A stretch of DNA of 64,000 nt. Source: Nostoc sp. 106C (GTDB lineage: Bacteria > Cyanobacteriota > Cyanobacteriia > Cyanobacteriales > Nostocaceae). How positions within the stretch are numbered: the first letter of the stretch is position 1; each line of letters opens with the position of its first letter. Shown here one piece after another: positions 1 to 64,000 of the stretch. Location: positions 1-64,000 of the forward strand of contig NZ_MTAW01000129.1 of assembly GCF_002154725.1 (NCBI RefSeq), read 5' to 3'. The notes under the pieces were generated by a model, which searched no databases, was not told the DNA's origin, and was given only the letters and a program-made list of their open reading frames with translations. The position numbers and the translations under genes are program-made.

Positions 1-161
1 AGGGGGGAAAGAGGAAACTATAGTACCCAACGTATTAAATTTAACTGCAATTGCTTTGTTTAACTTTTCGTTACATATTTAGGAATTTTCCTGCCCACTT
101 ACTTATAGTCTCCTTTCCTATTAATAAAAGACACCTTCATCCGCTATTAATCAACTTTTTT

Positions 162-518
162 ATGCCCATTCAAATTTATGGAATTCCAAACTGCGGAACT
201 TGTAAGAAAACTTTTAAATGGCTTCAAGAAAATAACATTGACTACGAGTTTATCAATACCAAAGAAACTCCCCCAAAGCGTGAGATGATTCAAAACTGGG
301 TGGAGGTTTTGGGTTCTGCTGCTATGCGAAATACCTCTGGTCAATCCTACCGTGCTTTAGGTGATGAAAAGAAGACTTGGAACGATCAACAGTGGATTGA
401 CGCATTCACTAATGACGCAATGCTTCTGAAGCGACCCCTGTTTGTCAAGGATGCAAAGGCAGTGCTAGTAGGCTTCAAAGACAAAGAGGAACTAATTCGA
501 GAAAAATTAGGGCTATAA
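162..518 (+). CDS. Spx/ArsC-family thioredoxin-fold protein
   Basis: 118-residue protein of the arsenate reductase/Spx superfamily. It opens with a thioredoxin-fold strand followed by the redox pair CGTC (C11, C14), then KKTFKWL, and has the late KRPLFV motif typical of the family. Length matches ArsC/Spx/YffB proteins (about 115 residues). The frame is open upstream to position 51, but the extra 37 residues look unlike the family, so the ATG at 162 is chosen. Family members act as glutaredoxin-linked arsenate reductases or RNA-polymerase-binding regulators, and sequence alone does not decide between them. No arsenic-resistance genes are adjacent, so a general thiol role is as likely. Confidence 0.85.
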   Translation: MPIQIYGIPNCGTCKKTFKWLQENNIDYEFINTKETPPKREMIQNWVEVLGSAAMRNTSGQSYRALGDEKKTWNDQQWIDAFTNDAMLLKRPLFVKDAKAVLVGFKDKEELIREKLGL

Positions 519-902
519 GAAGCTGATACACATTTGACTTACATATTGTTGATTTTGGAGGAAAAGCGTTAATCGTTATCTTCTGCAACTTTCACCAGCC
601 TCAACAGCTCAATTGACCTAACTGAACAGTATTGCGGGTCTTTGTATTACCGTGTCTTCATTATGGCTATTTTTAGTCCGGAAACATCTGACTAACAGCC
701 GTAGAAGGAGTTGTTTGTATCGATATATGTAGCACGAAATACAAAGTGTTCCTATTCTCAGCCCTAAGATTTATGGAACCTAGATCGTGAATCTAGGATT
801 TTTAATAACTGGCAGGGGTTGAACCACTTTCAGGAAAATTCCCGAAAGTACTGGGTTAGGAGCAATCAAACTCTACTTGCAGTGGCAACAATCTAAAGTG
901 AG
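519..902. other. intergenic region with one weak hairpin
   Basis: No convincing open frame. The only structure seen is the AT-rich hairpin at 779-803, listed separately. The segment probably holds the promoter of the caspase-like/GUN4 gene. Confidence 0.5.
779..803 (+). terminator. possible factor-independent terminator
   Basis: A 7-bp perfect stem (CCTAGAT / ATCTAGG) with a 5-base loop, followed by ATTTTT. It lies 260 bases after the Spx-like gene and 100 bases before the next start. The stem is poor in GC, so terminator strength is uncertain. Confidence 0.35.
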
Positions 903-2423
903 ATGGTGAAAAACTGGGCGTTGGTTATCGGTATTAATCATTACGACTTCTTGCAACCGCTCAAGTATGCGAAGCGGGATGCAGAGTTGATGCAGAATTT
1001 GCTCCGCAATGAAGCAGGTTTCGAGCGGGTTTTCTTATTTTCGGATGACTCACCCAGTATTGGTGGTGAACTGACTCGTCCTTACCGCGCTAATTTATTA
1101 CGATTCTTACAGCAGTTATTTGAACATCCTTTTCTAGAACCAGAAGATAACTTCTGGTTTTTCTTTAGCGGTCACGGGATAATACATGTTCATCAAGATT
1201 ACCTCATGCCTGCTGATGGTAATCCAAATGACATCGAAAACACAGGAATTTCCCTGCAATATCTGACTGAATGCCTTCGCGGTTGTGGCGCTGAGAATAT
1301 TGTGATGATGTTAGATGCTTCTCGCCATCAGCACAACCAGCTTGGTGAAAAAATTGGGCACCAAACACAACAGTTGGCAAGCCAAATCGGAGTCATCAGT
1401 ATTTTGTCTTGTAGTCCTCATGAATTCTCTTCTGAAATCGATGCGTTGCAACAAGGTGTCTTTACCCATGCAATCTTAGAAGGTTTAGGGATTCAGGGAC
1501 AATGCGCCACTGTGAAACGGTTGCACCAATATCTCAGTTTCCGTGTGCCAGAACTTTTGGGACACTACAATTATCCTCTGCAAACACCTTATATAAGTGC
1601 AGAGCCAGTTGCTAAGTCGCACCGAGTTATTATACAGAAGTACGCCAATTTACATGAGATTGCCAATGACCACATAAATTCCTTACCAGCAGAAGTTAAT
1701 CATAGTAAGGAATTGGCAGAATTAGAGCAGCTATGGATACGAACAATTACAGCAGCTTCTAGTTCAGATACGAATGCAGTCAAGGACATCCATAGAATTG
1801 CTCAATATGTAGGAGGAGGTGAAAATTTTGCCCCAAAACCTGCTGTTTATGTTTCTCCTATAAATGCAATTGCACAACCTCAACATAAATCAACAGCAAA
1901 AATCCCAGAACCAGTTATTGATTACCTGAGTTCGGAACGGGGAGTAGACTATCAGCGATTATCCGAATTACTAGCAGCTGGTGATTGGAAAGCCGCAGAG
2001 CGGGAAACTCTCACCCTCATGCTGAAGGTGGCGAGGCGAGAAAAAGTAGGCTGGCTAGATATGGAAGCGATTAACAAATTTCCCTGTAGCGACTTTTGCA
2101 CCATTGACCAACTTTGGGTCAAATATAGCAAAGGTCGTTTTGGTTTTAGCGTGCAAAAGCGCATTTGGGAAAGCATTGGTGGTCAACCTGATGCTGATTA
2201 TGAAACATGGAGCAAATTTGGCGATCGCATCGGCTGGCGCATAAATAATCATTGGCTGTTCTACTCCGACCTGAATTTTACAGACAATGCACCTGCTGGC
2301 CATTTTCCGGCAGCTGCGTCTGTCGATCTCCTAAGCGTTCACCAAGGTTGGGTAGTGGGTTTATTTGGTTGTCTGGTGGGATTTTCGGGTCTCACCTCGC
2401 GATTAGCAATATGTAACCTATGA
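903..2423 (+). CDS. caspase-like (C14) domain fused to GUN4 domain
   Basis: 506 residues. Residues 1-240 form a caspase/metacaspase-like fold: opening strand NWALVIGINHY, catalytic-histidine motif FFFSGHG (H91) and the second catalytic strand IVMMLDASRH. The nucleophile position is Ser140 where active caspases have Cys (usual motif DACR), so cysteine peptidase activity is doubtful. After a linker (about 240-340), residues 348-470 are a clear GUN4 domain (WLDMEAINKFPC, IDQLWVKYSKGRFGFSVQKR, FGDRIGWR, APAGHFP). GUN4 domains bind Mg-porphyrins or bilins and stimulate Mg-chelatase. The last 35 residues are hydrophobic and poorly conserved. Inference: a tetrapyrrole-sensing regulatory protein with an inactive or serine-dependent caspase fold. 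Confidence 0.88.
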   Translation: MVKNWALVIGINHYDFLQPLKYAKRDAELMQNLLRNEAGFERVFLFSDDSPSIGGELTRPYRANLLRFLQQLFEHPFLEPEDNFWFFFSGHGIIHVHQDYLMPADGNPNDIENTGISLQYLTECLRGCGAENIVMMLDASRHQHNQLGEKIGHQTQQLASQIGVISILSCSPHEFSSEIDALQQGVFTHAILEGLGIQGQCATVKRLHQYLSFRVPELLGHYNYPLQTPYISAEPVAKSHRVIIQKYANLHEIANDHINSLPAEVNHSKELAELEQLWIRTITAASSSDTNAVKDIHRIAQYVGGGENFAPKPAVYVSPINAIAQPQHKSTAKIPEPVIDYLSSERGVDYQRLSELLAAGDWKAAERETLTLMLKVARREKVGWLDMEAINKFPCSDFCTIDQLWVKYSKGRFGFSVQKRIWESIGGQPDADYETWSKFGDRIGWRINNHWLFYSDLNFTDNAPAGHFPAAASVDLLSVHQGWVVGLFGCLVGFSGLTSRLAICNL

Positions 2424-2603
2424 AGCAAATTAGCGATCGCACATCGGATCTAATTACGGTTTGCGATCGCCCAAGTTTAAGGGTAAAGGGTGAGGAAACC
2501 TCTACAGCCTAACTGGCGACTGCGGCTTTCACTGATTTGTTAGACTGAACACACTAGGAATTTTCGGTCAAATCTCTGAATACGCCGGCAGACGAGGCTA
2601 TCC

Positions 2604-4076
2604 ATGCTTACAAGTACGCTACTTCTCTCGAACCAACTCCCCAATCTCCAATACTCTTCCACATCGGAACGATTCGATGACACATGGGAAGCCCCATTGG
2701 CTACCCTTTTGGGATTAGGACGCGCCGCTGGTGCTGACTTTATCGAATTTTACTTAGAGCGTCGCAACTACATTAGTTGCCTTGCTGAAGATGACGCTAT
2801 TACCAGTATTTCACCAAGTCTCGCTACAGGTGCGGGAGTTCGAGTATTTCGTGGCAAAGCTGATTGCTACGTCAGCACCAATAATCTTTCGTTTTCCGGT
2901 TTGAAAGCAGCCTTAGAAAAAGGGCTTTCTATCCTGGGATTGCAATTACCCGCACCCAACGCTTTTATCCCAGAAATCAATTTAGAATTACTCAGAGACT
3001 ACGCCACAAAAAGAGGTAAAGATGGGTGGTTACCTCTGTGTAGCTCAATCCGCGAAATGGGAGAAGTTCTACTTGATGGTACTGCTCAACTAAAGAGAAA
3101 AGCTAACCATGTACAATCCCGCCGCGCTACTTATTTCCGCGATTGGCAAGAAGTATTAGTTGCAGCCAGTGATGGTACTTTTGCCCGTGATATTCGCCTC
3201 ACCCAATCTGTAGGATTTAACCTTCTGTGTGCAGATGGAGCCAATCGCGCCTCCATTGGTGAACGTGCTGGTAATACCAGTGATGCTAACTTCCTGAGAA
3301 CTTGGGATTACCAACAAGCCGCCGAGCAAATATCCGAATCTGCTGGTAAGATGCTCTACGCTGATTATGTAGAATCAGGCACTTACCCAATTATTATGGC
3401 CAATCACTTTGGCGGGGTAATCTTCCATGAAGCTTGCGGCCACTTATTAGAAACTACTCAAATTGAACGTAATACTTCTCCCTTTGCTGATAAAAAAGGT
3501 GAGAAAATTGCCCACGAAAGTCTCACAGCTTGGGATGAAGGGCGAGCCGAAAATGCCTTCGGAACAATTGACATGGATGACGAAGGTATGCCTGCTCAAA
3601 GAACTCTATTAATTGAAAAGGGCGTTCTTAAGAACTTCTTAGCAGACAGAACTGGTTCTTGGCGTACTGGACAACCCAGAACTGGAAGCGGACGCCGCCA
3701 AAATTATACCTTTGCCGCTGCTAGCCGGATGCGCAATACTTATATTGCTACTGGCGAATACAATTTTGATGATTTATTTGCCTCAATTGATAAAGGCATT
3801 TACTGCAAAAAAATGGGTGGTGGTAGCGTAGGTGCTACAGGTCAATTTAACTTTGGCGTTGATGAAGCTTATTTGATTGAAAATGGCAAAATCACCAAAC
3901 CTTTAAAAGGAGCGATTCTAATTGGTGAAGCTAAGGAAATTATGAATAAAATTTCCATGTGTTCCCAAGACTTAGAACTTGCGCCTGGGTTCTGTGGTTC
4001 TGTTAGTGGCAGTATCTACACTACAGTAGGACAACCCCATATTAAGGTTGATTCTATTACTGTAGGCGGACGCTAA
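2604..4076 (+). CDS. tldD: TldD-family metalloprotease subunit
   Basis: 490 residues, the usual TldD length. The HExxxH motif of the family is intact (HEACGH, residues 275-280), and the C-terminal GFCGSVSG supplies the cysteine found at the metal site in TldD. In Escherichia coli, TldD forms a heterodimer with TldE (PmbA) that degrades unfolded peptides and matures microcin B17 or the CcdA antitoxin. Here it lies 232 bases before its partner on the same strand, as expected for a cytoplasmic TldD/TldE complex. The ATG at 2604 puts the conserved N-terminal domain about 30 residues in. Confidence 0.93.
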
Positions 4077-4202
4077 TATTTACTACCTTATCGCTACAAG
4101 ATTACTTTTTTATTTCTTTCTTAGTGGCCTTTGCGTCCTTTGTGGTTCGTTAAAGAATCTTTAAGTAGTCTTGCATGAGATAGCAGTAATTCGCATTTAT
4201 TA

Positions 4203-4278
4203 GAACCACAGATGAACACAGATAAACACAGATGAAGATATTATCTATCTGCGTTCATCTGCGTTTATCGGCGGTTAG
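4203..4278. repeat. palindromic intergenic repeat (ACAGATGAACACAGAT type)
   Basis: Direct copies of ACACAGAT(G/A)AA on the left and their complement (TTCATCTGCGTTTATCGGCGGTT) on the right form a long imperfect inverted repeat between tldD and tldE. This phrase is a common intergenic repeat of filamentous cyanobacteria. A related shorter stretch, ACCACAGGTAAACACCAATGCACACAG, lies near 13744. It may form a hairpin in the tldDE transcript. Confidence 0.7.
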
Positions 4279-4308
4279 AAATCCAAAATCTAAAATTGAC
4301 TATTGACT

Positions 4309-5649
4309 ATGCCAACTATCAATGAGATTGCAAATTATGCCAAGGAAAATGCAGAAAAACTTGGCATTAAGAAATTTGACATTTATGGCTCGACTGTAGA
4401 TGAAACTAGTGTACAAGTAGATCAAGGTGAGCCAAAACAAGTTAAAGCCTCTAATCGCTCTGGCGTTACTGTTCGTGTTTGGAATGAAGACAATACAATG
4501 GGTGTCACCAGCACTACAGATGTAGATCCTAAAGGATTAGAATTAGCTTTAAAAACTGCTTACGAAGCTAGTTTCTTTGGTGTTAAAGAAAATGTCCCTG
4601 ATTTTAGTCCAGAAGCTACTGTTCCTATCGCCAATACACCTCACGATAAAGCACCCCAAGCACCTGTTGCTGAACTAATAGAAAAATTAGTGGTAGCTGA
4701 AAAAGAATTATTGTCAGCGCACCCAGCAATTAAAGGAGTGCCTTATAACGGCTTGGCGCAAAGAGATATTGACCGATTCTATCTCAATAGTGAGGGCGCG
4801 ACCAGAACTGAATCTCACTCTTTAGCATCGGTATATCTTTACAGCAAAACAGAAGAAGAAGGGAAAAAACCACGCAGTGCTGGTGCTTTTAGAATCAACC
4901 GTGGTGTAAATAATTTAGACATTGATGGTTGTATTCAAGAAACTGCTGAGAAAACTATCAGTCACCTGAACTATGAAAAAGTCAAGTCTGGTAAATATTT
5001 AGTTGTTTTCTCTCCAGAAGCTTTCTTAAGTTTGTTGGGCGCTTTTTCTAACTTATACAATGCCCAAAGTATTTTGGACAATCAAAGCTTATCTACTCCT
5101 GATGACTTAGGTAAGCAAATTGCTTCCCCTCTACTTTCGGTAGTTGATGATGCACTACATCCAGCTAACGTAGGTGCAGAAAGTTTTGATGGTGAAGGAA
5201 CTCCTACGCGTCAAGTTTCTCTAATTGAAAAGGGCGTTTTAACAGGCTTTCTGCACAGTGCGGGTACTGCTAAAAGAATGAATGCCCAGCCGACAGGTAA
5301 TGCCAGTATTGGCGCAAAAGTTAGCGTTAGCCCTAACTTTTTTCATGTATTTAGAGCCGCAGAGCCAGAGCAAGAATTAAGCTTGGAAACTGCGGAAAAT
5401 GTGATTTTAATTGATGATTTACAAGCTCTCCATGCAGGAGTTAAATCTTTACAAGGCTCGTTCTCTCTACCCTTTGATGGTTGGCTAATCAACAAAGGTG
5501 TGAAGACAAGTATTGAGTCAGCCACCGTTGCTGGCGATTTCTTGGAACTTCTAAAGTCGATTATTTGTGTAGAAAAAGAGGTTGAGTTAACACCAGGGGG
5601 AGTTTGTCCCCGAATTTGGGTTAATGAACTCTCTATTACCGGAGAGTAA
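4309..5649 (+). CDS. tldE: TldE/PmbA-family protease subunit
   Basis: 446 residues. It is homologous to TldD but lacks the HExxxH metal motif, as expected for the TldE/PmbA partner. Family features include the N-terminal IKKFDIYGSTVDETSVQV stretch, SGVTVRVW, the VIEKGVLTGFLHSAG-like segment (LIEKGVLTGFLHSAGTAKRM) and the ending WVNELSITGE. The frame is open from TTG at 4303, but the ATG at 4309 gives the normal MPTINEIANYAKENA start. It should pair with the TldD just upstream. Ends at a strong AT-rich hairpin. Confidence 0.92.
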   Translation: MPTINEIANYAKENAEKLGIKKFDIYGSTVDETSVQVDQGEPKQVKASNRSGVTVRVWNEDNTMGVTSTTDVDPKGLELALKTAYEASFFGVKENVPDFSPEATVPIANTPHDKAPQAPVAELIEKLVVAEKELLSAHPAIKGVPYNGLAQRDIDRFYLNSEGATRTESHSLASVYLYSKTEEEGKKPRSAGAFRINRGVNNLDIDGCIQETAEKTISHLNYEKVKSGKYLVVFSPEAFLSLLGAFSNLYNAQSILDNQSLSTPDDLGKQIASPLLSVVDDALHPANVGAESFDGEGTPTRQVSLIEKGVLTGFLHSAGTAKRMNAQPTGNASIGAKVSVSPNFFHVFRAAEPEQELSLETAENVILIDDLQALHAGVKSLQGSFSLPFDGWLINKGVKTSIESATVAGDFLELLKSIICVEKEVELTPGGVCPRIWVNELSITGE

Positions 5650-5664
5650 AACTTAAACTTATGA

Positions 5665-5711
5665 GTTAGAAATTAGAGTTTTTTTTAGTAAACTTCTAAT
5701 TTCTAACTTTT
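5665..5711 (+). terminator. hairpin after tldE
   Basis: A 13-bp perfect inverted repeat (GTTAGAAATTAGA / TCTAATTTCTAAC) starts 16 bases after the tldE stop codon, followed by TTTTG. The stem is AT-rich but long and is well placed to end the tldDE transcript. Confidence 0.5.
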
Positions 5712-5823
5712 GACTAAGTACAGCTTTGCGTAAAATAATGGCGAATTGAGGGTTGAAATTTAAACGCAAAGGTGCGCAGAGGGACGCGAAGAATTCGCCA
5801 ACGAGAAAGGACAGACCTACTTC

Positions 5824-6267
5824 TCATTCGCCGCCGCCGATACCAAGATTGATATCAAATCCATCAGCACCTGTAATATTAGTCCCAATCATGACAGCAC
5901 CATCTACTTGAGCGTTATGTAAATGAGCTTCGGTTAAGTTGGCATTAGTTAAGTTAGCGTTATTGAAGGTAGTACCACTAGCGAAGACTTTTGTTAAATT
6001 AGCAGCCTCCAGATTAGCGCCTTCTAAATCAGCACCTTCTAAATTAGCACCTCTTAAATTAGCACCTCTTAAATTGGCATTTCTTAAATCCGCACCAATT
6101 AAGTGAGCACCGCTAAGATTTACACCTCTTAAATCACATCCAGAACATACTCCGGTTTCTAGAAGACGTTTGACTTGGGCTTGGTTTTGAGATGCTTGAG
6201 TGGGAATTGGAGCAGCTAGAGATAGGGTGCTGATTAAAGCTACTGCGGTCAACAATACCTGTCTCAT
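5824..6267 (-). CDS. secreted pentapeptide-repeat protein
   Basis: 147 residues. A signal peptide ([19 protein letters not shown], cleavage near residue 25) is followed by a [11 protein letters not shown] motif (C41, C44) and about 14 tandem A(N/D)LxG pentapeptides between residues 45 and 135, which fold as a right-handed quadrilateral beta helix. A glycine-rich tail ends the protein. Such exported pentapeptide proteins are numerous in cyanobacteria, and their function is mostly unknown. Convergent with tldE, and followed upstream by 458 gene-free bases. Confidence 0.85.
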
Positions 6268-6725
6268 AATTTTTTCCTCCCATGATTATCCAGAAGCTAA
6301 TCAATCATTGGAACAGTGGTAGACCTAGTTAACTACTTCTAAGCTTTTGGCAAATGACTTTAGTTAGTCTACGCAAATGTAAGGTTTGATTGGTAGCATA
6401 ATTAACTTACCACAATTTTATTGTCTCACATTCTGGATTTATTTCTTCATGCAATGGGAGTAATTTATTACTTAATTTATATTTAAGTGTTAATACTTGA
6501 GTTAGAGTCGAAAAACCATACTTTTGATATTTTACAAGTATTTGGGGTTAGGATTAGAAATTGCTGTCTATGTATTTACTCTGAGTAAAAAACAAAATAT
6601 ACACTTTACTTTAAAAGTATTTTATAGAGTTGGTATGTAATACAGAATGCTATTGCTAATAAAGCAGCAATGTAGGAATCGCTCAGTTTTGCCAGGACTA
6701 GCGATCGCTGCGATTTATAATTTGT
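6268..6725. other. gene-free intergenic region
   Basis: AT-rich with no convincing frame, RNA fold or repeat. It lies between two minus-strand genes and should hold the promoter of the pentapeptide protein. Confidence 0.5.
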
Positions 6726-7229
6726 CTATTGATTGTACAGACCATAAGATGACTTGACTTCCCATTCCTTCCCAGTTCTTTCCAGATAGAGTAGGCTACC
6801 ATACTGAGGTGGCCCCGCTGGACAATGGGCCATTATCTGAACCAGTGCTTGGGAAAAGTCCTGCGAAAATCCTGGTCGAGTTAACCAATAAAAAATTGAC
6901 CACCTCTGGCTGTGTTCATCATAAAGTTGGTCAAACTTTGCTTGGGAAATCAGCGTGACTTGAGGATTTGCAATCAATGGAGTTAATAAGCAGGATTGAT
7001 TGTTACTCAATACCCAATTGTCATAAGTCTGTTTTTGGACGTTGTAGGAACCGTCAAAAAACGATCTACAGACTGAGAGTTTTGCAAAACTAATCTTGTC
7101 CCAGGAAATTACTTCCCCCATACCAGTTGGAGAAAAAATTTTACTAGAGCTTTCGATTAGATATTCTCCCTGTATCAGACAATCTTTAATTACAGCAGAG
7201 AAAACCTGTGATTCATGTTGCGATCGCAT
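6726..7229 (-). CDS. hypothetical protein, 167 residues
   Basis: I do not recognise a family. The protein has no signal peptide or membrane segment. Composition is normal for a soluble protein, with several aromatic blocks (WSIFYWLTRPGF around residue 110; QYGSLLYLERTGKEW near the end). The pattern of alternating hydrophobic strands and the final GKEWEVKSSYGLYNQ segment suggest a small alpha/beta or lipocalin-like fold, which is inference only. Codon use resembles its neighbours. The start ATG overlaps a HIP1-containing segment and no strong ribosome site is seen. Confidence 0.65.
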   Translation of the reverse strand: MRSQHESQVFSAVIKDCLIQGEYLIESSSKIFSPTGMGEVISWDKISFAKLSVCRSFFDGSYNVQKQTYDNWVLSNNQSCLLTPLIANPQVTLISQAKFDQLYDEHSQRWSIFYWLTRPGFSQDFSQALVQIMAHCPAGPPQYGSLLYLERTGKEWEVKSSYGLYNQ

Positions 7230-7805
7230 ATTCTCATTTTTGAACTAAAATCTGCATACCAGATTTATAAACTATGCAAATATATATGACAATTAATGAT
7301 TAGAAATGCTGTAATATGCTGCCAATGATATAAAAATGTCCCGTTACCCACCCTTCTCATTTTGAAGGCTTAAACCAAGTATTCATACGGAAAAATTTCA
7401 GTAACATCCGTATGTATTTTAGTAACTTATATAACTTTATTTTTGTGTCTTGGATTCTTTTATTATTGTCCGGATAATTTGTGTTGGCATTATTATCTAT
7501 TTCTAGACATATTAGATTCACTTCTCATCCGAAAAAACTGATGTGAGCCAAGTAAACTAAACAACACTCAGTATAACTAAAAAATAGTTTAAATAGTTAT
7601 AAACTATACCATTACACTTATTTCAAAACATCTATTTTTTTGATGAGAGGAAACTTGTAAATATCTCTTATTCCTTGCAGTCAAAGCGTTTGGGAGTTTA
7701 CATTTTGGATAATTTGATGTTGAGCAGAATACTTTTCCAGCAACCTTTAGCACAGATAATCTAACATGGTACTAGACACCACAATCATTAATGGTAGAGG
7801 TATCG
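7230..7805. other. gene-free AT-rich intergenic region
   Basis: This 576-base space separates a minus-strand hypothetical gene from a plus-strand small gene, so it should contain two divergent promoters. I see no frame, repeat or RNA structure I can support. Confidence 0.45.
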
Positions 7806-7988
7806 ATGGACGCTTTAGTGGAAACCTTAGACACAAAATTGCGTCAGTGGCAGCCTGATGTTGCTGAACAGGTACGGCAATATGTAGCAGCAATCATTGA
7901 AATGGCAGACCAAGATGCGCTAGATATTCTTAGTTCAAAGGATGTTGAACAAGAAACTTTGGACTTTTCAGATAAATCTGAAAACTAG
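7806..7988 (+). CDS. small conserved cyanobacterial protein
   Basis: 60 residues, starting MDALVETLDTKLRQWQPDVAEQVRQYV. An in-frame ATG also exists at 7791, but AGAGG at 7796-7800 sits 5 bases before the ATG at 7806 and decides for it. The sequence is acidic and helical and has no known domain. Similar short proteins are found beside unrelated genes in Nostocales. It lies 66 bases upstream of the HAD hydrolase on the same strand and may be co-transcribed with it. Confidence 0.65.
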   Translation: MDALVETLDTKLRQWQPDVAEQVRQYVAAIIEMADQDALDILSSKDVEQETLDFSDKSEN

Positions 7989-8054
7989 CGCTGATATAGA
8001 AAAATATTTGTAGGATCGGATAAGCTAGCCAAAGCAGTTTTCATCCTCAAAACC

Positions 8055-8840
8055 ATGACCGCAAGTAGTCCCACAATTTTAGCCCTAGACTTTGATGGAG
8101 TGATTTGCGATGGATTAATTGAATATTTTGAGGTAGCATGGCGCACCTATTGTCAACTTTGGTCGCCTGCTAACAATACCCCAGCCAATGATTTAGCTTC
8201 GAGATTTTATCGGCTGCGACCTGTTATTGAAACAGGTTGGGAAATGCCTGTTTTAATCAAAGCTTTAGTAGACGGAACTTCTGACGAAAAGATTCTTCAT
8301 GAATGGGTAACTATTGCCCCACAAATTTTGTTAGACCAAAAGCTACAAGCACGAGAAATTGCTGCAAAACTTGATAATTTACGAGATAAATGGATTGCTA
8401 CAGATTTAGATGGGTGGCTAAGTCTGCATAGATTTTATCCAGGTGTGATAGACAAAATCAAAGCAACTTTTGCTAGTACAGCGAATTTATACATCGTTAC
8501 CACTAAAGAAGGGCGTTTTGTTCAGCAACTATTGCAACAACAAGGAGTAGATTTACCATCAAAAGCAATTTTTGGGAAAGAAGAAAAGCGTCCTAAATAT
8601 GAAATTCTGCGAGAATTAATCCAGACAGCAGATCAAAAACCAGTTAGTCTCTGGTTTGTAGAAGACAGACTCAAAACATTGCAGTTAGTTCAACAGCAAC
8701 CAGACTTTACAAATGTGAAACTCTTCTTGGCAGACTGGGGCTATAATACCCAGCACGATCGGGAAACTGCCCAAAATGACCAGCAAATTCAGCTATTATC
8801 ACTTTCTCAGTTTGCTCAAGATTTCTCTGCTTGGTATTAA
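8055..8840 (+). CDS. HAD-superfamily hydrolase
   Basis: 261 residues. HAD motif I is intact (ALDFDGVICDG, nucleophile D12 and acid D14). Motif II is the threonine of YIVTTKEGRF. The motif III lysine falls in KEEKRPKYEIL, and the motif IV acids in WFVEDRLKTL. A helical cap of about 100 residues lies between motifs I and II. Probably a cytoplasmic phosphatase, and the substrate cannot be told from sequence. A strong terminator follows at 8899. Confidence 0.88.
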   Translation: MTASSPTILALDFDGVICDGLIEYFEVAWRTYCQLWSPANNTPANDLASRFYRLRPVIETGWEMPVLIKALVDGTSDEKILHEWVTIAPQILLDQKLQAREIAAKLDNLRDKWIATDLDGWLSLHRFYPGVIDKIKATFASTANLYIVTTKEGRFVQQLLQQQGVDLPSKAIFGKEEKRPKYEILRELIQTADQKPVSLWFVEDRLKTLQLVQQQPDFTNVKLFLADWGYNTQHDRETAQNDQQIQLLSLSQFAQDFSAWY

Positions 8841-8898
8841 AAAGCGATTTGGAAAGTCAACAGTTAGTTTGGGCTAACACCTTGGATATAATTAGCTG

Positions 8899-8924
8899 AA
8901 ACCCTTGTTTTGCAAGGGTTTTTC
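8899..8924 (+). terminator. factor-independent terminator after HAD gene
   Basis: A 9-bp perfect stem (AAACCCTTG / CAAGGGTTT), a 5-base loop, and a run of T directly after the second arm. It lies 58 bases after the HAD stop codon. Classic form. Confidence 0.85.
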
Positions 8925-9290
8925 TGAATATTATTAATATAATTTTGATGCTACAGATACATCCTTTGGAATTTTATTCAAATGTTTTATAATGACGCGT
9001 AGGCGTAGCCCGTTGTAGGCATCGCTAACCCCAGAATTATGTTTTCCTACCCTGATTTTGGGAAAATTTTAAGCACTATTACTTATTAATCAATTGTTAC
9101 TCACTTTAACTGAAAATTGGTGAGACTGATTCCACAAAGCCTTGCTTATGCTTTCTGCAATAATTGTTTACCAGTCCTTAGTTCCTTAAACTTGAAAATA
9201 TGCATAATTTTATCACCCGCAACTTAAGTTATTAGTAAGCTGGTCTTTTTGAAATTTACAATTTTCGCTTAAGATGATATTTAAAATCCT
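8925..9290. other. intergenic region with a short dispersed repeat
   Basis: No frame supported. It contains the GCGTAGGCGTAGCCCG repeat at 8993-9027. The remainder is AT-rich and should carry the promoter of the NurA-domain gene. Confidence 0.5.
8993..9027. repeat. dispersed repeat (GCGTAGGCGTAGCCCGTTGT type)
   Basis: A GC-rich block reading GCGTAGGCGTAGCCC followed by GTAGGCATCGC inside AT-rich DNA. The phrase matches a short interspersed repeat well known from Nostoc and Anabaena intergenic DNA. The base composition contrast with its surroundings supports an inserted element. Confidence 0.6.
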
Positions 9291-10466
9291 ATGCTTGACT
9301 TAACAAAACTAGCGCGGCAAATGCAAGGTTTAAGCCAGCATCTTACCTTAGAAGCCAGTGCAAGCCGCCAGCGTTTAGAATTAGCGCAACAACATCTTAA
9401 AAAAGCTTACGAATCTCAAAAAGATTTAATCGACCGTCAAGAGAAATGGCGCGATCGCATTCTCTTTGCTAATGCTACCCCGATTGAACCACTCCAAACC
9501 TGCATTGATATCCCAGTTCCCCCGAAAATTCATACTGTAATTGCAACTGATGGTTCCCAAATTGCGCCTAACCACCACGAAATTGCTTACTGCTATCTGC
9601 TAAATATTGGCAGAGTTGTTTTGCACTACGGACAAAACCTCCATCCACTGCTAGATAGTTTGCCAGAGGTATTTTACCGCCCAGAAGATTTATATATGTC
9701 TCGGCAGTGGGGAATTAGAACCGAGGAATGGATGGGTTATCGCCGCACCGCTAGTGAAGCCACAGTGTTGGCAGAATTGGCTTGTACTGTGAAAACAGAA
9801 GCGCCAACTCTAGCAATGGTAGATGGTTCCTTAATTTACTGGTTTTTGGAACAGTTACCCATTGATGCCCGCGATCGCATCTTACCACCCATCCTCGAAG
9901 CTTGGCAGCAGATGCGTGATGCTCAAATTCCTCTGATGGGTTATCTTAGCGCCTCTCGCAACGTTGAAGGCATGAACTTTTTACGCTTGTTAGCTTGTCC
10001 CCATGCAGTACCAGACTGTATAAGTTATTGCCCCAATCAATTAGAAAAGATACCTTGTAAAATCTTTGAACCTTTGCGTGATACTTCTCTATGGGCAACT
10101 CAACTCAAACCAGGACAGCGGGGCCCATTGTGGCGGAGTAATGCCCGGATTTTAGATTTGTATGAAGGCCAAACTATCTACTTTTGCTACATCCATGTAG
10201 GCACTGAAATTGCTCGGATAGAAGTCCCGCAATGGGTAGCAGAAAATACATCTATGTTTGACCAAGCCTTAGGACTGATGCTAGCACAGGTGCAAAAAGG
10301 ATATGGTTATCCGGTAGCGATCGCAGAAGCGCATAATCAGGCTGTAGTACGCGGCGGCGATAAAGCACGCTTTTTTGCTCTCTTAGAAAAGCAAATGATT
10401 AGAGCAGGCTTGAAAAATGTCGGCACTTCTTACAAAGAAGCGAGAAAGCGAGGAAGTATAGCATAA
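9291..10466 (+). CDS. NurA-domain nuclease
   Basis: 391 residues. The N-terminal 60 residues are a coiled helix (ARQMQGLSQHLTLEASASRQRL). The NurA core starts at HTVIATDGSQI (D87), with a second acidic motif TLAMVDGSLIYWFL and a C-terminal AHNQAVVRGGDKARFFALLE. NurA is a 5'-3' nuclease that works with the HerA translocase in archaeal end resection. Bacterial members are found alone or beside HerA. No HerA gene is adjacent here. Cytoplasmic. Confidence 0.85.
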   Translation: MLDLTKLARQMQGLSQHLTLEASASRQRLELAQQHLKKAYESQKDLIDRQEKWRDRILFANATPIEPLQTCIDIPVPPKIHTVIATDGSQIAPNHHEIAYCYLLNIGRVVLHYGQNLHPLLDSLPEVFYRPEDLYMSRQWGIRTEEWMGYRRTASEATVLAELACTVKTEAPTLAMVDGSLIYWFLEQLPIDARDRILPPILEAWQQMRDAQIPLMGYLSASRNVEGMNFLRLLACPHAVPDCISYCPNQLEKIPCKIFEPLRDTSLWATQLKPGQRGPLWRSNARILDLYEGQTIYFCYIHVGTEIARIEVPQWVAENTSMFDQALGLMLAQVQKGYGYPVAIAEAHNQAVVRGGDKARFFALLEKQMIRAGLKNVGTSYKEARKRGSIA

Positions 10467-10936
10467 TTACCGACAACTCAATATTTATTAATGAAAAATT
10501 TACGGTTTTTCCACATTAGTGCTGATTAAATTAATACAAACTCAGCTAGTAGTGGCTTTGATGAATTGCTAGTTTGATTTAGTTAAATCTTTAAAATCAA
10601 AAATTTTGAGTTGGACTGCATAACACCACATTCAAGCTAAGTTGCGTAACACTTCTTATCTTAAATACCCAAATTCAACGTTTGCTTGAAGGTTTTTTAG
10701 GGAAATATATATTTATATAGAAGATTAGGTGCATAGCAAGCTAGTCCATTGGGTAGGACATAAGCTGATTTTTAACTACAACATCAAATTTATTGCGTAC
10801 TTGGTAGCATAAAAAAGTTTTTCGGCAAATAGACAAATATCTCATAAATAAAGCTGGTGCAGGAATAGATAACCTATTACCTGTTCACCTCTCGATATTG
10901 ACAAAATTCAAAATATAAATCCTGGACAATTTTAAT
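10467..10936. other. gene-free intergenic region
   Basis: 470 AT-rich bases between two plus-strand genes. No frame, repeat or clear hairpin that I can support. Presumed promoter region of the downstream kinase. Confidence 0.45.
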
Positions 10937-13678
10937 ATGATAAAAGAATTGGAAAAACAACACTCTCGATTTTTTTCACTTTCTTTAGATTTACTTTGTA
11001 TTGCTGGCTTTGATGGTTATTTTAAGCATTTAAACCCAGCTTGGGAAAAAACTCTAGGCTGGTCAAATAAAAAGTTATTAAGCCAAGCATTTCTTGAATT
11101 TGTTCACCCAGAAGACCGCGAAAATACTATTATAGCAGCTCAAAAAATTGCTACTTCTGGAGATGCAATTTACTTTGAAAATCGCTATGCTTGTGCCGAT
11201 GGCTCTTATAAATGGTTGTCATGGAATGCAACTTCTTTCGGTGAAGAAAATTTGATTTATGCAGTAGCTCGTGACATTACCATTTATAAAGAAAATGAAA
11301 TAGCATTACGGAAATCTATTCAAGAATTAGAAACTTTAAAGTTTGCGTTAAATGCTCATTCTTTGGTAGCGATCACTGACAAAAAAGGAATTATAACCTA
11401 TGCAAATGATAAATTTTGTGAAATCTCTAAGTACTCTAGAGAAGAACTATTAGGACAAGATCATCGTATTATCAATTCTGGGTATCAGACTAAAGAATTT
11501 TTTGCTCAATTGTGGAGGACTATTGCTCAAGGAAAAATCTGGAGGGGAGAAATTAAAAACAAAGCCAAAGACGGCTCTTTTTATTGGGTAGACACTCTGA
11601 TAGTACCAACATTGTCACCAGAAGGTAAACCAGAGCAATATGTAGCGATTCGTACAGATATTACCCAGCGAAAGCTTTCGGAGTTAGCTATTTTAGAGCG
11701 ATCGCGTCTATCTCTCTTAAGCGCAGAAGTTAGTCTAGCCTTAGCTCAAAGCGGTACCCTTACAGAAATTATTCAACATTGTACAAATACAATATCGCAA
11801 TATATTGATATTGCCTTTGTAGGTATATGGACTTGTGATAAACAAGCAACAAACCTGCAATTTCAAGCTGGGGTGAATTGTACGGATACTACCTGTAATA
11901 CCTTAAGTACGATTCAAGATTTTCCTAATCAAATGGTAGTAGTCAATGGCGTTATTGACACAATCGCTAAAAACAATCAAGCTATTTTTAACCAAGAGAT
12001 TAAAACTAAATATCAGCAAAACTTCTTTGATAATACATTTCCAATATTATATTTTTCTGCCTATCCTTTGATAGTAGAACAAGAATTGATTGGGATAATG
12101 GCTTTGTTTTGCAAGCAAGTTTTGACCGAAACTACTCATAATCTTTTAAATTGGATTGCTAATAATATTGCTGTGGCTATTGACAGAATATGGGCCAGAG
12201 AACAACTACTCAGCCGTCGAGAAGCCTTACTGCTGCGTTTAGCTAGCCAAATCCGCAGTTCTCTTGAACTCGATACTATCCTGGAAACTGCGGTCAATGA
12301 AATCCGTAGCTTATTGCAAATTGATCGTTGCTACTTTCTGCGTTACCAGCCATATTCTTCTCAACCTAGCTTGACTATTACCCATGAAGCGCGTCACTCT
12401 GACATACCTAGTATGTTAGGCATCATACCGCTACAAAAATGCAGGTTTATGGCAGAAACACTGCTTAATCAAGAACTATTTTGTATCCACAATATTCATA
12501 GTGATTTTCATCTCGATCAAAATATCCAAGAACTCTTAACTGAGTTTGGCATTACTTCTCAACTGCTGCTACCGGTTAAAAGTCATTCTGGGGAATTAGG
12601 CGCAATTGTTTGTAGCCATTGTAGTGGTGAACGGGTTTGGAGTAACAGTGAAATTGGATTGCTGCAAGCTGTTACAGATCAACTAGCAATTGCCATAGAC
12701 CATGCACAACTTTATACCCAAAGTCGATCTGCTACCTTAGAAGCTCAAACTCATGCAGAAAAACTCACTGAAGCATTGCACAAATTACAAGAAACCCAAG
12801 CTCAACTAATTCAGCAAGAAAAGATGTCTAGTTTAGGGCAGTTAGTGGCTGGTGTTGCTCATGAAATTAATAATCCAATTAATTTTATTCATGGCAATCT
12901 ATCCCCTGCTGACGAATATGTTCAAGAATTGTTAGAGCTATTAAAACTGTATCAAGAGCATTATCCTCATCCCGATTTAGAAATTCAGGATTTCTCGGAA
13001 GCAATTGACTTGGAATTTATTGCTGGTGACCTAACAAAACTTCTATCTTCTATGAAAATTGGTACTAATCGTATCCGTGAGATTGTTTTGAGTTTACGCA
13101 ATTTCTCACGCCTAGATGAAGCAGATATGAAAGAAGTTGATATTCATGAAGGTATTGACAGTACGCTACTCATTTTACAGAATCGCTTGAAAGCTAAGCC
13201 AGAGTTTGTAGGAATTGAAATTATCAAAGAGTATGGTAATTTACCTTTAGTAGAGTGCTATCCAGGACAGATAAATCAGGTATTTATGAATATTATTAAT
13301 AATGCCATTGATGCCCTAGACAATTACAATACTCAGCATAATCAGCAAGATAATTTCAGAAATACCAGCCAGATTATAATTCGTACCGAACTTGCCAACC
13401 ATAATCGCGTAATAGTAAGAATTGCTGATAATGGACCAGGTATAACGCAAGAGGTAATAGGAAAGCTATTTGACCCATTTTTTACAACTAAGCCTGTAGG
13501 TAAGGGAACAGGCCTAGGTTTATCGATTAGTTACCAAATTGTTGTGGAGAAACATTGTGGAGTTCTCAGATGTGAGTCAGAACTAGGGAAAGGTACAGAA
13601 TTTTGGATTGAAATTCCTTTGCAACAGAAGGAAAACCAGGTTTTATCTCCAACTAAATCAGCCATGCAGATAGCTTGA
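10937..13678 (+). CDS. PAS-PAS-GAF-GAF sensor histidine kinase
   Basis: 913 residues with no membrane segment. Order: PAS (about 8-118), PAS/PAC (about 130-245), a GAF-like domain (about 255-418), a second GAF (about 430-592), a coiled linker, then the dimerisation domain with phospho-acceptor H642 ([11 protein letters not shown]) and a HATPase domain ([28 protein letters not shown]). The helical insert between the H-box and the ATPase ([20 protein letters not shown]) is shared with three other kinases in this window. No receiver domain is attached and no response-regulator gene is adjacent, so it is an orphan kinase. The signal is unknown. The GAF domains have no obvious bilin cysteine. Confidence 0.92.
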
Positions 13679-13797
13679 AGCTGATACGAAGAGTCGGTGA
13701 AATTTTATCGGTTGTTTGCAAAAATCAGAATTAGAGTAAAAGGAACCACAGGTAAACACCAATGCACACAGATAAATATCGGTGTTTATATGTCTTG

Positions 13798-13836
13798 AAA
13801 AGTTCTGAGCAGCAGAAGCCTCCGCTCAGAACTTTT
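13798..13836. terminator. bidirectional terminator between convergent genes
   Basis: A 13-bp perfect inverted repeat (AAAAGTTCTGAGC / GCTCAGAACTTTT) with a 13-base loop. The A-rich left and T-rich right arms allow it to work in both directions. It sits between the convergent kinase gene and dacB. Confidence 0.8.
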
Positions 13837-13890
13837 GGCTGTGTTTATCTATGGTGTAATATCTAAAAAACCTGCCTCTTAGTCGATAAG

Positions 13891-15363
13891 TTAACAACGC
13901 TGCAACTGCGTTAATAAAACCACAACTTCATCAATTGCTTGTCGTAAATTGCTTGCTGGCTGTTCGCTTTGATTTACCATAATACTGAAAACTAACGGTT
14001 CATACTTAGGTCCGTTCACGTATCCAGCAAGGGAAACTGCACCACTCAATGTGCCTGTTTTTGCTTGCACAATCCCCTCAGCCGGAGTGTTGCGAAAGCG
14101 ATTTTTCAAAGTACCGCTTTTCCCTGCAACAGGTAAAGATGCTCGATAAATAGCTGCGGCTGGTGTTTTCGCCATTAAGCGCAAAGTTTGTACTAAACCT
14201 TCTGGAGATACTAAGTTACGACGTGATAATCCAGAACCATCTACTAAAATATAAGTTGCTGGATCAACTCCTAATTGAGTTAAACTCGCCTTCATAACTT
14301 CTAACCCAATATCAGCAGTATTTTTATTTTGCACTCTCGGTTGTTTAATAGCTAATGCTCTCAGTAGTGCCTCGGCATAGAGATTATTACTATTTTGAAG
14401 AGTTTCCATTAACAATTCAGATAAAGGAGGCGAATCTATAGCTGCTATTTCTTGTTGATTATTACCACCATTTAATACTAATGTTTGTCCTAAAGTAATT
14501 TTCTCGGTTGTTAAAGCAGTACGGAAGCGGCGCAAAAAGTAATAGTTAGGGTCAACTACAGGTAAGGTTACTAAATAGGGTTCAGAATTCTCTACTAGTT
14601 GCCCTTGAATTCGCAAAACTGTTCCTGTTAAATCACGGGTAATATTAATGTAGCTTGGTTGATTTTTACTAACTGTTCTAGATTGATTAATTATCCGCCA
14701 CTGTCCCACCTCGTTGGCATCATTCCAGGCAATTTGTAAAGGTTTACTTACAGCTTGTGGCACAAGCTTGAAGCTAAAAACATTTTGATTCAAAATAAAA
14801 CTGCCAACGGGTGCGCCATAATCTGACTGCACATCTTCCCATTGCCAGGTAGAGTTAACTATATCTCCTTGAATATAACTATCATCAACAATTAATTGTT
14901 TAATTTGACTAATCCCTTTCTGTTGCAATCGCTGTGCTAATTTTTGCAACTGAGTATCACTTAAGCTCGGATCTCCTCTACCAACAACACGTAAAACTTC
15001 ATTAGGATTCTGATAAATAGAGGTGCGAATGCGAAAATTTGCTCCTAACTGCTGCAATGCAGCAGCTGTGGTTAGCAGTTTTGCATTAGAAGCTGGAGTA
15101 AAGTATTTGTTAGCATCTCGACTGTAAAGAGTTTGCCCAGATGATACAGGTTGCACTAATATTCCCCAGCGCACTCGACTGAATAGGGGACGATTAATGA
15201 CAGCATCTATAGATGCTCCCAATTGTGCGGGGCAAATTGCTTTTGCGGTAGTGGCTGGTGCTACTGCTGTTGGTAGTTGTGCTTTAGCTGTTTGCTGGGT
15301 AAGACTAATATGGCTACCGAGAAATAATAGCATCAAACCAACAGTAAATTTTTGAGTCATCAT
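13891..15363 (-). CDS. dacB: D-alanyl-D-alanine carboxypeptidase/endopeptidase (PBP4 type)
   Basis: 490 residues. Signal peptide up to about residue 28, then the three penicillin-binding motifs: SxxK at SNAK (S92, K95), SxN at QNSNNLYAEAL, and KTG at AKTGTLSG (K435). The long insert between the first two motifs and the VDGSGLSRRNLVSP segment are typical of the DacB (class C PBP4, peptidase S13) family. Acts in the periplasm, trimming or cutting cross-linked peptidoglycan. Two tandem ATG codons begin the gene. Confidence 0.93.
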   Translation of the reverse strand: MMTQKFTVGLMLLFLGSHISLTQQTAKAQLPTAVAPATTAKAICPAQLGASIDAVINRPLFSRVRWGILVQPVSSGQTLYSRDANKYFTPASNAKLLTTAAALQQLGANFRIRTSIYQNPNEVLRVVGRGDPSLSDTQLQKLAQRLQQKGISQIKQLIVDDSYIQGDIVNSTWQWEDVQSDYGAPVGSFILNQNVFSFKLVPQAVSKPLQIAWNDANEVGQWRIINQSRTVSKNQPSYINITRDLTGTVLRIQGQLVENSEPYLVTLPVVDPNYYFLRRFRTALTTEKITLGQTLVLNGGNNQQEIAAIDSPPLSELLMETLQNSNNLYAEALLRALAIKQPRVQNKNTADIGLEVMKASLTQLGVDPATYILVDGSGLSRRNLVSPEGLVQTLRLMAKTPAAAIYRASLPVAGKSGTLKNRFRNTPAEGIVQAKTGTLSGAVSLAGYVNGPKYEPLVFSIMVNQSEQPASNLRQAIDEVVVLLTQLQRC

Positions 15364-15634
15364 ATAGTGCTAAAAACTACTCGATGATAATAACTTGCGG
15401 TTGTGCTTTTTGTGTTTTCAATATCCCATCAGAGTAGAGTTACATAAACCAAGCCCCAGTATGATTACATATCGTTGCGCTCTTGCAAAAATCCTAGCTT
15501 ATTATTTAGAAATATAAATATTTATCTATGTAATCTGCACGAAGTGGCTACGCGTTTACATCTGTGTTGTGAATTTTATCAAATTAATTTTTGCAAGACA
15601 TTGAATCAAAATCTATTTTTAACTAAGCTCTAAT

Positions 15635-16033
15635 CTAGGGCAATTTATAACTAGCAACTCGTATAGTCAACTGACCTTGGTTGGGATTATGGCTAAACAC
15701 AAATGCGCCTTCTTCCTTTTCACCACCAGATAAAAAGTCAATCTGTTGTTCCCCTGTTTCCGTCATGTCGTCAATTTGTAACTCAGCCATTATTTGAACT
15801 GACTCAGCTGTATCTCCACCAGTATTAACGACTTCAAATGGAACATAAAATTGTCCATCGATTTCGCGAATTGTTTGTTTCTTAGTAACAGATACGATGG
15901 GAGGTTGATTTTTGTCGTTTAGCCAAGTGTATCCTACTAAGCCAACAATCACTACTAGGATAAAAGAAGCAGCAGTGAATGTCACCCATTCAGCAAGCGA
16001 TCGCTCTTGATGTTGATTTTCTGTATTGTTCAT
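15635..16033 (-). CDS. TIGR02588-type single-pass membrane protein
   Basis: 132 residues. A short cytoplasmic start (QERSLAEW) is followed by one transmembrane helix (VTFTAASFILVVIVGLVGYTWL, about 18-39; part cited) and an extracytoplasmic beta-rich domain (FYVPFEVVNTGGDTAESVQI) resembling an immunoglobulin-like or DUF11-like fold. It matches the small TIGR02588 family, which is regularly found next to TIGR02587. Its start overlaps the stop of the upstream membrane gene by 4 bases, so the two are surely co-translated. Function unknown. Confidence 0.82.
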   Translation of the reverse strand: MNNTENQHQERSLAEWVTFTAASFILVVIVGLVGYTWLNDKNQPPIVSVTKKQTIREIDGQFYVPFEVVNTGGDTAESVQIMAELQIDDMTETGEQQIDFLSGGEKEEGAFVFSHNPNQGQLTIRVASYKLP

Positions 16034-16917
16034 ATTGCTAACCTACCAGCTGCACCGCCAATAGTTGCAGGTAATCCCAGCATCAAGGTGTGATCCAACC
16101 ACATAGTCCAAGGATCGCTAAGAGTCAACTTTTGAAAGAACCACAGCATCATCGCGGCTGCTAGCAGTGATACCAAGTAGGACATAATGGTTTCGCTTGA
16201 TGGTCGTTGAAAAATTCCTTTTTGCTGTCTGCGCTTTTGCTGGTCTGAAAAGCCTGCTTGAAATACTATCCCATAGGAAATTACTAAAGATGTAGCAATA
16301 ATTCCTAATTGCCAAGGAGGCGAAACCGTAGCTGCTAGCATGGAAACTTCATCTGTGGGCGCAATGTTAAAAGCAATTACAGTCGCACCAATAACCGTTG
16401 CACCCAAATCCGCGAAGGTTGCTTGTAAATCATTGCATTGTTTCTTAGTTATACTGTTTCCTTGAGGAGCAGTTTGCCCTTGTGCGTTGGTGCTGTCAGC
16501 ATCTCCCAGAAATTGATTGGCTAATGCTACACCGAGTGCAAAAGGTACACTTTCAAAGATAATTTTGCCCAAGGCTTCTTTGAGGGGGGAGTCAAGTTTT
16601 AGTTCTTGTAATAAGAACAGTACAAAGGTAGAGCAAGCTAGCCCAATCGCTATTGCTTCTACAGTATCTATTGCAGCTTCATAAGGCCGCTTCTGATGTC
16701 TGCTTTTGCGAAAGCCTTCCGTCTGATTGAGTAAGAACACCCCAATAAACATCAAGGCGATCGCCAACATCATCAGTTGTGGTTTTGCCAGTGACCCAAT
16801 CCACCATACCTCCATTGTGTACAGCAACGGAATCCCAAACAGAAACCCTCCACATGCACCTCGGATAATGTCGTTAATTTCACTTTTCCATATATTTTTT
16901 TGAAGTTTTTTTTGCAC
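16030..16917 (-). CDS. TIGR02587-type integral membrane protein
   Basis: 295 residues with about eight hydrophobic helices (for example FLFGIPLLYTMEVWWIGSL, LMMLAIALMFIGVFLL, AIAIGLACSTFVLFLLQEL). A soluble insert around 145-160 (DADSTNAQGQTAPQGN) separates the two halves. A basic, glutamine-rich loop (QQKRRQQKGIFQRP) lies on the predicted cytoplasmic side. Family members are described only as putative integral membrane proteins. Overlaps the TIGR02588 gene by 4 bases, so the pair probably forms one complex. No substrate can be assigned. Confidence 0.82.
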   Translation of the reverse strand: MQKKLQKNIWKSEINDIIRGACGGFLFGIPLLYTMEVWWIGSLAKPQLMMLAIALMFIGVFLLNQTEGFRKSRHQKRPYEAAIDTVEAIAIGLACSTFVLFLLQELKLDSPLKEALGKIIFESVPFALGVALANQFLGDADSTNAQGQTAPQGNSITKKQCNDLQATFADLGATVIGATVIAFNIAPTDEVSMLAATVSPPWQLGIIATSLVISYGIVFQAGFSDQQKRRQQKGIFQRPSSETIMSYLVSLLAAAMMLWFFQKLTLSDPWTMWLDHTLMLGLPATIGGAAGRLAI

Positions 16918-17180
16918 TTCTATACTGTCCTTATACTTAAAATTAATTGTTACTGATAATTTAAAATAACTAATTTTCTTCTAATTTAGAATTGAGATTA
17001 TATTTTATTAAAACTTATTAATATGAAATTATAATATTCTGTATAATATCAATCAGATTTTAGCATCTATCTTAAGTAGATAAATAAGATATCTCATGAT
17101 AGATCCTAAATATTAAAGTATGTAGTATACTTTTGCTGTGAGGCAATAATTATACCAATTAAGATTGAAACTAAAAAACT

Positions 17181-17363
17181 ATGAGTATTGAAAAAAGAGT
17201 AGAAGCTACAGCAAAAAATATTGAAGGTAAGGTTCAAGAAGTTATAGGTGAAATAACTGGTAATCCGGGAGATAAGGCTGAAGGTAAAGCCAAGCAAGCT
17301 GAAGCCCAAATTATCCACACTACCGAAAATATTAAAGATGAACTCAAAAAAGCTTTAGATTAG
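17181..17363 (+). CDS. CsbD-family stress protein
   Basis: 60 residues, highly charged and lacking aromatic residues except none in the core; pattern MSIEKRVEATAKNIEGKVQE, then EITGNPGDKAEGKAKQAEAQ, is diagnostic of CsbD. These small helical proteins are general-stress induced in many bacteria, and their biochemical role is not known. Convergent with a GlsB/YeaQ-type stress gene across a shared terminator. Confidence 0.9.
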   Translation: MSIEKRVEATAKNIEGKVQEVIGEITGNPGDKAEGKAKQAEAQIIHTTENIKDELKKALD

Positions 17364-17402
17364 TTCTCCAGGTCAAATATTTGGGTTTGATTTCTCAAAT
17401 TT

Positions 17403-17437
17403 AGAACTCCACCTCTATCAAGAAGTGGAGTTCTTTT
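17403..17437. terminator. bidirectional terminator between stress genes
   Basis: A 10-bp perfect stem (AGAACTCCAC / GTGGAGTTCT) with a 12-base loop, followed on the plus strand by TTTT and preceded by A-rich DNA. It serves both the CsbD gene and the convergent GlsB/YeaQ-type gene. Confidence 0.85.
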
Positions 17438-17498
17438 AGTTTTATTACCAGAATAAAAGGTTAGCTTTGTGTCTAACCATGAATCTGATTATATTCAA

Positions 17499-17771
17499 CT
17501 AATAACTGCTACGACCAGTCACTAATCCCCACAAGAAAATAGCAATTATGGCACCTATTACAGCAATAATTAAACTAGGAATACTGAGAGTTCCAGCAGC
17601 AAAGGTTGCTCCGCCTTTACCTAAAAGAGAAACTAAGCTTCCCCCAATTAAAGCACCAATGATACCTAAAACCATTGTTGCAATAATTCCGCCACCCTGA
17701 CGACCAGGGTAAATAGCTTTAGCTATAGCTCCAGCAATAATACCTAAAACTATCCAAGCAAGAAGATTCAT
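17499..17771 (-). CDS. GlsB/YeaQ/YmgE-family membrane protein
   Basis: 90 residues, three hydrophobic helices rich in glycine: LLAWIVLGIIAGAIAKAIYP, IIATMVLGIIGALIGGSL and IPSLIIAVIGAIIAIFLWGL. The PGRQGGGIIATM loop is the family signature (transglycosylase-associated protein family). Members are general stress proteins of the inner membrane. It has no enzymatic motif. Confidence 0.9.
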   Translation of the reverse strand: MNLLAWIVLGIIAGAIAKAIYPGRQGGGIIATMVLGIIGALIGGSLVSLLGKGGATFAAGTLSIPSLIIAVIGAIIAIFLWGLVTGRSSY

Positions 17772-18082
17772 AATATTCTGTTAAAAACTTAACAACTAGT
17801 TTATTTATTTCCAGCTATATTGCCTTCTACCGCAGGAGATAAGTATAAAATGTTAAGAAAAATTATTGCTAGTTCGTTTTAAAAACAAATATTAACAATT
17901 AGGCAATGTTTAACGATAACGCAATTTGCTTCTAACAACTACCTAAGTATAAATTCTCTGGAGGAAGATTAGAGATGTAAAAGATATAAACTCTACCAAG
18001 GGATGTATAAATTCGGTCTCTGCTTTGAAGTTTAATCAATAAAATGTTTTAATGTGTAACTTCTCAGCCAATAACAATTTCC
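17772..18082. other. divergent promoter region
   Basis: 311 bases between the divergent GlsB/YeaQ-type and dioxygenase-like genes. AT-rich, with no frame or hairpin that I can support. Confidence 0.45.
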
Positions 18083-18811
18083 ATGACTGACTTGGAACGC
18101 TATCTATTTGACTTACAAGGATTCTTGATTATTGAGAATGCGCTCAACAGTGACCAGATTGCAGCCCTTCAAGCACTATTGAATCGGCAAATTGCACGCC
18201 AAGATAACCCAAAAGCGCCATTCTTGCGCTTCGATGGTTTGTTACCTTGGGGTCAACCTTTTCGGGAACTGATTGATAATCCAGCGATCACTCCCTATCT
18301 ATCTGAGTTACTAGGAAAGCAGTTTCGCTTAGATCACGACTATGTTCACATCATTCGTCAAGGTCTTGGCCCCATTGGTTGTCACTTACATGGGGGTGGA
18401 ACACCCTACGATCCCTGCCAGTATTATCTTTTCAACAATGGTAGAATCTACAACGGATTGACTGCTGTTGCTTACGAGCTAAATGATGTGCATCCTGGCG
18501 ATGGTGGATTTGCTTGCATTCCTGGGAGTCATAAAAGTAATCTACCTTTACCACAGGAATGGCGAAATCTGCAATTTCCTAATGCTTGCGTACAAGCTGT
18601 AACTCTTAAGGCGGGTAGTGCCATCATTTTTACTGAGGCTTTAACTCACGGTACTCTTCCTTGGCTGGGAACAAATGAGCGCCGTACGCTCTTTTATAAG
18701 TATTCTCCCCATCCCTCGGCTTGGTCAAGAAACTCATATAATGCTGATAATTATCCTGATTTGACTGCATCTCAGCAACAAATTTTAAGCAAGCCAGGTG
18801 TCTATCCTTAA
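18083..18811 (+). CDS. phytanoyl-CoA dioxygenase-like enzyme
   Basis: 242 residues. N-terminal LFDLQGFLIIENALNSDQI, the iron-binding histidine region GCHLHGGGTPYDP (H101/H103), the strand HPGDGGFACIPGSHKS, and the distal histidine ALTHGTLPW (H189) followed by the 2-oxoglutarate-binding arginine in NERRTLFYKYSP. These fit the PhyH family of Fe(II)/2-oxoglutarate oxygenases. The substrate is unknown, since bacterial members hydroxylate very different molecules. Stands alone, followed by a clear terminator. Confidence 0.87.
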   Translation: MTDLERYLFDLQGFLIIENALNSDQIAALQALLNRQIARQDNPKAPFLRFDGLLPWGQPFRELIDNPAITPYLSELLGKQFRLDHDYVHIIRQGLGPIGCHLHGGGTPYDPCQYYLFNNGRIYNGLTAVAYELNDVHPGDGGFACIPGSHKSNLPLPQEWRNLQFPNACVQAVTLKAGSAIIFTEALTHGTLPWLGTNERRTLFYKYSPHPSAWSRNSYNADNYPDLTASQQQILSKPGVYP

Positions 18812-19488
18812 ATTAGTAAAAATGTAGTTAGTTTGCCTAAAACTGAAATTTAGACTAATAGCGATCGCACAATCATCTGACTGCTGCTTGTTTCCGGTAG
18901 ATTACACAAAGGTTCTGAGAAAACGAAGACCTTTTAATATATTTTTTTGAAGGCTTTACCTATATGGGTAAAGCTTTTTTGTGGGGTTTTTGGTCTGCAC
19001 GATCTCTAATTGAATGTCTAATACTTGCTAGCGATCGCATAACTGAGTAACGCCAAAATAATGACTATTTAACAAGATTTTTTTGCGTATACTGACTTAT
19101 TTGCTACTAAATATTTTTGTTAGATTTTTTAGCTTATCTAAATAAATTTACTGAAAACATTTGCTTTTTAATTCAAGTAGCGTTTATTTAAAAATACAAA
19201 CAGAATTTATACTGATGTTTACACAAATAATTATAAAAATTTTCTGTAATTATCCTGTAGTAGACCTTATATTATTTAGCTAATATGTAACTTGATATAA
19301 CAATTTTTATATAGCATTAATTGGTCTAATTTTAGATAGTTTTTATTAGAATAGTAGCTATAAAATAGCAAATGTTCGGTTATGTTAACAGTAAATATTC
19401 TATTAAGGCTCTGCTTTATTCATACTTGTTAATAAAGATTATTACTTAATAGATTTATTATCCGAGCTATAGAAAACAGAATTTATAC
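18812..19488. other. long intergenic region before the signalling cluster
   Basis: 677 bases, very AT-rich from about 19080. It contains the terminator at 18953-18980 and two HIP1 sites near 18861 and 19031. The rest shows no frame or repeat and should contain the promoter of the chemotaxis-type cluster. Confidence 0.5.
18953..18980 (+). terminator. factor-independent terminator after dioxygenase gene
   Basis: An 8-bp stem (GCTTTACC / GGTAAAGC) with a 6-base loop and then six T. It lies 142 bases past the stop codon. Confidence 0.8.
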
Positions 19489-20754
19489 ATGGTAGAAACA
19501 CAAGAAACGCAAATTTTAATAGTTGATGATAGTCCTACCAATGCAACTGCTTTATTAGGAATTTTACAACAAGCTGGTTTTAGCGTTGTGGTTACTAATA
19601 ATGGTGAATGTGCATTAAAGAAAGTCAAGGAAAACCCACCAAATTTGATTTTATTAGATGTAATGCTACCAGAGATGGATGGATTTGAAATATGTCTTCG
19701 TCTCAAAAAAATAAAAGAAGCTCAAGATATTCCAGTAATTTTCATGACTGCATTATCGAGGATAGAAGATAAAGTGAAAGGTTTGAGCATGGGTGCCGTA
19801 GATTATGTAACTAAACCCTTACAAAAAGAAGAAGTGATAGCGCGAGTTAATGTCCATTTAAAATTGAGTAATTTAAATAAGCAGTTAGAAGCACAAAGTC
19901 AAGAATTAAAAGTAACTTTAAAGCAACTCCAAGAATCTCAAATTCAGCTGATTCAAAATGAAAAAATGTCTACACTTGGCCAATTAGTTGCAGGAGTTGC
20001 TCACGAAATTAATAATCCGGTTGGAGCGATTAGCGCTAATTCTATTTATGCAACAAGTTATGTTAAAGACTTAGTTGAACATTTGCGTCTTTATCAACAA
20101 AAAGTTACTGATGAAGAGATCAGAACCCATGCAGAAGAGATAGAGTTGGAATTTTTGATTGAAGATTTGTCTAATATACTGACTACAATGCAAACAAGTG
20201 CCATCCGCATTAAAGATATTAGCGAATCATTTAGAATTTTCTCACGTAATGATACCGAAGATAAAGTTAACTTTGATATTCATGAAGGTTTGGAAAGCAC
20301 ATTATTAATTATCAAACATAGACTTAAAAAAACTGACAAGCATCCAGAAATTGAAGTCATAAAAGATTATGCAACCCTACCAATGATTAATTGTTTGCCT
20401 GGACCTTTAAATCAAGTATTTATGAATTTGTTAATAAATGCAGTAGATGCTTTAAGAGATTGTCATCACCATCATTTACTAAGTCAGAATAAACCTCTAA
20501 TTCATATAAAAACTACCTTAAATTATGAAAAAACACATGCCCTAATTTATATTAGTGATAATGGAATGGGAATTCCCGAAGAAATCAAAGAAAAGATTTT
20601 TGGGTATGCTTTTACAACAAAACCTGTTGGTAAAGGAACTGGTTTGGGATTAGCTATCGCCCGCCAAATAATTATTGAAAAGCATGGTGGATCTTTAGAA
20701 GTTAATTCTTTACCAGGTAAAGGGGCAGAATTCATAATAAATCTTCCATTGTAA
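19489..20754 (+). CDS. response regulator-histidine kinase hybrid
   Basis: 421 residues. An N-terminal receiver domain (about 8-122; acid pair DD in IVDDSPT, phospho-acceptor D57 in LILLDVMLPEMDG, lysine in VTKPLQKEE) is joined by a coiled coil to a kinase core with phospho-acceptor H172 ([14 protein letters not shown]), NLLINAVDAL, SDNGMGIPEE and [11 protein letters not shown]. The whole protein is soluble. The receiver precedes the kinase, so phosphorylation of D57 may control the kinase. It is the first gene of a five-gene chemotaxis-type cluster and is 61 bases before cheW. The layout matches a second hybrid at 55017-56294. Confidence 0.92.
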   Translation: MVETQETQILIVDDSPTNATALLGILQQAGFSVVVTNNGECALKKVKENPPNLILLDVMLPEMDGFEICLRLKKIKEAQDIPVIFMTALSRIEDKVKGLSMGAVDYVTKPLQKEEVIARVNVHLKLSNLNKQLEAQSQELKVTLKQLQESQIQLIQNEKMSTLGQLVAGVAHEINNPVGAISANSIYATSYVKDLVEHLRLYQQKVTDEEIRTHAEEIELEFLIEDLSNILTTMQTSAIRIKDISESFRIFSRNDTEDKVNFDIHEGLESTLLIIKHRLKKTDKHPEIEVIKDYATLPMINCLPGPLNQVFMNLLINAVDALRDCHHHHLLSQNKPLIHIKTTLNYEKTHALIYISDNGMGIPEEIKEKIFGYAFTTKPVGKGTGLGLAIARQIIIEKHGGSLEVNSLPGKGAEFIINLPL

Positions 20755-20815
20755 GAATTTTTAGATTTTGTATTAACCTGTGGCTAGCCGCTAAATAATA
20801 ACACTACTAACCAAA

Positions 20816-21331
20816 ATGTTACCTTCACTTGATTCAGTTTTAAAAACAACTAACTTGGCCCATTCGCTACTTGATGTACCTATAGAAGACAATCGAAAAC
20901 GCTTACTAAGTTTTCCTATTGGAAGTTTTGGAAATAGTTTGATTTCGCTCGAACAAATTACAGAAATTATGCGGATATCCTTAGATGAAGTTTTAATTGT
21001 TCCAGAAACTCCTAGTAGTGTTTTGGGTTCTTATAATTGGCGGGGAGAAATGTTATGGTTAATCGATTTGGAGCATATGATTGGTGGTACCCCCCTTTTT
21101 GAGCAAGTGCCACAATTGCGGCAACCGATAGCTATTGTTATTCAAGTCGATCACTATTGTTTTGGTATGGTAGTAAAATCTGTGAATGAAATTGAACTCC
21201 ATGATATTAGGCAAATTTTACCTGCAAAGCTCGGTTCGTTTCCAGCACAGTTACTTCCTTTTATCACAGGATATTTACCGAAAGGTTCAACCGTTTTCAA
21301 TCCAAAAGCAGTTGTTCAATTTTTTCTATGA
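20816..21331 (+). CDS. cheW: CheW-like coupling protein
   Basis: 171 residues. The sequence has the CheW fold: FPIGSFGNSLISLEQITEIM, VLGSYNWRGEMLWLIDLEHMIG (the conserved N/G-W-R-G turn) and IAIVIQVDHYCFGMVVKSVNEI. Cyanobacterial CheW/PilI-type variants lack motifs of the enteric protein but keep this turn. It should bridge the receptor at 21509 and the CheA at 25369. Cytoplasmic. One of two CheW-type genes flanking the receptor/kinase pair. Confidence 0.85.
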   Translation: MLPSLDSVLKTTNLAHSLLDVPIEDNRKRLLSFPIGSFGNSLISLEQITEIMRISLDEVLIVPETPSSVLGSYNWRGEMLWLIDLEHMIGGTPLFEQVPQLRQPIAIVIQVDHYCFGMVVKSVNEIELHDIRQILPAKLGSFPAQLLPFITGYLPKGSTVFNPKAVVQFFL

Positions 21332-21508
21332 TTTTGAAATTATTAACTCGTAATTGCTGATCATAGGCTATTTAGCTATGAGAAAACTGCTAACTGATTC
21401 TTGATTTTTAATACTGTTAATAAATCAGCGAATATAAAGTTATTCTTCGTGATGATTACTTAATTATTCCTGAGCAATTGAATAAAAAACTTTGTTAGAG
21501 GACTTTTT

Positions 21509-24500
21509 ATGAATAATGAATTAGATTTGACTCAAAATATTAATGGCAAATCTCAAAATAGAACCCAGAGAGCTTCAAATTCTACAAATCCAAACAGAAA
21601 GCAAACAGATCCTAAGAGCCTCGATCTGACTGTTGAAATTACTCAGCCAAAACAGTCTCAAATAAAAGAAATTACCTCAGAAGATATGCTCGCTGTTCTC
21701 AACCAGCAAGCTACAGCAATTGCTCAACAAATACAACAAGCATCTTCAGTTACAGAACTTTATCAAATAGTAGTCAAGGCTATCCGTGAAGCTTTAGTAG
21801 CTGAACGTGTATTAATTTATCAATTTAATGGAGAAGCATCTGGTGTTGTTATTGCAGAGTCAGTGGCGCGAGGATTTACGCCTGCAATGCGCGATGAAAT
21901 GCCGATTGTAGCCTTTGGTTTTGAGCAAGTTACAGACTATGATAAATATTCTACAATTCGCTACGATGATTTAGAAACTGGGCCTCTAACTCCAGATCAA
22001 CGGAAAATCTGGCAACAGTTCCAAATTCAAGCCAGTTTAAATATATCCTTATATCTTAATGGTAATATTTGGGGATTATTAGCGGTTCAACAATGCTCTG
22101 ATTCGCGAATTTGGCAAGAGCAAGAAATTACTCTTCTCAATCAAGTTGTGCGCGATTTCTTGTTATGTTTTCAACCTTTGCAATTTCAAAGATTGCTGCA
22201 AGAACGCTCAGAGCAAGAGCAATTAGTGGCTCGGATTACGCAAAAAATCGGACAGTCGCCAAATTTTGAAAATCTTTTCCGCTTTGCTACAGTGGAAATT
22301 CGTCGCCTTTTAAAGTGCGATCGCGTGGGTATTTACTGCTTTCATGAAGATTGGAGTGGTGAATTTATTGCTGAGTCTGTTGGTGCTGGTTGGATATCAG
22401 TGGTAGACCAACAGGCGCATAACACTAGCTTACGCGCAAACCTAATTGAATACGATCGCTGTACTATTAGCAAGCTTACTGCTTCCTCCGCAGATGTAGA
22501 TACCTATCTACGAGATACCAAGGGTGGTCAATATGCGCGGGGAGAGCGATTTAAATGTGTCAACGACATCTACGAGATGGCCTATTCCTCTTGCTACCTG
22601 GAAGTTTTGGAGAAATACCAATGTCGTGCCTACATGATTGTACCCTTGTTTGTCGATAGCAAATTGTGGGGATTGTTGGCAGCATATCAAAACTCTGGCC
22701 CCCGCATTTGGCACGATTCTGAAATTAACTTCATGCTCCAGTTAAGTTCACCTCTAGCTGTGACGATACAGCAGATGGAGACACAGTTCAAAATTGAGGC
22801 ATCCTCCAAACAAATTGAGCGTTCCGCAGCTCGCGAACAAGCGCTGGCTCGAATTACCACCCGTCTGTCACGCACAATGGACTTGGAAGCGATTTTTCGC
22901 TCATCGGTGCAGGTGCGGGAGAATTTGGCAAATGAACGCATCGATACGATTTTTAAAATTGCTACCCAAGAAACCCGCCAAATGCTCACTTGTAACCGTG
23001 TAGCGCTGTATCAATTTAATCCAGATTGGACGGGACATTTTATTGCCGAATCTGCTGCTAGTGGCTGGAATCGTTTATTAGACATTATTCCTATTATTGA
23101 AGATTCACATTTACAAGAAACCCAAGGTGGCCGCTATAAAGACAACGGTTCTATTACTGTCAATGATATCTACACTAGCGGCCACGCACCTTGTCACATC
23201 GAACTCTTAGAGCAGATGGAAGCTAGGGCATACATGATTGTGCCAGTGTTTACGGGTGATCAATTATGGGGCTTGTTGGGGGCCTATCAAAACGACAAGC
23301 CCAGAGTTTGGGAGAAAGGAGAATTAAGCTCACTCATCCAAGTTGGAATTCAAGTGGGGATGGCTCTCAAACAAGTAAAATACTTGGAAGACGTACGGCA
23401 ACAATCAGAACAGCTTTCCAAATTGGCAGAACGAGAAACTAATTTTGTGCAGTTTATCTTCAAAATTGGACAACGAATTGTTGAACGTCTGCAACAAAAA
23501 AACTTTAACCCTGACTCACTTTTCCGTTCAATCACTCAAGAACTACGCCAATTATTGAATGTAGACCGCGTTGCCATTTATCGCTTTAGTCCCGATTGGA
23601 GTGGTGAATTTATCATTGAAGATGTTGGTAGCGGCTACCTCAAACTTGCTGGTAGTGATATGGCGGTAATTGCTGACCCCGTTTTACAAGAAAGTTCTGG
23701 TGGTCGCTATCGCAAAAATGAACCGAGTGCCATTAATAATATCAATCACTCATCTGACCTGACCTTCAGCCGCGAAATTTTAGAACAATGGGGAGCCAAA
23801 GCCTACATTGCTGCACCTTTATTTAAAGGTGAACAGCAACTTTGGGGCTTATTGTTGACTTATCAAAATACAGCGCCTCGCCATTGGGAAGAAGGCGAAG
23901 TCAATCTATTGATTCAAGTTGCAACGCAGTTGGGCATTGTGTTGCAACAGTCCGAGTATTTGGAACAACTCGAAATCCAGTCGCAACAACTCAGCGAAGC
24001 CGCGCAACGAGAAAAGCAAGCCAACGAAGCATTACAACAAGAAGTTGCTCAGCTGCTGTCTGCGGTACAACCAGCGCTGCAAGGCGATTTAACAGTCCGC
24101 GCCCCAGTTACGGGTGATGAAGTCGGGAAAATTGCTGACACTTACAACAACACCCTAGAAAACCTACGCCAGTTAGTTACCCAAGTACAGCAAGCCTCGC
24201 AAGCAGTTGCTAGTACCTCACAAAATAGCGAGTCCTCAATTGTGGAACTCGCCAACCAAGCACAGCAGCAGTTCCAAGCTCTTTCCCAAGCAGTCGAGCA
24301 AATTCAAGAAATGGTAGCTTCTACCGAAGCCGTTGCTACTAGTGCCAGACTGGTGGAAGAAGCAGTGCAGAAGACAAACCAGACTGTCAAAGCAGGTGAG
24401 AGTGCCATGAATAAAACCGTAGATGGCATTACTGGAATTAGAGAAACTGTGGCAGAAACCAGCAAACGGATCAAACGCCTCAGCGAATCTGGTCAAAAAG

Positions 24501-25045
24501 TCTCGCGCGTAGTCAGTCTGATTAGTAGTTTCACAACCCAAACCCAAATCTTGGCACTTAACGCGGCAATTGAAGCGACCAAAGCTGGAGAACACGGACG
24601 AGGATTTGCTGTAGTTGCAGATGAAGTACGTTCTTTAGCTGGACAATCTGCGGAAGCAACCGCCGAAATTGAAGAACTGGTGCAAGAAATTCAAGCTGGT
24701 ACTACCGAAGTAGCGGCAGCAATGGATACAGGGATTCAGCAGGTTGTTGAAGGTACTAAGTTAGTCACAGAAGTTCGTCAGCAGTTGAATGCGATTGTTG
24801 AAGCGACGACTCAAATCAGCGAATTGGTAGAAAGAATTACCCATACTACCCAAGTCCAAAATCAGCAGTCCCAGTCAATTACCCAAACCATGACTGATGT
24901 CGCGGGAATTGCCAATAAAACTTCTGCTGATTCGATTAAGTTATCTGCTTCTTTTAAAGAACTGTTGACAATGGCGCAAGATTTGCAACTCAGCGCTAGC
25001 CAATTTAAGGTCACTCGTAGTTCTCAAGCAGAAGGTAACGACTAA
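21509..25045 (+). CDS. soluble methyl-accepting protein with four GAF domains
   Basis: 1178 residues with no transmembrane helix. Four GAF domains lie at about 80-220, 247-420, 475-620 and 665-812, then a HAMP-like segment ([23 protein letters not shown] cited in part, about 850-895) and a methyl-accepting signalling coiled coil whose hairpin tip reads [20 protein letters not shown] (1019-1038). GAF2 and GAF3 carry a cysteine where cyanobacteriochromes attach bilin: SSCYLEVLE (C362) and APCHIELLE (C562-H563). GAF4 has Phe at that place. GAF2-4 keep the Asp of the DxCF position but not its cysteine (DTYL, DSHL, DPVL). Inference: a cytoplasmic photoreceptor driving CheA, as in cyanobacterial phototaxis clusters. 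AGAGGA sits 6 bases before the ATG. Confidence 0.92.
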
Positions 25046-25095
25046 CCCAACTGCTACGGTGTACACACAAGTCTTAAAATGCTTACCTAGCCTTA

Positions 25096-25245
25096 GTAGG
25101 GTGCGTTATGAAAGCTAATACCAAATCAAATAATGTTTGCGATACATCAATAATATTCTAGAGGTCACGGCAGTGCCGTGCCCCTACAATCTGTCGCATT
25201 CTTTTTTCAAATTGGTATAACCCTAACGCACCGAGAATTTGGATA
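25096..25245. repeat. composite palindromic repeat region
   Basis: GGTGCGTTA near 25101 is repeated inverted as TAACGCACC near 25231, and ATACCAAAT/ATTGGTAT form an inner inverted pair. Inside lies the 7-1-7 palindrome CACGGCAGTGCCGTG at 25166-25180. Such phrases are common intergenic repeats in Nostoc-type genomes, and this looks like nested small elements in the 323-base gap between the receptor gene and cheA. Confidence 0.6.
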
Positions 25246-25368
25246 GTGCGGGGCTTGACGACAACACACCCTACTTTTTTGTTTCACGCGGCGCATTCGG
25301 TGGAGTCGTTCTCGTAGGGTAGGCGCAAAGAAGAATGCAAGATTAAAATTCAAAACTATCTCAACAAA

Positions 25369-28359
25369 ATGCCCGACTCAAACTATCAAGCACAGCTTTT
25401 TCATCACTTTTCTTTAGAAGCTCCAGAACTTCTCAGTATGCTTGAGGAGGCATTACTGAGTTTACAACCAGAGGCTAATAATGTTGAGCAGGTTCGTATT
25501 TTGATGCGAGCAACTCATACGCTGAAAAGTATTGCAGCAACTTTGGGATTAGAGACTATTAAAAATATTACCCACTCCCTTGAAGATGTGTTTCGGGCGA
25601 TTCAAATACCAGAAGTAATTATTGATAGAGAACTGCAAGGATTATTCTTTGAAAGTTATGAGTGTTTGCGTGACCCGTTGATGGCAGAGTTAACTGGTTC
25701 CTATGTGGATATAGATAACGTTATAGAGACTTTTGCTAACGTTTTATCGCGGTTGCAGGCAAAATTGGGAAATTTTTTAATTGAAGAGCAGGAGCAGGAA
25801 GTAGAGACAACGAACGAAATTAGCTTCGACAGTATTAAAATGCTGCTTGAGAGTAGCATAATCCCTGAAGTTGAGAAAAGTGCTAATGCGATCGCATCCA
25901 CTAAACCCAAAGATACTGAAGCTATTCTCCGTCAGACAGCAGAACTGTTTCGCGGTTATGGACAGGCTATAGGGCTGACTGGTTGTTTAACTATTGCCCA
26001 GACAACAATAGCTGCTCTCGATTGTAATCCGCGAGCAGTCCGCAAAATTGCGCGATTGGCACTAGAAGATTTTCGCTCCTGTTGCATAGAAATTATTGAG
26101 TATAAAAATCCTCAAGCTGGATGTCCTAGTCCAGCTTTAGTGCAACTCTCTTCTTTAGGTAGCAGTGAAATACAAGAGGAGATTGTTGTAGGAGTTTCAA
26201 TTGCAGATAGTGAACAAGATACTCAAACCACCAGCAAGATAGATAAAAAAATTACTGCTCTTCTTAAGGATTCAAGTCAAACCCCACCAATAACCCAGTC
26301 AGTGGAATCTGTACCCATGACGGAAGAAACTAATACTACTTCTACTGCACCTTTCCCTAAAATTGTGCGAGTCAATGTCGATCATCTCGAACAATTAAAT
26401 TACTTGAATGCAGAACTACTCACAAATCAAAATCGGCAATTTTTGCAAGATGGCAGAATGCGAAATTCTCTCCGCAAACTTCTGAGTCGCTTGCGACAAT
26501 TCCAACAAATGTTAGGTGATTTACAGGATTGGTCAAATCCCTTACTGATAGATTATGAGCTAGAAAATAATGATACTTTAAGTCTAGTACGATCTTTTTT
26601 CTCTAGCAAAAATTCTGAGAATTTTGATGTCTTGGAACTTGACTCTTATAGTAAATTTCAAGTATTTAGCCAAAGTTTAATTGAAGAAGCCGCAGCACTC
26701 GAACAAGAAATTGATACTCTTGAGCAAGTCAATCGCCAAACAACACAACTTTTAAAAAAACAACAAAAACTACTTACCAATTCTCGTGATGTTCTTTTAG
26801 AAGCACGAATGCTGCCTTTAGGTAATATTTTAAATCGTCTACATCCAGTTTTGGAACAATTACAAAAAAAACATAATAAACTTATTGAATTAAATATTAA
26901 AGGATCAGATGTACTAGTTGAGAAAGCAGTTGCTGAACGTCTTTATGAGCCACTGTTACATCTTGTTCGTAATGCCTTCGATCACGGAATTGAAGCTGCA
27001 CAGATGAGAAATTTTCGTGGAAAATCGGCAAAAGGCCTAATTGAAATTCGCGCTTACTACCAAGGCAGCCAATTAATTATCGATGTTCATGATGATGGTG
27101 AAGGTCTAGATTTTGAAGGCATACGAAAACATGCAATTGAGCGCGGATTGATTACTATTGAAACAAGCCGTAATAAAACCGAATCTCAGCTAGCAGAATT
27201 GCTTTTTGAACCCGGTTTTTCTACGGCAAAACAAGTTAATGATATTTCAGGGCGTGGTGTTGGACTTGATGTGGTCAAAGTACAACTTCATGCAATTCAA
27301 GGTTCTGTCGATGTACATACTGAAGCTCAAAAGGGTACAACATTCTCTTTACAAATTCCTTTAAGTCTTAGTATTAATAAACTTTTAGTTTGTCAAGCTG
27401 GTACAAAAGTCTATGCTTTAGCCGCTGATACCATCGACCAAATTCTTTTACCCAAAACCGGACAAATTCAATATTCAGAACATGGTAGAGTTTTACGTTT
27501 AGCGAAAAATTCTATGAATAGTAAGCTCGATGAAGGCGAACTTATCCGCATTTATCGACTGGAAGAAATTCTAGATTACTCCAACCATCAAACTACACTA
27601 CATCCTTCAGGAATTCAAACAAGAGAAAGCAATATAGTATTGCCATTACTAATTGTGCTTTGCCAAGAGCAATTACTAGCATTGGAAGTAGATAGAATTA
27701 TATGGGAACAAGAATTAGTAATTCGTCCTTTTAGCAAGTTAGTACCAACTCCCGGATATGTTTACGGCGGGACAATTTTAGCTGATGGTAGGCTGACACT
27801 GGTAATTAACGGTGCTGCATTGTTAGATCATGTTCTTCATCAGGAAATACAGGGAATCGAATCTTGGAAACAAACATCGACAACTACACATTCTCGATTC
27901 TTAGCAGCAAATTCACAATCAAAACCAATATTGCCAGCCAAATTAGAAGATAAAAAGCTTACAGTGATGATTGTTGATGATTCGGTCACGCTGCGCCAAG
28001 CGTTAATTTATACTCTACAAAAAGCTGGGTATCACACTTTACAAGCTCGTGATGGTTATGAAGCAATATCCTATTCTCAAGCACATCCTGAAGTCGATTT
28101 AATTATCTGCGATATCGAAATGCCCCGAATGAATGGTTTTGAATTTCTCGCTCATTGTAGATCAGACAAATATTTATCTCAAATTCCAGTTTTTATTTTA
28201 AGTTCGCGCACTGCTATTAAACACCGTCAATTAGCACTTAAGCTAGGAGCTTCTGCTTACTTAACTAAACCTTACGCCGAACCACAGTTACTCTTAACAA
28301 TATCGCAAGTGCTTAGTTCCAAAAAAGCAAATTTTGTTTTTTATAGTAAAACTCACTAG
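25369..28359 (+). CDS. cheA: CheA-type histidine kinase with C-terminal receiver
   Basis: 996 residues. HPt domain at about 8-110 with phospho-acceptor H50 (RATHTLKSIAATLG). A second helical domain follows at 165-245, then a long linker, a dimerisation helix pair (370-500), the CheA HATPase (LVRNAFDHGIE near 535, DDGEGLDFEGI, GRGVGLDVVKV near 627), a CheW-like regulatory domain (660-850) and a receiver (VMIVDDSVTLRQ, phospho-acceptor in LIICDIEMPRMNGFEF near 914, TKPY lysine). The CheA-CheY fusion is usual for cyanobacterial phototaxis and pilus-control systems. Partners are the receptor and CheW proteins in the same cluster. No CheB or CheR is adjacent. Confidence 0.94.
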   Translation: MPDSNYQAQLFHHFSLEAPELLSMLEEALLSLQPEANNVEQVRILMRATHTLKSIAATLGLETIKNITHSLEDVFRAIQIPEVIIDRELQGLFFESYECLRDPLMAELTGSYVDIDNVIETFANVLSRLQAKLGNFLIEEQEQEVETTNEISFDSIKMLLESSIIPEVEKSANAIASTKPKDTEAILRQTAELFRGYGQAIGLTGCLTIAQTTIAALDCNPRAVRKIARLALEDFRSCCIEIIEYKNPQAGCPSPALVQLSSLGSSEIQEEIVVGVSIADSEQDTQTTSKIDKKITALLKDSSQTPPITQSVESVPMTEETNTTSTAPFPKIVRVNVDHLEQLNYLNAELLTNQNRQFLQDGRMRNSLRKLLSRLRQFQQMLGDLQDWSNPLLIDYELENNDTLSLVRSFFSSKNSENFDVLELDSYSKFQVFSQSLIEEAAALEQEIDTLEQVNRQTTQLLKKQQKLLTNSRDVLLEARMLPLGNILNRLHPVLEQLQKKHNKLIELNIKGSDVLVEKAVAERLYEPLLHLVRNAFDHGIEAAQMRNFRGKSAKGLIEIRAYYQGSQLIIDVHDDGEGLDFEGIRKHAIERGLITIETSRNKTESQLAELLFEPGFSTAKQVNDISGRGVGLDVVKVQLHAIQGSVDVHTEAQKGTTFSLQIPLSLSINKLLVCQAGTKVYALAADTIDQILLPKTGQIQYSEHGRVLRLAKNSMNSKLDEGELIRIYRLEEILDYSNHQTTLHPSGIQTRESNIVLPLLIVLCQEQLLALEVDRIIWEQELVIRPFSKLVPTPGYVYGGTILADGRLTLVINGAALLDHVLHQEIQGIESWKQTSTTTHSRFLAANSQSKPILPAKLEDKKLTVMIVDDSVTLRQALIYTLQKAGYHTLQARDGYEAISYSQAHPEVDLIICDIEMPRMNGFEFLAHCRSDKYLSQIPVFILSSRTAIKHRQLALKLGASAYLTKPYAEPQLLLTISQVLSSKKANFVFYSKTH

Positions 28360-28408
28360 ATATTGTTAAATATAAGCTAAGCATTAAGAATTGAAATTAA
28401 GTTGGATT

Positions 28409-28870
28409 ATGAATAAATTTATAGCTCAAGAAAAGTATATTACATTTAAAGTTTATACATACATATTGTCATTACCAATTGATAGTATTTTTAAAGTTAT
28501 TACTTGTCCTGTTCAGCTTAGCCAAACACTTCGAGCAGCAAAACTTGCTCAAATGGGTCAGCGTACACTGATGCTTGTTAATCTCCACTCTCACCTTAAT
28601 CCTAACTATAGTGAGCAACAAGAAAACGATAATTCGGGACGTTTTCTGATCATTGCTCAAGGACGTGCTGGAGAATTATATGGGATTCAGGTAGATGCAC
28701 CTCCTAACATGCTTTCAATAGATGAAACAAGTATTCAACCCGTACCACAATCGTTCCACAATATTGGCCTACCAACTTGGGTTAGTCGCATTGCTATTCT
28801 TAATCAGAAAGGTGAACCAACTACTATTTTGATGCTGGATATTAACCAAACCCTTCCTAATAGAGCTTAA
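28409..28870 (+). CDS. second CheW-like protein
   Basis: 153 residues from the ATG at 28409 (an in-frame TTG exists at 28391). The fold pattern is YILSLPIDSIFKVITCP, VNLHSHL, FLIIAQGRAGELYGIQVDAPPN and WVSRIAILNQKGEPTTILMLDI, which follows CheW strands without the classical turn residues. It starts 50 bases after cheA on the same strand, so it is the last gene of the cluster. The sequence is more diverged than the CheW at 20816 and could bind a different face of the receptor or kinase (inference). Confidence 0.75.
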   Translation: MNKFIAQEKYITFKVYTYILSLPIDSIFKVITCPVQLSQTLRAAKLAQMGQRTLMLVNLHSHLNPNYSEQQENDNSGRFLIIAQGRAGELYGIQVDAPPNMLSIDETSIQPVPQSFHNIGLPTWVSRIAILNQKGEPTTILMLDINQTLPNRA

Positions 28871-29037
28871 GAGCCGATCGCAGCACTATATCCTAAGTAA
28901 ATTAAATTCATGCGATCGCACTTATTACAGGTGTTTAACTGTAGTTAGATATTGCTGTTTTTGACAAGTAAATTTTGGGGCAAATTTGGGTAATCTAAAG
29001 AATAAAAGGTCTTAGCAAATGTGGAGCATAAAAGCAC

Positions 29038-29592
29038 ATGAAGAATGCTAAAAGGCGTTGGATGCTGACGATCAACCTAGCTGTCATGGCAGTAATGCCA
29101 ACGCTGATATTTTTAGCATTCTTGCATCAAGCAATAGCTGACGATCCTGGAAGCTGTTTTATGGTAACTTCTTCTGGAAGAACTATCAGTTTAGGAAAGC
29201 TTTGCGGTGTAACACCCATAGACAGCAGAGTTTTTCGGGTTCCCATTAAACGTCGTGTTGGTAAAACTCCTGTCCTTGATGTCACCTTCAATCAGCAACA
29301 AACTTTTGAGATGATTTTAGATACTGGTGCTAGCAGCACCCTGATTACACTCAAAATGGCAAATGCTCTCAAACTTCAGCCTACAGGTAAGATAAACGCC
29401 CAAATTGCAGATGGTACTGAAGTTCAATTTTTTACTAGTCAAGTAAAATACATGACTGTAGGCTCAGCTGTAGCTAACAATATTGAGGTAGCGATCGCTC
29501 CTAAAGCTGCGATCGGTCTACTCGGTCACGATTTCTTTGACAACTACGATATCAAGATTTTAGAAAAAGAAGTAGAATTTCGTCACCGCTAA
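29038..29592 (+). CDS. retropepsin-like (clan AA) aspartic protease
   Basis: 184 residues. N-terminal hydrophobic helix (WMLTINLAVMAVMPTLIFLAFL, residues 8-29; part cited) acts as signal or anchor. The single active-site motif is MILDTGASSTLIT (D95), with the second family strand at IGLLGHDFFDNYDIKIL. This fits the TIGR02281/clan AA retropepsin-like family, whose members work as homodimers with one Asp each. A periplasmic or membrane-attached location is inferred from the N-terminus. Substrates are unknown. Confidence 0.83.
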   Translation: MKNAKRRWMLTINLAVMAVMPTLIFLAFLHQAIADDPGSCFMVTSSGRTISLGKLCGVTPIDSRVFRVPIKRRVGKTPVLDVTFNQQQTFEMILDTGASSTLITLKMANALKLQPTGKINAQIADGTEVQFFTSQVKYMTVGSAVANNIEVAIAPKAAIGLLGHDFFDNYDIKILEKEVEFRHR

Positions 29593-29703
29593 GTAGCATT
29601 GCTCTTTGTAAATATTTTATTCACTAGTTGAAACAATTTCCGTAAGCGTCTGCTATTTATTGGTAGATGAGTGCAGTCTGATTACATTCAAGGACAACTA
29701 CCT

Positions 29704-30522
29704 ATGGCAATCGAAGGTATTGACATCGCGGAATTTAGCGGAAATATCAATTGGGAAAAAGTCAGAAGTCAAGGCATTCGCTTTGCTTTTGCTAGAGTCA
29801 ATGATGGCACCATTCATACGGATACTCTATTTTCTTCTTACTGGCCCGCTATGAAGAAAGCTGGTATAATCCGAGGGGCATATTTTTTCTTTCGTCCCAC
29901 CCAGGACATTGACGCGCAGGTAAAAATTTTCGCCCAAAATCTAGAAATAGAACCAGGTGACCTTCCCCCGGTTGTAGATATTGAAACGGCTAACAGTTGG
30001 TATGATTTGAGTCTAACCCAAAGACTGGAGCGTGTGGCTGAGGTATTAAACGCTGTAGAACTGGCTACAGGCTACAAACCAATCATTTATACAGGCCCTA
30101 GTTTTTGGCGGGACACGATGGGAAACACCAAACGCTTTGCTGACTATGACTTGTGGATTGCACATTATGAAACCGATACTCCCAGTATTCCAGGTGGCTG
30201 GGAAATTCACAGTTTCCACCAGTACATAGGGGATCAAACTGGTTTTCCTGGTATACCAGGTGATGTAGACCGCAATAGATTTAATGGTACTTTGGATCGT
30301 CTCCAAGCAGAAACTGTTAAGGCAGTTGCGCTTGTGCAAGGACGTATCGGTCCTAAGGTGAAGAAGTTACAACAAAATCTCAAAAAACTCGGTTTTGATC
30401 CAGGAGTACCAGATGGAATTTTTGGACCAGGTACTAAAAAGGCTGTTACAGCCTATCAGCAAGCTAACAAACTCACTGTTACAGCCAGTGTTCCACCTGG
30501 AGACAAATTGCTGGTCGCTTGA
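29704..30522 (+). CDS. GH25 lysozyme with peptidoglycan-binding domain
   Basis: 272 residues. GH25 (N-acetylmuramidase) catalytic domain at 1-200: GIDIAEFSGNINW (D7), FAFARVNDG, AGIIRGAYFFFRP, and the catalytic pair in PPVVDIETANSW (D92, E94), ending in FHQYIGDQTG with a terminal acid motif GDVDRNRF. A peptidoglycan-binding repeat follows (KVKKLQQNLKKLGFDPG, DGIFGPGTKKAV, 217-262). AAGGA 9 bases before the ATG at 29704 favours it over an in-frame GTG at 29671. No signal peptide is visible with either start, so export would need holin-like or lysis release. Confidence 0.9.
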   Translation: MAIEGIDIAEFSGNINWEKVRSQGIRFAFARVNDGTIHTDTLFSSYWPAMKKAGIIRGAYFFFRPTQDIDAQVKIFAQNLEIEPGDLPPVVDIETANSWYDLSLTQRLERVAEVLNAVELATGYKPIIYTGPSFWRDTMGNTKRFADYDLWIAHYETDTPSIPGGWEIHSFHQYIGDQTGFPGIPGDVDRNRFNGTLDRLQAETVKAVALVQGRIGPKVKKLQQNLKKLGFDPGVPDGIFGPGTKKAVTAYQQANKLTVTASVPPGDKLLVA

Positions 30523-30586
30523 TATTTAGTTAGCGTTATTAAATTTTTACTAGAAAAGCATTTTTGTAACACAAATACTTATATTT

Positions 30587-31714
30587 TTAGTTGTCAATAA
30601 AACTTTCCAAGCTGGGTACATCCACCCAGCTTGCTGTTTTATGAGATTCATGGGATAAATCCATCAATAACTGAGAATAAACTCCTTCGCGCAGTGATGG
30701 AACTATTTGTTGCTGGTGATTAATTCCTTGCACCCATTGGTCTAGTACACGCATAAATGCAGAAATTCGTCCATCAGCATGATTTTGAGAAAACATCAGG
30801 TGTGCTGGGATTTCGATTTCAGTTAAGGCTTTACCTGGTTGAGAACCCCAAACACGAAAACCGTGGATGTAATCTTTTTGATTTTCACTACCTAAAACTA
30901 AAGTACCGCGATCGCCATATACTTCTACCCAGTGCGTTCTCGGTGCATGAACAACTGCACTGATTGTCAGTTGGCAAGGTGTACCATCTGCTAATTCCAA
31001 GGTCAGTATGCAGGTGTCATCTGTATTTACCAGCTTGCTTTCGCCGCTAGCAGGATCAATGCGTGTGGGAATAGCAGTACTCAAATGGGCACTTAATCTG
31101 CGCACTGGGCCAAATAGCCAGTAAATATAATCGAAGGCGTGGGAACCTAAAGACCCCAATGCACCACCTCCCTTGTCTTGCGAAGAATACCAGTTCCAAG
31201 AGCGGGAAGCATCTGCACGTGAAGAACCTAACCAATCAATTCTAATCAGACGCTTGTCGCCCACATAGCCTTCTGATAATAGTTGTGAAAACCTCTGCCA
31301 TCCTGGCACAAAGCGAAATTCAAAATCTACAGTAGCAGTGATGCCTTTTTGTTGAGCTAATTGATAAAGTTCTTTAGCCTCGGCTGCGTTTAAGGCTGTC
31401 GGTTTTTCCAGTAACAAATGCTTTCCTGCTTGCAGCACTATTTTTGCCATTTCATAGTGCAAAAATGGTGGTGTAGCGATAGTGACTGCTTGCACTGTTG
31501 GCAACTTCACAATGTCTGCAATTGTATCGTAGGCATGGGGAATCTGCTGAGATTGAGCGATCGCTTTGGCTTTATTAATATCTCGATGATAAACAGCTAC
31601 TACCTCAGTTTGAGGATGTGCTTGCAATCCGGGAATGTGGACTTTCTGACCAAAACCTGTACCAATAACCGCCACGCCAACTTTTTGTAGATTTGTCTGT
31701 AATGTCGAAACCAT
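30587..31714 (-). CDS. Gfo/Idh/MocA-family oxidoreductase
   Basis: 375 residues. Rossmann domain at the start (VAVIGTGFGQKVHIPGL), the EKP motif with catalytic lysine (LLLEKPTALNAAEA, about residue 102), and the C-terminal alpha/beta domain (FEFRFVPGWQRF; GALGSLGSHAFDYIYWLFG). This family oxidises or reduces sugars and related compounds with NAD(P). The exact substrate cannot be told, and no sugar cluster surrounds it. Convergent with the lysozyme gene. Confidence 0.9.
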   Translation of the reverse strand: MVSTLQTNLQKVGVAVIGTGFGQKVHIPGLQAHPQTEVVAVYHRDINKAKAIAQSQQIPHAYDTIADIVKLPTVQAVTIATPPFLHYEMAKIVLQAGKHLLLEKPTALNAAEAKELYQLAQQKGITATVDFEFRFVPGWQRFSQLLSEGYVGDKRLIRIDWLGSSRADASRSWNWYSSQDKGGGALGSLGSHAFDYIYWLFGPVRRLSAHLSTAIPTRIDPASGESKLVNTDDTCILTLELADGTPCQLTISAVVHAPRTHWVEVYGDRGTLVLGSENQKDYIHGFRVWGSQPGKALTEIEIPAHLMFSQNHADGRISAFMRVLDQWVQGINHQQQIVPSLREGVYSQLLMDLSHESHKTASWVDVPSLESFIDN

Positions 31715-32230
31715 ATATAAATTAAGGGAAAATACGCAAGGATAAAATGATAATAAACCAGCATTTACAAGACGCGATCGCTGGAACCCTAATAATTTGC
31801 TGAGTCTGCGCGAGAATCATCCCTTCATATCATGTTCGGTGAAATACTTATTATTAAGACCTAGGCGGAAAGAGCATTTTCCGGTTTTTGCACAGATGGG
31901 GGAATTATCACTAATTAGGCGGACATGATATCAGTTGTTTTTGCATTGACCACTGATAAGCTAATAATCATTAAAATTGCATCTTTGCGTCTCCCTTTCT
32001 CCGCGTCTTTCTGAGGCTAAGGATTCTGCAACTTAAAGGCGGGTTAGCTTATCATGTGACCGTCATTACGACCTTTGGGAAGCAATCCCAAAAATCATTG
32101 CGATTGCGTCGTTTCAATCGCAATGACAATATTAAGGGTGATTTGCTGGATATTATATGACTCTTGTGGTGGAGCTCGTTCTTCGCTAACACTAACGTCA
32201 TTTATCAGCAAGCCAGAAATTAGAACAGTT
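31715..32230. other. intergenic region with palindromic repeats
   Basis: 516 bases without a supported gene. It holds a short phrase of the CTTTGCGTCTCC type near 31984 and the inverted repeat at 32062-32127. Its left part should carry the promoter of the oxidoreductase gene. Confidence 0.5.
32062..32127. repeat. small inverted repeat (GTCATTacg...CAATGAC type)
   Basis: Ends GTCATTACG and CGCAATGAC are imperfect inverted copies. Inside, GGGAAGCAATCCC and CGATTGCG...CAATCG add further symmetry. It is related to the longer element at 34721-34805. Such REP-like palindromes are widespread in cyanobacterial intergenic DNA. Confidence 0.6.
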
Positions 32231-33022
32231 TTAACCAGCCTGGGCAATCAATTGAGTAGCAATCTGCTGTGCTTGGTTGATCGGAATGGCAAATCCTAAT
32301 CCTTGGGCACCTTGAATAATGGCAGTATTAATGCCGATGACCTGTCCGCTTTGATTTAACAGCGGTCCACCGGAGTTACCAGGGTTAATAGCTGCATCTG
32401 TCTGAATAAAACTCACTTCCCTGCTACGTGAGCCAATCGCTCGACTAGAACGCTGTGTACCACTGATAATCCCAACTGTTACGGTGTTGTCTAAACCGAG
32501 AGGATTACCAATTGCGATCGCCCATTCCCCAGGTTTTAACTGATCGGAATTACCCAGGCTGACTGTTGGTAAATTGTTGGCTTGAATTTGAATAACTGCC
32601 ACATCTGTGGCGCTATCTGCCCCCAATACTTGACCTGTGAAGCGACGGCCGTCTTTCAATGTTACTGTGACTCTGTCTGCACCAGAAACTACGTGAGCGT
32701 TAGTCAAAATCACACCATTTGACTTAATGATAAACCCTGAACCAGTTCCCCGTGCAACGCGCGTACCAGATTGTGTATATCGACTAGGAGTTGTACGGGT
32801 GGAGTCAATGCGAACTACGGCTGAACCAGTTTTTGCTACCGCATCAGCAATAAAGTTATTATTTGTATTTACCGATGAAGTAGAAGGCAACTGCGCAGTG
32901 ATTTGTTGAGATAGTACTGGATTTGTAGGCATCAAGTGCGCTCCAATAAGAGCTGACACAGCCCCTACAGACACTAAAGATACATTAACTAGAGATTTTT
33001 TCAAGGAAAAATTAGCAGACAT
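32231..33022 (-). CDS. Deg/HtrA-type serine protease lacking PDZ domain
   Basis: 263 residues. Signal or anchor sequence at the start ([18 protein letters not shown]). The trypsin-like core carries the complete triad: LTNAHVV (H110), [11 protein letters not shown] (D140) and [10 protein letters not shown] (S217). Relatives such as HhoA/HhoB/HtrA continue with a PDZ domain after AIPINQAQ. Here the frame ends at QLIAQAG, just where PDZ would begin, and no PDZ coding is visible downstream. Periplasmic or thylakoid-lumen protein quality control is the family role. The missing PDZ suggests a different oligomer or unregulated activity (inference). Confidence 0.9.
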
Positions 33023-33205
33023 TGCAGATTTCTAAGTTAAAGAATGGGTTTTAACACAATCAGCAAAAGACAAAAGAGTTCTGAGTGCTGAGTTCTGAGT
33101 ATTAGTTACCGTCTTCAGTTGGAAAAAGAACTTTCGTCTTTGCTCAATCACAAAAATTTAACTGTACAATCCAACTCAGCACTCACTACTTTCAACTCAG
33201 CACTG

Positions 33206-34480
33206 TTATTTAGCTTGCACTAACTGCTTGACGATACCTACCCCTACTTGAGTGGCTTCATTCAGTAGTTTTGGATCTACCGTTTTATCGTTCTGGCTGT
33301 GATAATTCGGTTCCTGACCCCGGTAGAAAAATAGGATGGGCACGTCTTTATTAGCAAACGGTGCATGGTCGCTACCACCATAGCCATAGGAACCCAAGGT
33401 TTTTATATCTGAGTCAACAGCTTTGGCGATCGCGGTTAATGATGATGTACCACCAATCAAAAGCTCGTTGTTAACGCCAACCATGTCAAAATTCAGCATT
33501 CCTTTCAACCTTGAGAGGAACTCTGGTTTAGCAGCATCAACAAAAGCCCTTGAACCATGCAAACCGTCTTCCTCGCCATCAAAGGCGACGAACCAGGCTT
33601 GATGAGCCAGATTTGTGTTCGATAAGTTACGAGCAATCCCCAGTACAACTGCTGTTCCAGAAGCGTTATCGTTTGCCCCTGGGGAACCTGGCACAGAGTC
33701 GTAGTGTCCACCAAGTATCAGTTTTGGCGCTCCTACCCCTGGTAGATGAGCAATAACATTACGTCCGGTCACTGTCTGCCGTTGAGCATTAACATTGAGG
33801 CTGACATTAACTGGTGCGGTTTGCGCTTGTTGAAGCAAGGAATTACCGCGATCGCCCGAAAGTCCCAAGACTGGGATTTTCACTGACTTGCCTAATGCAG
33901 CACCGTTTAAATTGCCTGGTTCGTTGTTGACAATTACTAAACCAATTGCTCCCGCCGCCTCAGCATTGCTAGCTTTTTGGGAAAAGCGGATTTCACCACG
34001 CCGGACAATCGCGATCGCACTTTTGACATTCACTTTTGCAAAGTCGTCGGTTCGTCCAAAATTGGGAACTACTATCAGTGGTGCATTCAACTTTCCTGGA
34101 ATTGTGCCATTGAGTGCCCTACCCTCAACAATCGCACCATTGATCGTGAGGTTTGAACCTAAATCTACAAACTTTTGATAATTAAAAGTCTGAATTTCGG
34201 CAACATAACCAGCTTGACGGTACTTATCGATTAAATAAGCGCTGGCCTTTTCCATAACTGGTGTACCAGCTACTCGCGGACCCAGATTTACCAAAGCTTG
34301 TACATCGGCATAAGTTGCATTAGTGCGATCGCTCTCTTGCGCCTCAGCTTTTGATAGAGATTCAACAATATTATTTAAACGAGTTGGTTGTAAAGCGCAA
34401 GCGGTCGGTAGTGAAGCTAGGACAGCCACTAGTACCGCATTGAACCAAGCATTTGTTTGCTTTCTCTTTAAGGGAGTCAT
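33206..34480 (-). CDS. M28-family zinc peptidase with PA domain
   Basis: 424 residues. An export signal at the start (AVLVAVLASLPTACALQP; the Cys could be a weak lipobox). A protease-associated insert lies at about 110-220 (LIVVPNFG, IAIVRRGEIRFSQKASNAEA). The M28 catalytic part has the two-zinc ligands GGHYDSVPGSPGANDNASG, AFDGEEDGLHGS, MLNFDMVG and the final SDHAPF. This is an aminopeptidase-type exopeptidase acting outside the cytoplasm. It stands about 180 bases upstream of the PDZ-less protease gene, on the same strand. Confidence 0.92.
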   Translation of the reverse strand: MTPLKRKQTNAWFNAVLVAVLASLPTACALQPTRLNNIVESLSKAEAQESDRTNATYADVQALVNLGPRVAGTPVMEKASAYLIDKYRQAGYVAEIQTFNYQKFVDLGSNLTINGAIVEGRALNGTIPGKLNAPLIVVPNFGRTDDFAKVNVKSAIAIVRRGEIRFSQKASNAEAAGAIGLVIVNNEPGNLNGAALGKSVKIPVLGLSGDRGNSLLQQAQTAPVNVSLNVNAQRQTVTGRNVIAHLPGVGAPKLILGGHYDSVPGSPGANDNASGTAVVLGIARNLSNTNLAHQAWFVAFDGEEDGLHGSRAFVDAAKPEFLSRLKGMLNFDMVGVNNELLIGGTSSLTAIAKAVDSDIKTLGSYGYGGSDHAPFANKDVPILFFYRGQEPNYHSQNDKTVDPKLLNEATQVGVGIVKQLVQAK

Positions 34481-34720
34481 TAACTCTGTATGAGATGAAT
34501 CATCTACTGATTAGCTCCTGTTATCTTTATTGTGATAGGTAAGAATGACAAGAAAATGTCAACCACAGTCGTCATCAACTGCGTATACTCTTGGGTGACG
34601 CTTGCTTCCAGCAAGCATTGAAAATTTCATTCCCCGCGTTTATTTTCAAGCTAGAGCTAATCCCGACCTAGGATGTCCAACTGATTTAGGAGTGTTCCAA
34701 ACAATAAATGATCCAAAACC

Positions 34721-34805
34721 TGTCATTGCGAATGAAGCAAAGCGGAATGTAGCAATCGCAGAGTTTGAGATTGCTTCGCTACACTCCGTTTCGCTCGCAA
34801 TGACA
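34721..34805. repeat. REP/MITE-like palindrome (GTCATTGCG...CGCAATGAC)
   Basis: Ends TGTCATTGCGA and CGCAATGACA are inverted copies, and the inner segments AGCAAAGCGGA(A)TG and CTTCGCTACACTCCG are complementary, giving a long imperfect hairpin. The phrase is a very common bacterial intergenic palindrome. Confidence 0.75.
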
Positions 34806-34878
34806 ATTGGGCATTTTTTTACTTGGAGTACTCTAGAAGCTTGTGAGTGGTAATCTTTGTGCGCCACTATTCCATATT

Positions 34879-34916
34879 ATTTTCGCCCCGCTACACTACT
34901 GTAACGGGGCGAAAAT
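34879..34916. terminator. GC-rich hairpin, probable terminator of DUF6174 gene
   Basis: A perfect 12-bp stem (ATTTTCGCCCCG / CGGGGCGAAAAT) with a 14-base loop, 42 bases past the minus-strand DUF6174 stop codon. The A/T ends of the arms give limited U-tracts in both directions. Confidence 0.6.
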
Positions 34917-34957
34917 AGCGAGCTAACTAACCCTATCTGGGTATGAGCTTCAATGAG

Positions 34958-35449
34958 TTATTTAATTTTTTGAAACTTCTCAATTGTGAGATAGATTTCT
35001 TCATCAGCTATCTGACTGTTGTAATCGATATTAATTTGGGTTGGGTAGCCAAGTTTAGGATCGTACTGCACAGTCAGGTTGGATGCTTTCTTGGCGATCG
35101 CGTCCTCAATTACATTGAACAGCTTGGGAATCGTATCGTATTGTTTGAATAGTTCTTGATTTACTGATTGACCTGCCGCATCAGTAATAGAAGTGTTTTT
35201 CCCTTTACGGACTTTCACAACTATTGGACCGCTAGCTTTGGGTGCGCAGAAGCAACTCCGGCTAAGTTGATAGCGATAGTTACGGATATTTTGCTTTTTC
35301 CATAACTGGCGATTAATAGTTAATTGGTTCAACTGTGACTTAGCGATCGCCGGAGATTGTGCCGCTGGACTGGGCGGTTGCGATATGACGGGTGCATTTA
35401 AACTAAGAGTTAGCAATAATCCCGTAGTAATAAAGATAGGTAAGCGCAT
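34958..35449 (-). CDS. DUF6174-type secreted protein
   Basis: 163 residues. Signal peptide (MRLPIFITTGLLLTLSLNAP), a Pro/Ala-rich linker, then a domain beginning LWKKQNIRNYRYQLSRSCFC and carrying GPIVVKVRKGKN and VQYDPKLGYPTQINIDYN. The Y-x-Y-x-L...C-x-C start and the 'yDp.yGyP..i..d' segment are typical of DUF6174. Function unknown. It should be exported. Confidence 0.8.
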   Translation of the reverse strand: MRLPIFITTGLLLTLSLNAPVISQPPSPAAQSPAIAKSQLNQLTINRQLWKKQNIRNYRYQLSRSCFCAPKASGPIVVKVRKGKNTSITDAAGQSVNQELFKQYDTIPKLFNVIEDAIAKKASNLTVQYDPKLGYPTQINIDYNSQIADEEIYLTIEKFQKIK

Positions 35450-35924
35450 ATAACTCGATTGAAATTATAAGTTATGAGAATTTGACAAACTTCTCAAAGT
35501 TCCTGCTTTGCTTGCCAACACAAAATTTCAGTTTTTAGGTTAAATTTGCTACCCTATACCCTGTATATCCTCTGTATCCCAAGCTGCACTACAGAGGCAG
35601 TATTTGGAAGCGATCGTTAATTAACAGTTATATTCAGGTTAAAACTCTTGGATTTTAGTAGCTTTAAATGACTTTGCCTTAAAGACTAGCTTGCATAACC
35701 CTAGACTATACTGCGTCACGACCTCAGCCGTTTGGGTAGGGTATAGTTAGGCAACTCAACAATAAGTATGGAATTATACTATAGCAACTCTATTTACGTC
35801 TTATATCTAAAGATAGAGAATAAAGGTTAACTTAAATTTGGGAATTATTACCTGAGAGGGTTTTTTCCCAAATCTATCCGCCCAAGAAAAACAGCCTATC
35901 TATCTTTAGTGCAACCGAGGTCAG
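35450..35924. other. divergent intergenic region
   Basis: 475 bases between a minus-strand and a plus-strand gene, so two promoters are expected. I see no frame, repeat array or RNA structure I can support. Confidence 0.45.
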
Positions 35925-36950
35925 ATGACGCAATCTTTAAATCAAGTCACCGAGTGGGAACAACGTCGTGATGAGGCAACCCGCTACTACAAGCGGGGAG
36001 AATTTCAAGAATATCTCGCGCTGGCAACTGAAAATTTAAAGTTGGCTAGAGTCATCCCAGACCGAGCCAGAGAAGGTTATGCATTGAACGACATTGGTTT
36101 AGCTCACCTCGGTTGCTGGCAACCTCAAAGAGCATTAGACTGTTTTTATCAGGCACTTGCGGTTGCTCAAGAATTTGGTAATGTACGAGCAGAAGCAACT
36201 GCACTGAGCAATTTAGGTTCTACCTACAGCCGCCTAGGAAAGTTTTCGCAAGCTCTAGAGTATTTGGACAAAGCACTTCAAATTTTCCGTAAATTAGAGG
36301 ACGCTCAAGGCGAAGTTTCCACTCTTAATGATGTGGCACTGATTTATACCAGATTGGGTGAACCAAAACGAGCGCTGCTGCTGCAAAACCAAATTTTGAC
36401 CATGCGGCGATTGCTAGGAGACTTTTCTGGTGAAGCAACTACGTTCAATGGTATTGGGTTTGCCTATAGTGCTTTGGGACAGTATGAACAAGCTCTAGAA
36501 TATTTTCAAGCAGCATTGCCAATTCAACGGGCTGTTAAAAGTTTAGTTGGCGAAGCCACTACCTTGAATAATATTGCCTCTATCTATAGTGATTTAGGAC
36601 AACCTAAACAAGCACTATTGCTCTACCATCAAGTACTATTAACTCGGCGGGTGCTAAAAGATCGTGCCGGCGAAGCAACTACGTTGAACAACCTCGGTTT
36701 TACTTACAATAGTCTGGCAAATCACTGGCAAGCACTGAAATTATACAAGCAAGCTGTGGCAATTTATAAAGATTTAGGCGATAGCCTGGGAGAAAGTTCA
36801 ACTTTCTTGAATATGGGTAGCCTTTACGCCAAAAGAAGACGCAAAAAATTGGCGCTATCATGCTACCGCAATGCTCAAGAATTAGCGACGCAAATCCAAT
36901 ATCAACCACTTGTGGAAAAGGTACAACAGTTCATTGATGCATTGTCGTGA
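35925..36950 (+). CDS. tetratricopeptide-repeat protein
   Basis: 341 residues. About seven TPR units of 40 residues fill positions 20-330 (for example GEATTLNNIASIYSDLGQ, GEATTLNNLGFTYNSLAN). The 40-residue period and the GEATTLNN start place it with the TPR_12/Rapsyn-LGN-like class that binds peptides. No signal peptide, so it is a cytoplasmic scaffold with an unknown partner. A long-loop terminator follows at 36989. Confidence 0.88.
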   Translation: MTQSLNQVTEWEQRRDEATRYYKRGEFQEYLALATENLKLARVIPDRAREGYALNDIGLAHLGCWQPQRALDCFYQALAVAQEFGNVRAEATALSNLGSTYSRLGKFSQALEYLDKALQIFRKLEDAQGEVSTLNDVALIYTRLGEPKRALLLQNQILTMRRLLGDFSGEATTFNGIGFAYSALGQYEQALEYFQAALPIQRAVKSLVGEATTLNNIASIYSDLGQPKQALLLYHQVLLTRRVLKDRAGEATTLNNLGFTYNSLANHWQALKLYKQAVAIYKDLGDSLGESSTFLNMGSLYAKRRRKKLALSCYRNAQELATQIQYQPLVEKVQQFIDALS

Positions 36951-36988
36951 GATTCCAGGCTGTATAAATAACATTAAACTCAAAATTT

Positions 36989-37047
36989 GTCCCTGAGCGT
37001 GCTTCTTTTGTAACTCATCATCAGCAGCCAACTCAGGGACTTTGTTT
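36989..37047 (+). terminator. long-loop hairpin after TPR gene
   Basis: A 9-bp perfect stem (GTCCCTGAG / CTCAGGGAC) separated by a 34-base loop and followed by TTTGTTT. It lies 38 bases after the stop codon. A second small hairpin (AGCGGCT / AGCCGCT) at 37066-37082 precedes the end of the convergent gene. Confidence 0.5.
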
Positions 37048-37102
37048 ATGATTTATCTATGTAGCAGCGGCTAGAAGCCGCTTAACAGGAGATATGAGTT
37101 AA

Positions 37103-37615
37103 CTAGAAACGATAACCTAATCCTGTCTGGAAACTGACAGCATCAGCATCACTATTTCTGTAGGCGTCAATACCCCATTTAGCATCGCCATAGACAATGA
37201 CGTTGTTCGCCACCTGTGATTCAGCACCCAAAGTTACTACAGGTGAACTTTGATTACCTAACGGTGTGTTTTTACCTTCATCAGTGACAAAAGAATAACC
37301 GCCACCGAAGTAGACGTTAGTATTTTTGGCAATGGGCGCATCATAAGTCACTATGGGCATAATTGCAGTGGCATCACCACCAAACAGAACCGAACCCCGA
37401 AGTGAAACAGGGGTTTTCGGCATAGTAACCCGTGCTTGGACATTACCACCAAATTGAGCATCATCATTTCCTTGTCCACCACTGGTTGCACCAGCAGCAA
37501 TACCAACACCAATATAGTTGCTGTCAGTACCAGATGGTTGAGCCGCAGCAATTCCAGCGGAGAGGACAATAGAAGAAACAGCAAGCGCAGAAGCTGCCAA
37601 AGCTCTAAGTTTCAT
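37103..37615 (-). CDS. small outer-membrane beta-barrel-like protein
   Basis: 170 residues from the ATG at 37615 (MKLRALAASALAVSSIVLSA). The open frame extends 11 residues further upstream without a signal-like pattern. Signal peptidase cleavage is expected after AGIAAA. The mature part has alternating hydrophobic strands (NYIGVGIAAGATSGG, VYFGGGYSFVTDEG, VIVYGDAKWGIDAY) and ends in GLGYRF, a C-terminal aromatic typical of outer-membrane barrels. An 8-strand barrel is likely. Function unknown. Confidence 0.8.
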   Translation of the reverse strand: MKLRALAASALAVSSIVLSAGIAAAQPSGTDSNYIGVGIAAGATSGGQGNDDAQFGGNVQARVTMPKTPVSLRGSVLFGGDATAIMPIVTYDAPIAKNTNVYFGGGYSFVTDEGKNTPLGNQSSPVVTLGAESQVANNVIVYGDAKWGIDAYRNSDADAVSFQTGLGYRF

Positions 37616-37878
37616 AAGTTTATCAGCACTAGAGTTCAGTGCAATCAATGTTCTCTAGTACTAGAATCCTCTTTTTAAAAGATTTCACCCTCCTACACTG
37701 AGGTCATCCACATGGTTGAATTGTTTTTCATTCCTTTGGGTGAACCTATTTTGAAAAAATGCCGAGGTATTAAGTGAATTTTTATCTATACTATTATTTA
37801 TGAAGCGATCGCTGCCGCAATTTTACGCGAAAATGGCTGGCTTTGTATATGTTAGCGATCGCCGTTGATATTAAATTT

Positions 37879-38361
37879 TTAAACACTTGCTAATATGGGG
37901 TTCGCCATAAAAATTCTCTTGATATTTTCTGGACTTGTCACGGCTTTATATTGAGCCGTCATGTCTGGTGTAAGCAGTTCTAACATGACTTTGTTCTCTA
38001 ACCAGAATTCAATCACATCAAAGAAAGAATCACGGTTACAACGTAAAACCCGCCAACCTTCGCGTTTGCCAATTTCCTCAATTTCTTCCTGACTGCTAGG
38101 AACAGAGATGGCTGCATGGGTAGCTGTCATACCATTAGCGGTATTAGACTGTACAAACTGACACTGATCATCGCCTTCACCCGGTATTAGCTTAGTTTCT
38201 AACGGATAAACTTCAATTGCTGTGCCTTGTTCGTCCATAGCAAACACCATATAACTACCTGGATGAGGGAAAAAGGGAAAAGCCTGTCCTTTCAGAACTT
38301 CTGCGATGACTTGGGCAACACGTAGAGGGTTTTGAGCAGCAATAGAAATGTGATGAATCAT
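37879..38361 (-). CDS. glyoxalase/VOC-like conserved protein
   Basis: 160 residues beginning MIHHISIAAQNPLRVAQVIAEVL, the usual first strand-helix of vicinal-oxygen-chelate folds, with THAAISVPSSQEEIEEIGKREGW starting the second half and FWLENKVMLELLTPDM ending it. The expected metal residues are partly present (H3/H4, H near 104, E near 147). No substrate is predictable. Its family is common in cyanobacteria and proteobacteria. No operon partner. Confidence 0.72.
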   Translation of the reverse strand: MIHHISIAAQNPLRVAQVIAEVLKGQAFPFFPHPGSYMVFAMDEQGTAIEVYPLETKLIPGEGDDQCQFVQSNTANGMTATHAAISVPSSQEEIEEIGKREGWRVLRCNRDSFFDVIEFWLENKVMLELLTPDMTAQYKAVTSPENIKRIFMANPILASV

Positions 38362-39057
38362 AAAATAAATTTCCTTAGATAAAAATTAAGCTTGTAAGTA
38401 AGCAGATTGTGCAAAAATCTTGCTTTGAACCATTAAGTTACTAAAAGTTTGATTATTCTAAGCTTCAAATCCAAGTTGCAAGGTTTCGGAATTTTGGACA
38501 AAAAGTTTTATTGCGTATTTAACTCACGTTGAGCCATTTTTCAATCGAATGACTAAACTTACGTTTGCTTCAACCAGACCGCGCCAATTGATCACTTTTT
38601 AACGCTAGATGACTTCATGATCGCTGTCTCCTTACCCCTTGTACTGTATTCGCTCAACCGAGAAAGACTATATGTCTTCATGTAGTAAAAAACACTTTAT
38701 CCTAGCAAAGTGATGAAACTGCTGTAGATGCGATCGCTTATTTATTAAAGTAATTACTAGCCTGCACTGACTAAGGTTTGAAACTTTTTCTCGTTAGCAA
38801 CTTGCTGACGACTGATACTGCGACTATTGATTTCTCAGTTAAATTCCTCCTTTATGCTGGCTTTATTTACCATTTTTTTAGTTAAAATATTATATGTACA
38901 TTAGTAAGTAAGTAAATTACTTAGCAGCTAGTAGCCTGTTATTACCATAATTTTAATAACTATATTTTAAGTAATTACTAATAAAAACATCTAAGCTTTA
39001 GACAGTATAAAATCTAAATTTTCCTTTTTATCACTTTGAAATTTGTTGTTTTTAGCT
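38362..39057. other. long divergent intergenic region
   Basis: 696 bases. AT-rich, with one HIP1 site near 38730. I find no supported gene, although a minus-strand AGGAGG at about 38848-38853 precedes short frames only. It should hold the promoters of two divergent genes. Confidence 0.45.
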
Positions 39058-39819
39058 ATGATTTCGAGAATGCGTAAAGGTTTTTCTGTAGTACTTGGTA
39101 TGGGAACTGCTGTAGGTGTAGGATTAACATCGCTTGCACCAGCCAATGCAATTCCTTGGGGTCAGCTAATATTTAATGGTGTTCAGTTGTTGCAACTTTC
39201 CAACGTTTCACCACAGCAAACAGTCACCTTGGGGCAAAATATTCACCAGCAAGTAAAACAAAATTACAGATTTGATACCAGCTCTCAAACCAATACTTAC
39301 GTTAACCGTGTTGGTCAACGGTTGGCTAGAGCTAGTAACTGCTCTCAAATCCCTTTTCACTTTTATGTAGTTCGAGACTCTAGTATTAATGCCTTTTCAA
39401 CCACAGGTGGTTATGTATACGTTAATACTGGGCTATTAAATACTGTGGATAATGAAGACCAATTGGCAGCTGTTATGGGACATGAAATTGGTCATATTTG
39501 CAACAACGACCTCATCAACAAGTTAAAACAAACACAACTTGCTCAAGGTGCAGCCTCGCTTGCTGGTTTAAACCAAAGTGCTGTAACCGCCATAGCTTAT
39601 AAGCTGGCTGTAGATTTACCTAATAGCCGTGAAGCAGAATTTAATGCTGATGACAAGGGATTGCAGTATATGAAACGCGCTGGCTATAACCCAAAAGCTA
39701 TGCCTGCATTTCTCAAGAAATTACTTCGGCAATCTTCTCAACCGTCATTTTTGAGCGATCACCCAGGAACCCAAGAGCGGATTTCTGTTATAGAAAGAAA
39801 AATTGCTAATGGTAGGTGA
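39058..39819 (+). CDS. M48-family zinc metalloprotease
   Basis: 253 residues from the ATG at 39058 (the frame is open from TTG 39043). Signal peptide SVVLGMGTAVGVGLTSLAPANA. The HExxH motif is MGHEIGHI (H142, E143, H146), the third ligand is E in SREAEFNADDKG, and the SDHPGTQERI ending is typical of the BepA/YfgC/LoiP branch of peptidase M48. Exported protease for envelope protein quality control, predicted from family. Confidence 0.92.
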   Translation: MISRMRKGFSVVLGMGTAVGVGLTSLAPANAIPWGQLIFNGVQLLQLSNVSPQQTVTLGQNIHQQVKQNYRFDTSSQTNTYVNRVGQRLARASNCSQIPFHFYVVRDSSINAFSTTGGYVYVNTGLLNTVDNEDQLAAVMGHEIGHICNNDLINKLKQTQLAQGAASLAGLNQSAVTAIAYKLAVDLPNSREAEFNADDKGLQYMKRAGYNPKAMPAFLKKLLRQSSQPSFLSDHPGTQERISVIERKIANGR

Positions 39820-39880
39820 TACTGATTCAAAAAATGTTTGCGACAGATACCTTAGATTACTAAAAAATTTGGTAGTAATG

Positions 39881-39906
39881 GTGAGTGACGCGATCGCGTC
39901 ACTCAC
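39881..39906. terminator. 26-bp perfect palindrome between convergent genes
   Basis: GTGAGTGACGCGA followed at once by its exact complement TCGCGTCACTCAC, with a HIP1 octamer-like GCGATCGC at the centre. It lies 62 bases after the M48 gene and 16 before the end of the dihydroorotase gene. As RNA, the central bases would form the loop. A T-rich stretch follows on the plus strand. Confidence 0.6.
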
Positions 39907-39921
39907 TTTAAATGATGCTGT

Positions 39922-41262
39922 TCAACACCAAATCTGGACAACACGACCTTGCAACTGTTGCCCTAGCCAAGGTGTATTACTAGAAAGGGTGTGAAGATTT
40001 TTTCTTTCAACTTTCCAGTTTTGTTGAGGGTCAAATAACACCAATTCTGCTTTTTGATTTGGTTCCAACGCACTCACTTTTTGTCTCAAACACTCTGCTG
40101 GTCGAGTACTCAAAGCACGCCATAATTCTAAAGCTGTAAATTCCCCAGTTTCTACAAGATGTTGCCATAACAAAGGTAATGCCAACTCTAAACCAATTGC
40201 TCCTGGTGGTGCTTCAGCAAAGGCTTGGACTTTTTCTTCGTAGGTGTAGGGTGCGTGGTCAATGGCGATCGCATCGATAATTCCTCTACGTACACCCTCA
40301 CGTAAAGCTACCACATCGCTGGGATTACCTAACGGTGGATCTAAATGCAAGCTGGTATTATAACTTTTAACTGCTTTGGTATCTAGTAACAAATGCATCC
40401 AAGTAGTACTGGCGGTGATCGGTAAACCAGCAGCCTTAGCTGAAGCAATTAATTCCACACTGCGGGCTGTGGAGACACGCATAATATGTACATGAGAATT
40501 GCCTGTGGCGGCTACCAATTCTAATAAAGCTGCGATCGCAGATGTTTCTGCGCTTTGGGGTATCGGTGGTAATCCCAGACGAATCGCATCTGACCCTTCT
40601 CGGATTACCCCATTGGCGGCTAATTGCTGGTCACAAGGCCAAAAAGCTACTGGTTTACCCAAAGGTAACAGATATTCTAATACCCGCCTCAACAACCCCA
40701 AATTTTCCCTCGGTTGACCATCGGTAAAGCCAACTACTCCAGCTGCTGCTAAATCTGCTAATTCTGTTAATTGCTTTCCTGCTAGATCCAAGGTGATAGC
40801 ACCCCAGATATGAAGACGAGGGAGAGGGAAAGACGCGGGAATGTTGTTAATAACCTCTCCGCATCCCCTTGTCTCTGCCTGCTGTTGTCCTCTCCTCTTC
40901 TGCAACTGTGCCACAAGCGCCGGGTTATCGATTGCTGGAGATGTGCTGGGTAAGATGCTGACTCTGGTAAAACCGCCAGCCGCAGCCGCTTGTAACAAAG
41001 ATAAGAGAGTTTCTCGCTCTTCAAACCCCGGTTCGCCAGAGTGGCTGTACAAATCCACCAATCCCGGTCCTAGAACTAATCCCCGACAATCTCTGATTTG
41101 AGTTTCGGAATTAATATCGGTAATGTGCGCGGCGTCGATGCTATGCTGCTTGTCGGCAGACATCGCTTGAATGTAACCATCACTAATTAGCACATCAGCT
41201 AGTTGGTCAGTTCCAGAAACCGGGTCAATCACCCGTACTTGTTGTAGCAATTCAGTTGTCAT
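39922..41262 (-). CDS. pyrC: dihydroorotase family protein
   Basis: 446 residues, the length of type I dihydroorotases, which close the carbamoyl-aspartate ring in pyrimidine synthesis. Seen: GLVLGPGLVDLYSHSGEPGFEERET, HIMRVSTARSVELI, TTWMHLLLDT and the acid motif AIAIDHAPYTYEEK. The usual metal motif HxH after the first strand reads Y-S-H here, so the first metal histidine is replaced by tyrosine. The protein may therefore be a diverged or structural dihydroorotase, like PyrC' proteins that assist aspartate transcarbamoylase. It is 84 bases downstream of the phosphatase gene on the same strand. Confidence 0.85.
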   Translation of the reverse strand: MTTELLQQVRVIDPVSGTDQLADVLISDGYIQAMSADKQHSIDAAHITDINSETQIRDCRGLVLGPGLVDLYSHSGEPGFEERETLLSLLQAAAAGGFTRVSILPSTSPAIDNPALVAQLQKRRGQQQAETRGCGEVINNIPASFPLPRLHIWGAITLDLAGKQLTELADLAAAGVVGFTDGQPRENLGLLRRVLEYLLPLGKPVAFWPCDQQLAANGVIREGSDAIRLGLPPIPQSAETSAIAALLELVAATGNSHVHIMRVSTARSVELIASAKAAGLPITASTTWMHLLLDTKAVKSYNTSLHLDPPLGNPSDVVALREGVRRGIIDAIAIDHAPYTYEEKVQAFAEAPPGAIGLELALPLLWQHLVETGEFTALELWRALSTRPAECLRQKVSALEPNQKAELVLFDPQQNWKVERKNLHTLSSNTPWLGQQLQGRVVQIWC

Positions 41263-41346
41263 GTGAGCTATCAGCTATTACCTATCAGTGCTTCAACTGT
41301 TTGTCTATTGTGATTTATCTGTTGACCGACAGCTTAACACTGACCT

Positions 41347-42699
41347 CTACAATGCCCCGGCTGCGGTTTTATCTAATACGCCTTCACCTAAGTGAGTTGT
41401 GATGTTCATTGCTTGCAGCACTGGTAAACCATCAGGACCAGATGGGTAATCAATGACGCTGACTGCGCCATTACCCTGGCGAAAATTCCAGAAATTTTCT
41501 GATGGTAAACCCAGAATATGGCATAGCAAAGTCTTGTTAGTAGCGTCGTGAGCCACTACTAATCCAGTTTTAAGTTGACTTTTTGATGCTGCTTGCACAA
41601 TTGACTGCCAAGCTGCAACGCTACGTTCCCACACTTGCTGTAAATTTTCCCCTTCGGGCATTTGTACTTCTGCTGGTGTTATTCGCCAGCGTTCCAACTC
41701 TCCTGGAAACTCTTGCTCTATTTCTGTTTCTAATTTTCCTTCCCAAAGTCCGTGACTGATTTCCCTTAAACCATCTTGCAATTCCAACTTTACACTAGGA
41801 TGGTGCTGCAAAATAATCTCTGCTGTTTCTTTGGGACGAAGCATTGAGCTGCTAATAGCAAAGTCAATGGCGACATCTTGGAGAAATTCTCCGGCTTTTT
41901 GCGCCTGTTTTCTACCGTTGTCGTTGAGCGGAACGTCAATTTGCCCTTGAAACCTAGTTTGGCGATTCCATTCTGTTTCTCCATGACGTACCAGCAACAA
42001 TCGTACTCCTTGGTGTTCTGGTCGTAATGTAGGGAGAGTTTCTCCTGCATGTTGGGTCTGATTCAACGACTCTAGTTGGACTGGATCTCCTAAACCCCCA
42101 ACAAAATTTAAAACAGTGATACCACAGTTAGATTGTTGTATGGAATGGTAGCGGCTTGGGGGAATGCCTAGTGCCGTGCTAATCAGGGCACGATTAATAC
42201 CGTTATGCCCAACTATCAGAATAGTTTCACCTTGATGATGAGGTAAAATTTCTTCCCAAAACTGCCGCGCCTGCTCATACAAAGCCAGAACAGGAAAATG
42301 TTCTCTGCTACCCTCTGCATCATTAAGCAGCATCCGCAGCTTGTGAGGGCTTTCTTTCCAGGTGCGATAGTCTTCGGCAAACTTCTGCTTGACATCAGCA
42401 GTCAACATTTCTGCCCACAAAGGCAGGTCTATTTCCAGCAGCTTATCGAAAGTTTGGGGAACAGCGGAGGTTCCAGTATGAGTTGCCAACTCACTGTGGA
42501 TAATCTCTGCTGTTTGTTTCGCTCGCTGTAAGGGGCTGCTGTAAATCGCGTTAAATAGAATATTGCTGAGGGCCTTGCCTACTTTAGTGGCATCGTTGCG
42601 ACCTTTTTCTGTTAATCTTGACACGTCAGTGCGCCCTTGGATGCGCTTTTCCGTGTTATAGCTACTTTGACCGTGGCGTACAATGATGACACGAGTCAC
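41347..42699 (-). CDS. two-domain histidine phosphatase
   Basis: 450 residues containing two phosphoglycerate-mutase-like domains. The first starts MTRVIIVRHGQSSYN (H9), with its second histidine in ILIVGHNGINRALI. The second starts LLLVRHGETEWNRQ near residue 235, with VVAHDATNKTLL. Both RHG motifs are intact. Double-domain members are typical of cyanobacteria. The activity may be on phosphoserine, phosphoglycerate or a sugar phosphate, which the sequence cannot decide. Lies upstream of the dihydroorotase gene. Confidence 0.9.
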   Translation of the reverse strand: MTRVIIVRHGQSSYNTEKRIQGRTDVSRLTEKGRNDATKVGKALSNILFNAIYSSPLQRAKQTAEIIHSELATHTGTSAVPQTFDKLLEIDLPLWAEMLTADVKQKFAEDYRTWKESPHKLRMLLNDAEGSREHFPVLALYEQARQFWEEILPHHQGETILIVGHNGINRALISTALGIPPSRYHSIQQSNCGITVLNFVGGLGDPVQLESLNQTQHAGETLPTLRPEHQGVRLLLVRHGETEWNRQTRFQGQIDVPLNDNGRKQAQKAGEFLQDVAIDFAISSSMLRPKETAEIILQHHPSVKLELQDGLREISHGLWEGKLETEIEQEFPGELERWRITPAEVQMPEGENLQQVWERSVAAWQSIVQAASKSQLKTGLVVAHDATNKTLLCHILGLPSENFWNFRQGNGAVSVIDYPSGPDGLPVLQAMNITTHLGEGVLDKTAAGAL

Positions 42700-43064
42700 T
42701 GGTCTTCCCTCCTCTATCTAAAGGACTAATTTTACTGCAAACTGGGTTGGCAGAATTATCAATTACAGCGATGACCATGTATAGGGTTTCTAAAATGTAT
42801 AAAAATTAACTTTTATTATTTTAGTACTGTGCGCCTTGATCTTCTTCAGAAACGATTGCAAAAATCAGCGTCAATTTTGACGACCGAGCAAAGCTCAGTT
42901 ATGATAAACTACGGTAAAACGATAGATTTATCGACTATTTAGTTATGCCACCATCAATCATGTAATTTTTAGGAAAAAATTTCAAGGTGGCGCTGGGATT
43001 TATAGGTATCTTTGCGTTGTATCAGATAGAGAGTGAAATTCTCATAGTTTGAGGAATTAGGGTC
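42700..43064. other. divergent intergenic region
   Basis: 365 bases between the minus-strand phosphatase and the plus-strand NIL gene. No frame, repeat or hairpin that I can support. Confidence 0.45.
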
Positions 43065-43676
43065 ATGGCTTTATCTACAATTGTTGATTCTATGGTGAGC
43101 TATATCTGCATTCGCGTTCCTCTGCAATGTCATACCCAACCTGTTCTTTCACAATTAATTTCTCGTTATGGCTTAACAGTTAATATTACCGCAGCTTTTT
43201 TAGAAGGAAATACTCAAGACAACGGTTGGTTTAATTTGGAGATTCAAGGTAGTTTTCAACAAATAGAAGCAGGACTTGCCTATCTACAATCACTAAATAT
43301 AGATATTGAGCAGCTAAATATTAAAATTTTAGCGGCAGAAGACAGAGAAAAGCTCAAACTATTATGTACCAATACCAATATTTGTGGGCAGGTACAGTCA
43401 AATCAGCAAATACAAAGCAATACACAAGAAGTTAATTTAACTAGTAAAAAAAATCGCGCCAAATTTCAAGTCTGCATTCCCAAAAATTACCATTATTCTC
43501 CGATAATTGCCGGGCTAGTTGCTTGCTATGGTTTAACGGTGAACATTGCCAGGGCTTATTTGGATATAGATACTGAAAATGATGGAAGGTTTGATTTAGA
43601 AATTTGGGGCAGTTCACAACAAATTATCTTTGGCTTGAGGTATCTAAAACAACTAGGTTTACAAATTTGGTTGTAA
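43065..43676 (+). CDS. protein with two NIL domains
   Basis: 203 residues. Two similar halves (13-95 and 128-203), each with YICIRVPLQCHTQPVLSQLI or FQVCIPKNYHYSPIIAGLV followed by (R/C)YGLTVNI and a strand ending in LEIQGS or LEIWGS. This is the NIL domain, otherwise the C-terminal substrate-regulation domain of MetN transporters. It is joined here by a charged, asparagine-rich linker. A free NIL protein may bind methionine or act as a ferredoxin-linked regulator (inference). A stretch TGAGGAATTAGGG precedes the ATG. Confidence 0.85.
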   Translation: MALSTIVDSMVSYICIRVPLQCHTQPVLSQLISRYGLTVNITAAFLEGNTQDNGWFNLEIQGSFQQIEAGLAYLQSLNIDIEQLNIKILAAEDREKLKLLCTNTNICGQVQSNQQIQSNTQEVNLTSKKNRAKFQVCIPKNYHYSPIIAGLVACYGLTVNIARAYLDIDTENDGRFDLEIWGSSQQIIFGLRYLKQLGLQIWL

Positions 43677-43790
43677 AACGATACAAAACTTTCATTAAGT
43701 TGTGAGATTTTTTGTAAAGGCTGTCATTTAGAACTGCTACACAAAAAATAGGACGTGTAAATTATTCATAGCTTTTAGAGGAATTCAACT

Positions 43791-45143
43791 ATGACTCATG
43801 CTTGCTGTGGCCCTGGTTATGCTTCTCCAGAGGCAGCCATCAAGGCAGAACCGGAAAAGGTACTTTATGCGATCGCTCTTTATACTGGTACGGGAATAGA
43901 AGAGCCTGATTATCTCGCCACCGTAGATGTTGATCCAACATCCCCTACTTATTCCCAAGTGATTCATCGCTTATCTATGCCTTACATTGGGGATGAGTTA
44001 CATCATTTTGGCTGGAATGCGTGTAGCTCTTGTCACGGCGACATTAGTAGATCCCGGCGATTTACCATTATCCCAGGACAACGCTCTAGCAGGATTTATA
44101 TTGTTGATACAGCAGACACCAAAGCGCCAAAACTGCACAAAGTCATTGAACCTGAAGAAATTAAAGAAAAAACTAACTTAACAGCTCCTCACACAGTACA
44201 CTGCCTAGCAGATGGTCATGTGATGATTTCCATGCTGGGTGATAGCCAGGGAAATGGCCCCGGTGGCTTTTTATTATTAGATGAGAATTTTGACATTGCT
44301 GGGCGTTGGGAACACAATGCCAATGGCATGAACTTTAACTATGACTTCTGGTATCAGCCGCGTCATAACATTATGGTGAGTAGCGAATGGGGCGCACCCA
44401 AAACCTATTATCCTGGTTTTGACCTCAACGATGTCACAGCTGGTAATTATGGTCAGCACATACATTTTTGGGATTGGTCAAAACGCGAGATTATTCAAAG
44501 TTTTGATTTGGGACAAGAAGGGTTAATTCCTTTAGAAGTGCGGTTTTACCATCACCCTGATAGCACTCATGGATTCGTCGCAGCTGCACTCAGCAGTAAT
44601 GTTTGGCATTGGTCTAAGCCCAATGGTCATTGGCAAGTAGAGAAAGTAATTGATATACCATCAGTGGAAGTAGAAGGCTGGCCTATACCGGTGCCATCCT
44701 TAATCACTGATATCCTGATATCAATAGACGATCGCTATGTTTACTTCTCTAACTGGCTGCATGGGGATATTCGCCAATATGATATTAGCGATCCTTCCCA
44801 TCCCAAACTTACCGGACAGGTTTGGTGTGGTGGTTTGCTAGGTAAAAGTGGCGAAGTTCAGGGGCATAAATTAGCTGGTGGTCCCCAGATGCTACAGCTG
44901 AGTCTGGATGGTAAGCGGCTTTACGTGACCAATTCTTTATTTAGCACTTGGGATAATCAGTTTTATCCTGACTTATCTAAGAACGGCTCATATTTATTGC
45001 AGATTGACTGCGATACAGAAAACGGTGGACTGAAAATCAACGAAAATTTTTACGTTGACTTTGGTAAAGAACCAGCCGGGCCATCTCGTGCTCATGAGAT
45101 GCGTTATCCTGGCGGTGATTGCACCTCAGATATTTGGGTGTAA
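43791..45143 (+). CDS. selenium-binding protein / methanethiol oxidase
   Basis: 450 residues, close to the usual 455-470 of SBP56. The motif [11 protein letters not shown], with the conserved Cys pair, is followed by seven WD40-like blades with [50 protein letters not shown] and a C-terminal [18 protein letters not shown]. Bacterial and human homologues oxidise methanethiol to hydrogen peroxide, formaldehyde and hydrogen sulfide and need copper. AGAGGA precedes the ATG. It may form a unit with the NIL protein 115 bases upstream, and a methionine/sulfur link would suit both (inference). Confidence 0.93.
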
Positions 45144-45167
45144 TTTACTATCAAGCATGGGGGTATC

Positions 45168-45263
45168 TATAGCGGTTCTCGTTTGGATGCAATACACAAT
45201 AGGGCACAGCATTGCTGTACCTCTACGAATGATCTGTATTCTATGCAATTGAGAACCGCTATA
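45168..45263. mobile_element. 96-bp MITE-like element with perfect 13-bp ends
   Basis: Terminal inverted repeats TATAGCGGTTCTC / GAGAACCGCTATA are exact. Interior DNA continues the near-symmetry (GCAATACACAATAGG...CTATGCAATT). No coding capacity. The block sits right after the SBP gene stop and resembles miniature elements common in Nostoc-type genomes that are mobilised by a transposase elsewhere. Confidence 0.75.
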
Positions 45264-45362
45264 TAGTGAATATTTGTCAAAGAATGCCACAAATGTATTT
45301 GTAGGGATGGGGTTTCCCCGTCCTTTACGACAGTGAGTAAATCGCAAAGTTTTCCCAAGGAG

Positions 45363-45482
45363 CGATCGCACTTTTATTCATGGACAAAAGCTGTCTGGCT
45401 TCAAGGAGCATTAGAATCTGGACTCAACGCTGCTAAAGAAATTCACTTTGCTGGCTCTACCGTTTCCTTTATGAAAAGGTGA
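45363..45482 (+). pseudogene. remnant of a flavin amine-oxidase C-terminus
   Basis: One plus-strand frame reads FYSWTKAVWLQGALESGLNA followed by AKEIHFAGSTVSF and a stop. The W-(I/L)-QGALESG-xxAAKEI pattern is the conserved end of flavin-dependent amine oxidases, where the FAD-binding tail follows a strand F(Y)AGE. Only about 40 residues remain, with no upstream domain in this window. The rest of the gene is lost or replaced by the small elements upstream. Confidence 0.5.
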
Positions 45483-45551
45483 GTGAGACTTCATACAGCC
45501 ATTATCACAAGTCACCCACAGTGTTCATAAGTTTACATTTTAGGATTTAAT

Positions 45552-46724
45552 ATGAACCATTTGACATCGAAAACCTCAAGTATGAAAGCGATGGTATTAA
45601 GCGACATCGCTAAGCTAGAGTTGCGTGAAGTACCGCGCCCTGGAGTGCAGCAATATGAGGTTTTGGTACGTGTGTCAGCAGTAGGATTGTGTGGCACGGA
45701 CTTTCACATCTTTTCTGGGCAAGCCAACTACAACATTAATCAGCGAGGAAAGGTTATTCCACTGGTAGAACAGCCGCAGATTCTAGGTCACGAACTTGTT
45801 GGTATCGTTGAAGAAGTAGGAAGCCTAGTTAAAGATTTGCATATAGGCGATCGCGTCGTTATCGATCAGGGGTTGAACTGCCTTAGCCGACGGCGACAAC
45901 CGAAGTGCGAATACTGTGTCAGTGGCGACTCCCATCAATGTCAGTTTTTCTCCGAACATGGCATCACTGGCTTACCGGGAGGACTTGCTGAATATATAGC
46001 GGTTCCTGCTGTAAATGCCATACCCATTAATTCTGACTTGGAAACTATTGCCGCTGTTCTCACAGAACCCCTTGGTTGTATCAGCCATGCCTTAGATAGG
46101 GGAACACGCTCCCGCACCCGTTATGTAATTAATACTGAAGATATCGATCAACGCGTGCGGTCAATTCTAATTTTTGGTGCTGGCCCAGCGGGGCTATTAT
46201 TTATTCAATATCTGTACAAAGTCCTAAACTATGATGGCTTGATTCTAGTTAGCGAACCAAATCAGCAAAAGCGGGAATTAGCCTCTTGCTTTGGTGCAGA
46301 GGTAATTGACCCTCAAGTAGTTGATTTAGTCGATGTTGTGCAGGAAAAAACTGGTGGACGGCGAGTAGAGTATTTAATTGATGCTTGCGGTGCTGGTTCA
46401 GTCTTCAAAGATATTCCTGCTTTAATCCGCAGACAAGCTACAGTTCTACTCTACGGGTTAGGTCATGCAGGTGTAGATTTGAGCGTACTGAATAACTTAC
46501 AATTCATGGAACCAACGCTGGTTGCTGCCATTGGTGCGTCAGGAGGATTCCGCAGCGACGGACGTCCATGTACCTACGATAGAGCACTTGGCTTGCTAAC
46601 AGCCAAGCAGATCGAGGTAACTTCGTGGATTACCCATTGTTACCAATCCCTGGAATCTGTGCCTCAAGCCTTTACTAGCGATCATTTAGAACCCGACTAT
46701 ATCAAAGGTGTACTAGTACTATAG
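45552..46724 (+). CDS. zinc-dependent alcohol dehydrogenase-like protein (MDR)
   Basis: 390 residues. GroES-like domain with catalytic zinc ligands in LCGTDFHIFSG (Cys) and ILGHELVGIVEEVG (His-Glu). A structural-zinc-like cysteine cluster follows (LNCLSRRRQPKCEYCVSGDS and HQCQ). The Rossmann domain starts at SILIFGAGPAGLLFIQY. Length and motifs match medium-chain zinc dehydrogenases acting on polyols or threonine-like substrates, and the substrate is not predictable. A [2Fe-2S] ferredoxin gene follows on the same strand, 207 bases downstream. Confidence 0.9.
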   Translation: MNHLTSKTSSMKAMVLSDIAKLELREVPRPGVQQYEVLVRVSAVGLCGTDFHIFSGQANYNINQRGKVIPLVEQPQILGHELVGIVEEVGSLVKDLHIGDRVVIDQGLNCLSRRRQPKCEYCVSGDSHQCQFFSEHGITGLPGGLAEYIAVPAVNAIPINSDLETIAAVLTEPLGCISHALDRGTRSRTRYVINTEDIDQRVRSILIFGAGPAGLLFIQYLYKVLNYDGLILVSEPNQQKRELASCFGAEVIDPQVVDLVDVVQEKTGGRRVEYLIDACGAGSVFKDIPALIRRQATVLLYGLGHAGVDLSVLNNLQFMEPTLVAAIGASGGFRSDGRPCTYDRALGLLTAKQIEVTSWITHCYQSLESVPQAFTSDHLEPDYIKGVLVL

Positions 46725-46908
46725 GGGTGATTCATCGGTTACCAATTCAAATGGAGTGATCGCTTACTTTAAGCTGCGTACACTATTTAAAATCTTAATT
46801 ACAGCAGCGAGTAGTGGAGATAGTATTGAAAACATAACCAAAATCTTAAATCAAAGTCCATGTGGGAGCGATCTCAGATATCACCTGGAAAAAACTTTGC
46901 GATTTACT

Positions 46909-46921
46909 CACAGTGACTGTG
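46909..46921. promoter_or_regulatory. 13-bp palindrome before the ferredoxin gene
   Basis: CACAGT-G-ACTGTG is a perfect 6-1-6 inverted repeat ending 10 bases before the ferredoxin start. Its position fits a regulator or a translation-blocking hairpin, but the repeat is short and could be chance. Confidence 0.3.
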
Positions 46922-46931
46922 TCACAACTAG

Positions 46932-47258
46932 ATGATGAATAAAACTTACAAAATTGAACTCGTAAATCGTAGTCACTTTTGTGTTGAAGTGTCGGAAAAT
47001 CAATACATCTTAAATGCAGCAGAAGCAGCGGGGTTGCGTTTACCAGTTGGTTGTCGATATGGTGTTTGTATTACCTGTGCTGCACGTTTGATTGAGGGCA
47101 AAGTCGATCAATCTCAGGCGGTTGCACTCAAACCTACCCAAGAAAGTATGGGTTATGTTTTACTTTGTATTGCTTATCCGCGCTCAGATTGCAAATTTGA
47201 AGTGGGTGTAGAATGCCAAGATGAATTGTATATTAATCCGTTTAAAGGTTGTCGTTGA
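46932..47258 (+). CDS. [2Fe-2S] plant-type ferredoxin
   Basis: 108 residues. The four cluster ligands are C41, C46, C49 and C79 (GCRYGVCITC and LLCIAYP), with the family spacing C-x4-C-x2-C-x29-C. It begins MMNKTYKIELVNRSH and has two tandem ATG codons. It differs from photosynthetic ferredoxin I in the loop around residue 60-70 and in its acidic surface, so it is probably a specialised electron carrier. The dehydrogenase gene lies just upstream, but NAD-type MDR enzymes do not normally need ferredoxin, so a functional link is unproved. Confidence 0.93.
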   Translation: MMNKTYKIELVNRSHFCVEVSENQYILNAAEAAGLRLPVGCRYGVCITCAARLIEGKVDQSQAVALKPTQESMGYVLLCIAYPRSDCKFEVGVECQDELYINPFKGCR

Positions 47259-47300
47259 GTTTTATCTGTATTGTTAGTTTTGAAAACTCTAACCGGAAAA

Positions 47301-47804
47301 TTATATTAATGCTTGCACTTGCCATACTTTCACTGTTCGGTCATCGCTACCACTAACTAATGTTCTGCCTGTGGGTGCAAAACTCAGAGCAATTACTGCA
47401 TTAGTATGTCCTGTCAAGGTTTTCAATTCTTTGCCTGTATGAGTATCCCATAGGTGAATGCTGCCATCCTTACCGCCACTAGCAAGGATGCGGTTATCTG
47501 AGCTGAATGCTAAGGCGTGAATCCCTCCGGTTTGACTGGGAACGGAGAGTGTCTGCAAGAGTTTGCCTGTTTGCCAATCCCACAGCTTGATTGCACTTAC
47601 TGAAGTATCCGCTCCACAACCTTCGGATTGCGCTTCTGCCAGTACTTGTCCATTTGGGTTAAAGGCGATCGCTACAATGTTAGTTCTTCCAGTAGTCAGC
47701 GATCGCACAATTTTTCCTGTGTTGGCATTCCACAGGCGAATGACTTCGTTATTTATTGCTTTTGCGAAGGTTTGGCGGTCAGCACTTTTGACGCAGATAC
47801 AAAT
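47301..47804 (-). pseudogene. 5'-truncated WD40-repeat protein remnant
   Basis: The minus-strand frame from 47804 down to the stop at 47301 encodes three and a half WD40 repeats ending in LWN, LWD, LWD and KVWQVQALI (e.g. ALAFSSDNRILASGGKDGS). The only usual start codon is the GTG at 47708, but the frame is coding-like for another 32 residues upstream (NNEVIRLWNANTGKIVRS) to a TGA at 47805-47807, with no start. So the 5' part is missing. WD40 proteins need about seven blades to close a propeller, so this is a relic. Confidence 0.7.
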
Positions 47805-47970
47805 TCAGGAATTACGTCCAAGGAATCATGCAAAAACGCAACTGCCCTCTAACCATTGCCTGGTATGTAAGGCAAACAGTCAGAAGGCATGGAGTTGCTA
47901 AGATACCATTCCTCGCGCTTCATAGTCCATAGGACTTGCAGGGGAGATTGATGGCAAAATTTTCTAATTA

Positions 47971-49389
47971 CTAGGAAACGTTAATGCGATCGCTAAATTC
48001 GGAATTGTAACCTTCTTCCCCGTGTTCGTTAATATCTAGACCTTGGTATTCAGCTTCCTCCTTAACGCGCAGACCGACTGTAGCATCGATAATCTTCAGA
48101 ATGATGAAAGTCCCAACCGCGGCAATAATATAAGCGATAACAATGGCTGCTAGTTCTACTCCTAGTTCGCCAAAATTACCTTTCAGTACACCATTTTTAC
48201 CGCCTGCGTTGACTTCTACGGTTGCAAAAATTGCTGTTAGAATAGCGCCAACTGTACCACCAACACCATGCACGGGGTAAGTATCTAAGGCATCGTCAAT
48301 TTGTAGCTTGTGCTTGAAACTCACAGCATAGAAGCAAACGAAAGCAGTGATAAAGCCAATGAAAATCGCTGATAGAGGGGTGACAAACCCTGCTGCTGGT
48401 GTAATCCCTACTAAACCAGCAACGGCTCCTGTAGCTGCGCCCACTGCGGTGGGTTTACCGCGTAAAGCTGCTTCCAAAATCAGCCACATTAAAGCAGCGG
48501 CGGCGGCGGCTGTATTAGTAGCAACAAAGGCTGTTGTTGCAACATTTGTTACTAAGTTCCCTGAAGTTCCGCCAGCAGCAGATAAAGCACTCCCAGCATT
48601 GAAGCCGAACCAACCAAACCAGAGTAAGCCAGCACCTAGCAAAATGAAGGGAACGTTGTGCGGAGGGCTAAGACGATCGGGATGGCTTTTGCGGGGACCA
48701 AGAACGATCGCGGCTACGAGGGCAGAAACACCCGAACTGATATGAACTACTGTACCACCAGCAAAGTCAAGGGCACCCAAACCACCATACAAACCTAAAA
48801 ATCCACCTTTTGCCCATACCATGTGGGCCAGAGGCGTGTAAACAAAGGTTGACCACAGCAGCACAAATAGGGCATAAGCTTTAAAGCTAATCCGCTCAAC
48901 TATTGCCCCGGAAATTAAGGCTGGGGTGATGATGGCAAACATGGCTTGATAAATCATGAATGCCTGGTGAGGAATTGTCCCGGCATAGGAAGCAACTTCA
49001 GGTGGGTTGGAACCGTTGAGATAACCAGTGACATCTAACCCAACGCCATTTAAACCTAGCCATTGCAATCCACCGATAAACGGTAAACCTGGTGCAAAGG
49101 AAAGGCTATAGCCCCAAAGAATCCAGGTAACTCCCACGATCGCCATCAACACAAAGCTCATCATCAATGTGTTTAGGACGTTGCGCGATCGCACAAATCC
49201 ACCATAGAAGAACGCCAATCCTGGTGTCATTAGCAGAACTAGCGCTGCTGAAATCAGCATAAATGCTGTATCTCCAGTATCGGCAGTAGGTGGAGGTGTG
49301 GCAGCTGCTTGGGCTAACGCATTGCCCATCAGCGGTCCTCCTAGCAGCAATAGGGTCATAGCCCCAATAATTACAACTTTCTTCAACAC
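47971..49389 (-). CDS. amt: ammonium transporter (Amt family)
   Basis: 472 residues. After a signal-like first helix (VVIIGAMTLLLLGGPLMG, then ALAQ), eleven transmembrane helices follow, with the Amt signatures GDTAFMLISAALVLLMTPGL, FFYGGFVRSRNVLNTLMMS and DFAGGTVVHISSGVSALVAA and the pore histidine in YPVHGVGGTVGAI. It moves ammonium across the plasma membrane. The frame is open to a TTG at 49410. A GTG at 49389 is preceded by GGGGAC at the right distance and gives the normal short start, so it is chosen (moderate certainty). An NtcA-type site lies 52 bases upstream. Confidence 0.93.
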   Translation of the reverse strand: MLKKVVIIGAMTLLLLGGPLMGNALAQAAATPPPTADTGDTAFMLISAALVLLMTPGLAFFYGGFVRSRNVLNTLMMSFVLMAIVGVTWILWGYSLSFAPGLPFIGGLQWLGLNGVGLDVTGYLNGSNPPEVASYAGTIPHQAFMIYQAMFAIITPALISGAIVERISFKAYALFVLLWSTFVYTPLAHMVWAKGGFLGLYGGLGALDFAGGTVVHISSGVSALVAAIVLGPRKSHPDRLSPPHNVPFILLGAGLLWFGWFGFNAGSALSAAGGTSGNLVTNVATTAFVATNTAAAAAALMWLILEAALRGKPTAVGAATGAVAGLVGITPAAGFVTPLSAIFIGFITAFVCFYAVSFKHKLQIDDALDTYPVHGVGGTVGAILTAIFATVEVNAGGKNGVLKGNFGELGVELAAIVIAYIIAAVGTFIILKIIDATVGLRVKEEAEYQGLDINEHGEEGYNSEFSDRINVS

Positions 49390-49861
49390 TTTTTTGTCCC
49401 CGAGCACCAAAATTGTTGTGTTTCTTTAAGAACAATTAGAGTATAAAAAAATACTCTATTTTGTTTTTTCAATTAATCAACCTTAGTTGTTTAGAAAGGT
49501 TTATCAAAATATAATACTAAACTAATAGCAGATACCAAAAGTTGAATGATTCTATAAAGATGCAATAATTACATTTTTAGATTGGTGTAATACTATTTTC
49601 TTGAAACGATACAAAATCATTATTTTTTCAATTACTAACCATGACAAAAAAACACACTTGTGGTAATTAGTGAGGTTGACAAAGTTTTTACCAGCTTCAA
49701 CAGTCAAGTTGTAAATTAATGTAATAATTCTTATTTCTATTTTCTGTAAATAAGATCTAACACATTAAGTTTAGGTAATCCAGTATATGCCCTCTAGCTA
49801 CCTGCTTTACTATTACTTATTAACAGCCTCTACGAGTAAGTTCACAAATCAAATAGAAGCA
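49390..49861. other. amt upstream region
   Basis: 472 AT-rich bases between amt and the YnfA gene, both on the minus strand. It contains the NtcA-type site at 49441-49454. No other structure that I can support. Confidence 0.5.
49441..49454 (-). promoter_or_regulatory. NtcA-type binding site (GTA-N8-TAC)
   Basis: GTATAAAAAAATAC matches the NtcA consensus GTA-N8-TAC exactly. It is upstream of amt, centred 58 bases before the chosen start codon, close to where NtcA-activated promoters place it. NtcA activates nitrogen-uptake genes when 2-oxoglutarate is high. The expected TAN3T -10 box about 22 bases downstream is not clear, which lowers confidence. Confidence 0.55.
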
Positions 49862-50185
49862 CTATATTCTGGGTGCGTACATAATAACGAAAACACTCAA
49901 CAAAGCTAAACAGGCTCCTATGAAGTCGTAGTGGTCTGGAATTACACCGTCTACTTTCCATCCCCAAAGCATAGCCATTGTTATAAAAACACCACCATAA
50001 GCAGCATAGACTCTACCAAAGTTTGCAGGTTGGCGGGTAGCTATTACTCCATAGGTAGCTAAAGTAATTCCACCCAATATCCCCCACCAAATAGGTTTAC
50101 CTTCCCGCAACCACAACCATATCAAGTAACCACCTCCTATTTCAAATAAACCAGCCCATAAAAAATAGAATAAGGACTTAATCAT
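49862..50185 (-). CDS. YnfA-family small membrane protein
   Basis: 107 residues, four transmembrane helices (SLFYFLWAGLFEIGGGYLIW, WWGILGGITLATYGVIAT, VYAAYGGVFITMAMLWGW, FIGACLALLSVFVIMYAP). It matches the UPF0060/YnfA family, related to small multidrug-resistance exporters. The family carries conserved FEIGGG and YAAYGG motifs, both present. A drug or metal export role is suggested by structure only. Confidence 0.9.
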   Translation of the reverse strand: MIKSLFYFLWAGLFEIGGGYLIWLWLREGKPIWWGILGGITLATYGVIATRQPANFGRVYAAYGGVFITMAMLWGWKVDGVIPDHYDFIGACLALLSVFVIMYAPRI

Positions 50186-50873
50186 TTGAGCAATTAAGCA
50201 ATTTCTTCGCCAACCATAAAATAAAATAACCTAAATAAAAGTTTAAGAACTTTTGCTACTTTTGTAAATATTTTTGGAGTAACTCTTCAAAAAAAATTTT
50301 TATTTCGTTTTGCAAACAGTCTAGTTTTGTTCACTGAATCTTTAATTTTTCACTATGATACTTTTACAATCAACCTCAATCCTCATTCCAAACTTAAAAA
50401 TATCGTAGAAATCAGAGATACATTTCCACAACACAACTTTGAATTCTACAAAATTCAGGTTTTGAACTCTTAAAAGCTTCTTTACAGGAATCATATAAAG
50501 TTATCCCCGTAGAGAAATATTTGATGAACTCACTAATAAATTTGATTGATTGTCTATGTTCCCAAATTCATAATTCTGTATCAGAAGCTACGGTTTGTTT
50601 GTTTGAGCTTTTCTATTAGCCTGTAATACTTGAGTTCAACAAACTGAAATCTCTACATTGTCTGCATTTATCAACATCAAAATCAAACAACCAAAAAAAT
50701 ATTAAATTTTTATACAAAAAATTAATCACATCTTGGCACGTAAAAAATGTTGTAATGTTTACATTGCATAATTACGGGCAAAAAGAAATACATACAGTAT
50801 TTTTGCGATTTAAATTGTTACTACAATAACACTGGTGAATGCTAATAAAATCTCGCCTGTTCTTGTGAAGAGA
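50186..50873. other. gene-free intergenic region
   Basis: 688 bases, very AT-rich. The longest open frames here are not protein-like, and no repeat, tRNA-like arm or terminator could be supported. It separates the YnfA gene from purE. Confidence 0.45.
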
Positions 50874-51392
50874 TTACAATTGGATTTTTAAATATTCTTC
50901 ATAGCCGAGTTGCTCTAGTTTGGCTTGCTTTGCCATGACTGATTCAGCCAGCGTTTGACGATATTGTTGTACTTTTTCTAGCAGTTCAGGTTGGTGGGTA
51001 GCGAGAATTTGCACTGCTAACAGACCAGCATTTTTGGCGTTACCTATAGCTACCGTTGCTACAGGAATACCAGCAGGCATCTGTACAATTGAATACAAAG
51101 AATCAACGCCTTGTAAGTTACGCGTAGCTACGGGAACACCGATTACAGGAAGTGGTGTTAAAGAAGCTACCATTCCCGGAAGATGGGCAGCACCACCAGC
51201 ACCAGCGATAATTACCTTAATGCTGCGTTGGTGTGCTTGCTGGGCATATTGCACCATGCGTTCTGGAGTACGATGAGCAGAAACGATCGCCACTTCGCGT
51301 TCAATGCCAAATTCGTCACAAACTGCGATCGCGTCTTTCATGGTGGGCAAGTCTGAATCACTGCCCATGATAATACCGACAAGGGGAGCCAT
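50874..51392 (-). CDS. purE: N5-carboxyaminoimidazole ribonucleotide mutase
   Basis: 172 residues. PurE class I motifs are all present: [13 protein letters not shown] at the start, [13 protein letters not shown] (catalytic His), [28 protein letters not shown] and [15 protein letters not shown]. It converts N5-CAIR to CAIR in purine synthesis, as an octamer in the cytoplasm. Divergent from nagA, with only 78 bases between start codons for both promoters. Confidence 0.96.
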
Positions 51393-51470
51393 AGAATTGA
51401 GATTTTTGATTTTGGTTTATTGCCGACTGTTCTATCTAAAATCAGACTTAGCTATTTTCCCGCCAATGTG

Positions 51471-52646
51471 ATGAATAAAGCAACACCAAGCGCGATCGCC
51501 GCAAATGTAGATATTATCAATGCACAAGTACCTGGTTACAAAGACTTGCAGATGCTCTTGATTAATCAAGAAGGCATGATTGAGCAAATCTTACCAATGG
51601 GTACTGTCTTTAAACGAGTTCCTGGGCCAGATTTGCAAGTGTTAGATGTTGCAGGTGATTGGATTTCTTTGGGTGGTGTCGATTTGCAGATTAACGGCGC
51701 GTTGGGTTTAGCATTTCCTGATTTAAAAACTGAAAATGCTCACTTACTGCCAAAAATCTCCCAATTTTTATGGGATGTAGGAGTAGATGGATATTTACCT
51801 ACATTGGTGACAACTTCATTAGAAAATATACAGCGATCGCTAGCTGTCATCGCTAATTTTATCCAAACTCAGAAAGCAGGTGCCCAGATTCTCGGCGTAC
51901 ATTTAGAGGGGCCATTTTTAAATTCTCAAAAACGCGGCGCACATCCTGCAGAATATTTGTTACCCCTAACAATTGAGCAAGTAAAAAGGGTTTTGGGTGA
52001 TTATGCTGGTGTTGTGAAAATCATTACCCTAGCACCAGAGTTAGATCCTAGTGATGAAGTTATCCCATATTTGCGTTCCTTGGGTATTACCGTCAGTTTA
52101 GGACATTCTCAAGCTACAACCGCCCAAGCACAACGTGCTTTTGAACTTGGTGCCACAATGGTAACCCACGCTTTCAACGCCATGCCACCATTACATCACC
52201 GCGAACCAGGGTTATTAGGAGTAGCAATTACTAATCCTAATGTGATGTGTGGTTTTATTGCCGATGGACAGCATCTTGTACCAACGATGCTGCAAATTCT
52301 CAATCGTGCTACTGAAGGACTGTTTGTTGTCAGCGATGCGCTTGCACCTCTGGGGCTACCTGATGGAGTGTATCCTTGGGACAGTCGGCAAATAGAAGTG
52401 AGAAACGGCACAGCACGACTACCCGATGGAACTTTATCAGGAACGACGTTACCTTTACTGGTAGGTGTACAGAATTTGGTGCAGTGGGAGATTTGCGATG
52501 TGGAAAGAGCGATCGCCCTAGCCACAGATGCACCTAGACAGGCAATTAATTTACCAGGAATTTCTCCTAATCAATCCGCCAATTTATTGCGCTGGCATTT
52601 GGATGAAACGACAAAAAAACTCACCTGGCAGCGATTATTTAGCTAG
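51471..52646 (+). CDS. nagA: N-acetylglucosamine-6-phosphate deacetylase
   Basis: 391 residues from the ATG at 51471 (an open frame runs from TTG 51420). NagA features: DLQINGALG (Q/N in place of HxH, as in the single-metal E. coli enzyme), GVHLEGPFL, VSLGHSQATTAQA with metal His, VTHAFNAMPPLHHREPG, and VSDALAPLGLPDG with the catalytic Asp. It removes acetate from GlcNAc-6-P in cell-wall sugar recycling. The last residues overlap nothing. A kinase gene follows convergently after 34 bases. Confidence 0.93.
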   Translation: MNKATPSAIAANVDIINAQVPGYKDLQMLLINQEGMIEQILPMGTVFKRVPGPDLQVLDVAGDWISLGGVDLQINGALGLAFPDLKTENAHLLPKISQFLWDVGVDGYLPTLVTTSLENIQRSLAVIANFIQTQKAGAQILGVHLEGPFLNSQKRGAHPAEYLLPLTIEQVKRVLGDYAGVVKIITLAPELDPSDEVIPYLRSLGITVSLGHSQATTAQAQRAFELGATMVTHAFNAMPPLHHREPGLLGVAITNPNVMCGFIADGQHLVPTMLQILNRATEGLFVVSDALAPLGLPDGVYPWDSRQIEVRNGTARLPDGTLSGTTLPLLVGVQNLVQWEICDVERAIALATDAPRQAINLPGISPNQSANLLRWHLDETTKKLTWQRLFS

Positions 52647-52680
52647 ATTTCTACCCAAAAAGCTGAAAAAGTTGACAGAG

Positions 52681-54783
52681 TCAGTCTTCTGGCTCAAAAC
52701 AATGCTGATCAAAAATATGAAGGTAACTGTGTTTACTGGCTGTCTGCTGAGATTGTCGAATCGGAATTTCAATTACAAACTCGGCTCCTTGACCAGGTAT
52801 AGAATGGCACTGCAATGAGCCACCATGCTTCTCGGTGACAATCTGGTAGCTGATCGACATTCCCAATCCTGTCCCTTTACCAACTGGCTTAGTGGTAAAA
52901 AATGGATCGCACAATCGCTTTTGAACAGATTCCGGGATACCAGGACCGTTATCCAAAATCCGGATCTGTACATGGTCTGAACCTACCATCTGTGTACAAA
53001 TCCGAATTTCATTGGTCTTTTGCTCAATCTCCTGAAACCTGCGCAATTGGTCTGCTTCTTCGAGGGCATCAATTGCGTTGCTAATGATATTCATAAACGC
53101 TTGGTTGAGTTGTCCGGCGTAGCACTCAACTAACGGCAGGTTAGCATATTCCTTAACCACTTCAATTCCTGGATGATCTTGCTTGGCTTTCAACCGATTC
53201 TGTAAGATGATCAGCGTACTATCAATGCCCTCATGGATATTCACCGCTTTCATCTCGGCTTCGTCCATACGCGAGAAGTTCCGTAAAGAGAGGACAATCT
53301 TTTTAATTCGGTCTGCGCCAGATTCCATTGAACAGAGCAACTTGGGCAAATCTTCTACCAAAAATTCTAGGTCGATCTCCTCGCTTTTGACCTGGATTTC
53401 CGGTGCTGGGCTGGGATAATGCTGTTGATACAATTGCAGCAGTCCTAGCAGATGTTGAATATACTCATTGGCAGGCTTGAAGTTGGCATAGATAAAGTTG
53501 ACTGGGTTATTTATTTCATGGGCTACCCCAGCGACTAACTGCCCCAAACTAGACATTTTCTCATTCTGCACTAGCTGAGTCTGCGTTCGCTTCAGTTCAA
53601 GCAAGGTAGTTTCCAAATCAGTTGCTTTCTGCCGCAAAGCTTCTTGGGCTTGTTTACGAGCACTGATATCGCGAGCAATTTTAGAGGCACCGATGATTTT
53701 GCCTGTCGAATCTTTAACTGGAGAAATCGTCAGCGAAAGATCAATCATCATCCCATCTTTACGTTGGCGCACGGTTTCAAAGTGATCGACCCGTTCTCCT
53801 TGCCTGAGTTTGAGCAAAATTTGGGGTTCCTCATTAATGCGATCGCCAGGAACAAGCATTGCCATAGGTTGACCGATGACTTCTTGTGCTTTATATCCAA
53901 ACAGTGTTTCTGCCCCACGATTCCAGCTGACAATCACTCCGTCCAAGGTTTTGCTGATAATGGCATCATCCGAGGACTCGACAATTGCCGCTAGACGAAA
54001 CATAGCTTCTTGGGCTTGTTTGTGTTCTGTAATATCTATATGAACTCCAATCCATTCCCGAATACTGCTATCAAGATTCAATATTGGGATAGCTCGAACG
54101 CTGATGTGGCAATAGCCACCGTCATGGCGGCGTAAACGGTGTTCCACCTTGTACAAGGTTCGGCTTGCAACTGCTTGTGACCACACTTTTTCTGTGTGCG
54201 ACTGATCGTCTGGGTGAACCGCATTTAGCCAGCCCCAACCCTTTAGTTCCTCGAAGGTTTGTCCGGTATAGGCACTCCAAGCGGGCTGCTTGCTGACAAA
54301 CTCACCTTCAGCTTTGGTGTCCCAAATAATTTCAGATGTGGCTGTTATCAAGAAGCGGTAGCGTTCTTCGCTGTGGCGTAATGCCAATTCTGCCTGTTTG
54401 CGCTCTGTGACATCTTCAGCCACAAGCATCACCCCGTTCACAACCCCCGCGCTGCTGCACCACGGGCAAAGCGTCCACTGACGCCAGCCTGTTAAACCAT
54501 CAACCTGCTGAAATCTCTCCTCTACACACAATTCAACCGCTGCCATCAAACAGTACTGGTATGCCTCTGTCAATGGTTCACAAAACTGCCGAAATAACTC
54601 TTTGTGCGATCGCCCAATAATATCTTGTTCATCCAGCCCTAACTCACTCAACCATCGTTGGCTGGTCAGCAAATACTTCATTTCGCGGTCTACAATTGCT
54701 GCCGCAATTGGTAGGTTTTCTAAAAACGCACAGTAGAGATCATCTCGTTGGAAATCATTATTTATCAGAGAATTTTGGCTCAT
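52681..54783 (-). CDS. PAS-PAS-PAS sensor histidine kinase
   Basis: 700 residues, soluble. Three PAS/PAC domains (about 15-130, 138-258, 262-380; the third with the DDAIISKTLDGVIVSWNRGA signature), a coiled linker, phospho-acceptor H422 ([14 protein letters not shown]), the shared helical insert (LEFLVEDLPKLLCSMESGAD), and HATPase motifs NIISNAIDAL, LDNGPGIPES and GKGTGLGMSIS. The core is very similar to the kinases at 10937, 19489 and 55017. No receiver is attached. It is the last of three kinase genes on this strand. Signal unknown; PAS domains could bind haem or flavin, but no diagnostic residue is seen. Confidence 0.92.
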   Translation of the reverse strand: MSQNSLINNDFQRDDLYCAFLENLPIAAAIVDREMKYLLTSQRWLSELGLDEQDIIGRSHKELFRQFCEPLTEAYQYCLMAAVELCVEERFQQVDGLTGWRQWTLCPWCSSAGVVNGVMLVAEDVTERKQAELALRHSEERYRFLITATSEIIWDTKAEGEFVSKQPAWSAYTGQTFEELKGWGWLNAVHPDDQSHTEKVWSQAVASRTLYKVEHRLRRHDGGYCHISVRAIPILNLDSSIREWIGVHIDITEHKQAQEAMFRLAAIVESSDDAIISKTLDGVIVSWNRGAETLFGYKAQEVIGQPMAMLVPGDRINEEPQILLKLRQGERVDHFETVRQRKDGMMIDLSLTISPVKDSTGKIIGASKIARDISARKQAQEALRQKATDLETTLLELKRTQTQLVQNEKMSSLGQLVAGVAHEINNPVNFIYANFKPANEYIQHLLGLLQLYQQHYPSPAPEIQVKSEEIDLEFLVEDLPKLLCSMESGADRIKKIVLSLRNFSRMDEAEMKAVNIHEGIDSTLIILQNRLKAKQDHPGIEVVKEYANLPLVECYAGQLNQAFMNIISNAIDALEEADQLRRFQEIEQKTNEIRICTQMVGSDHVQIRILDNGPGIPESVQKRLCDPFFTTKPVGKGTGLGMSISYQIVTEKHGGSLQCHSIPGQGAEFVIEIPIRQSQQTASKHSYLHIFDQHCFEPED

Positions 54784-55016
54784 GGTATACCCTGAATATC
54801 TAATTACTATTTCAGCGCTTAAAAAATTTTGTATTATTTATGTAATTCTATTGCTTGCGGTTTTCTATTGCGATGTTACTACTACCTCGTTTAATCAAGG
54901 TTGATGAAGATATATATTCCGCATTTTATGTTGCTCAAATTCTGATAGCATTAACATGAGCTTGAACTCCTTATAAGTACTCGGTGATACTTGCTTATAG
55001 TTATTAGCAAGCTAAT

Positions 55017-56294
55017 CTAGACTGTATTACTCACACTTGGAATTGCAATCTTAAACTCGGTTCCTATACCCGGCTGAGAATTTACTTCCATTGTGCCTTT
55101 GTGTTTTTCCACGACAATTTGATGAGCTATCGACAAGCCAAGCCCAGTACCCTTGCCAACTGGTTTCGTGGTAAACAAAGGCTCAAAAAGCCGTTGTTTA
55201 AGTCTCTCAGGAACACCAATTCCATTGTCAGCAATCCGAATTACAACCCAATGTTGAGAATTTATTTCTGTTGTAATTTTAATTTGAGGAATTTTATTGC
55301 TCATTTTGCCTTGGTTTATGGCTTCATCAAGGGCATCAATTGCATTAGCAATAATGTTTATAAATACTTGATTCATCTGACCTAAATAGCAGTTTACCTC
55401 TGGCAATGTTCCATATTTCTTAATCACTTCAATGCCAGGACGATCGCCATTACCCTTGAGGCGGTGTTGCAAAATCATTAATGTACTATCTAGCCCTTGG
55501 TGCAAATCCGCAGGTATTTTGGTATCACTATCCGAACGGCAGAAGGTACGGAGTGAAGTAGAAACTTGACGAATTCGTTCAGTTCCCAGTTTGAATGAGT
55601 CCAAAATTTTGACCAGATCTTGAAGAATGAATTCTAAATCCCAATCTTCAAGAGCAGCGGTAATTTTGGCTGTCGGGTTTGGATACTCTTGTTGATACAG
55701 TCGGAGAATTTCGCTTACTCCGGCAATATATTCCTCCAAAGGTGGAATATTGCTAGTGATAAAGTTGATGGGGTTGTTCATTTCATGGGCAATACCAGCG
55801 ATTAACTCTCCTAGTGTTGATAATTTCTCTTGCTGTACCAGTTGGACTTGGGCTTGTTGCAAAGCATCAGTGCGATCGCGCACTTGTTGTTCTAAAGATT
55901 CATTAAGTTGTTTAAGCCGTAAATGCACGCGGACTCTGGCAATAACTTCCTCCTGAGCAAATGGTTTGGGTATGTAGTCTACCGCACCCAGAGAAAATCC
56001 CTTAGTTTTACTATCTATATCCGCTAAAGCAGTGGTAAAAATAATCGGAATGTTCTGGGTAACAGGATTGGCTTTGAGACGACGACAGGTTTCAAATCCG
56101 TTAATACCTGGCATTTGTACATCCAGCAAAATTAACTCTGGTTGATTGCGTTCGGCTTGAGCGATCGCACTTTCGCCATCGATTGCAACACGGAAACGCA
56201 ACCCCTCACCCGTGAGTGCTTCGGACAGGACAGACAAATTGGTGGGATTATCATCGACAATCAAAATAAATCCGTTATTTGAAATCTTGGTCAT
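55017..56294 (-). CDS. response regulator-histidine kinase hybrid
   Basis: 425 residues. Receiver at 8-125 (ILIVDDNPTNLSVL, phospho-acceptor D58 in LILLDVQMPGINGFETC, lysine in YIPKPFAQEE), a coiled coil, then a kinase core with H175-region motif IAGIAHEMNNPINF, NIIANAIDAL, ADNGIGVPER and [11 protein letters not shown]. Same layout as the hybrid at 19489-20754. It begins 31 bases after the ethylene-receptor-like kinase stop codon, so the two are likely co-transcribed, and the receiver is a good candidate acceptor for that kinase (inference). Confidence 0.92.
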   Translation of the reverse strand: MTKISNNGFILIVDDNPTNLSVLSEALTGEGLRFRVAIDGESAIAQAERNQPELILLDVQMPGINGFETCRRLKANPVTQNIPIIFTTALADIDSKTKGFSLGAVDYIPKPFAQEEVIARVRVHLRLKQLNESLEQQVRDRTDALQQAQVQLVQQEKLSTLGELIAGIAHEMNNPINFITSNIPPLEEYIAGVSEILRLYQQEYPNPTAKITAALEDWDLEFILQDLVKILDSFKLGTERIRQVSTSLRTFCRSDSDTKIPADLHQGLDSTLMILQHRLKGNGDRPGIEVIKKYGTLPEVNCYLGQMNQVFINIIANAIDALDEAINQGKMSNKIPQIKITTEINSQHWVVIRIADNGIGVPERLKQRLFEPLFTTKPVGKGTGLGLSIAHQIVVEKHKGTMEVNSQPGIGTEFKIAIPSVSNTV

Positions 56295-56324
56295 AATGCA
56301 TATAAAAATGAAATTTACGCCGAA

Positions 56325-58211
56325 TTAATTAATTTGTTGTTGAATAAAAGTTTCCAAACGTTTGAGTTGGAAGTTGCTAGCCAACTGGATGAGTTGTTGA
56401 GTAAAACCACTTAACTGCTCATCAGATTTAGAAAGTTGTTGAGCTATTTCTAAAATTTTTTGAATATCGCCGTCTTGTACCAGTTCCAATAATTGTTGTA
56501 GAACTTCCTGGGAAGGAGGAATTATATCAACTGAAAGGTTTGAGCTATTTACATCGGTTTTTTTGATTATGTTTGTCTTGTTTTCATACAACCATTCCAG
56601 TTGCAAAAATTGCCGCAGCAGTTCTAGCAACATTTCAGCTTCTATCGGCTTAGGGAGAAATGCATCTGCACCAACATCAATACTCTTGTATTGGTCAATT
56701 GCAAACACACTGGCTGACGAAGCGATAATAGCCATCTCCTTAAATTGGCCAGACTGACGTAAACTTTTAATAAACTCAAATCCATCCATCACAGGCATAA
56801 CTAAGTCAGTGATAATCAAGTCTGGTTTGTAGGTTTTTACCTGTTCCCATCCTTCTTGACCCTGACTAGCTTCTACAACAGTAAACCCCACTGGCTCTAG
56901 TAAATTGACAATCACCGAGCGGTTTTCCCATTTGTCATCCACAATCAAAATGGTGCGCCTTTGTCCTTGATAACCAATAATGCTTCCCTTCTCAACTACT
57001 CTAGAAACCCTTGCCCAGTCTTTAGATTCTGGCAATTCCACTTCAAACCAGAAAGTGCTACCTGCGCCAAACTGACTTTCTACTTGAATTTGACTACCCA
57101 TCAACGAAATAATTTTTTGGCTGATTGCTAGTCCTAAACCTGTACCTTCAGTTTGTCGTTTCTGACTTCCCACTTGCTCAAAAGGTAGAAATATTTTCTC
57201 GGCTTGCTCAGGGGTGATACCTGTGCCAGTATCTATTACTTCAAAGCGAATTTTATATGTAATTTGTTTATTGCCATTTGAGGCTTGATTAATAACTTTA
57301 ACCTTGAAGGTAACGCTGCCTTGATTAGTAAATTTGATTGCATTCCCAAGCAAGTTGAGCAATACTTGCCGCAAGCGTTTTTCATCAGCACGAATCCCTG
57401 TTGGTAAATCGGGGTCAAGTTGCAGATGAAATGCGATCACCTTTTGTTCGGCACGGATGCGACAAATTTCACTTACACTGTCTAGAAATGCAGGCAAGTA
57501 AAAATCAATTGGATTCAATTCCAACTTTCGGGCTTCAATTTTGGAGAGATCCAAGACATCATTAATCAAGGTTAATAAATGAGAACCACATTGGTAAATG
57601 ATGCTGATTCCTTTGCTACCTTTCTCACTTAAAGCTTCTGTGCGTTGGAGGATTTGTGTATAGCCAAGGATGCCATTGAGAGGAGTGCGTAATTCATGAC
57701 TCATATTGGCGAGAAATTCACTCTTGGCTTGGCTAGAGTTCTTCGCCACTTCCTCAGCAAGGCGTAACTCTTTCTCAATGCGTTTGCGCTCGACAATTTC
57801 ACTTATGAGTACTCGGTTGATAGCTTCTAATTGGGCAGGGCTGGGTAATGTCAAAGCTTGAGGCATGAGATAAATTAACGCAAATGCCGTATATATCGAA
57901 ATAATGGCAGTGAAAGCTTTCAAACCACCTGCTATCCAGTAATTGGGATGCCAAAGCGTCCAAATTTCCATCAAGTGCCCAGTACCACAAGCAATGATAA
58001 AAGCACCAAATAACAGAAAGACACCGTTAAAAGGAACGTCTTTGCGCTTAGAAATAAAGTAGATCAGAAGAAAGGGAATAGAATAATAAGCTAAGGCGAT
58101 CGTGGCATCAGAAATAATGTGGAGCCACACCAGCCCCGTTTTCCAGAGATAACAATGTCCGTGCGGGATAAAACTGTTTGAGTAGGAAGGATAATTAAAA
58201 AAAGCTAACAT
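56325..58211 (-). CDS. ethylene-receptor-like hybrid histidine kinase
   Basis: 628 residues from the ATG at 58211 (the open frame reaches a TTG at 58265). Three N-terminal helices at 24-118 match the ethylene-binding domain of plant ETR1: IISDATIALAYYSIPFLLIY, FGAFIIACGTGHLMEIWT. Residues equivalent to ETR1 Asp25, Cys65 and His69 are D35, C75 and H79, so the copper/ethylene site is complete. After a coiled coil come the HisKA domain with H172 (MSHELRTPLNG), HATPase (GTGITPEQ, GTGLGLAIS) and a receiver (ILIVDDKWENRSV, LIITDLVMPVMDG). The final 80 residues are helical. Unlike Synechocystis Slr1212 it has no PAS or GAF between. Membrane sensor, probable signal ethylene or a similar ligand. Confidence 0.93.
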   Translation of the reverse strand: MLAFFNYPSYSNSFIPHGHCYLWKTGLVWLHIISDATIALAYYSIPFLLIYFISKRKDVPFNGVFLLFGAFIIACGTGHLMEIWTLWHPNYWIAGGLKAFTAIISIYTAFALIYLMPQALTLPSPAQLEAINRVLISEIVERKRIEKELRLAEEVAKNSSQAKSEFLANMSHELRTPLNGILGYTQILQRTEALSEKGSKGISIIYQCGSHLLTLINDVLDLSKIEARKLELNPIDFYLPAFLDSVSEICRIRAEQKVIAFHLQLDPDLPTGIRADEKRLRQVLLNLLGNAIKFTNQGSVTFKVKVINQASNGNKQITYKIRFEVIDTGTGITPEQAEKIFLPFEQVGSQKRQTEGTGLGLAISQKIISLMGSQIQVESQFGAGSTFWFEVELPESKDWARVSRVVEKGSIIGYQGQRRTILIVDDKWENRSVIVNLLEPVGFTVVEASQGQEGWEQVKTYKPDLIITDLVMPVMDGFEFIKSLRQSGQFKEMAIIASSASVFAIDQYKSIDVGADAFLPKPIEAEMLLELLRQFLQLEWLYENKTNIIKKTDVNSSNLSVDIIPPSQEVLQQLLELVQDGDIQKILEIAQQLSKSDEQLSGFTQQLIQLASNFQLKRLETFIQQQIN

Positions 58212-58413
58212 AATACTAGAGGTGACTAAATTTGTGATAATTATCTGTAACCTCAGTATTCCCAAAAAGGTTTAGACTTTTAAGTTTCGATTACTTATTT
58301 TTATCTATTACTTGTGCCCAATTATACAAAAGATGTTGTTTAATTAATATTTATCTATTGATTAAAGTTAATGCATCCTTAAATCTTTCATCATTTCTAT
58401 TTGAAGATTTAAG

Positions 58414-58644
58414 TTAGACTTGTGCATTCAATAGATTAGTCATGGTGCGAGCAATGTCTTCTGCCTTGGTTGCCAAAATTTGATTCGTAGCTTCAAATCC
58501 TTGGCGAGCGCCAATATATCATCGATGGACAGGACAAACAGTAAGCCCTTGGCGTTTGTCATATTTTTGACATAACCTTTGAGCGCTCGCTGGTGAGATT
58601 GCCAACAGGAGATTGTGGTGTACAAGGTGCTATACTCATCAAGT
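58414..58644 (-). pseudogene. frameshifted remnant of an unidentified gene
   Basis: Two overlapping minus-strand frames look like one protein broken by a single-base shift: LDEYSTLYTTISCWQSHQ...AKGLLFVLSIDDIL in one, then ARQGFEATNQILATKAEDIA and RTMTNLLNAQV before a TAA at 58414-58416 in another. The join lies near the bases TTGGCGCTC around 58515. LLFVLSIDDIL resembles a CheW-type strand but I cannot assign a family. Upstream is a stop codon with no start, so the 5' end is also missing. Confidence 0.4.
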
Positions 58645-58671
58645 TTTAGTTAGCTATAAGTAGTAGATCTA

Positions 58672-59751
58672 ATGGCATCCCGACGAGAAGCGATTATTTT
58701 CATTCACGGATTTTATCTTGGTAGAGATAGAAATTATTTTATTGATAGTTTATCTACTGGTTTTACTGAAGTATTAAATACTACAAGAATTGAAGAAGCA
58801 GGTGAAGAAAAAATTGCCGGATATGCTGGGAAAAAATTCAAAGTATATCTAGACGTAGACAATATCAAAGAAGTTGATATTTATGATGCATATTGGAACG
58901 ATCTTATAAGTCAACCATTAAGTAGCAGTAACTTAAAGAATCAGGTGTTCCGTGGCATATACATGTTATTTTATTGGTTGATTACAAGGGATATATTTGC
59001 TTTAAGAAAGTCTCCTCCTTTACTTATAGGTTTAGGTATATCTTTACTGCTATGGATTTTTTGGTTTTATGGAATTATTGCACTTGCGCTTGTAGCTTTA
59101 GGACAAGAACCAAACTTGTTAGGTTTTCCGATTTCTGAGGATTGGTCAAGACAAATCAGCGCTTTTGGAAAACAGATGACAAATTGGTCTGCTTGGCTGG
59201 TTGTGAGTGGAATATTCAGTTTTGTACCGATTAATATGATCGCTGACATTGCAGATTTTTCCACACGATATTTAGAAGAAAATCCTGAAGGCAAGATTTT
59301 AAAGGCAAAAATTCGCAAAAAAGTTGCAGAAACATTAAATGCTGTTTTAGAGTCTGAACTCTATGACAAGATAACTGTATTAGGTCATAGTTTTGGGAAT
59401 GTTATAGCTACTGATGTACTTGCAGACTATCAGCAAAAATATCAAGTTCGCTATATTTCTATGGGAAGCTCTTTGAAAGTTTTTTCTTCTAAGTCTAAAC
59501 AGATTGAGGAAGAAATTAAAAAATGCTTCAAGAATGAACAAATAGAAACCTGGATTGACTTTTATTCCAATCAAGATTGGCTATGTACAAAAACACCTAT
59601 TCCTGAAGGTTGCAATTCTATAAAATTTATATATAAAAAAATTAAAATTCCATTTTCGCTATTAAATCAACTTACTGGGAAATCTCACGATCACTATTTT
59701 ATGAATGAAGAAGTTTTGAAAACATGTTTAAACTTTAAAAATCATAGTTAA
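58672..59751 (+). CDS. membrane-anchored serine hydrolase (alpha/beta fold)
   Basis: 359 residues. First strand REAIIFIHGFYLGRDRNYF, nucleophile elbow VLGHSFGNVIATDV (S240), a later acid candidate in DFYSNQDWLC and catalytic histidine in GKSHDHYFMNEE. Two hydrophobic segments (about 116-144 and 172-192) are inserted between the first strand and the elbow, so the catalytic domain is tethered to the membrane from the cytoplasmic side. Lysine- and isoleucine-rich, more AT-rich than its neighbours, and flanked by remnants, which suggests acquisition. Lipase, esterase or thioesterase activity cannot be decided. I do not recognise a named family. Confidence 0.75.
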   Translation: MASRREAIIFIHGFYLGRDRNYFIDSLSTGFTEVLNTTRIEEAGEEKIAGYAGKKFKVYLDVDNIKEVDIYDAYWNDLISQPLSSSNLKNQVFRGIYMLFYWLITRDIFALRKSPPLLIGLGISLLLWIFWFYGIIALALVALGQEPNLLGFPISEDWSRQISAFGKQMTNWSAWLVVSGIFSFVPINMIADIADFSTRYLEENPEGKILKAKIRKKVAETLNAVLESELYDKITVLGHSFGNVIATDVLADYQQKYQVRYISMGSSLKVFSSKSKQIEEEIKKCFKNEQIETWIDFYSNQDWLCTKTPIPEGCNSIKFIYKKIKIPFSLLNQLTGKSHDHYFMNEEVLKTCLNFKNHS

Positions 59752-60061
59752 TGTGATTACATACCAATCCGATTTTATTTCTTAGCTTACTCGTAGAGGT
59801 AGGAAACAGGGAATGGGAAAGAAAGGAGGTAGTACAGGAGCTAAGAGTGAAATTTTTGATACTGATGAAATCGCTTCAGCGTAAGCAACATAACACCGCG
59901 ATCGCCTACTAACTCTATAATGTTAAATATTTTAATTTGCGAGTTAAAGATTGACATTCAAAGCTTTGTCATTACAATTGTAGTATTTAAACTACATTAT
60001 TAGCAAATGCATGAGTTACGATTTTGTATTAAGGAATTGCGATCTAAATAAACTCAACTCC
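59752..60061. other. intergenic region with a possible micro-ORF
   Basis: 310 bases. It contains an ATACCAAT-type short repeat arm at 59761 and the 23-codon frame listed below. No other structure supported. Confidence 0.4.
59813..59884 (+). CDS. possible 23-residue peptide
   Basis: The frame MGKKGGSTGAKSEIFDTDEI-ASA is preceded by AGGAAACAGGGA and ends with TAA. Its composition (lysine/glycine start, acidic end) looks more protein-like than random sequence. It may be a true small peptide or the start of a lost longer gene. Confidence is low because of the size. Confidence 0.25.
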   Translation: MGKKGGSTGAKSEIFDTDEIASA

Positions 60062-60778
60062 ATGACCAAATATCCCAGTATTCCTACTTATCATGCCTTA
60101 GGGGATAGAGGCGCATTACTGAAAGAAACAGTCATTTTTGATGGCGAAGTAATTCTTACTGAAAAAGTAGATGGCACAAATTCTCGCATCATTCTACTGC
60201 CTGATGGCAACTTTGTTCTGGGTAGTAGAGAAGAGCTTTTATTTGCAAAAGGTGACTTGATTGGTAATCCCGCGCTGGGGATTGTGGATTCTCTCAAAGG
60301 TGTTGCAAGTTGCTTACCTCAGTCTCAAGACTGCATCACTGTTGCGTATCTTGAGTTGTACGGTGGCAAGATTACTTCTGCTAGTAAACAATATACCTCT
60401 GAGCAGAGAGTCGGTTGGCGATTGTTTGACGTTGCAGTGCTTACAGATATCGAAACGCTGTTCGATAAGTCTACCAAGCAACTATCAGCTTGGCGGGATA
60501 ATGGTGGTCAAATGTTTTTGGATGAAGCGCAACTGAGCAAAACGGCTAAAGATTATGGATTTGAGCTAACACCGCGACTTGCAACAGTTGCAGCTTTACC
60601 AACTAGTATCCAAGAAGCCCACGAGTTTCTTAAGTCTATTTTACCGAAAACCAATGTAGCGTTGGATGCAGGTGCAAATGGGCGAGGCGAAGGTATCGTT
60701 GCTAGAACTAATTCTAGGAGTGCGATCGCCAAACTGCGTTTTGAAGATTATGAACGCCATGCTAAACGTCGCAATTAG
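60062..60778 (+). CDS. RNA ligase-family nucleotidyltransferase
   Basis: 238 residues from the ATG at 60062, which starts MTKYPSIPTYHALGDRG as relatives do. The frame is also open from an ATG at 60011, adding 17 unlike residues. Ligase motif I is VILTEKVDGTNSRI (adenylated K35), motif III lies in VAYLELYGGKI, motif IV in GRGEGIVART and motif V in AIAKLRFEDYERH. This is the T4 Rnl2/Naegleria-like RNA ligase domain without a C-terminal domain. Family enzymes seal RNA nicks after ATP-dependent self-adenylation. No partner kinase or phosphatase gene is adjacent. Confidence 0.87.
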   Translation: MTKYPSIPTYHALGDRGALLKETVIFDGEVILTEKVDGTNSRIILLPDGNFVLGSREELLFAKGDLIGNPALGIVDSLKGVASCLPQSQDCITVAYLELYGGKITSASKQYTSEQRVGWRLFDVAVLTDIETLFDKSTKQLSAWRDNGGQMFLDEAQLSKTAKDYGFELTPRLATVAALPTSIQEAHEFLKSILPKTNVALDAGANGRGEGIVARTNSRSAIAKLRFEDYERHAKRRN

Positions 60779-60829
60779 TAGAATCAAGTTGTACAGTATC
60801 CTAGAAAAGATTACTAGCTGTCGCTGATC

Positions 60830-61420
60830 TCAATTAGTCTGAACTTTAAGGAAAAGATGCAAGGCACGACGAACGTATGCTTCCCATGATTCGGGCATAG
60901 GTTGAAAGATTAGTGCATAAAGCATAATTGCACTCATAGTATCAAAGACTAGTCCTGAGTCTAAATCTGCCTGAATCTCATTTCTGGCTTTTGCTCGTTC
61001 AAGCACAACAGCAAAGGCTTGTCTTCTAGGTTGTAGATATTTTGTCCAGTAAATTTGAGCAAACTGAGAATTATTTGATGCACTGTTGATAATCATGGCA
61101 ACAGTTTTTCGCCCTAAAGGACTGAGGGTGATTTGTGCAGCATTCTTAATCAATTCATCAATATCGTCCCAGAGCTTACCTGTGTTGGGAATTACAACAT
61201 CTTGCCTCACACTCTCGATCGCATCAGCAACTAGTTCTTCTTTAGAAGCGTAGCGTCGGTAAATAGTCGGTTTGCCAACTCCAGCACGAGCTGCGATCGC
61301 ATCAATACTCATACCATCAAAACCAACTTCTGCCAACAATTCTAGGGTTGCTTGCAACATTGCTTGATGCGCTTGATTACTTCGGGGTCTTCCTAACGAT
61401 TTTTTATTGCTATCTGTCAT
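60830..61420 (-). CDS. TetR/AcrR-family transcriptional regulator
   Basis: 196 residues. N-terminal TetR helix-turn-helix at 17-62: HQAMLQATLELLAEVGFDGM, IDAIAARAGVGKPTIYRRY, SKEELVADAI. The rest is the helical ligand-binding domain with the TetR_C_11-like pattern. It is divergent from the Coq4-like gene, and a perfect 19-bp palindrome lies in the 50-base gap, so it probably represses itself and that gene until a ligand binds. Confidence 0.93.
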   Translation of the reverse strand: MTDSNKKSLGRPRSNQAHQAMLQATLELLAEVGFDGMSIDAIAARAGVGKPTIYRRYASKEELVADAIESVRQDVVIPNTGKLWDDIDELIKNAAQITLSPLGRKTVAMIINSASNNSQFAQIYWTKYLQPRRQAFAVVLERAKARNEIQADLDSGLVFDTMSAIMLYALIFQPMPESWEAYVRRALHLFLKVQTN

Positions 61421-61433
61421 AAGTGTTATTATG

Positions 61434-61452
61434 TTACGAAACGGTTTCGTAA
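61434..61452. promoter_or_regulatory. TetR-type operator palindrome
   Basis: TTACGAAAC-G-GTTTCGTAA is a perfect 9-1-9 inverted repeat in the 50-base space between the divergent tetR-like and Coq4-like genes. Length, symmetry and position fit an operator for the adjacent TetR protein. Confidence 0.82.
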
Positions 61453-61470
61453 ATAAACAGGAATCGTCTT

Positions 61471-61977
61471 ATGAGCAAGTTTCCTCACCCGCGCTATCAA
61501 GATAAACACAGCACCCAGACTCTTCAGCAAGGACTCAATGAATATTATGCGGTGAATCCGAATGTCACCAATCCTCAAGAACTGCTACCAGAATTTGCCA
61601 GAATTTTGCTGGCGCACGATGCCAGTCATGTTATCTATGCCTGTGATACAGGAATGTATGATGAACTAAAGTTGTTGCCTCTTATTTGGTGGACAAGCGA
61701 CTATAAATTTCGTGACCACTTACAAACGCTTAAAGACCCAACTATCAGTCCGGCAATTCGTGTCATGTATGACGACTTGATTGAGCAACATGGAGTTTTG
61801 TGGTTATATAGTTCAATTTTCTTAACTTTGCCACAATTACTACCAGAATTAACACAGATTTGGTTCAAAACTCGTCAAAGAAAGTCTGATGTTCCCTTCT
61901 TGAATTTTGAACCACTACTAGAGCGATCGCTCTTAGATATTCGCCAAGAGTTTGAGCTTTTGCCTTTGATCAAATAA
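61471..61977 (+). CDS. Coq4-like conserved protein
   Basis: 168 residues. The segment EFARILLAHDASHVIYACDT carries an HDxxH arrangement like the zinc motif of Coq4 (ubiquinone biosynthesis scaffold) proteins, followed by DELKLLPLIWW. Helical throughout, without signal peptide. Cyanobacteria make plastoquinone rather than ubiquinone, so a direct COQ role is unlikely. The gene may belong to a wider Coq4-like family binding lipids or isoprenoids (inference). Controlled, by position, by the divergent TetR regulator. Confidence 0.6.
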   Translation: MSKFPHPRYQDKHSTQTLQQGLNEYYAVNPNVTNPQELLPEFARILLAHDASHVIYACDTGMYDELKLLPLIWWTSDYKFRDHLQTLKDPTISPAIRVMYDDLIEQHGVLWLYSSIFLTLPQLLPELTQIWFKTRQRKSDVPFLNFEPLLERSLLDIRQEFELLPLIK

Positions 61978-61994
61978 CCATTTGGCTGTGCACG

Positions 61995-62112
61995 TTAAAT
62001 AAAATCACCGTGGCTTTTGATGATACCTCTCACGGTTGCAAGACCTAAACCTGTACCTTTACCAACTTCTTTAGTAGTAAAAAACGGCTCAGATATTCTA
62101 TTCAAATAACAA
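61995..62112 (-). pseudogene. remnant of a histidine-kinase ATPase domain
   Basis: A minus-strand frame reads [20 protein letters not shown] followed by [14 protein letters not shown] and TAA. This is the G1/G2 region of a HATPase domain, of the [16 protein letters not shown] type that is unlike the six intact kinases here. Only about 38 residues remain, and the usual GGFINVYSE continuation is lost. Confidence 0.75.
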
Positions 62113-62173
62113 ATTTTTGACAGAAATAGTAAATAGTAGATTTACCAATCCTAGCACGGGCTGCGATCGCATT
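62102..62173 (-). pseudogene. remnant of a TetR helix-turn-helix
   Basis: The minus-strand frame reads [20 protein letters not shown] then FVI and TGA, which is the TetR recognition-helix region (compare AIAARAGVGKPTIYRRY in the intact regulator). At DNA level it resembles 61260-61305 of the intact gene. It overlaps the kinase remnant in a different frame and runs into the tandem array. Confidence 0.7.
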
Positions 62174-62176
62174 GCA

Positions 62177-62382
62177 GATCGATGTATTGGCATAACAGGT
62201 CGATGCAATTAAATTGCAGGTCGATGTATTAACATAACAAGCCGATGTATTGGCATAGCAGGTCGATGCAATTAAATTACAGGTCGATGCATTAACATAA
62301 CAAGCCGATGTATTGGCATAACAGGTCGATGCAATTAAATTGCAGACCGATGCATTAATATAACAAGCCGATGCGATCGCAT
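62177..62382. repeat. 21-bp tandem array with 63-bp higher-order period
   Basis: Nine full units and one partial of 21 bp, each starting with a (G/A)(G/A)(T/C)CGATG core, for example at 62198 (GGTCGATGCAATTAAATTGC + A). Units come in three types repeated as A-B-C three times, giving a 63-bp super-period, plus a partial A. HIP1 octamers GCGATCGC flank both ends (62164 and 62373). All plus-strand frames hold repeated stops in one phase, so it is probably noncoding. Confidence 0.9.
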
Positions 62383-62463
62383 ACCAAATTTACTTAGTGT
62401 TTTAGTGTATCTGTCGTAAAAAATCTTTAACCACAGAGACACCAAGACACAGAGAAAAGAAAT

Positions 62464-63825
62464 TTACACAGCAATTTCTTTTAAAGCGTGCAAGAGGCGC
62501 TCAATTTCTTCGACTGTGTTGTAGTGTGTGAGTCCAATCCGCACCAAGCCACCAGTAGCTTCTACGCCTAACTTTTCAGTCACACCGATCGCATAAAAAT
62601 GACCATGCCATGAAAATATACCGCGATCGCCTAATGCTTTGGCAACACTTTCTGCGCTTTGTCCTGCTAGTCGAAAGGCAACTGTTGGTGTTCGCGCAGT
62701 AAAGCGCTCTTGGTTGGTGATGCCATAGAAGCTTAAACCAGGAATTGCCAACAATCCCGGAATTAGTTTGTGGCTCAATTCTCTTTCGTATTGTTGAATT
62801 GCTGACATTGCTGCTACCAAAGCAGCACGGCGGCTGTGATAAGCAGATGTGATTGAAGGTGTTGCTTGTTCTGGTGAGGTGAGGAAACTGGGACAGTGGA
62901 ATTTTTCTAAGCCTTCCTTATCAGCTTCGATTAAAGCGGAAATTAACTCGCTGTCAACTGAAGGTGAGACATGACAACCAAGTTTTGTTAAATAGTTAAT
63001 CGCCGCCACCAATCCAGCTAAACCTTCAAAATTCAAAGTTCCTGTTTCCCAACGCGCTGGCACATCATCCGGAGCCGGTCTAACTTTGTAGGGAGTTAAA
63101 CGGGTAAGATGTTCTCGCTTGCCGTACAAAATTCCAACGTGGGGGCCGAAGAATTTGTAAGCAGAACAGGCCAGAAAGTCACAACCTAGGGCGTGGACAT
63201 TGATGGGAGCGTGAGGGACGTAGTGGACTGCATCAACAAACACCCAAGCACCAACAGCATGGGCGAGGCGCACGACTGCGGCTACATCGTTGATTGTCCC
63301 GACAGCATTAGAAGCATAGCCAACTGCTACTAACTTTGTCTGTGGATTGATTTGCCGTTCTAGTTCACCCATGTCTAAGGTGCAGTCTTCGGTGTTGAAA
63401 TCTACAACTTTGACAATTACACCTTTTTCCTCTAATGCATACCAAGGGGAAACATTAGCGTAATGGTCGAGCCGCGTCACAATAATTTCATCACCTGCTT
63501 GCAGTTCCCGACCGATAGCGCGACTCAAGCTGAAGGTAAGAGTGGTCATGTTAGCACCGAATACCACCTCATCACTATGGCATCCGAGCAAATCCGCACT
63601 AGCAGCACGAGCCGCCGTAATCAGCGCATCTGTACGCACACTTGTAGCAAAAGCTCCGTGAGAATTGGCATTTGACCTCACCAGGTAGTCGCTGATGGCA
63701 TCGAGTACTGCTCCTGGTGTCTGAGTACCACCAGGGCCATCGCCAAAAATTACAGGTTCACCGTTGATTGTTTGTGTGAGTGCTGGAAACTGGGCGCGTA
63801 TCCATTTCAGGTCTAAGGGCTGCAT
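62464..63825 (-). CDS. cysteine desulfurase-like aminotransferase (TIGR01976 type)
   Basis: 453 residues from the ATG at 63825, which has AGGAG 6 bases upstream. Longer in-frame starts exist up to 63873. Fold-type I PLP enzyme: NSHGAFATSVRTDALI, FGANMTTLTFSLSRAIG, DAVHYVPHAP (D198 for the pyridine nitrogen) and SAYKFFGPHVGILYG (K224 for the Schiff base). It matches the cysteine desulfurase-like family rather than IscS or SufS, as the mobile Cys loop is not evident. The reaction on a sulfur- or amino-compound is unknown. Confidence 0.9.
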   Translation of the reverse strand: MQPLDLKWIRAQFPALTQTINGEPVIFGDGPGGTQTPGAVLDAISDYLVRSNANSHGAFATSVRTDALITAARAASADLLGCHSDEVVFGANMTTLTFSLSRAIGRELQAGDEIIVTRLDHYANVSPWYALEEKGVIVKVVDFNTEDCTLDMGELERQINPQTKLVAVGYASNAVGTINDVAAVVRLAHAVGAWVFVDAVHYVPHAPINVHALGCDFLACSAYKFFGPHVGILYGKREHLTRLTPYKVRPAPDDVPARWETGTLNFEGLAGLVAAINYLTKLGCHVSPSVDSELISALIEADKEGLEKFHCPSFLTSPEQATPSITSAYHSRRAALVAAMSAIQQYERELSHKLIPGLLAIPGLSFYGITNQERFTARTPTVAFRLAGQSAESVAKALGDRGIFSWHGHFYAIGVTEKLGVEATGGLVRIGLTHYNTVEEIERLLHALKEIAV

Positions 63826-64000
63826 AATCATCTCCTGGGTTAATAGTCGAATGGCGCTCAGATGATCCGACACAGGGAGGCGAGGAGAATTAGTCTGAAA
63901 AATTTTCCGCGTTTACCTAAACTTTTAACTTAGTGCCATTCGTTGATAGTGCCTTACCTAAGTGTTAAAACAATGCCAAAAATTGTATTGGGCATTTATG

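Follow-up and report, generated by a model that had tools for sequence, protein, structure and literature searches.

The kinase gene and its neighbourhood

The window, i.e. the whole stretch of 64,000 nucleotides that was analysed, encodes on its minus strand a 628-residue hybrid histidine kinase (56325..58211), identified by its open reading frame, by Pfam and by its 12 orthologous loci, the own locus included. We place the start at the ATG at 58211. An alternative TTG at 58265 would give a longer reading frame; the ATG is preferred because the starts of the orthologues favour it.

From the N-terminus, the protein is formed by an ETR1_N domain of the ethylene-binding type (residues 27-122, 57846..58133, minus strand; Pfam E 4e-42, in agreement with the AlphaFold2 model and hydropathy), a HisKA domain (residues 162-227, 57531..57728), a HATPase_c domain (residues 276-394, 57030..57386) and a Response_reg receiver (residues 421-532, 56616..56951), all on the minus strand and located by Pfam and coordinates. 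The phospho-acceptor H172 is encoded at 57696-57698 and D469 of the receiver at 56805-56807. This is the domain order of the original prediction, and its numbering of C75 and H172 is correct by alignment and coordinates. The last 65 residues or so (562-628, 56328..56528, minus strand) have no Pfam match and form a helical region in the model. The same region is also found within many kinase matches from related genomes.

With 142.9 bits against a Pfam cut-off of 27, the ETR1_N match is much too strong to be fortuitous, and the same family search gave no ETR1_N match in 14 well-known control genomes. Pfam finds no GAF domain in the kinase, and the gap between ETR1_N and HisKA is only 39 residues. 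The kinase motifs (H172, N286, N290 and the G boxes) and the receiver residues D425, D426, D469 and K521 are identical in the window protein and in 10 intact orthologues; the interrupted copy in genome G005 was left out of this alignment. The protein thus has what defines a hybrid histidine kinase, i.e. HisKA, HATPase_c and a receiver with its catalytic residues.

Directly downstream, on the same strand, lies a gene of 425 codons (55017..56294) for a protein with a receiver (D58), a HisKA (H170) and a HATPase_c domain, supported by Pfam, by coordinates and by its presence at all 12 loci. Its HisKA match reaches 17.1 bits, below the Pfam cut-off of 26.9, and the expected phospho-acceptor H170 is present. 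The spacer between the two genes, previously given as 31 bases, measures 30 bp. Farther on, 52681..54783 (minus strand) encodes a PAS-HisKA-HATPase kinase of 700 residues, a mere neighbour that is found at this place in the own genome and in G006.

The predicted ethylene-binding site

The binding domain carries D35, Y42, I45, P46, I72, C75 and H79. By alignment and coordinates, D35 (58107..58109, minus strand) occupies the place of ETR1 D25, and the stretch from C75 to H79 (57975..57989, minus strand) holds the places of ETR1 C65 and H69, as had been claimed; the other four residues, which we take to complete the set of seven required in ETR1, are present as well. K98 is found at the place of ETR1 K91. 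In AtETR1, seven residues are required for ethylene binding (PMC6682694, PMC11819568; statements on published systems, here and below, refer to excerpts of the cited papers), and C65 and H69 are the copper site according to the literature.

All seven residues are unchanged in the 12 orthologues and in the five other ETR1_N genes of the own genome. The same holds for 16 of 20 additional ETR1_N loci in relatives; these 20 were selected for an open frame of 598-714 residues, so that the sample is not random. Changes occur in the remaining four, namely L148 (P to S), L149 (P to S and C to Y), L152 (five of the seven changed) and L154 (D to N).

The ligand of the window protein could be something other than ethylene. 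The three-helix domain would then bind copper or another small ligand, such as another olefin or a redox signal, and the kinase would sense a non-ethylene cue. Residue identity does not settle the physiological ligand, the residue set is partly lost at those four loci, and Synechocystis Slr1212/SynEtr1 senses light too, through another domain (PMC6682694). However, the full set is kept in every one of the orthologues, and two relatives from bacteria, SynEtr1 and AzoEtr1, bind ethylene according to published work, so we consider this alternative unlikely.

The position of H31, four residues ahead of the conserved D35, is an asparagine in five orthologues from the genus of the window (L050-L054) and a histidine in the other seven. 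Four of the asparagine-bearing orthologues, those included in the kinase tree, form a separate branch. The replacement is counted against the explanation that we prefer below.

According to the AlphaFold2 model, the transmembrane helices span residues 25-55, 61-81 and 89-120, and hydropathy agrees on three. D35, Y42, I45 and P46 are located in the first helix and I72, C75 and H79 in the second. The placement of D35, C75 and H79 bears out the proposed residue equivalence at the level of helices only. A single long helix, residues 125-191, contains H172, and therefore the transmembrane part is predicted to run into the kinase. The model was obtained from 14 sequences, of which only three besides the window protein have the binding domain, and it has a mean pLDDT of 77.5 and a pTM of 0.50. 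Ten-residue pLDDT means are 60-77 across residues 21-120, and residues 1-22 are below 50. Searched by sequence against solved structures, the binding domain gave a single, irrelevant match (E 1.9).

Orthologues of the kinase

We searched 58 genomes, i.e. eight of the genus (including the own genome, 8.66 Mb in 240 contigs), 26 others of the family and 24 others of the order. Orthologues, defined by a near full-length match with 70-100% identity, are present in 12 genomes, the own one included: all eight of the genus, four of the 26 other family members and none of the 24 others of the order. The best orthologue, in G006, is 94% identical. Among the matches listed, two more span most of the protein at lower identity, one in G024 (L144, 44%, with ETR1_N) and one in G029 (50%), a genome without any ETR1_N match; the remaining ones cover chiefly the kinase part. 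In a kinase tree of 25 rows with midpoint root, the 11 orthologues used group together with support 100/99.

Identity to the window protein was measured for ten orthologues and amounts to 85-100% in the binding domain and 69-96% in the receiver; in every one of the ten the binding domain is the closer of the two. For the orthologue L046, the kinase part is 88% and the binding domain 87% identical to the window protein, which is counted against the preferred explanation. The orthologue in G005 (L054) has an in-frame TAG at codon 184, just past the phospho-acceptor histidine. Because of this codon, which is also counted against the preferred explanation, the kinase gene may be dispensable in that genome, or the record may be wrong. 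Its partner gene has no internal stop among the matches listed.

The interrupted copy speaks for the idea that the domain is a relic, which would serve only as membrane anchor or dimeriser of the kinase and bind no ligand; a functional role of the domain is itself a prediction from sequence. The seven site residues are invariant across the 12 orthologues, though, and the binding domain is closer to that of the window than the receiver in all ten comparisons, both of which make a relic very improbable.

The kinase is followed by a conserved receiver-kinase gene

The co-directional receiver-kinase gene had been proposed as a candidate partner, and the orthologous loci support this well. At all 12 of them it lies directly downstream of the kinase on the same strand, at a distance of 29-259 bp and with 75-100% identity to the window copy. 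Copies of the seven other flanking genes recur in only two of the 12 loci, the own one and G006 (at least 45% identity, with cross-matches between kinase domains set aside; the contig of L051 is only about 7 kb long). The kinase gene at 52681 was also considered as a member of the unit and was rejected, as it is present at this place in only two of the 12 loci. Pfam finds no DNA-binding or enzymatic output domain in either gene of the pair, a point that is counted against the preferred explanation.

Similar pairs are present outside the orthologous group. In a scan of genome contigs, which is dominated by kinase-domain matches and in which only three of the 80 loci match the binding domain of the window protein (tblastn, E 1e-8), ten of the 12 best-matching loci (L055-L066), all cyanobacterial, have such a pair. 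Across all 80 loci, the same ten are the only ones with a partner match above 45% identity and 350 residues; six lower-ranked cyanobacterial loci (L068, L073, L076, L077, L089 and L105) have no partner at that cut-off, the contig of L077 ending inside the kinase. Five loci were chosen for having both genes; these are direct neighbours in L155-L158 and are separated by 6 kb in L159.

Like the window gene, the kinases of these cyanobacterial pairs have a kinase part, a receiver and a C-terminal region and are followed by a receiver-kinase gene, but their input domain is different. Pfam scans of eight of them show dCache_1, MASE1 or HAMP and no ETR1_N; for L158 and L055 the dCache match is under the cut-off and HAMP remains. 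The own genome has at least ten receiver-kinase matches, and a window-like kinase lies directly upstream of at least six (contigs C156, C95, C129, C126, C57 and C83). A second receiver-kinase of the partner type, 49% identical, is encoded within the window itself at 19489-20754 on the plus strand.

The locus therefore appears to be a two-gene kinase pair of a type common in cyanobacteria, here equipped with an ethylene-type input, one of several inputs, because similar genes also follow dCache, MASE1 and HAMP kinases. In G009 (L155, contig C20), a partner of the window type (74% identity, grouping 100/100) lies behind a dCache kinase; its position just outside the window group has support 89/75 and is not firm. 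The input at the window-type partner is thus ETR1_N in 12 loci and dCache in G009, and the exchange could have gone in either direction. In our reading, the receiver-kinase stays in place and the sensor kinase is what can be exchanged. As a tentative proposal, to which we give somewhat less than an even chance, the locus is the ethylene-input version of a swappable two-gene phosphorelay, where the receiver-kinase is a fixed relay that is kept when the sensor is exchanged. If so, filamentous cyanobacteria with several receptors would read ethylene by several separately wired routes at once. In the open literature searched on ethylene receptors, the titles and abstract beginnings listed mention nothing of this two-gene pairing, which is a weak negative.

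Alternatively, the two genes could be an inherited, co-expressed pair whose products exchange no phosphate. Similar pairs are widespread in cyanobacteria, so the adjacency may simply be inherited, and the second protein has a kinase domain of its own. However, the partner is adjacent at all 12 loci, while the other tested neighbours are found at only two, and we regard a pair that exchanges no phosphate as rather doubtful.

Other ETR1_N proteins in the genome and its relatives

The window gene is not the only ETR1_N gene of its genome, as there are six, and 45 of the 58 genomes have at least one. Besides the window protein, the own genome encodes a binding domain with a HisKA_3 kinase (L007), with a HisKA kinase (L008), with PAS domains and HisKA_2 (L009), with PAS, HisKA and a receiver (L010), and with several PAS domains, HisKA and two receivers (L011). 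Among the six, only the window protein runs from the binding domain through HisKA and HATPase_c to a receiver without PAS. Because it is the only PAS-free, direct make-up in its genome, it is a simple protein for probing how ethylene binding is passed to a kinase.

The same make-up, free of PAS and GAF, is found in two of 14 proteins scanned from relatives (L144 and L135), and in L061. A gene of the partner type was not seen after L144, after L135 (833 bases examined past it) or after L061, and these three loci of the same domain order are counted against the preferred explanation.

Some relatives join ETR1_N to other outputs, GGDEF in L147 and L149 and GGDEF-EAL in L152. Two of these proteins, L149 and L152, have altered binding-site residues.

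Comparison with known ethylene receptors

Like Arabidopsis ETR1, the window protein has the binding domain first, then the kinase and the receiver last, and it shares the seven binding residues. To this extent the suggestion that its domain order is closer to the plant receptor holds. However, the GAF domain of plant subfamily 1 receptors (PMC5285503, PMC6682694) is missing here, the window protein has an extra C-terminal helical region, and the same order also occurs in L144, L135 and L061. The domain order therefore does not support a closer relationship to plant ETR1, and we reject this reading. ETR1 also differs in acting through CTR1 and EIN2 at the endoplasmic reticulum (PMC7700396).

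Published bacterial receptors are SynEtr1, GeiEtr1/2 and AzoEtr1. SynEtr1 of Synechocystis (Slr1212, UirS) is likewise a cyanobacterial protein with an N-terminal ethylene-binding domain and a histidine kinase, but it has a phytochrome-like (cyanobacteriochrome) domain between them, which the window protein does not have. It putatively signals to the response regulator slr1213, whereas the window protein has its own receiver (PMC6682694, PMC7700396). Geitlerinema is another filamentous cyanobacterium with more than a single receptor gene, and its GeiEtr1 and GeiEtr2 have all seven residues. A GAF domain is present in GeiEtr1, which lacks a receiver, GeiEtr2 combines PAS/PAC/GAF with a receiver, and the window protein has a receiver without PAS or GAF (PMC6682694). 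Expressed in yeast, AzoEtr1 of Azospirillum binds ethylene, and its D35, C75, H79 and K98 are numbered exactly as in the window protein; its next gene is described as a 135-residue response regulator with no other output motif, in contrast to the receiver-kinase found here (PMC11819568). Published work on relatives reports that the N-terminal domain binds ethylene and that binding disappears upon mutation (PMC6682694, PMC11819568).

Judged by its sequence, the ethylene-receptor-like reading appears sound and is not new. The novelty implied in the original prediction is not borne out, as receptors of this kind are already well established in cyanobacteria and five more ETR1_N genes are present in the own genome. 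No new receptor class is added. The window protein is one more member, PAS- and GAF-free and with a fixed neighbour, and with it the known group gains a receptor that is well conserved and has a clear candidate partner. The downstream wiring of bacterial ethylene receptors has been studied in few bacteria, according to the excerpts of the literature surveyed.

Proposed mechanism

In the explanation that we prefer, and consider on balance probable, the protein is a membrane-bound sensor of the type known from cyanobacterial ethylene receptors, in which ethylene binding at a copper site would change the phosphorylation of H172, and the signal would be passed to D469 and from there to, or alongside, the partner. 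Judged by the identity of the residues, the three N-terminal helices would hold copper through C75 and H79 and bind ethylene. Binding would alter the continuous helix that connects the third transmembrane helix with the kinase dimer, and the phosphorylation of H172 would change as a result. The phosphate would then be transferred from H172 to D469 of the protein's own receiver.

The signal would continue to, or run alongside, the partner, whose D58 receiver would control its H170 kinase, and this kinase would forward it to a response regulator encoded elsewhere. Receiver-to-receiver signalling is a non-standard step, and our proposal of it between these two products is a guess. Both products may also converge on one phosphotransfer protein or regulator and share nothing but the output.

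A run of nine T in the paralogue L009

The paralogue L009 (3989-5920, own-genome contig C41) has no in-frame ATG, GTG or TTG ahead of its binding domain. In genes of this type an out-of-frame ATG lies 38 or 41 bases 5' of the conserved IPHGHC motif, with a run of exactly nine T (T9) in between. Of 192 genomes searched, 47 have a match, and we read one locus in each of 46 of them; a partial match in G193 was left out. A T9 run is present in 25 loci (L160-L169, L172, L173, L176, L179, L185, L187-L189, L196, L197, L199-L201, L203 and L205), and the ATG is out of frame by the same base in all 25. The run has another length in the other 21 loci (T4 to T8, and T10 in G168), and all 21 have an in-frame ATG or GTG. 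One T9 locus, L169, has an in-frame TTG at the IPHGHC motif itself. The G168 gene is split again farther on.

The T9 genes span six genera. In a tree of 30 loci they are found on both sides of the midpoint root, so that at least two changes are needed. Three of the 25 loci (G002, G007 and G158) are shorter variants with a frame of 515 residues.

This pattern suggests that a gene of the ethylene-receptor type undergoes programmed slippage during transcription or -1 frameshifting. From the reading frames, it is likely that the T9 receptor would be made only after slippage at the run, either by RNA polymerase or by the ribosome. As a rival explanation, the T9 genes may have been silenced; against this, no stop is present within the match in 24 of the 25 loci, the exception being a partial match in G073. 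The excerpts of two papers on frameshifting (PMC3711429, PMC5009743) do not mention ethylene.

The leaders 5' of the T9 run resemble those of the in-frame genes, with N-F-F before or at the run. Counting the one in L009, four runs of at least nine A or T are present in 132 kb of own-genome DNA.
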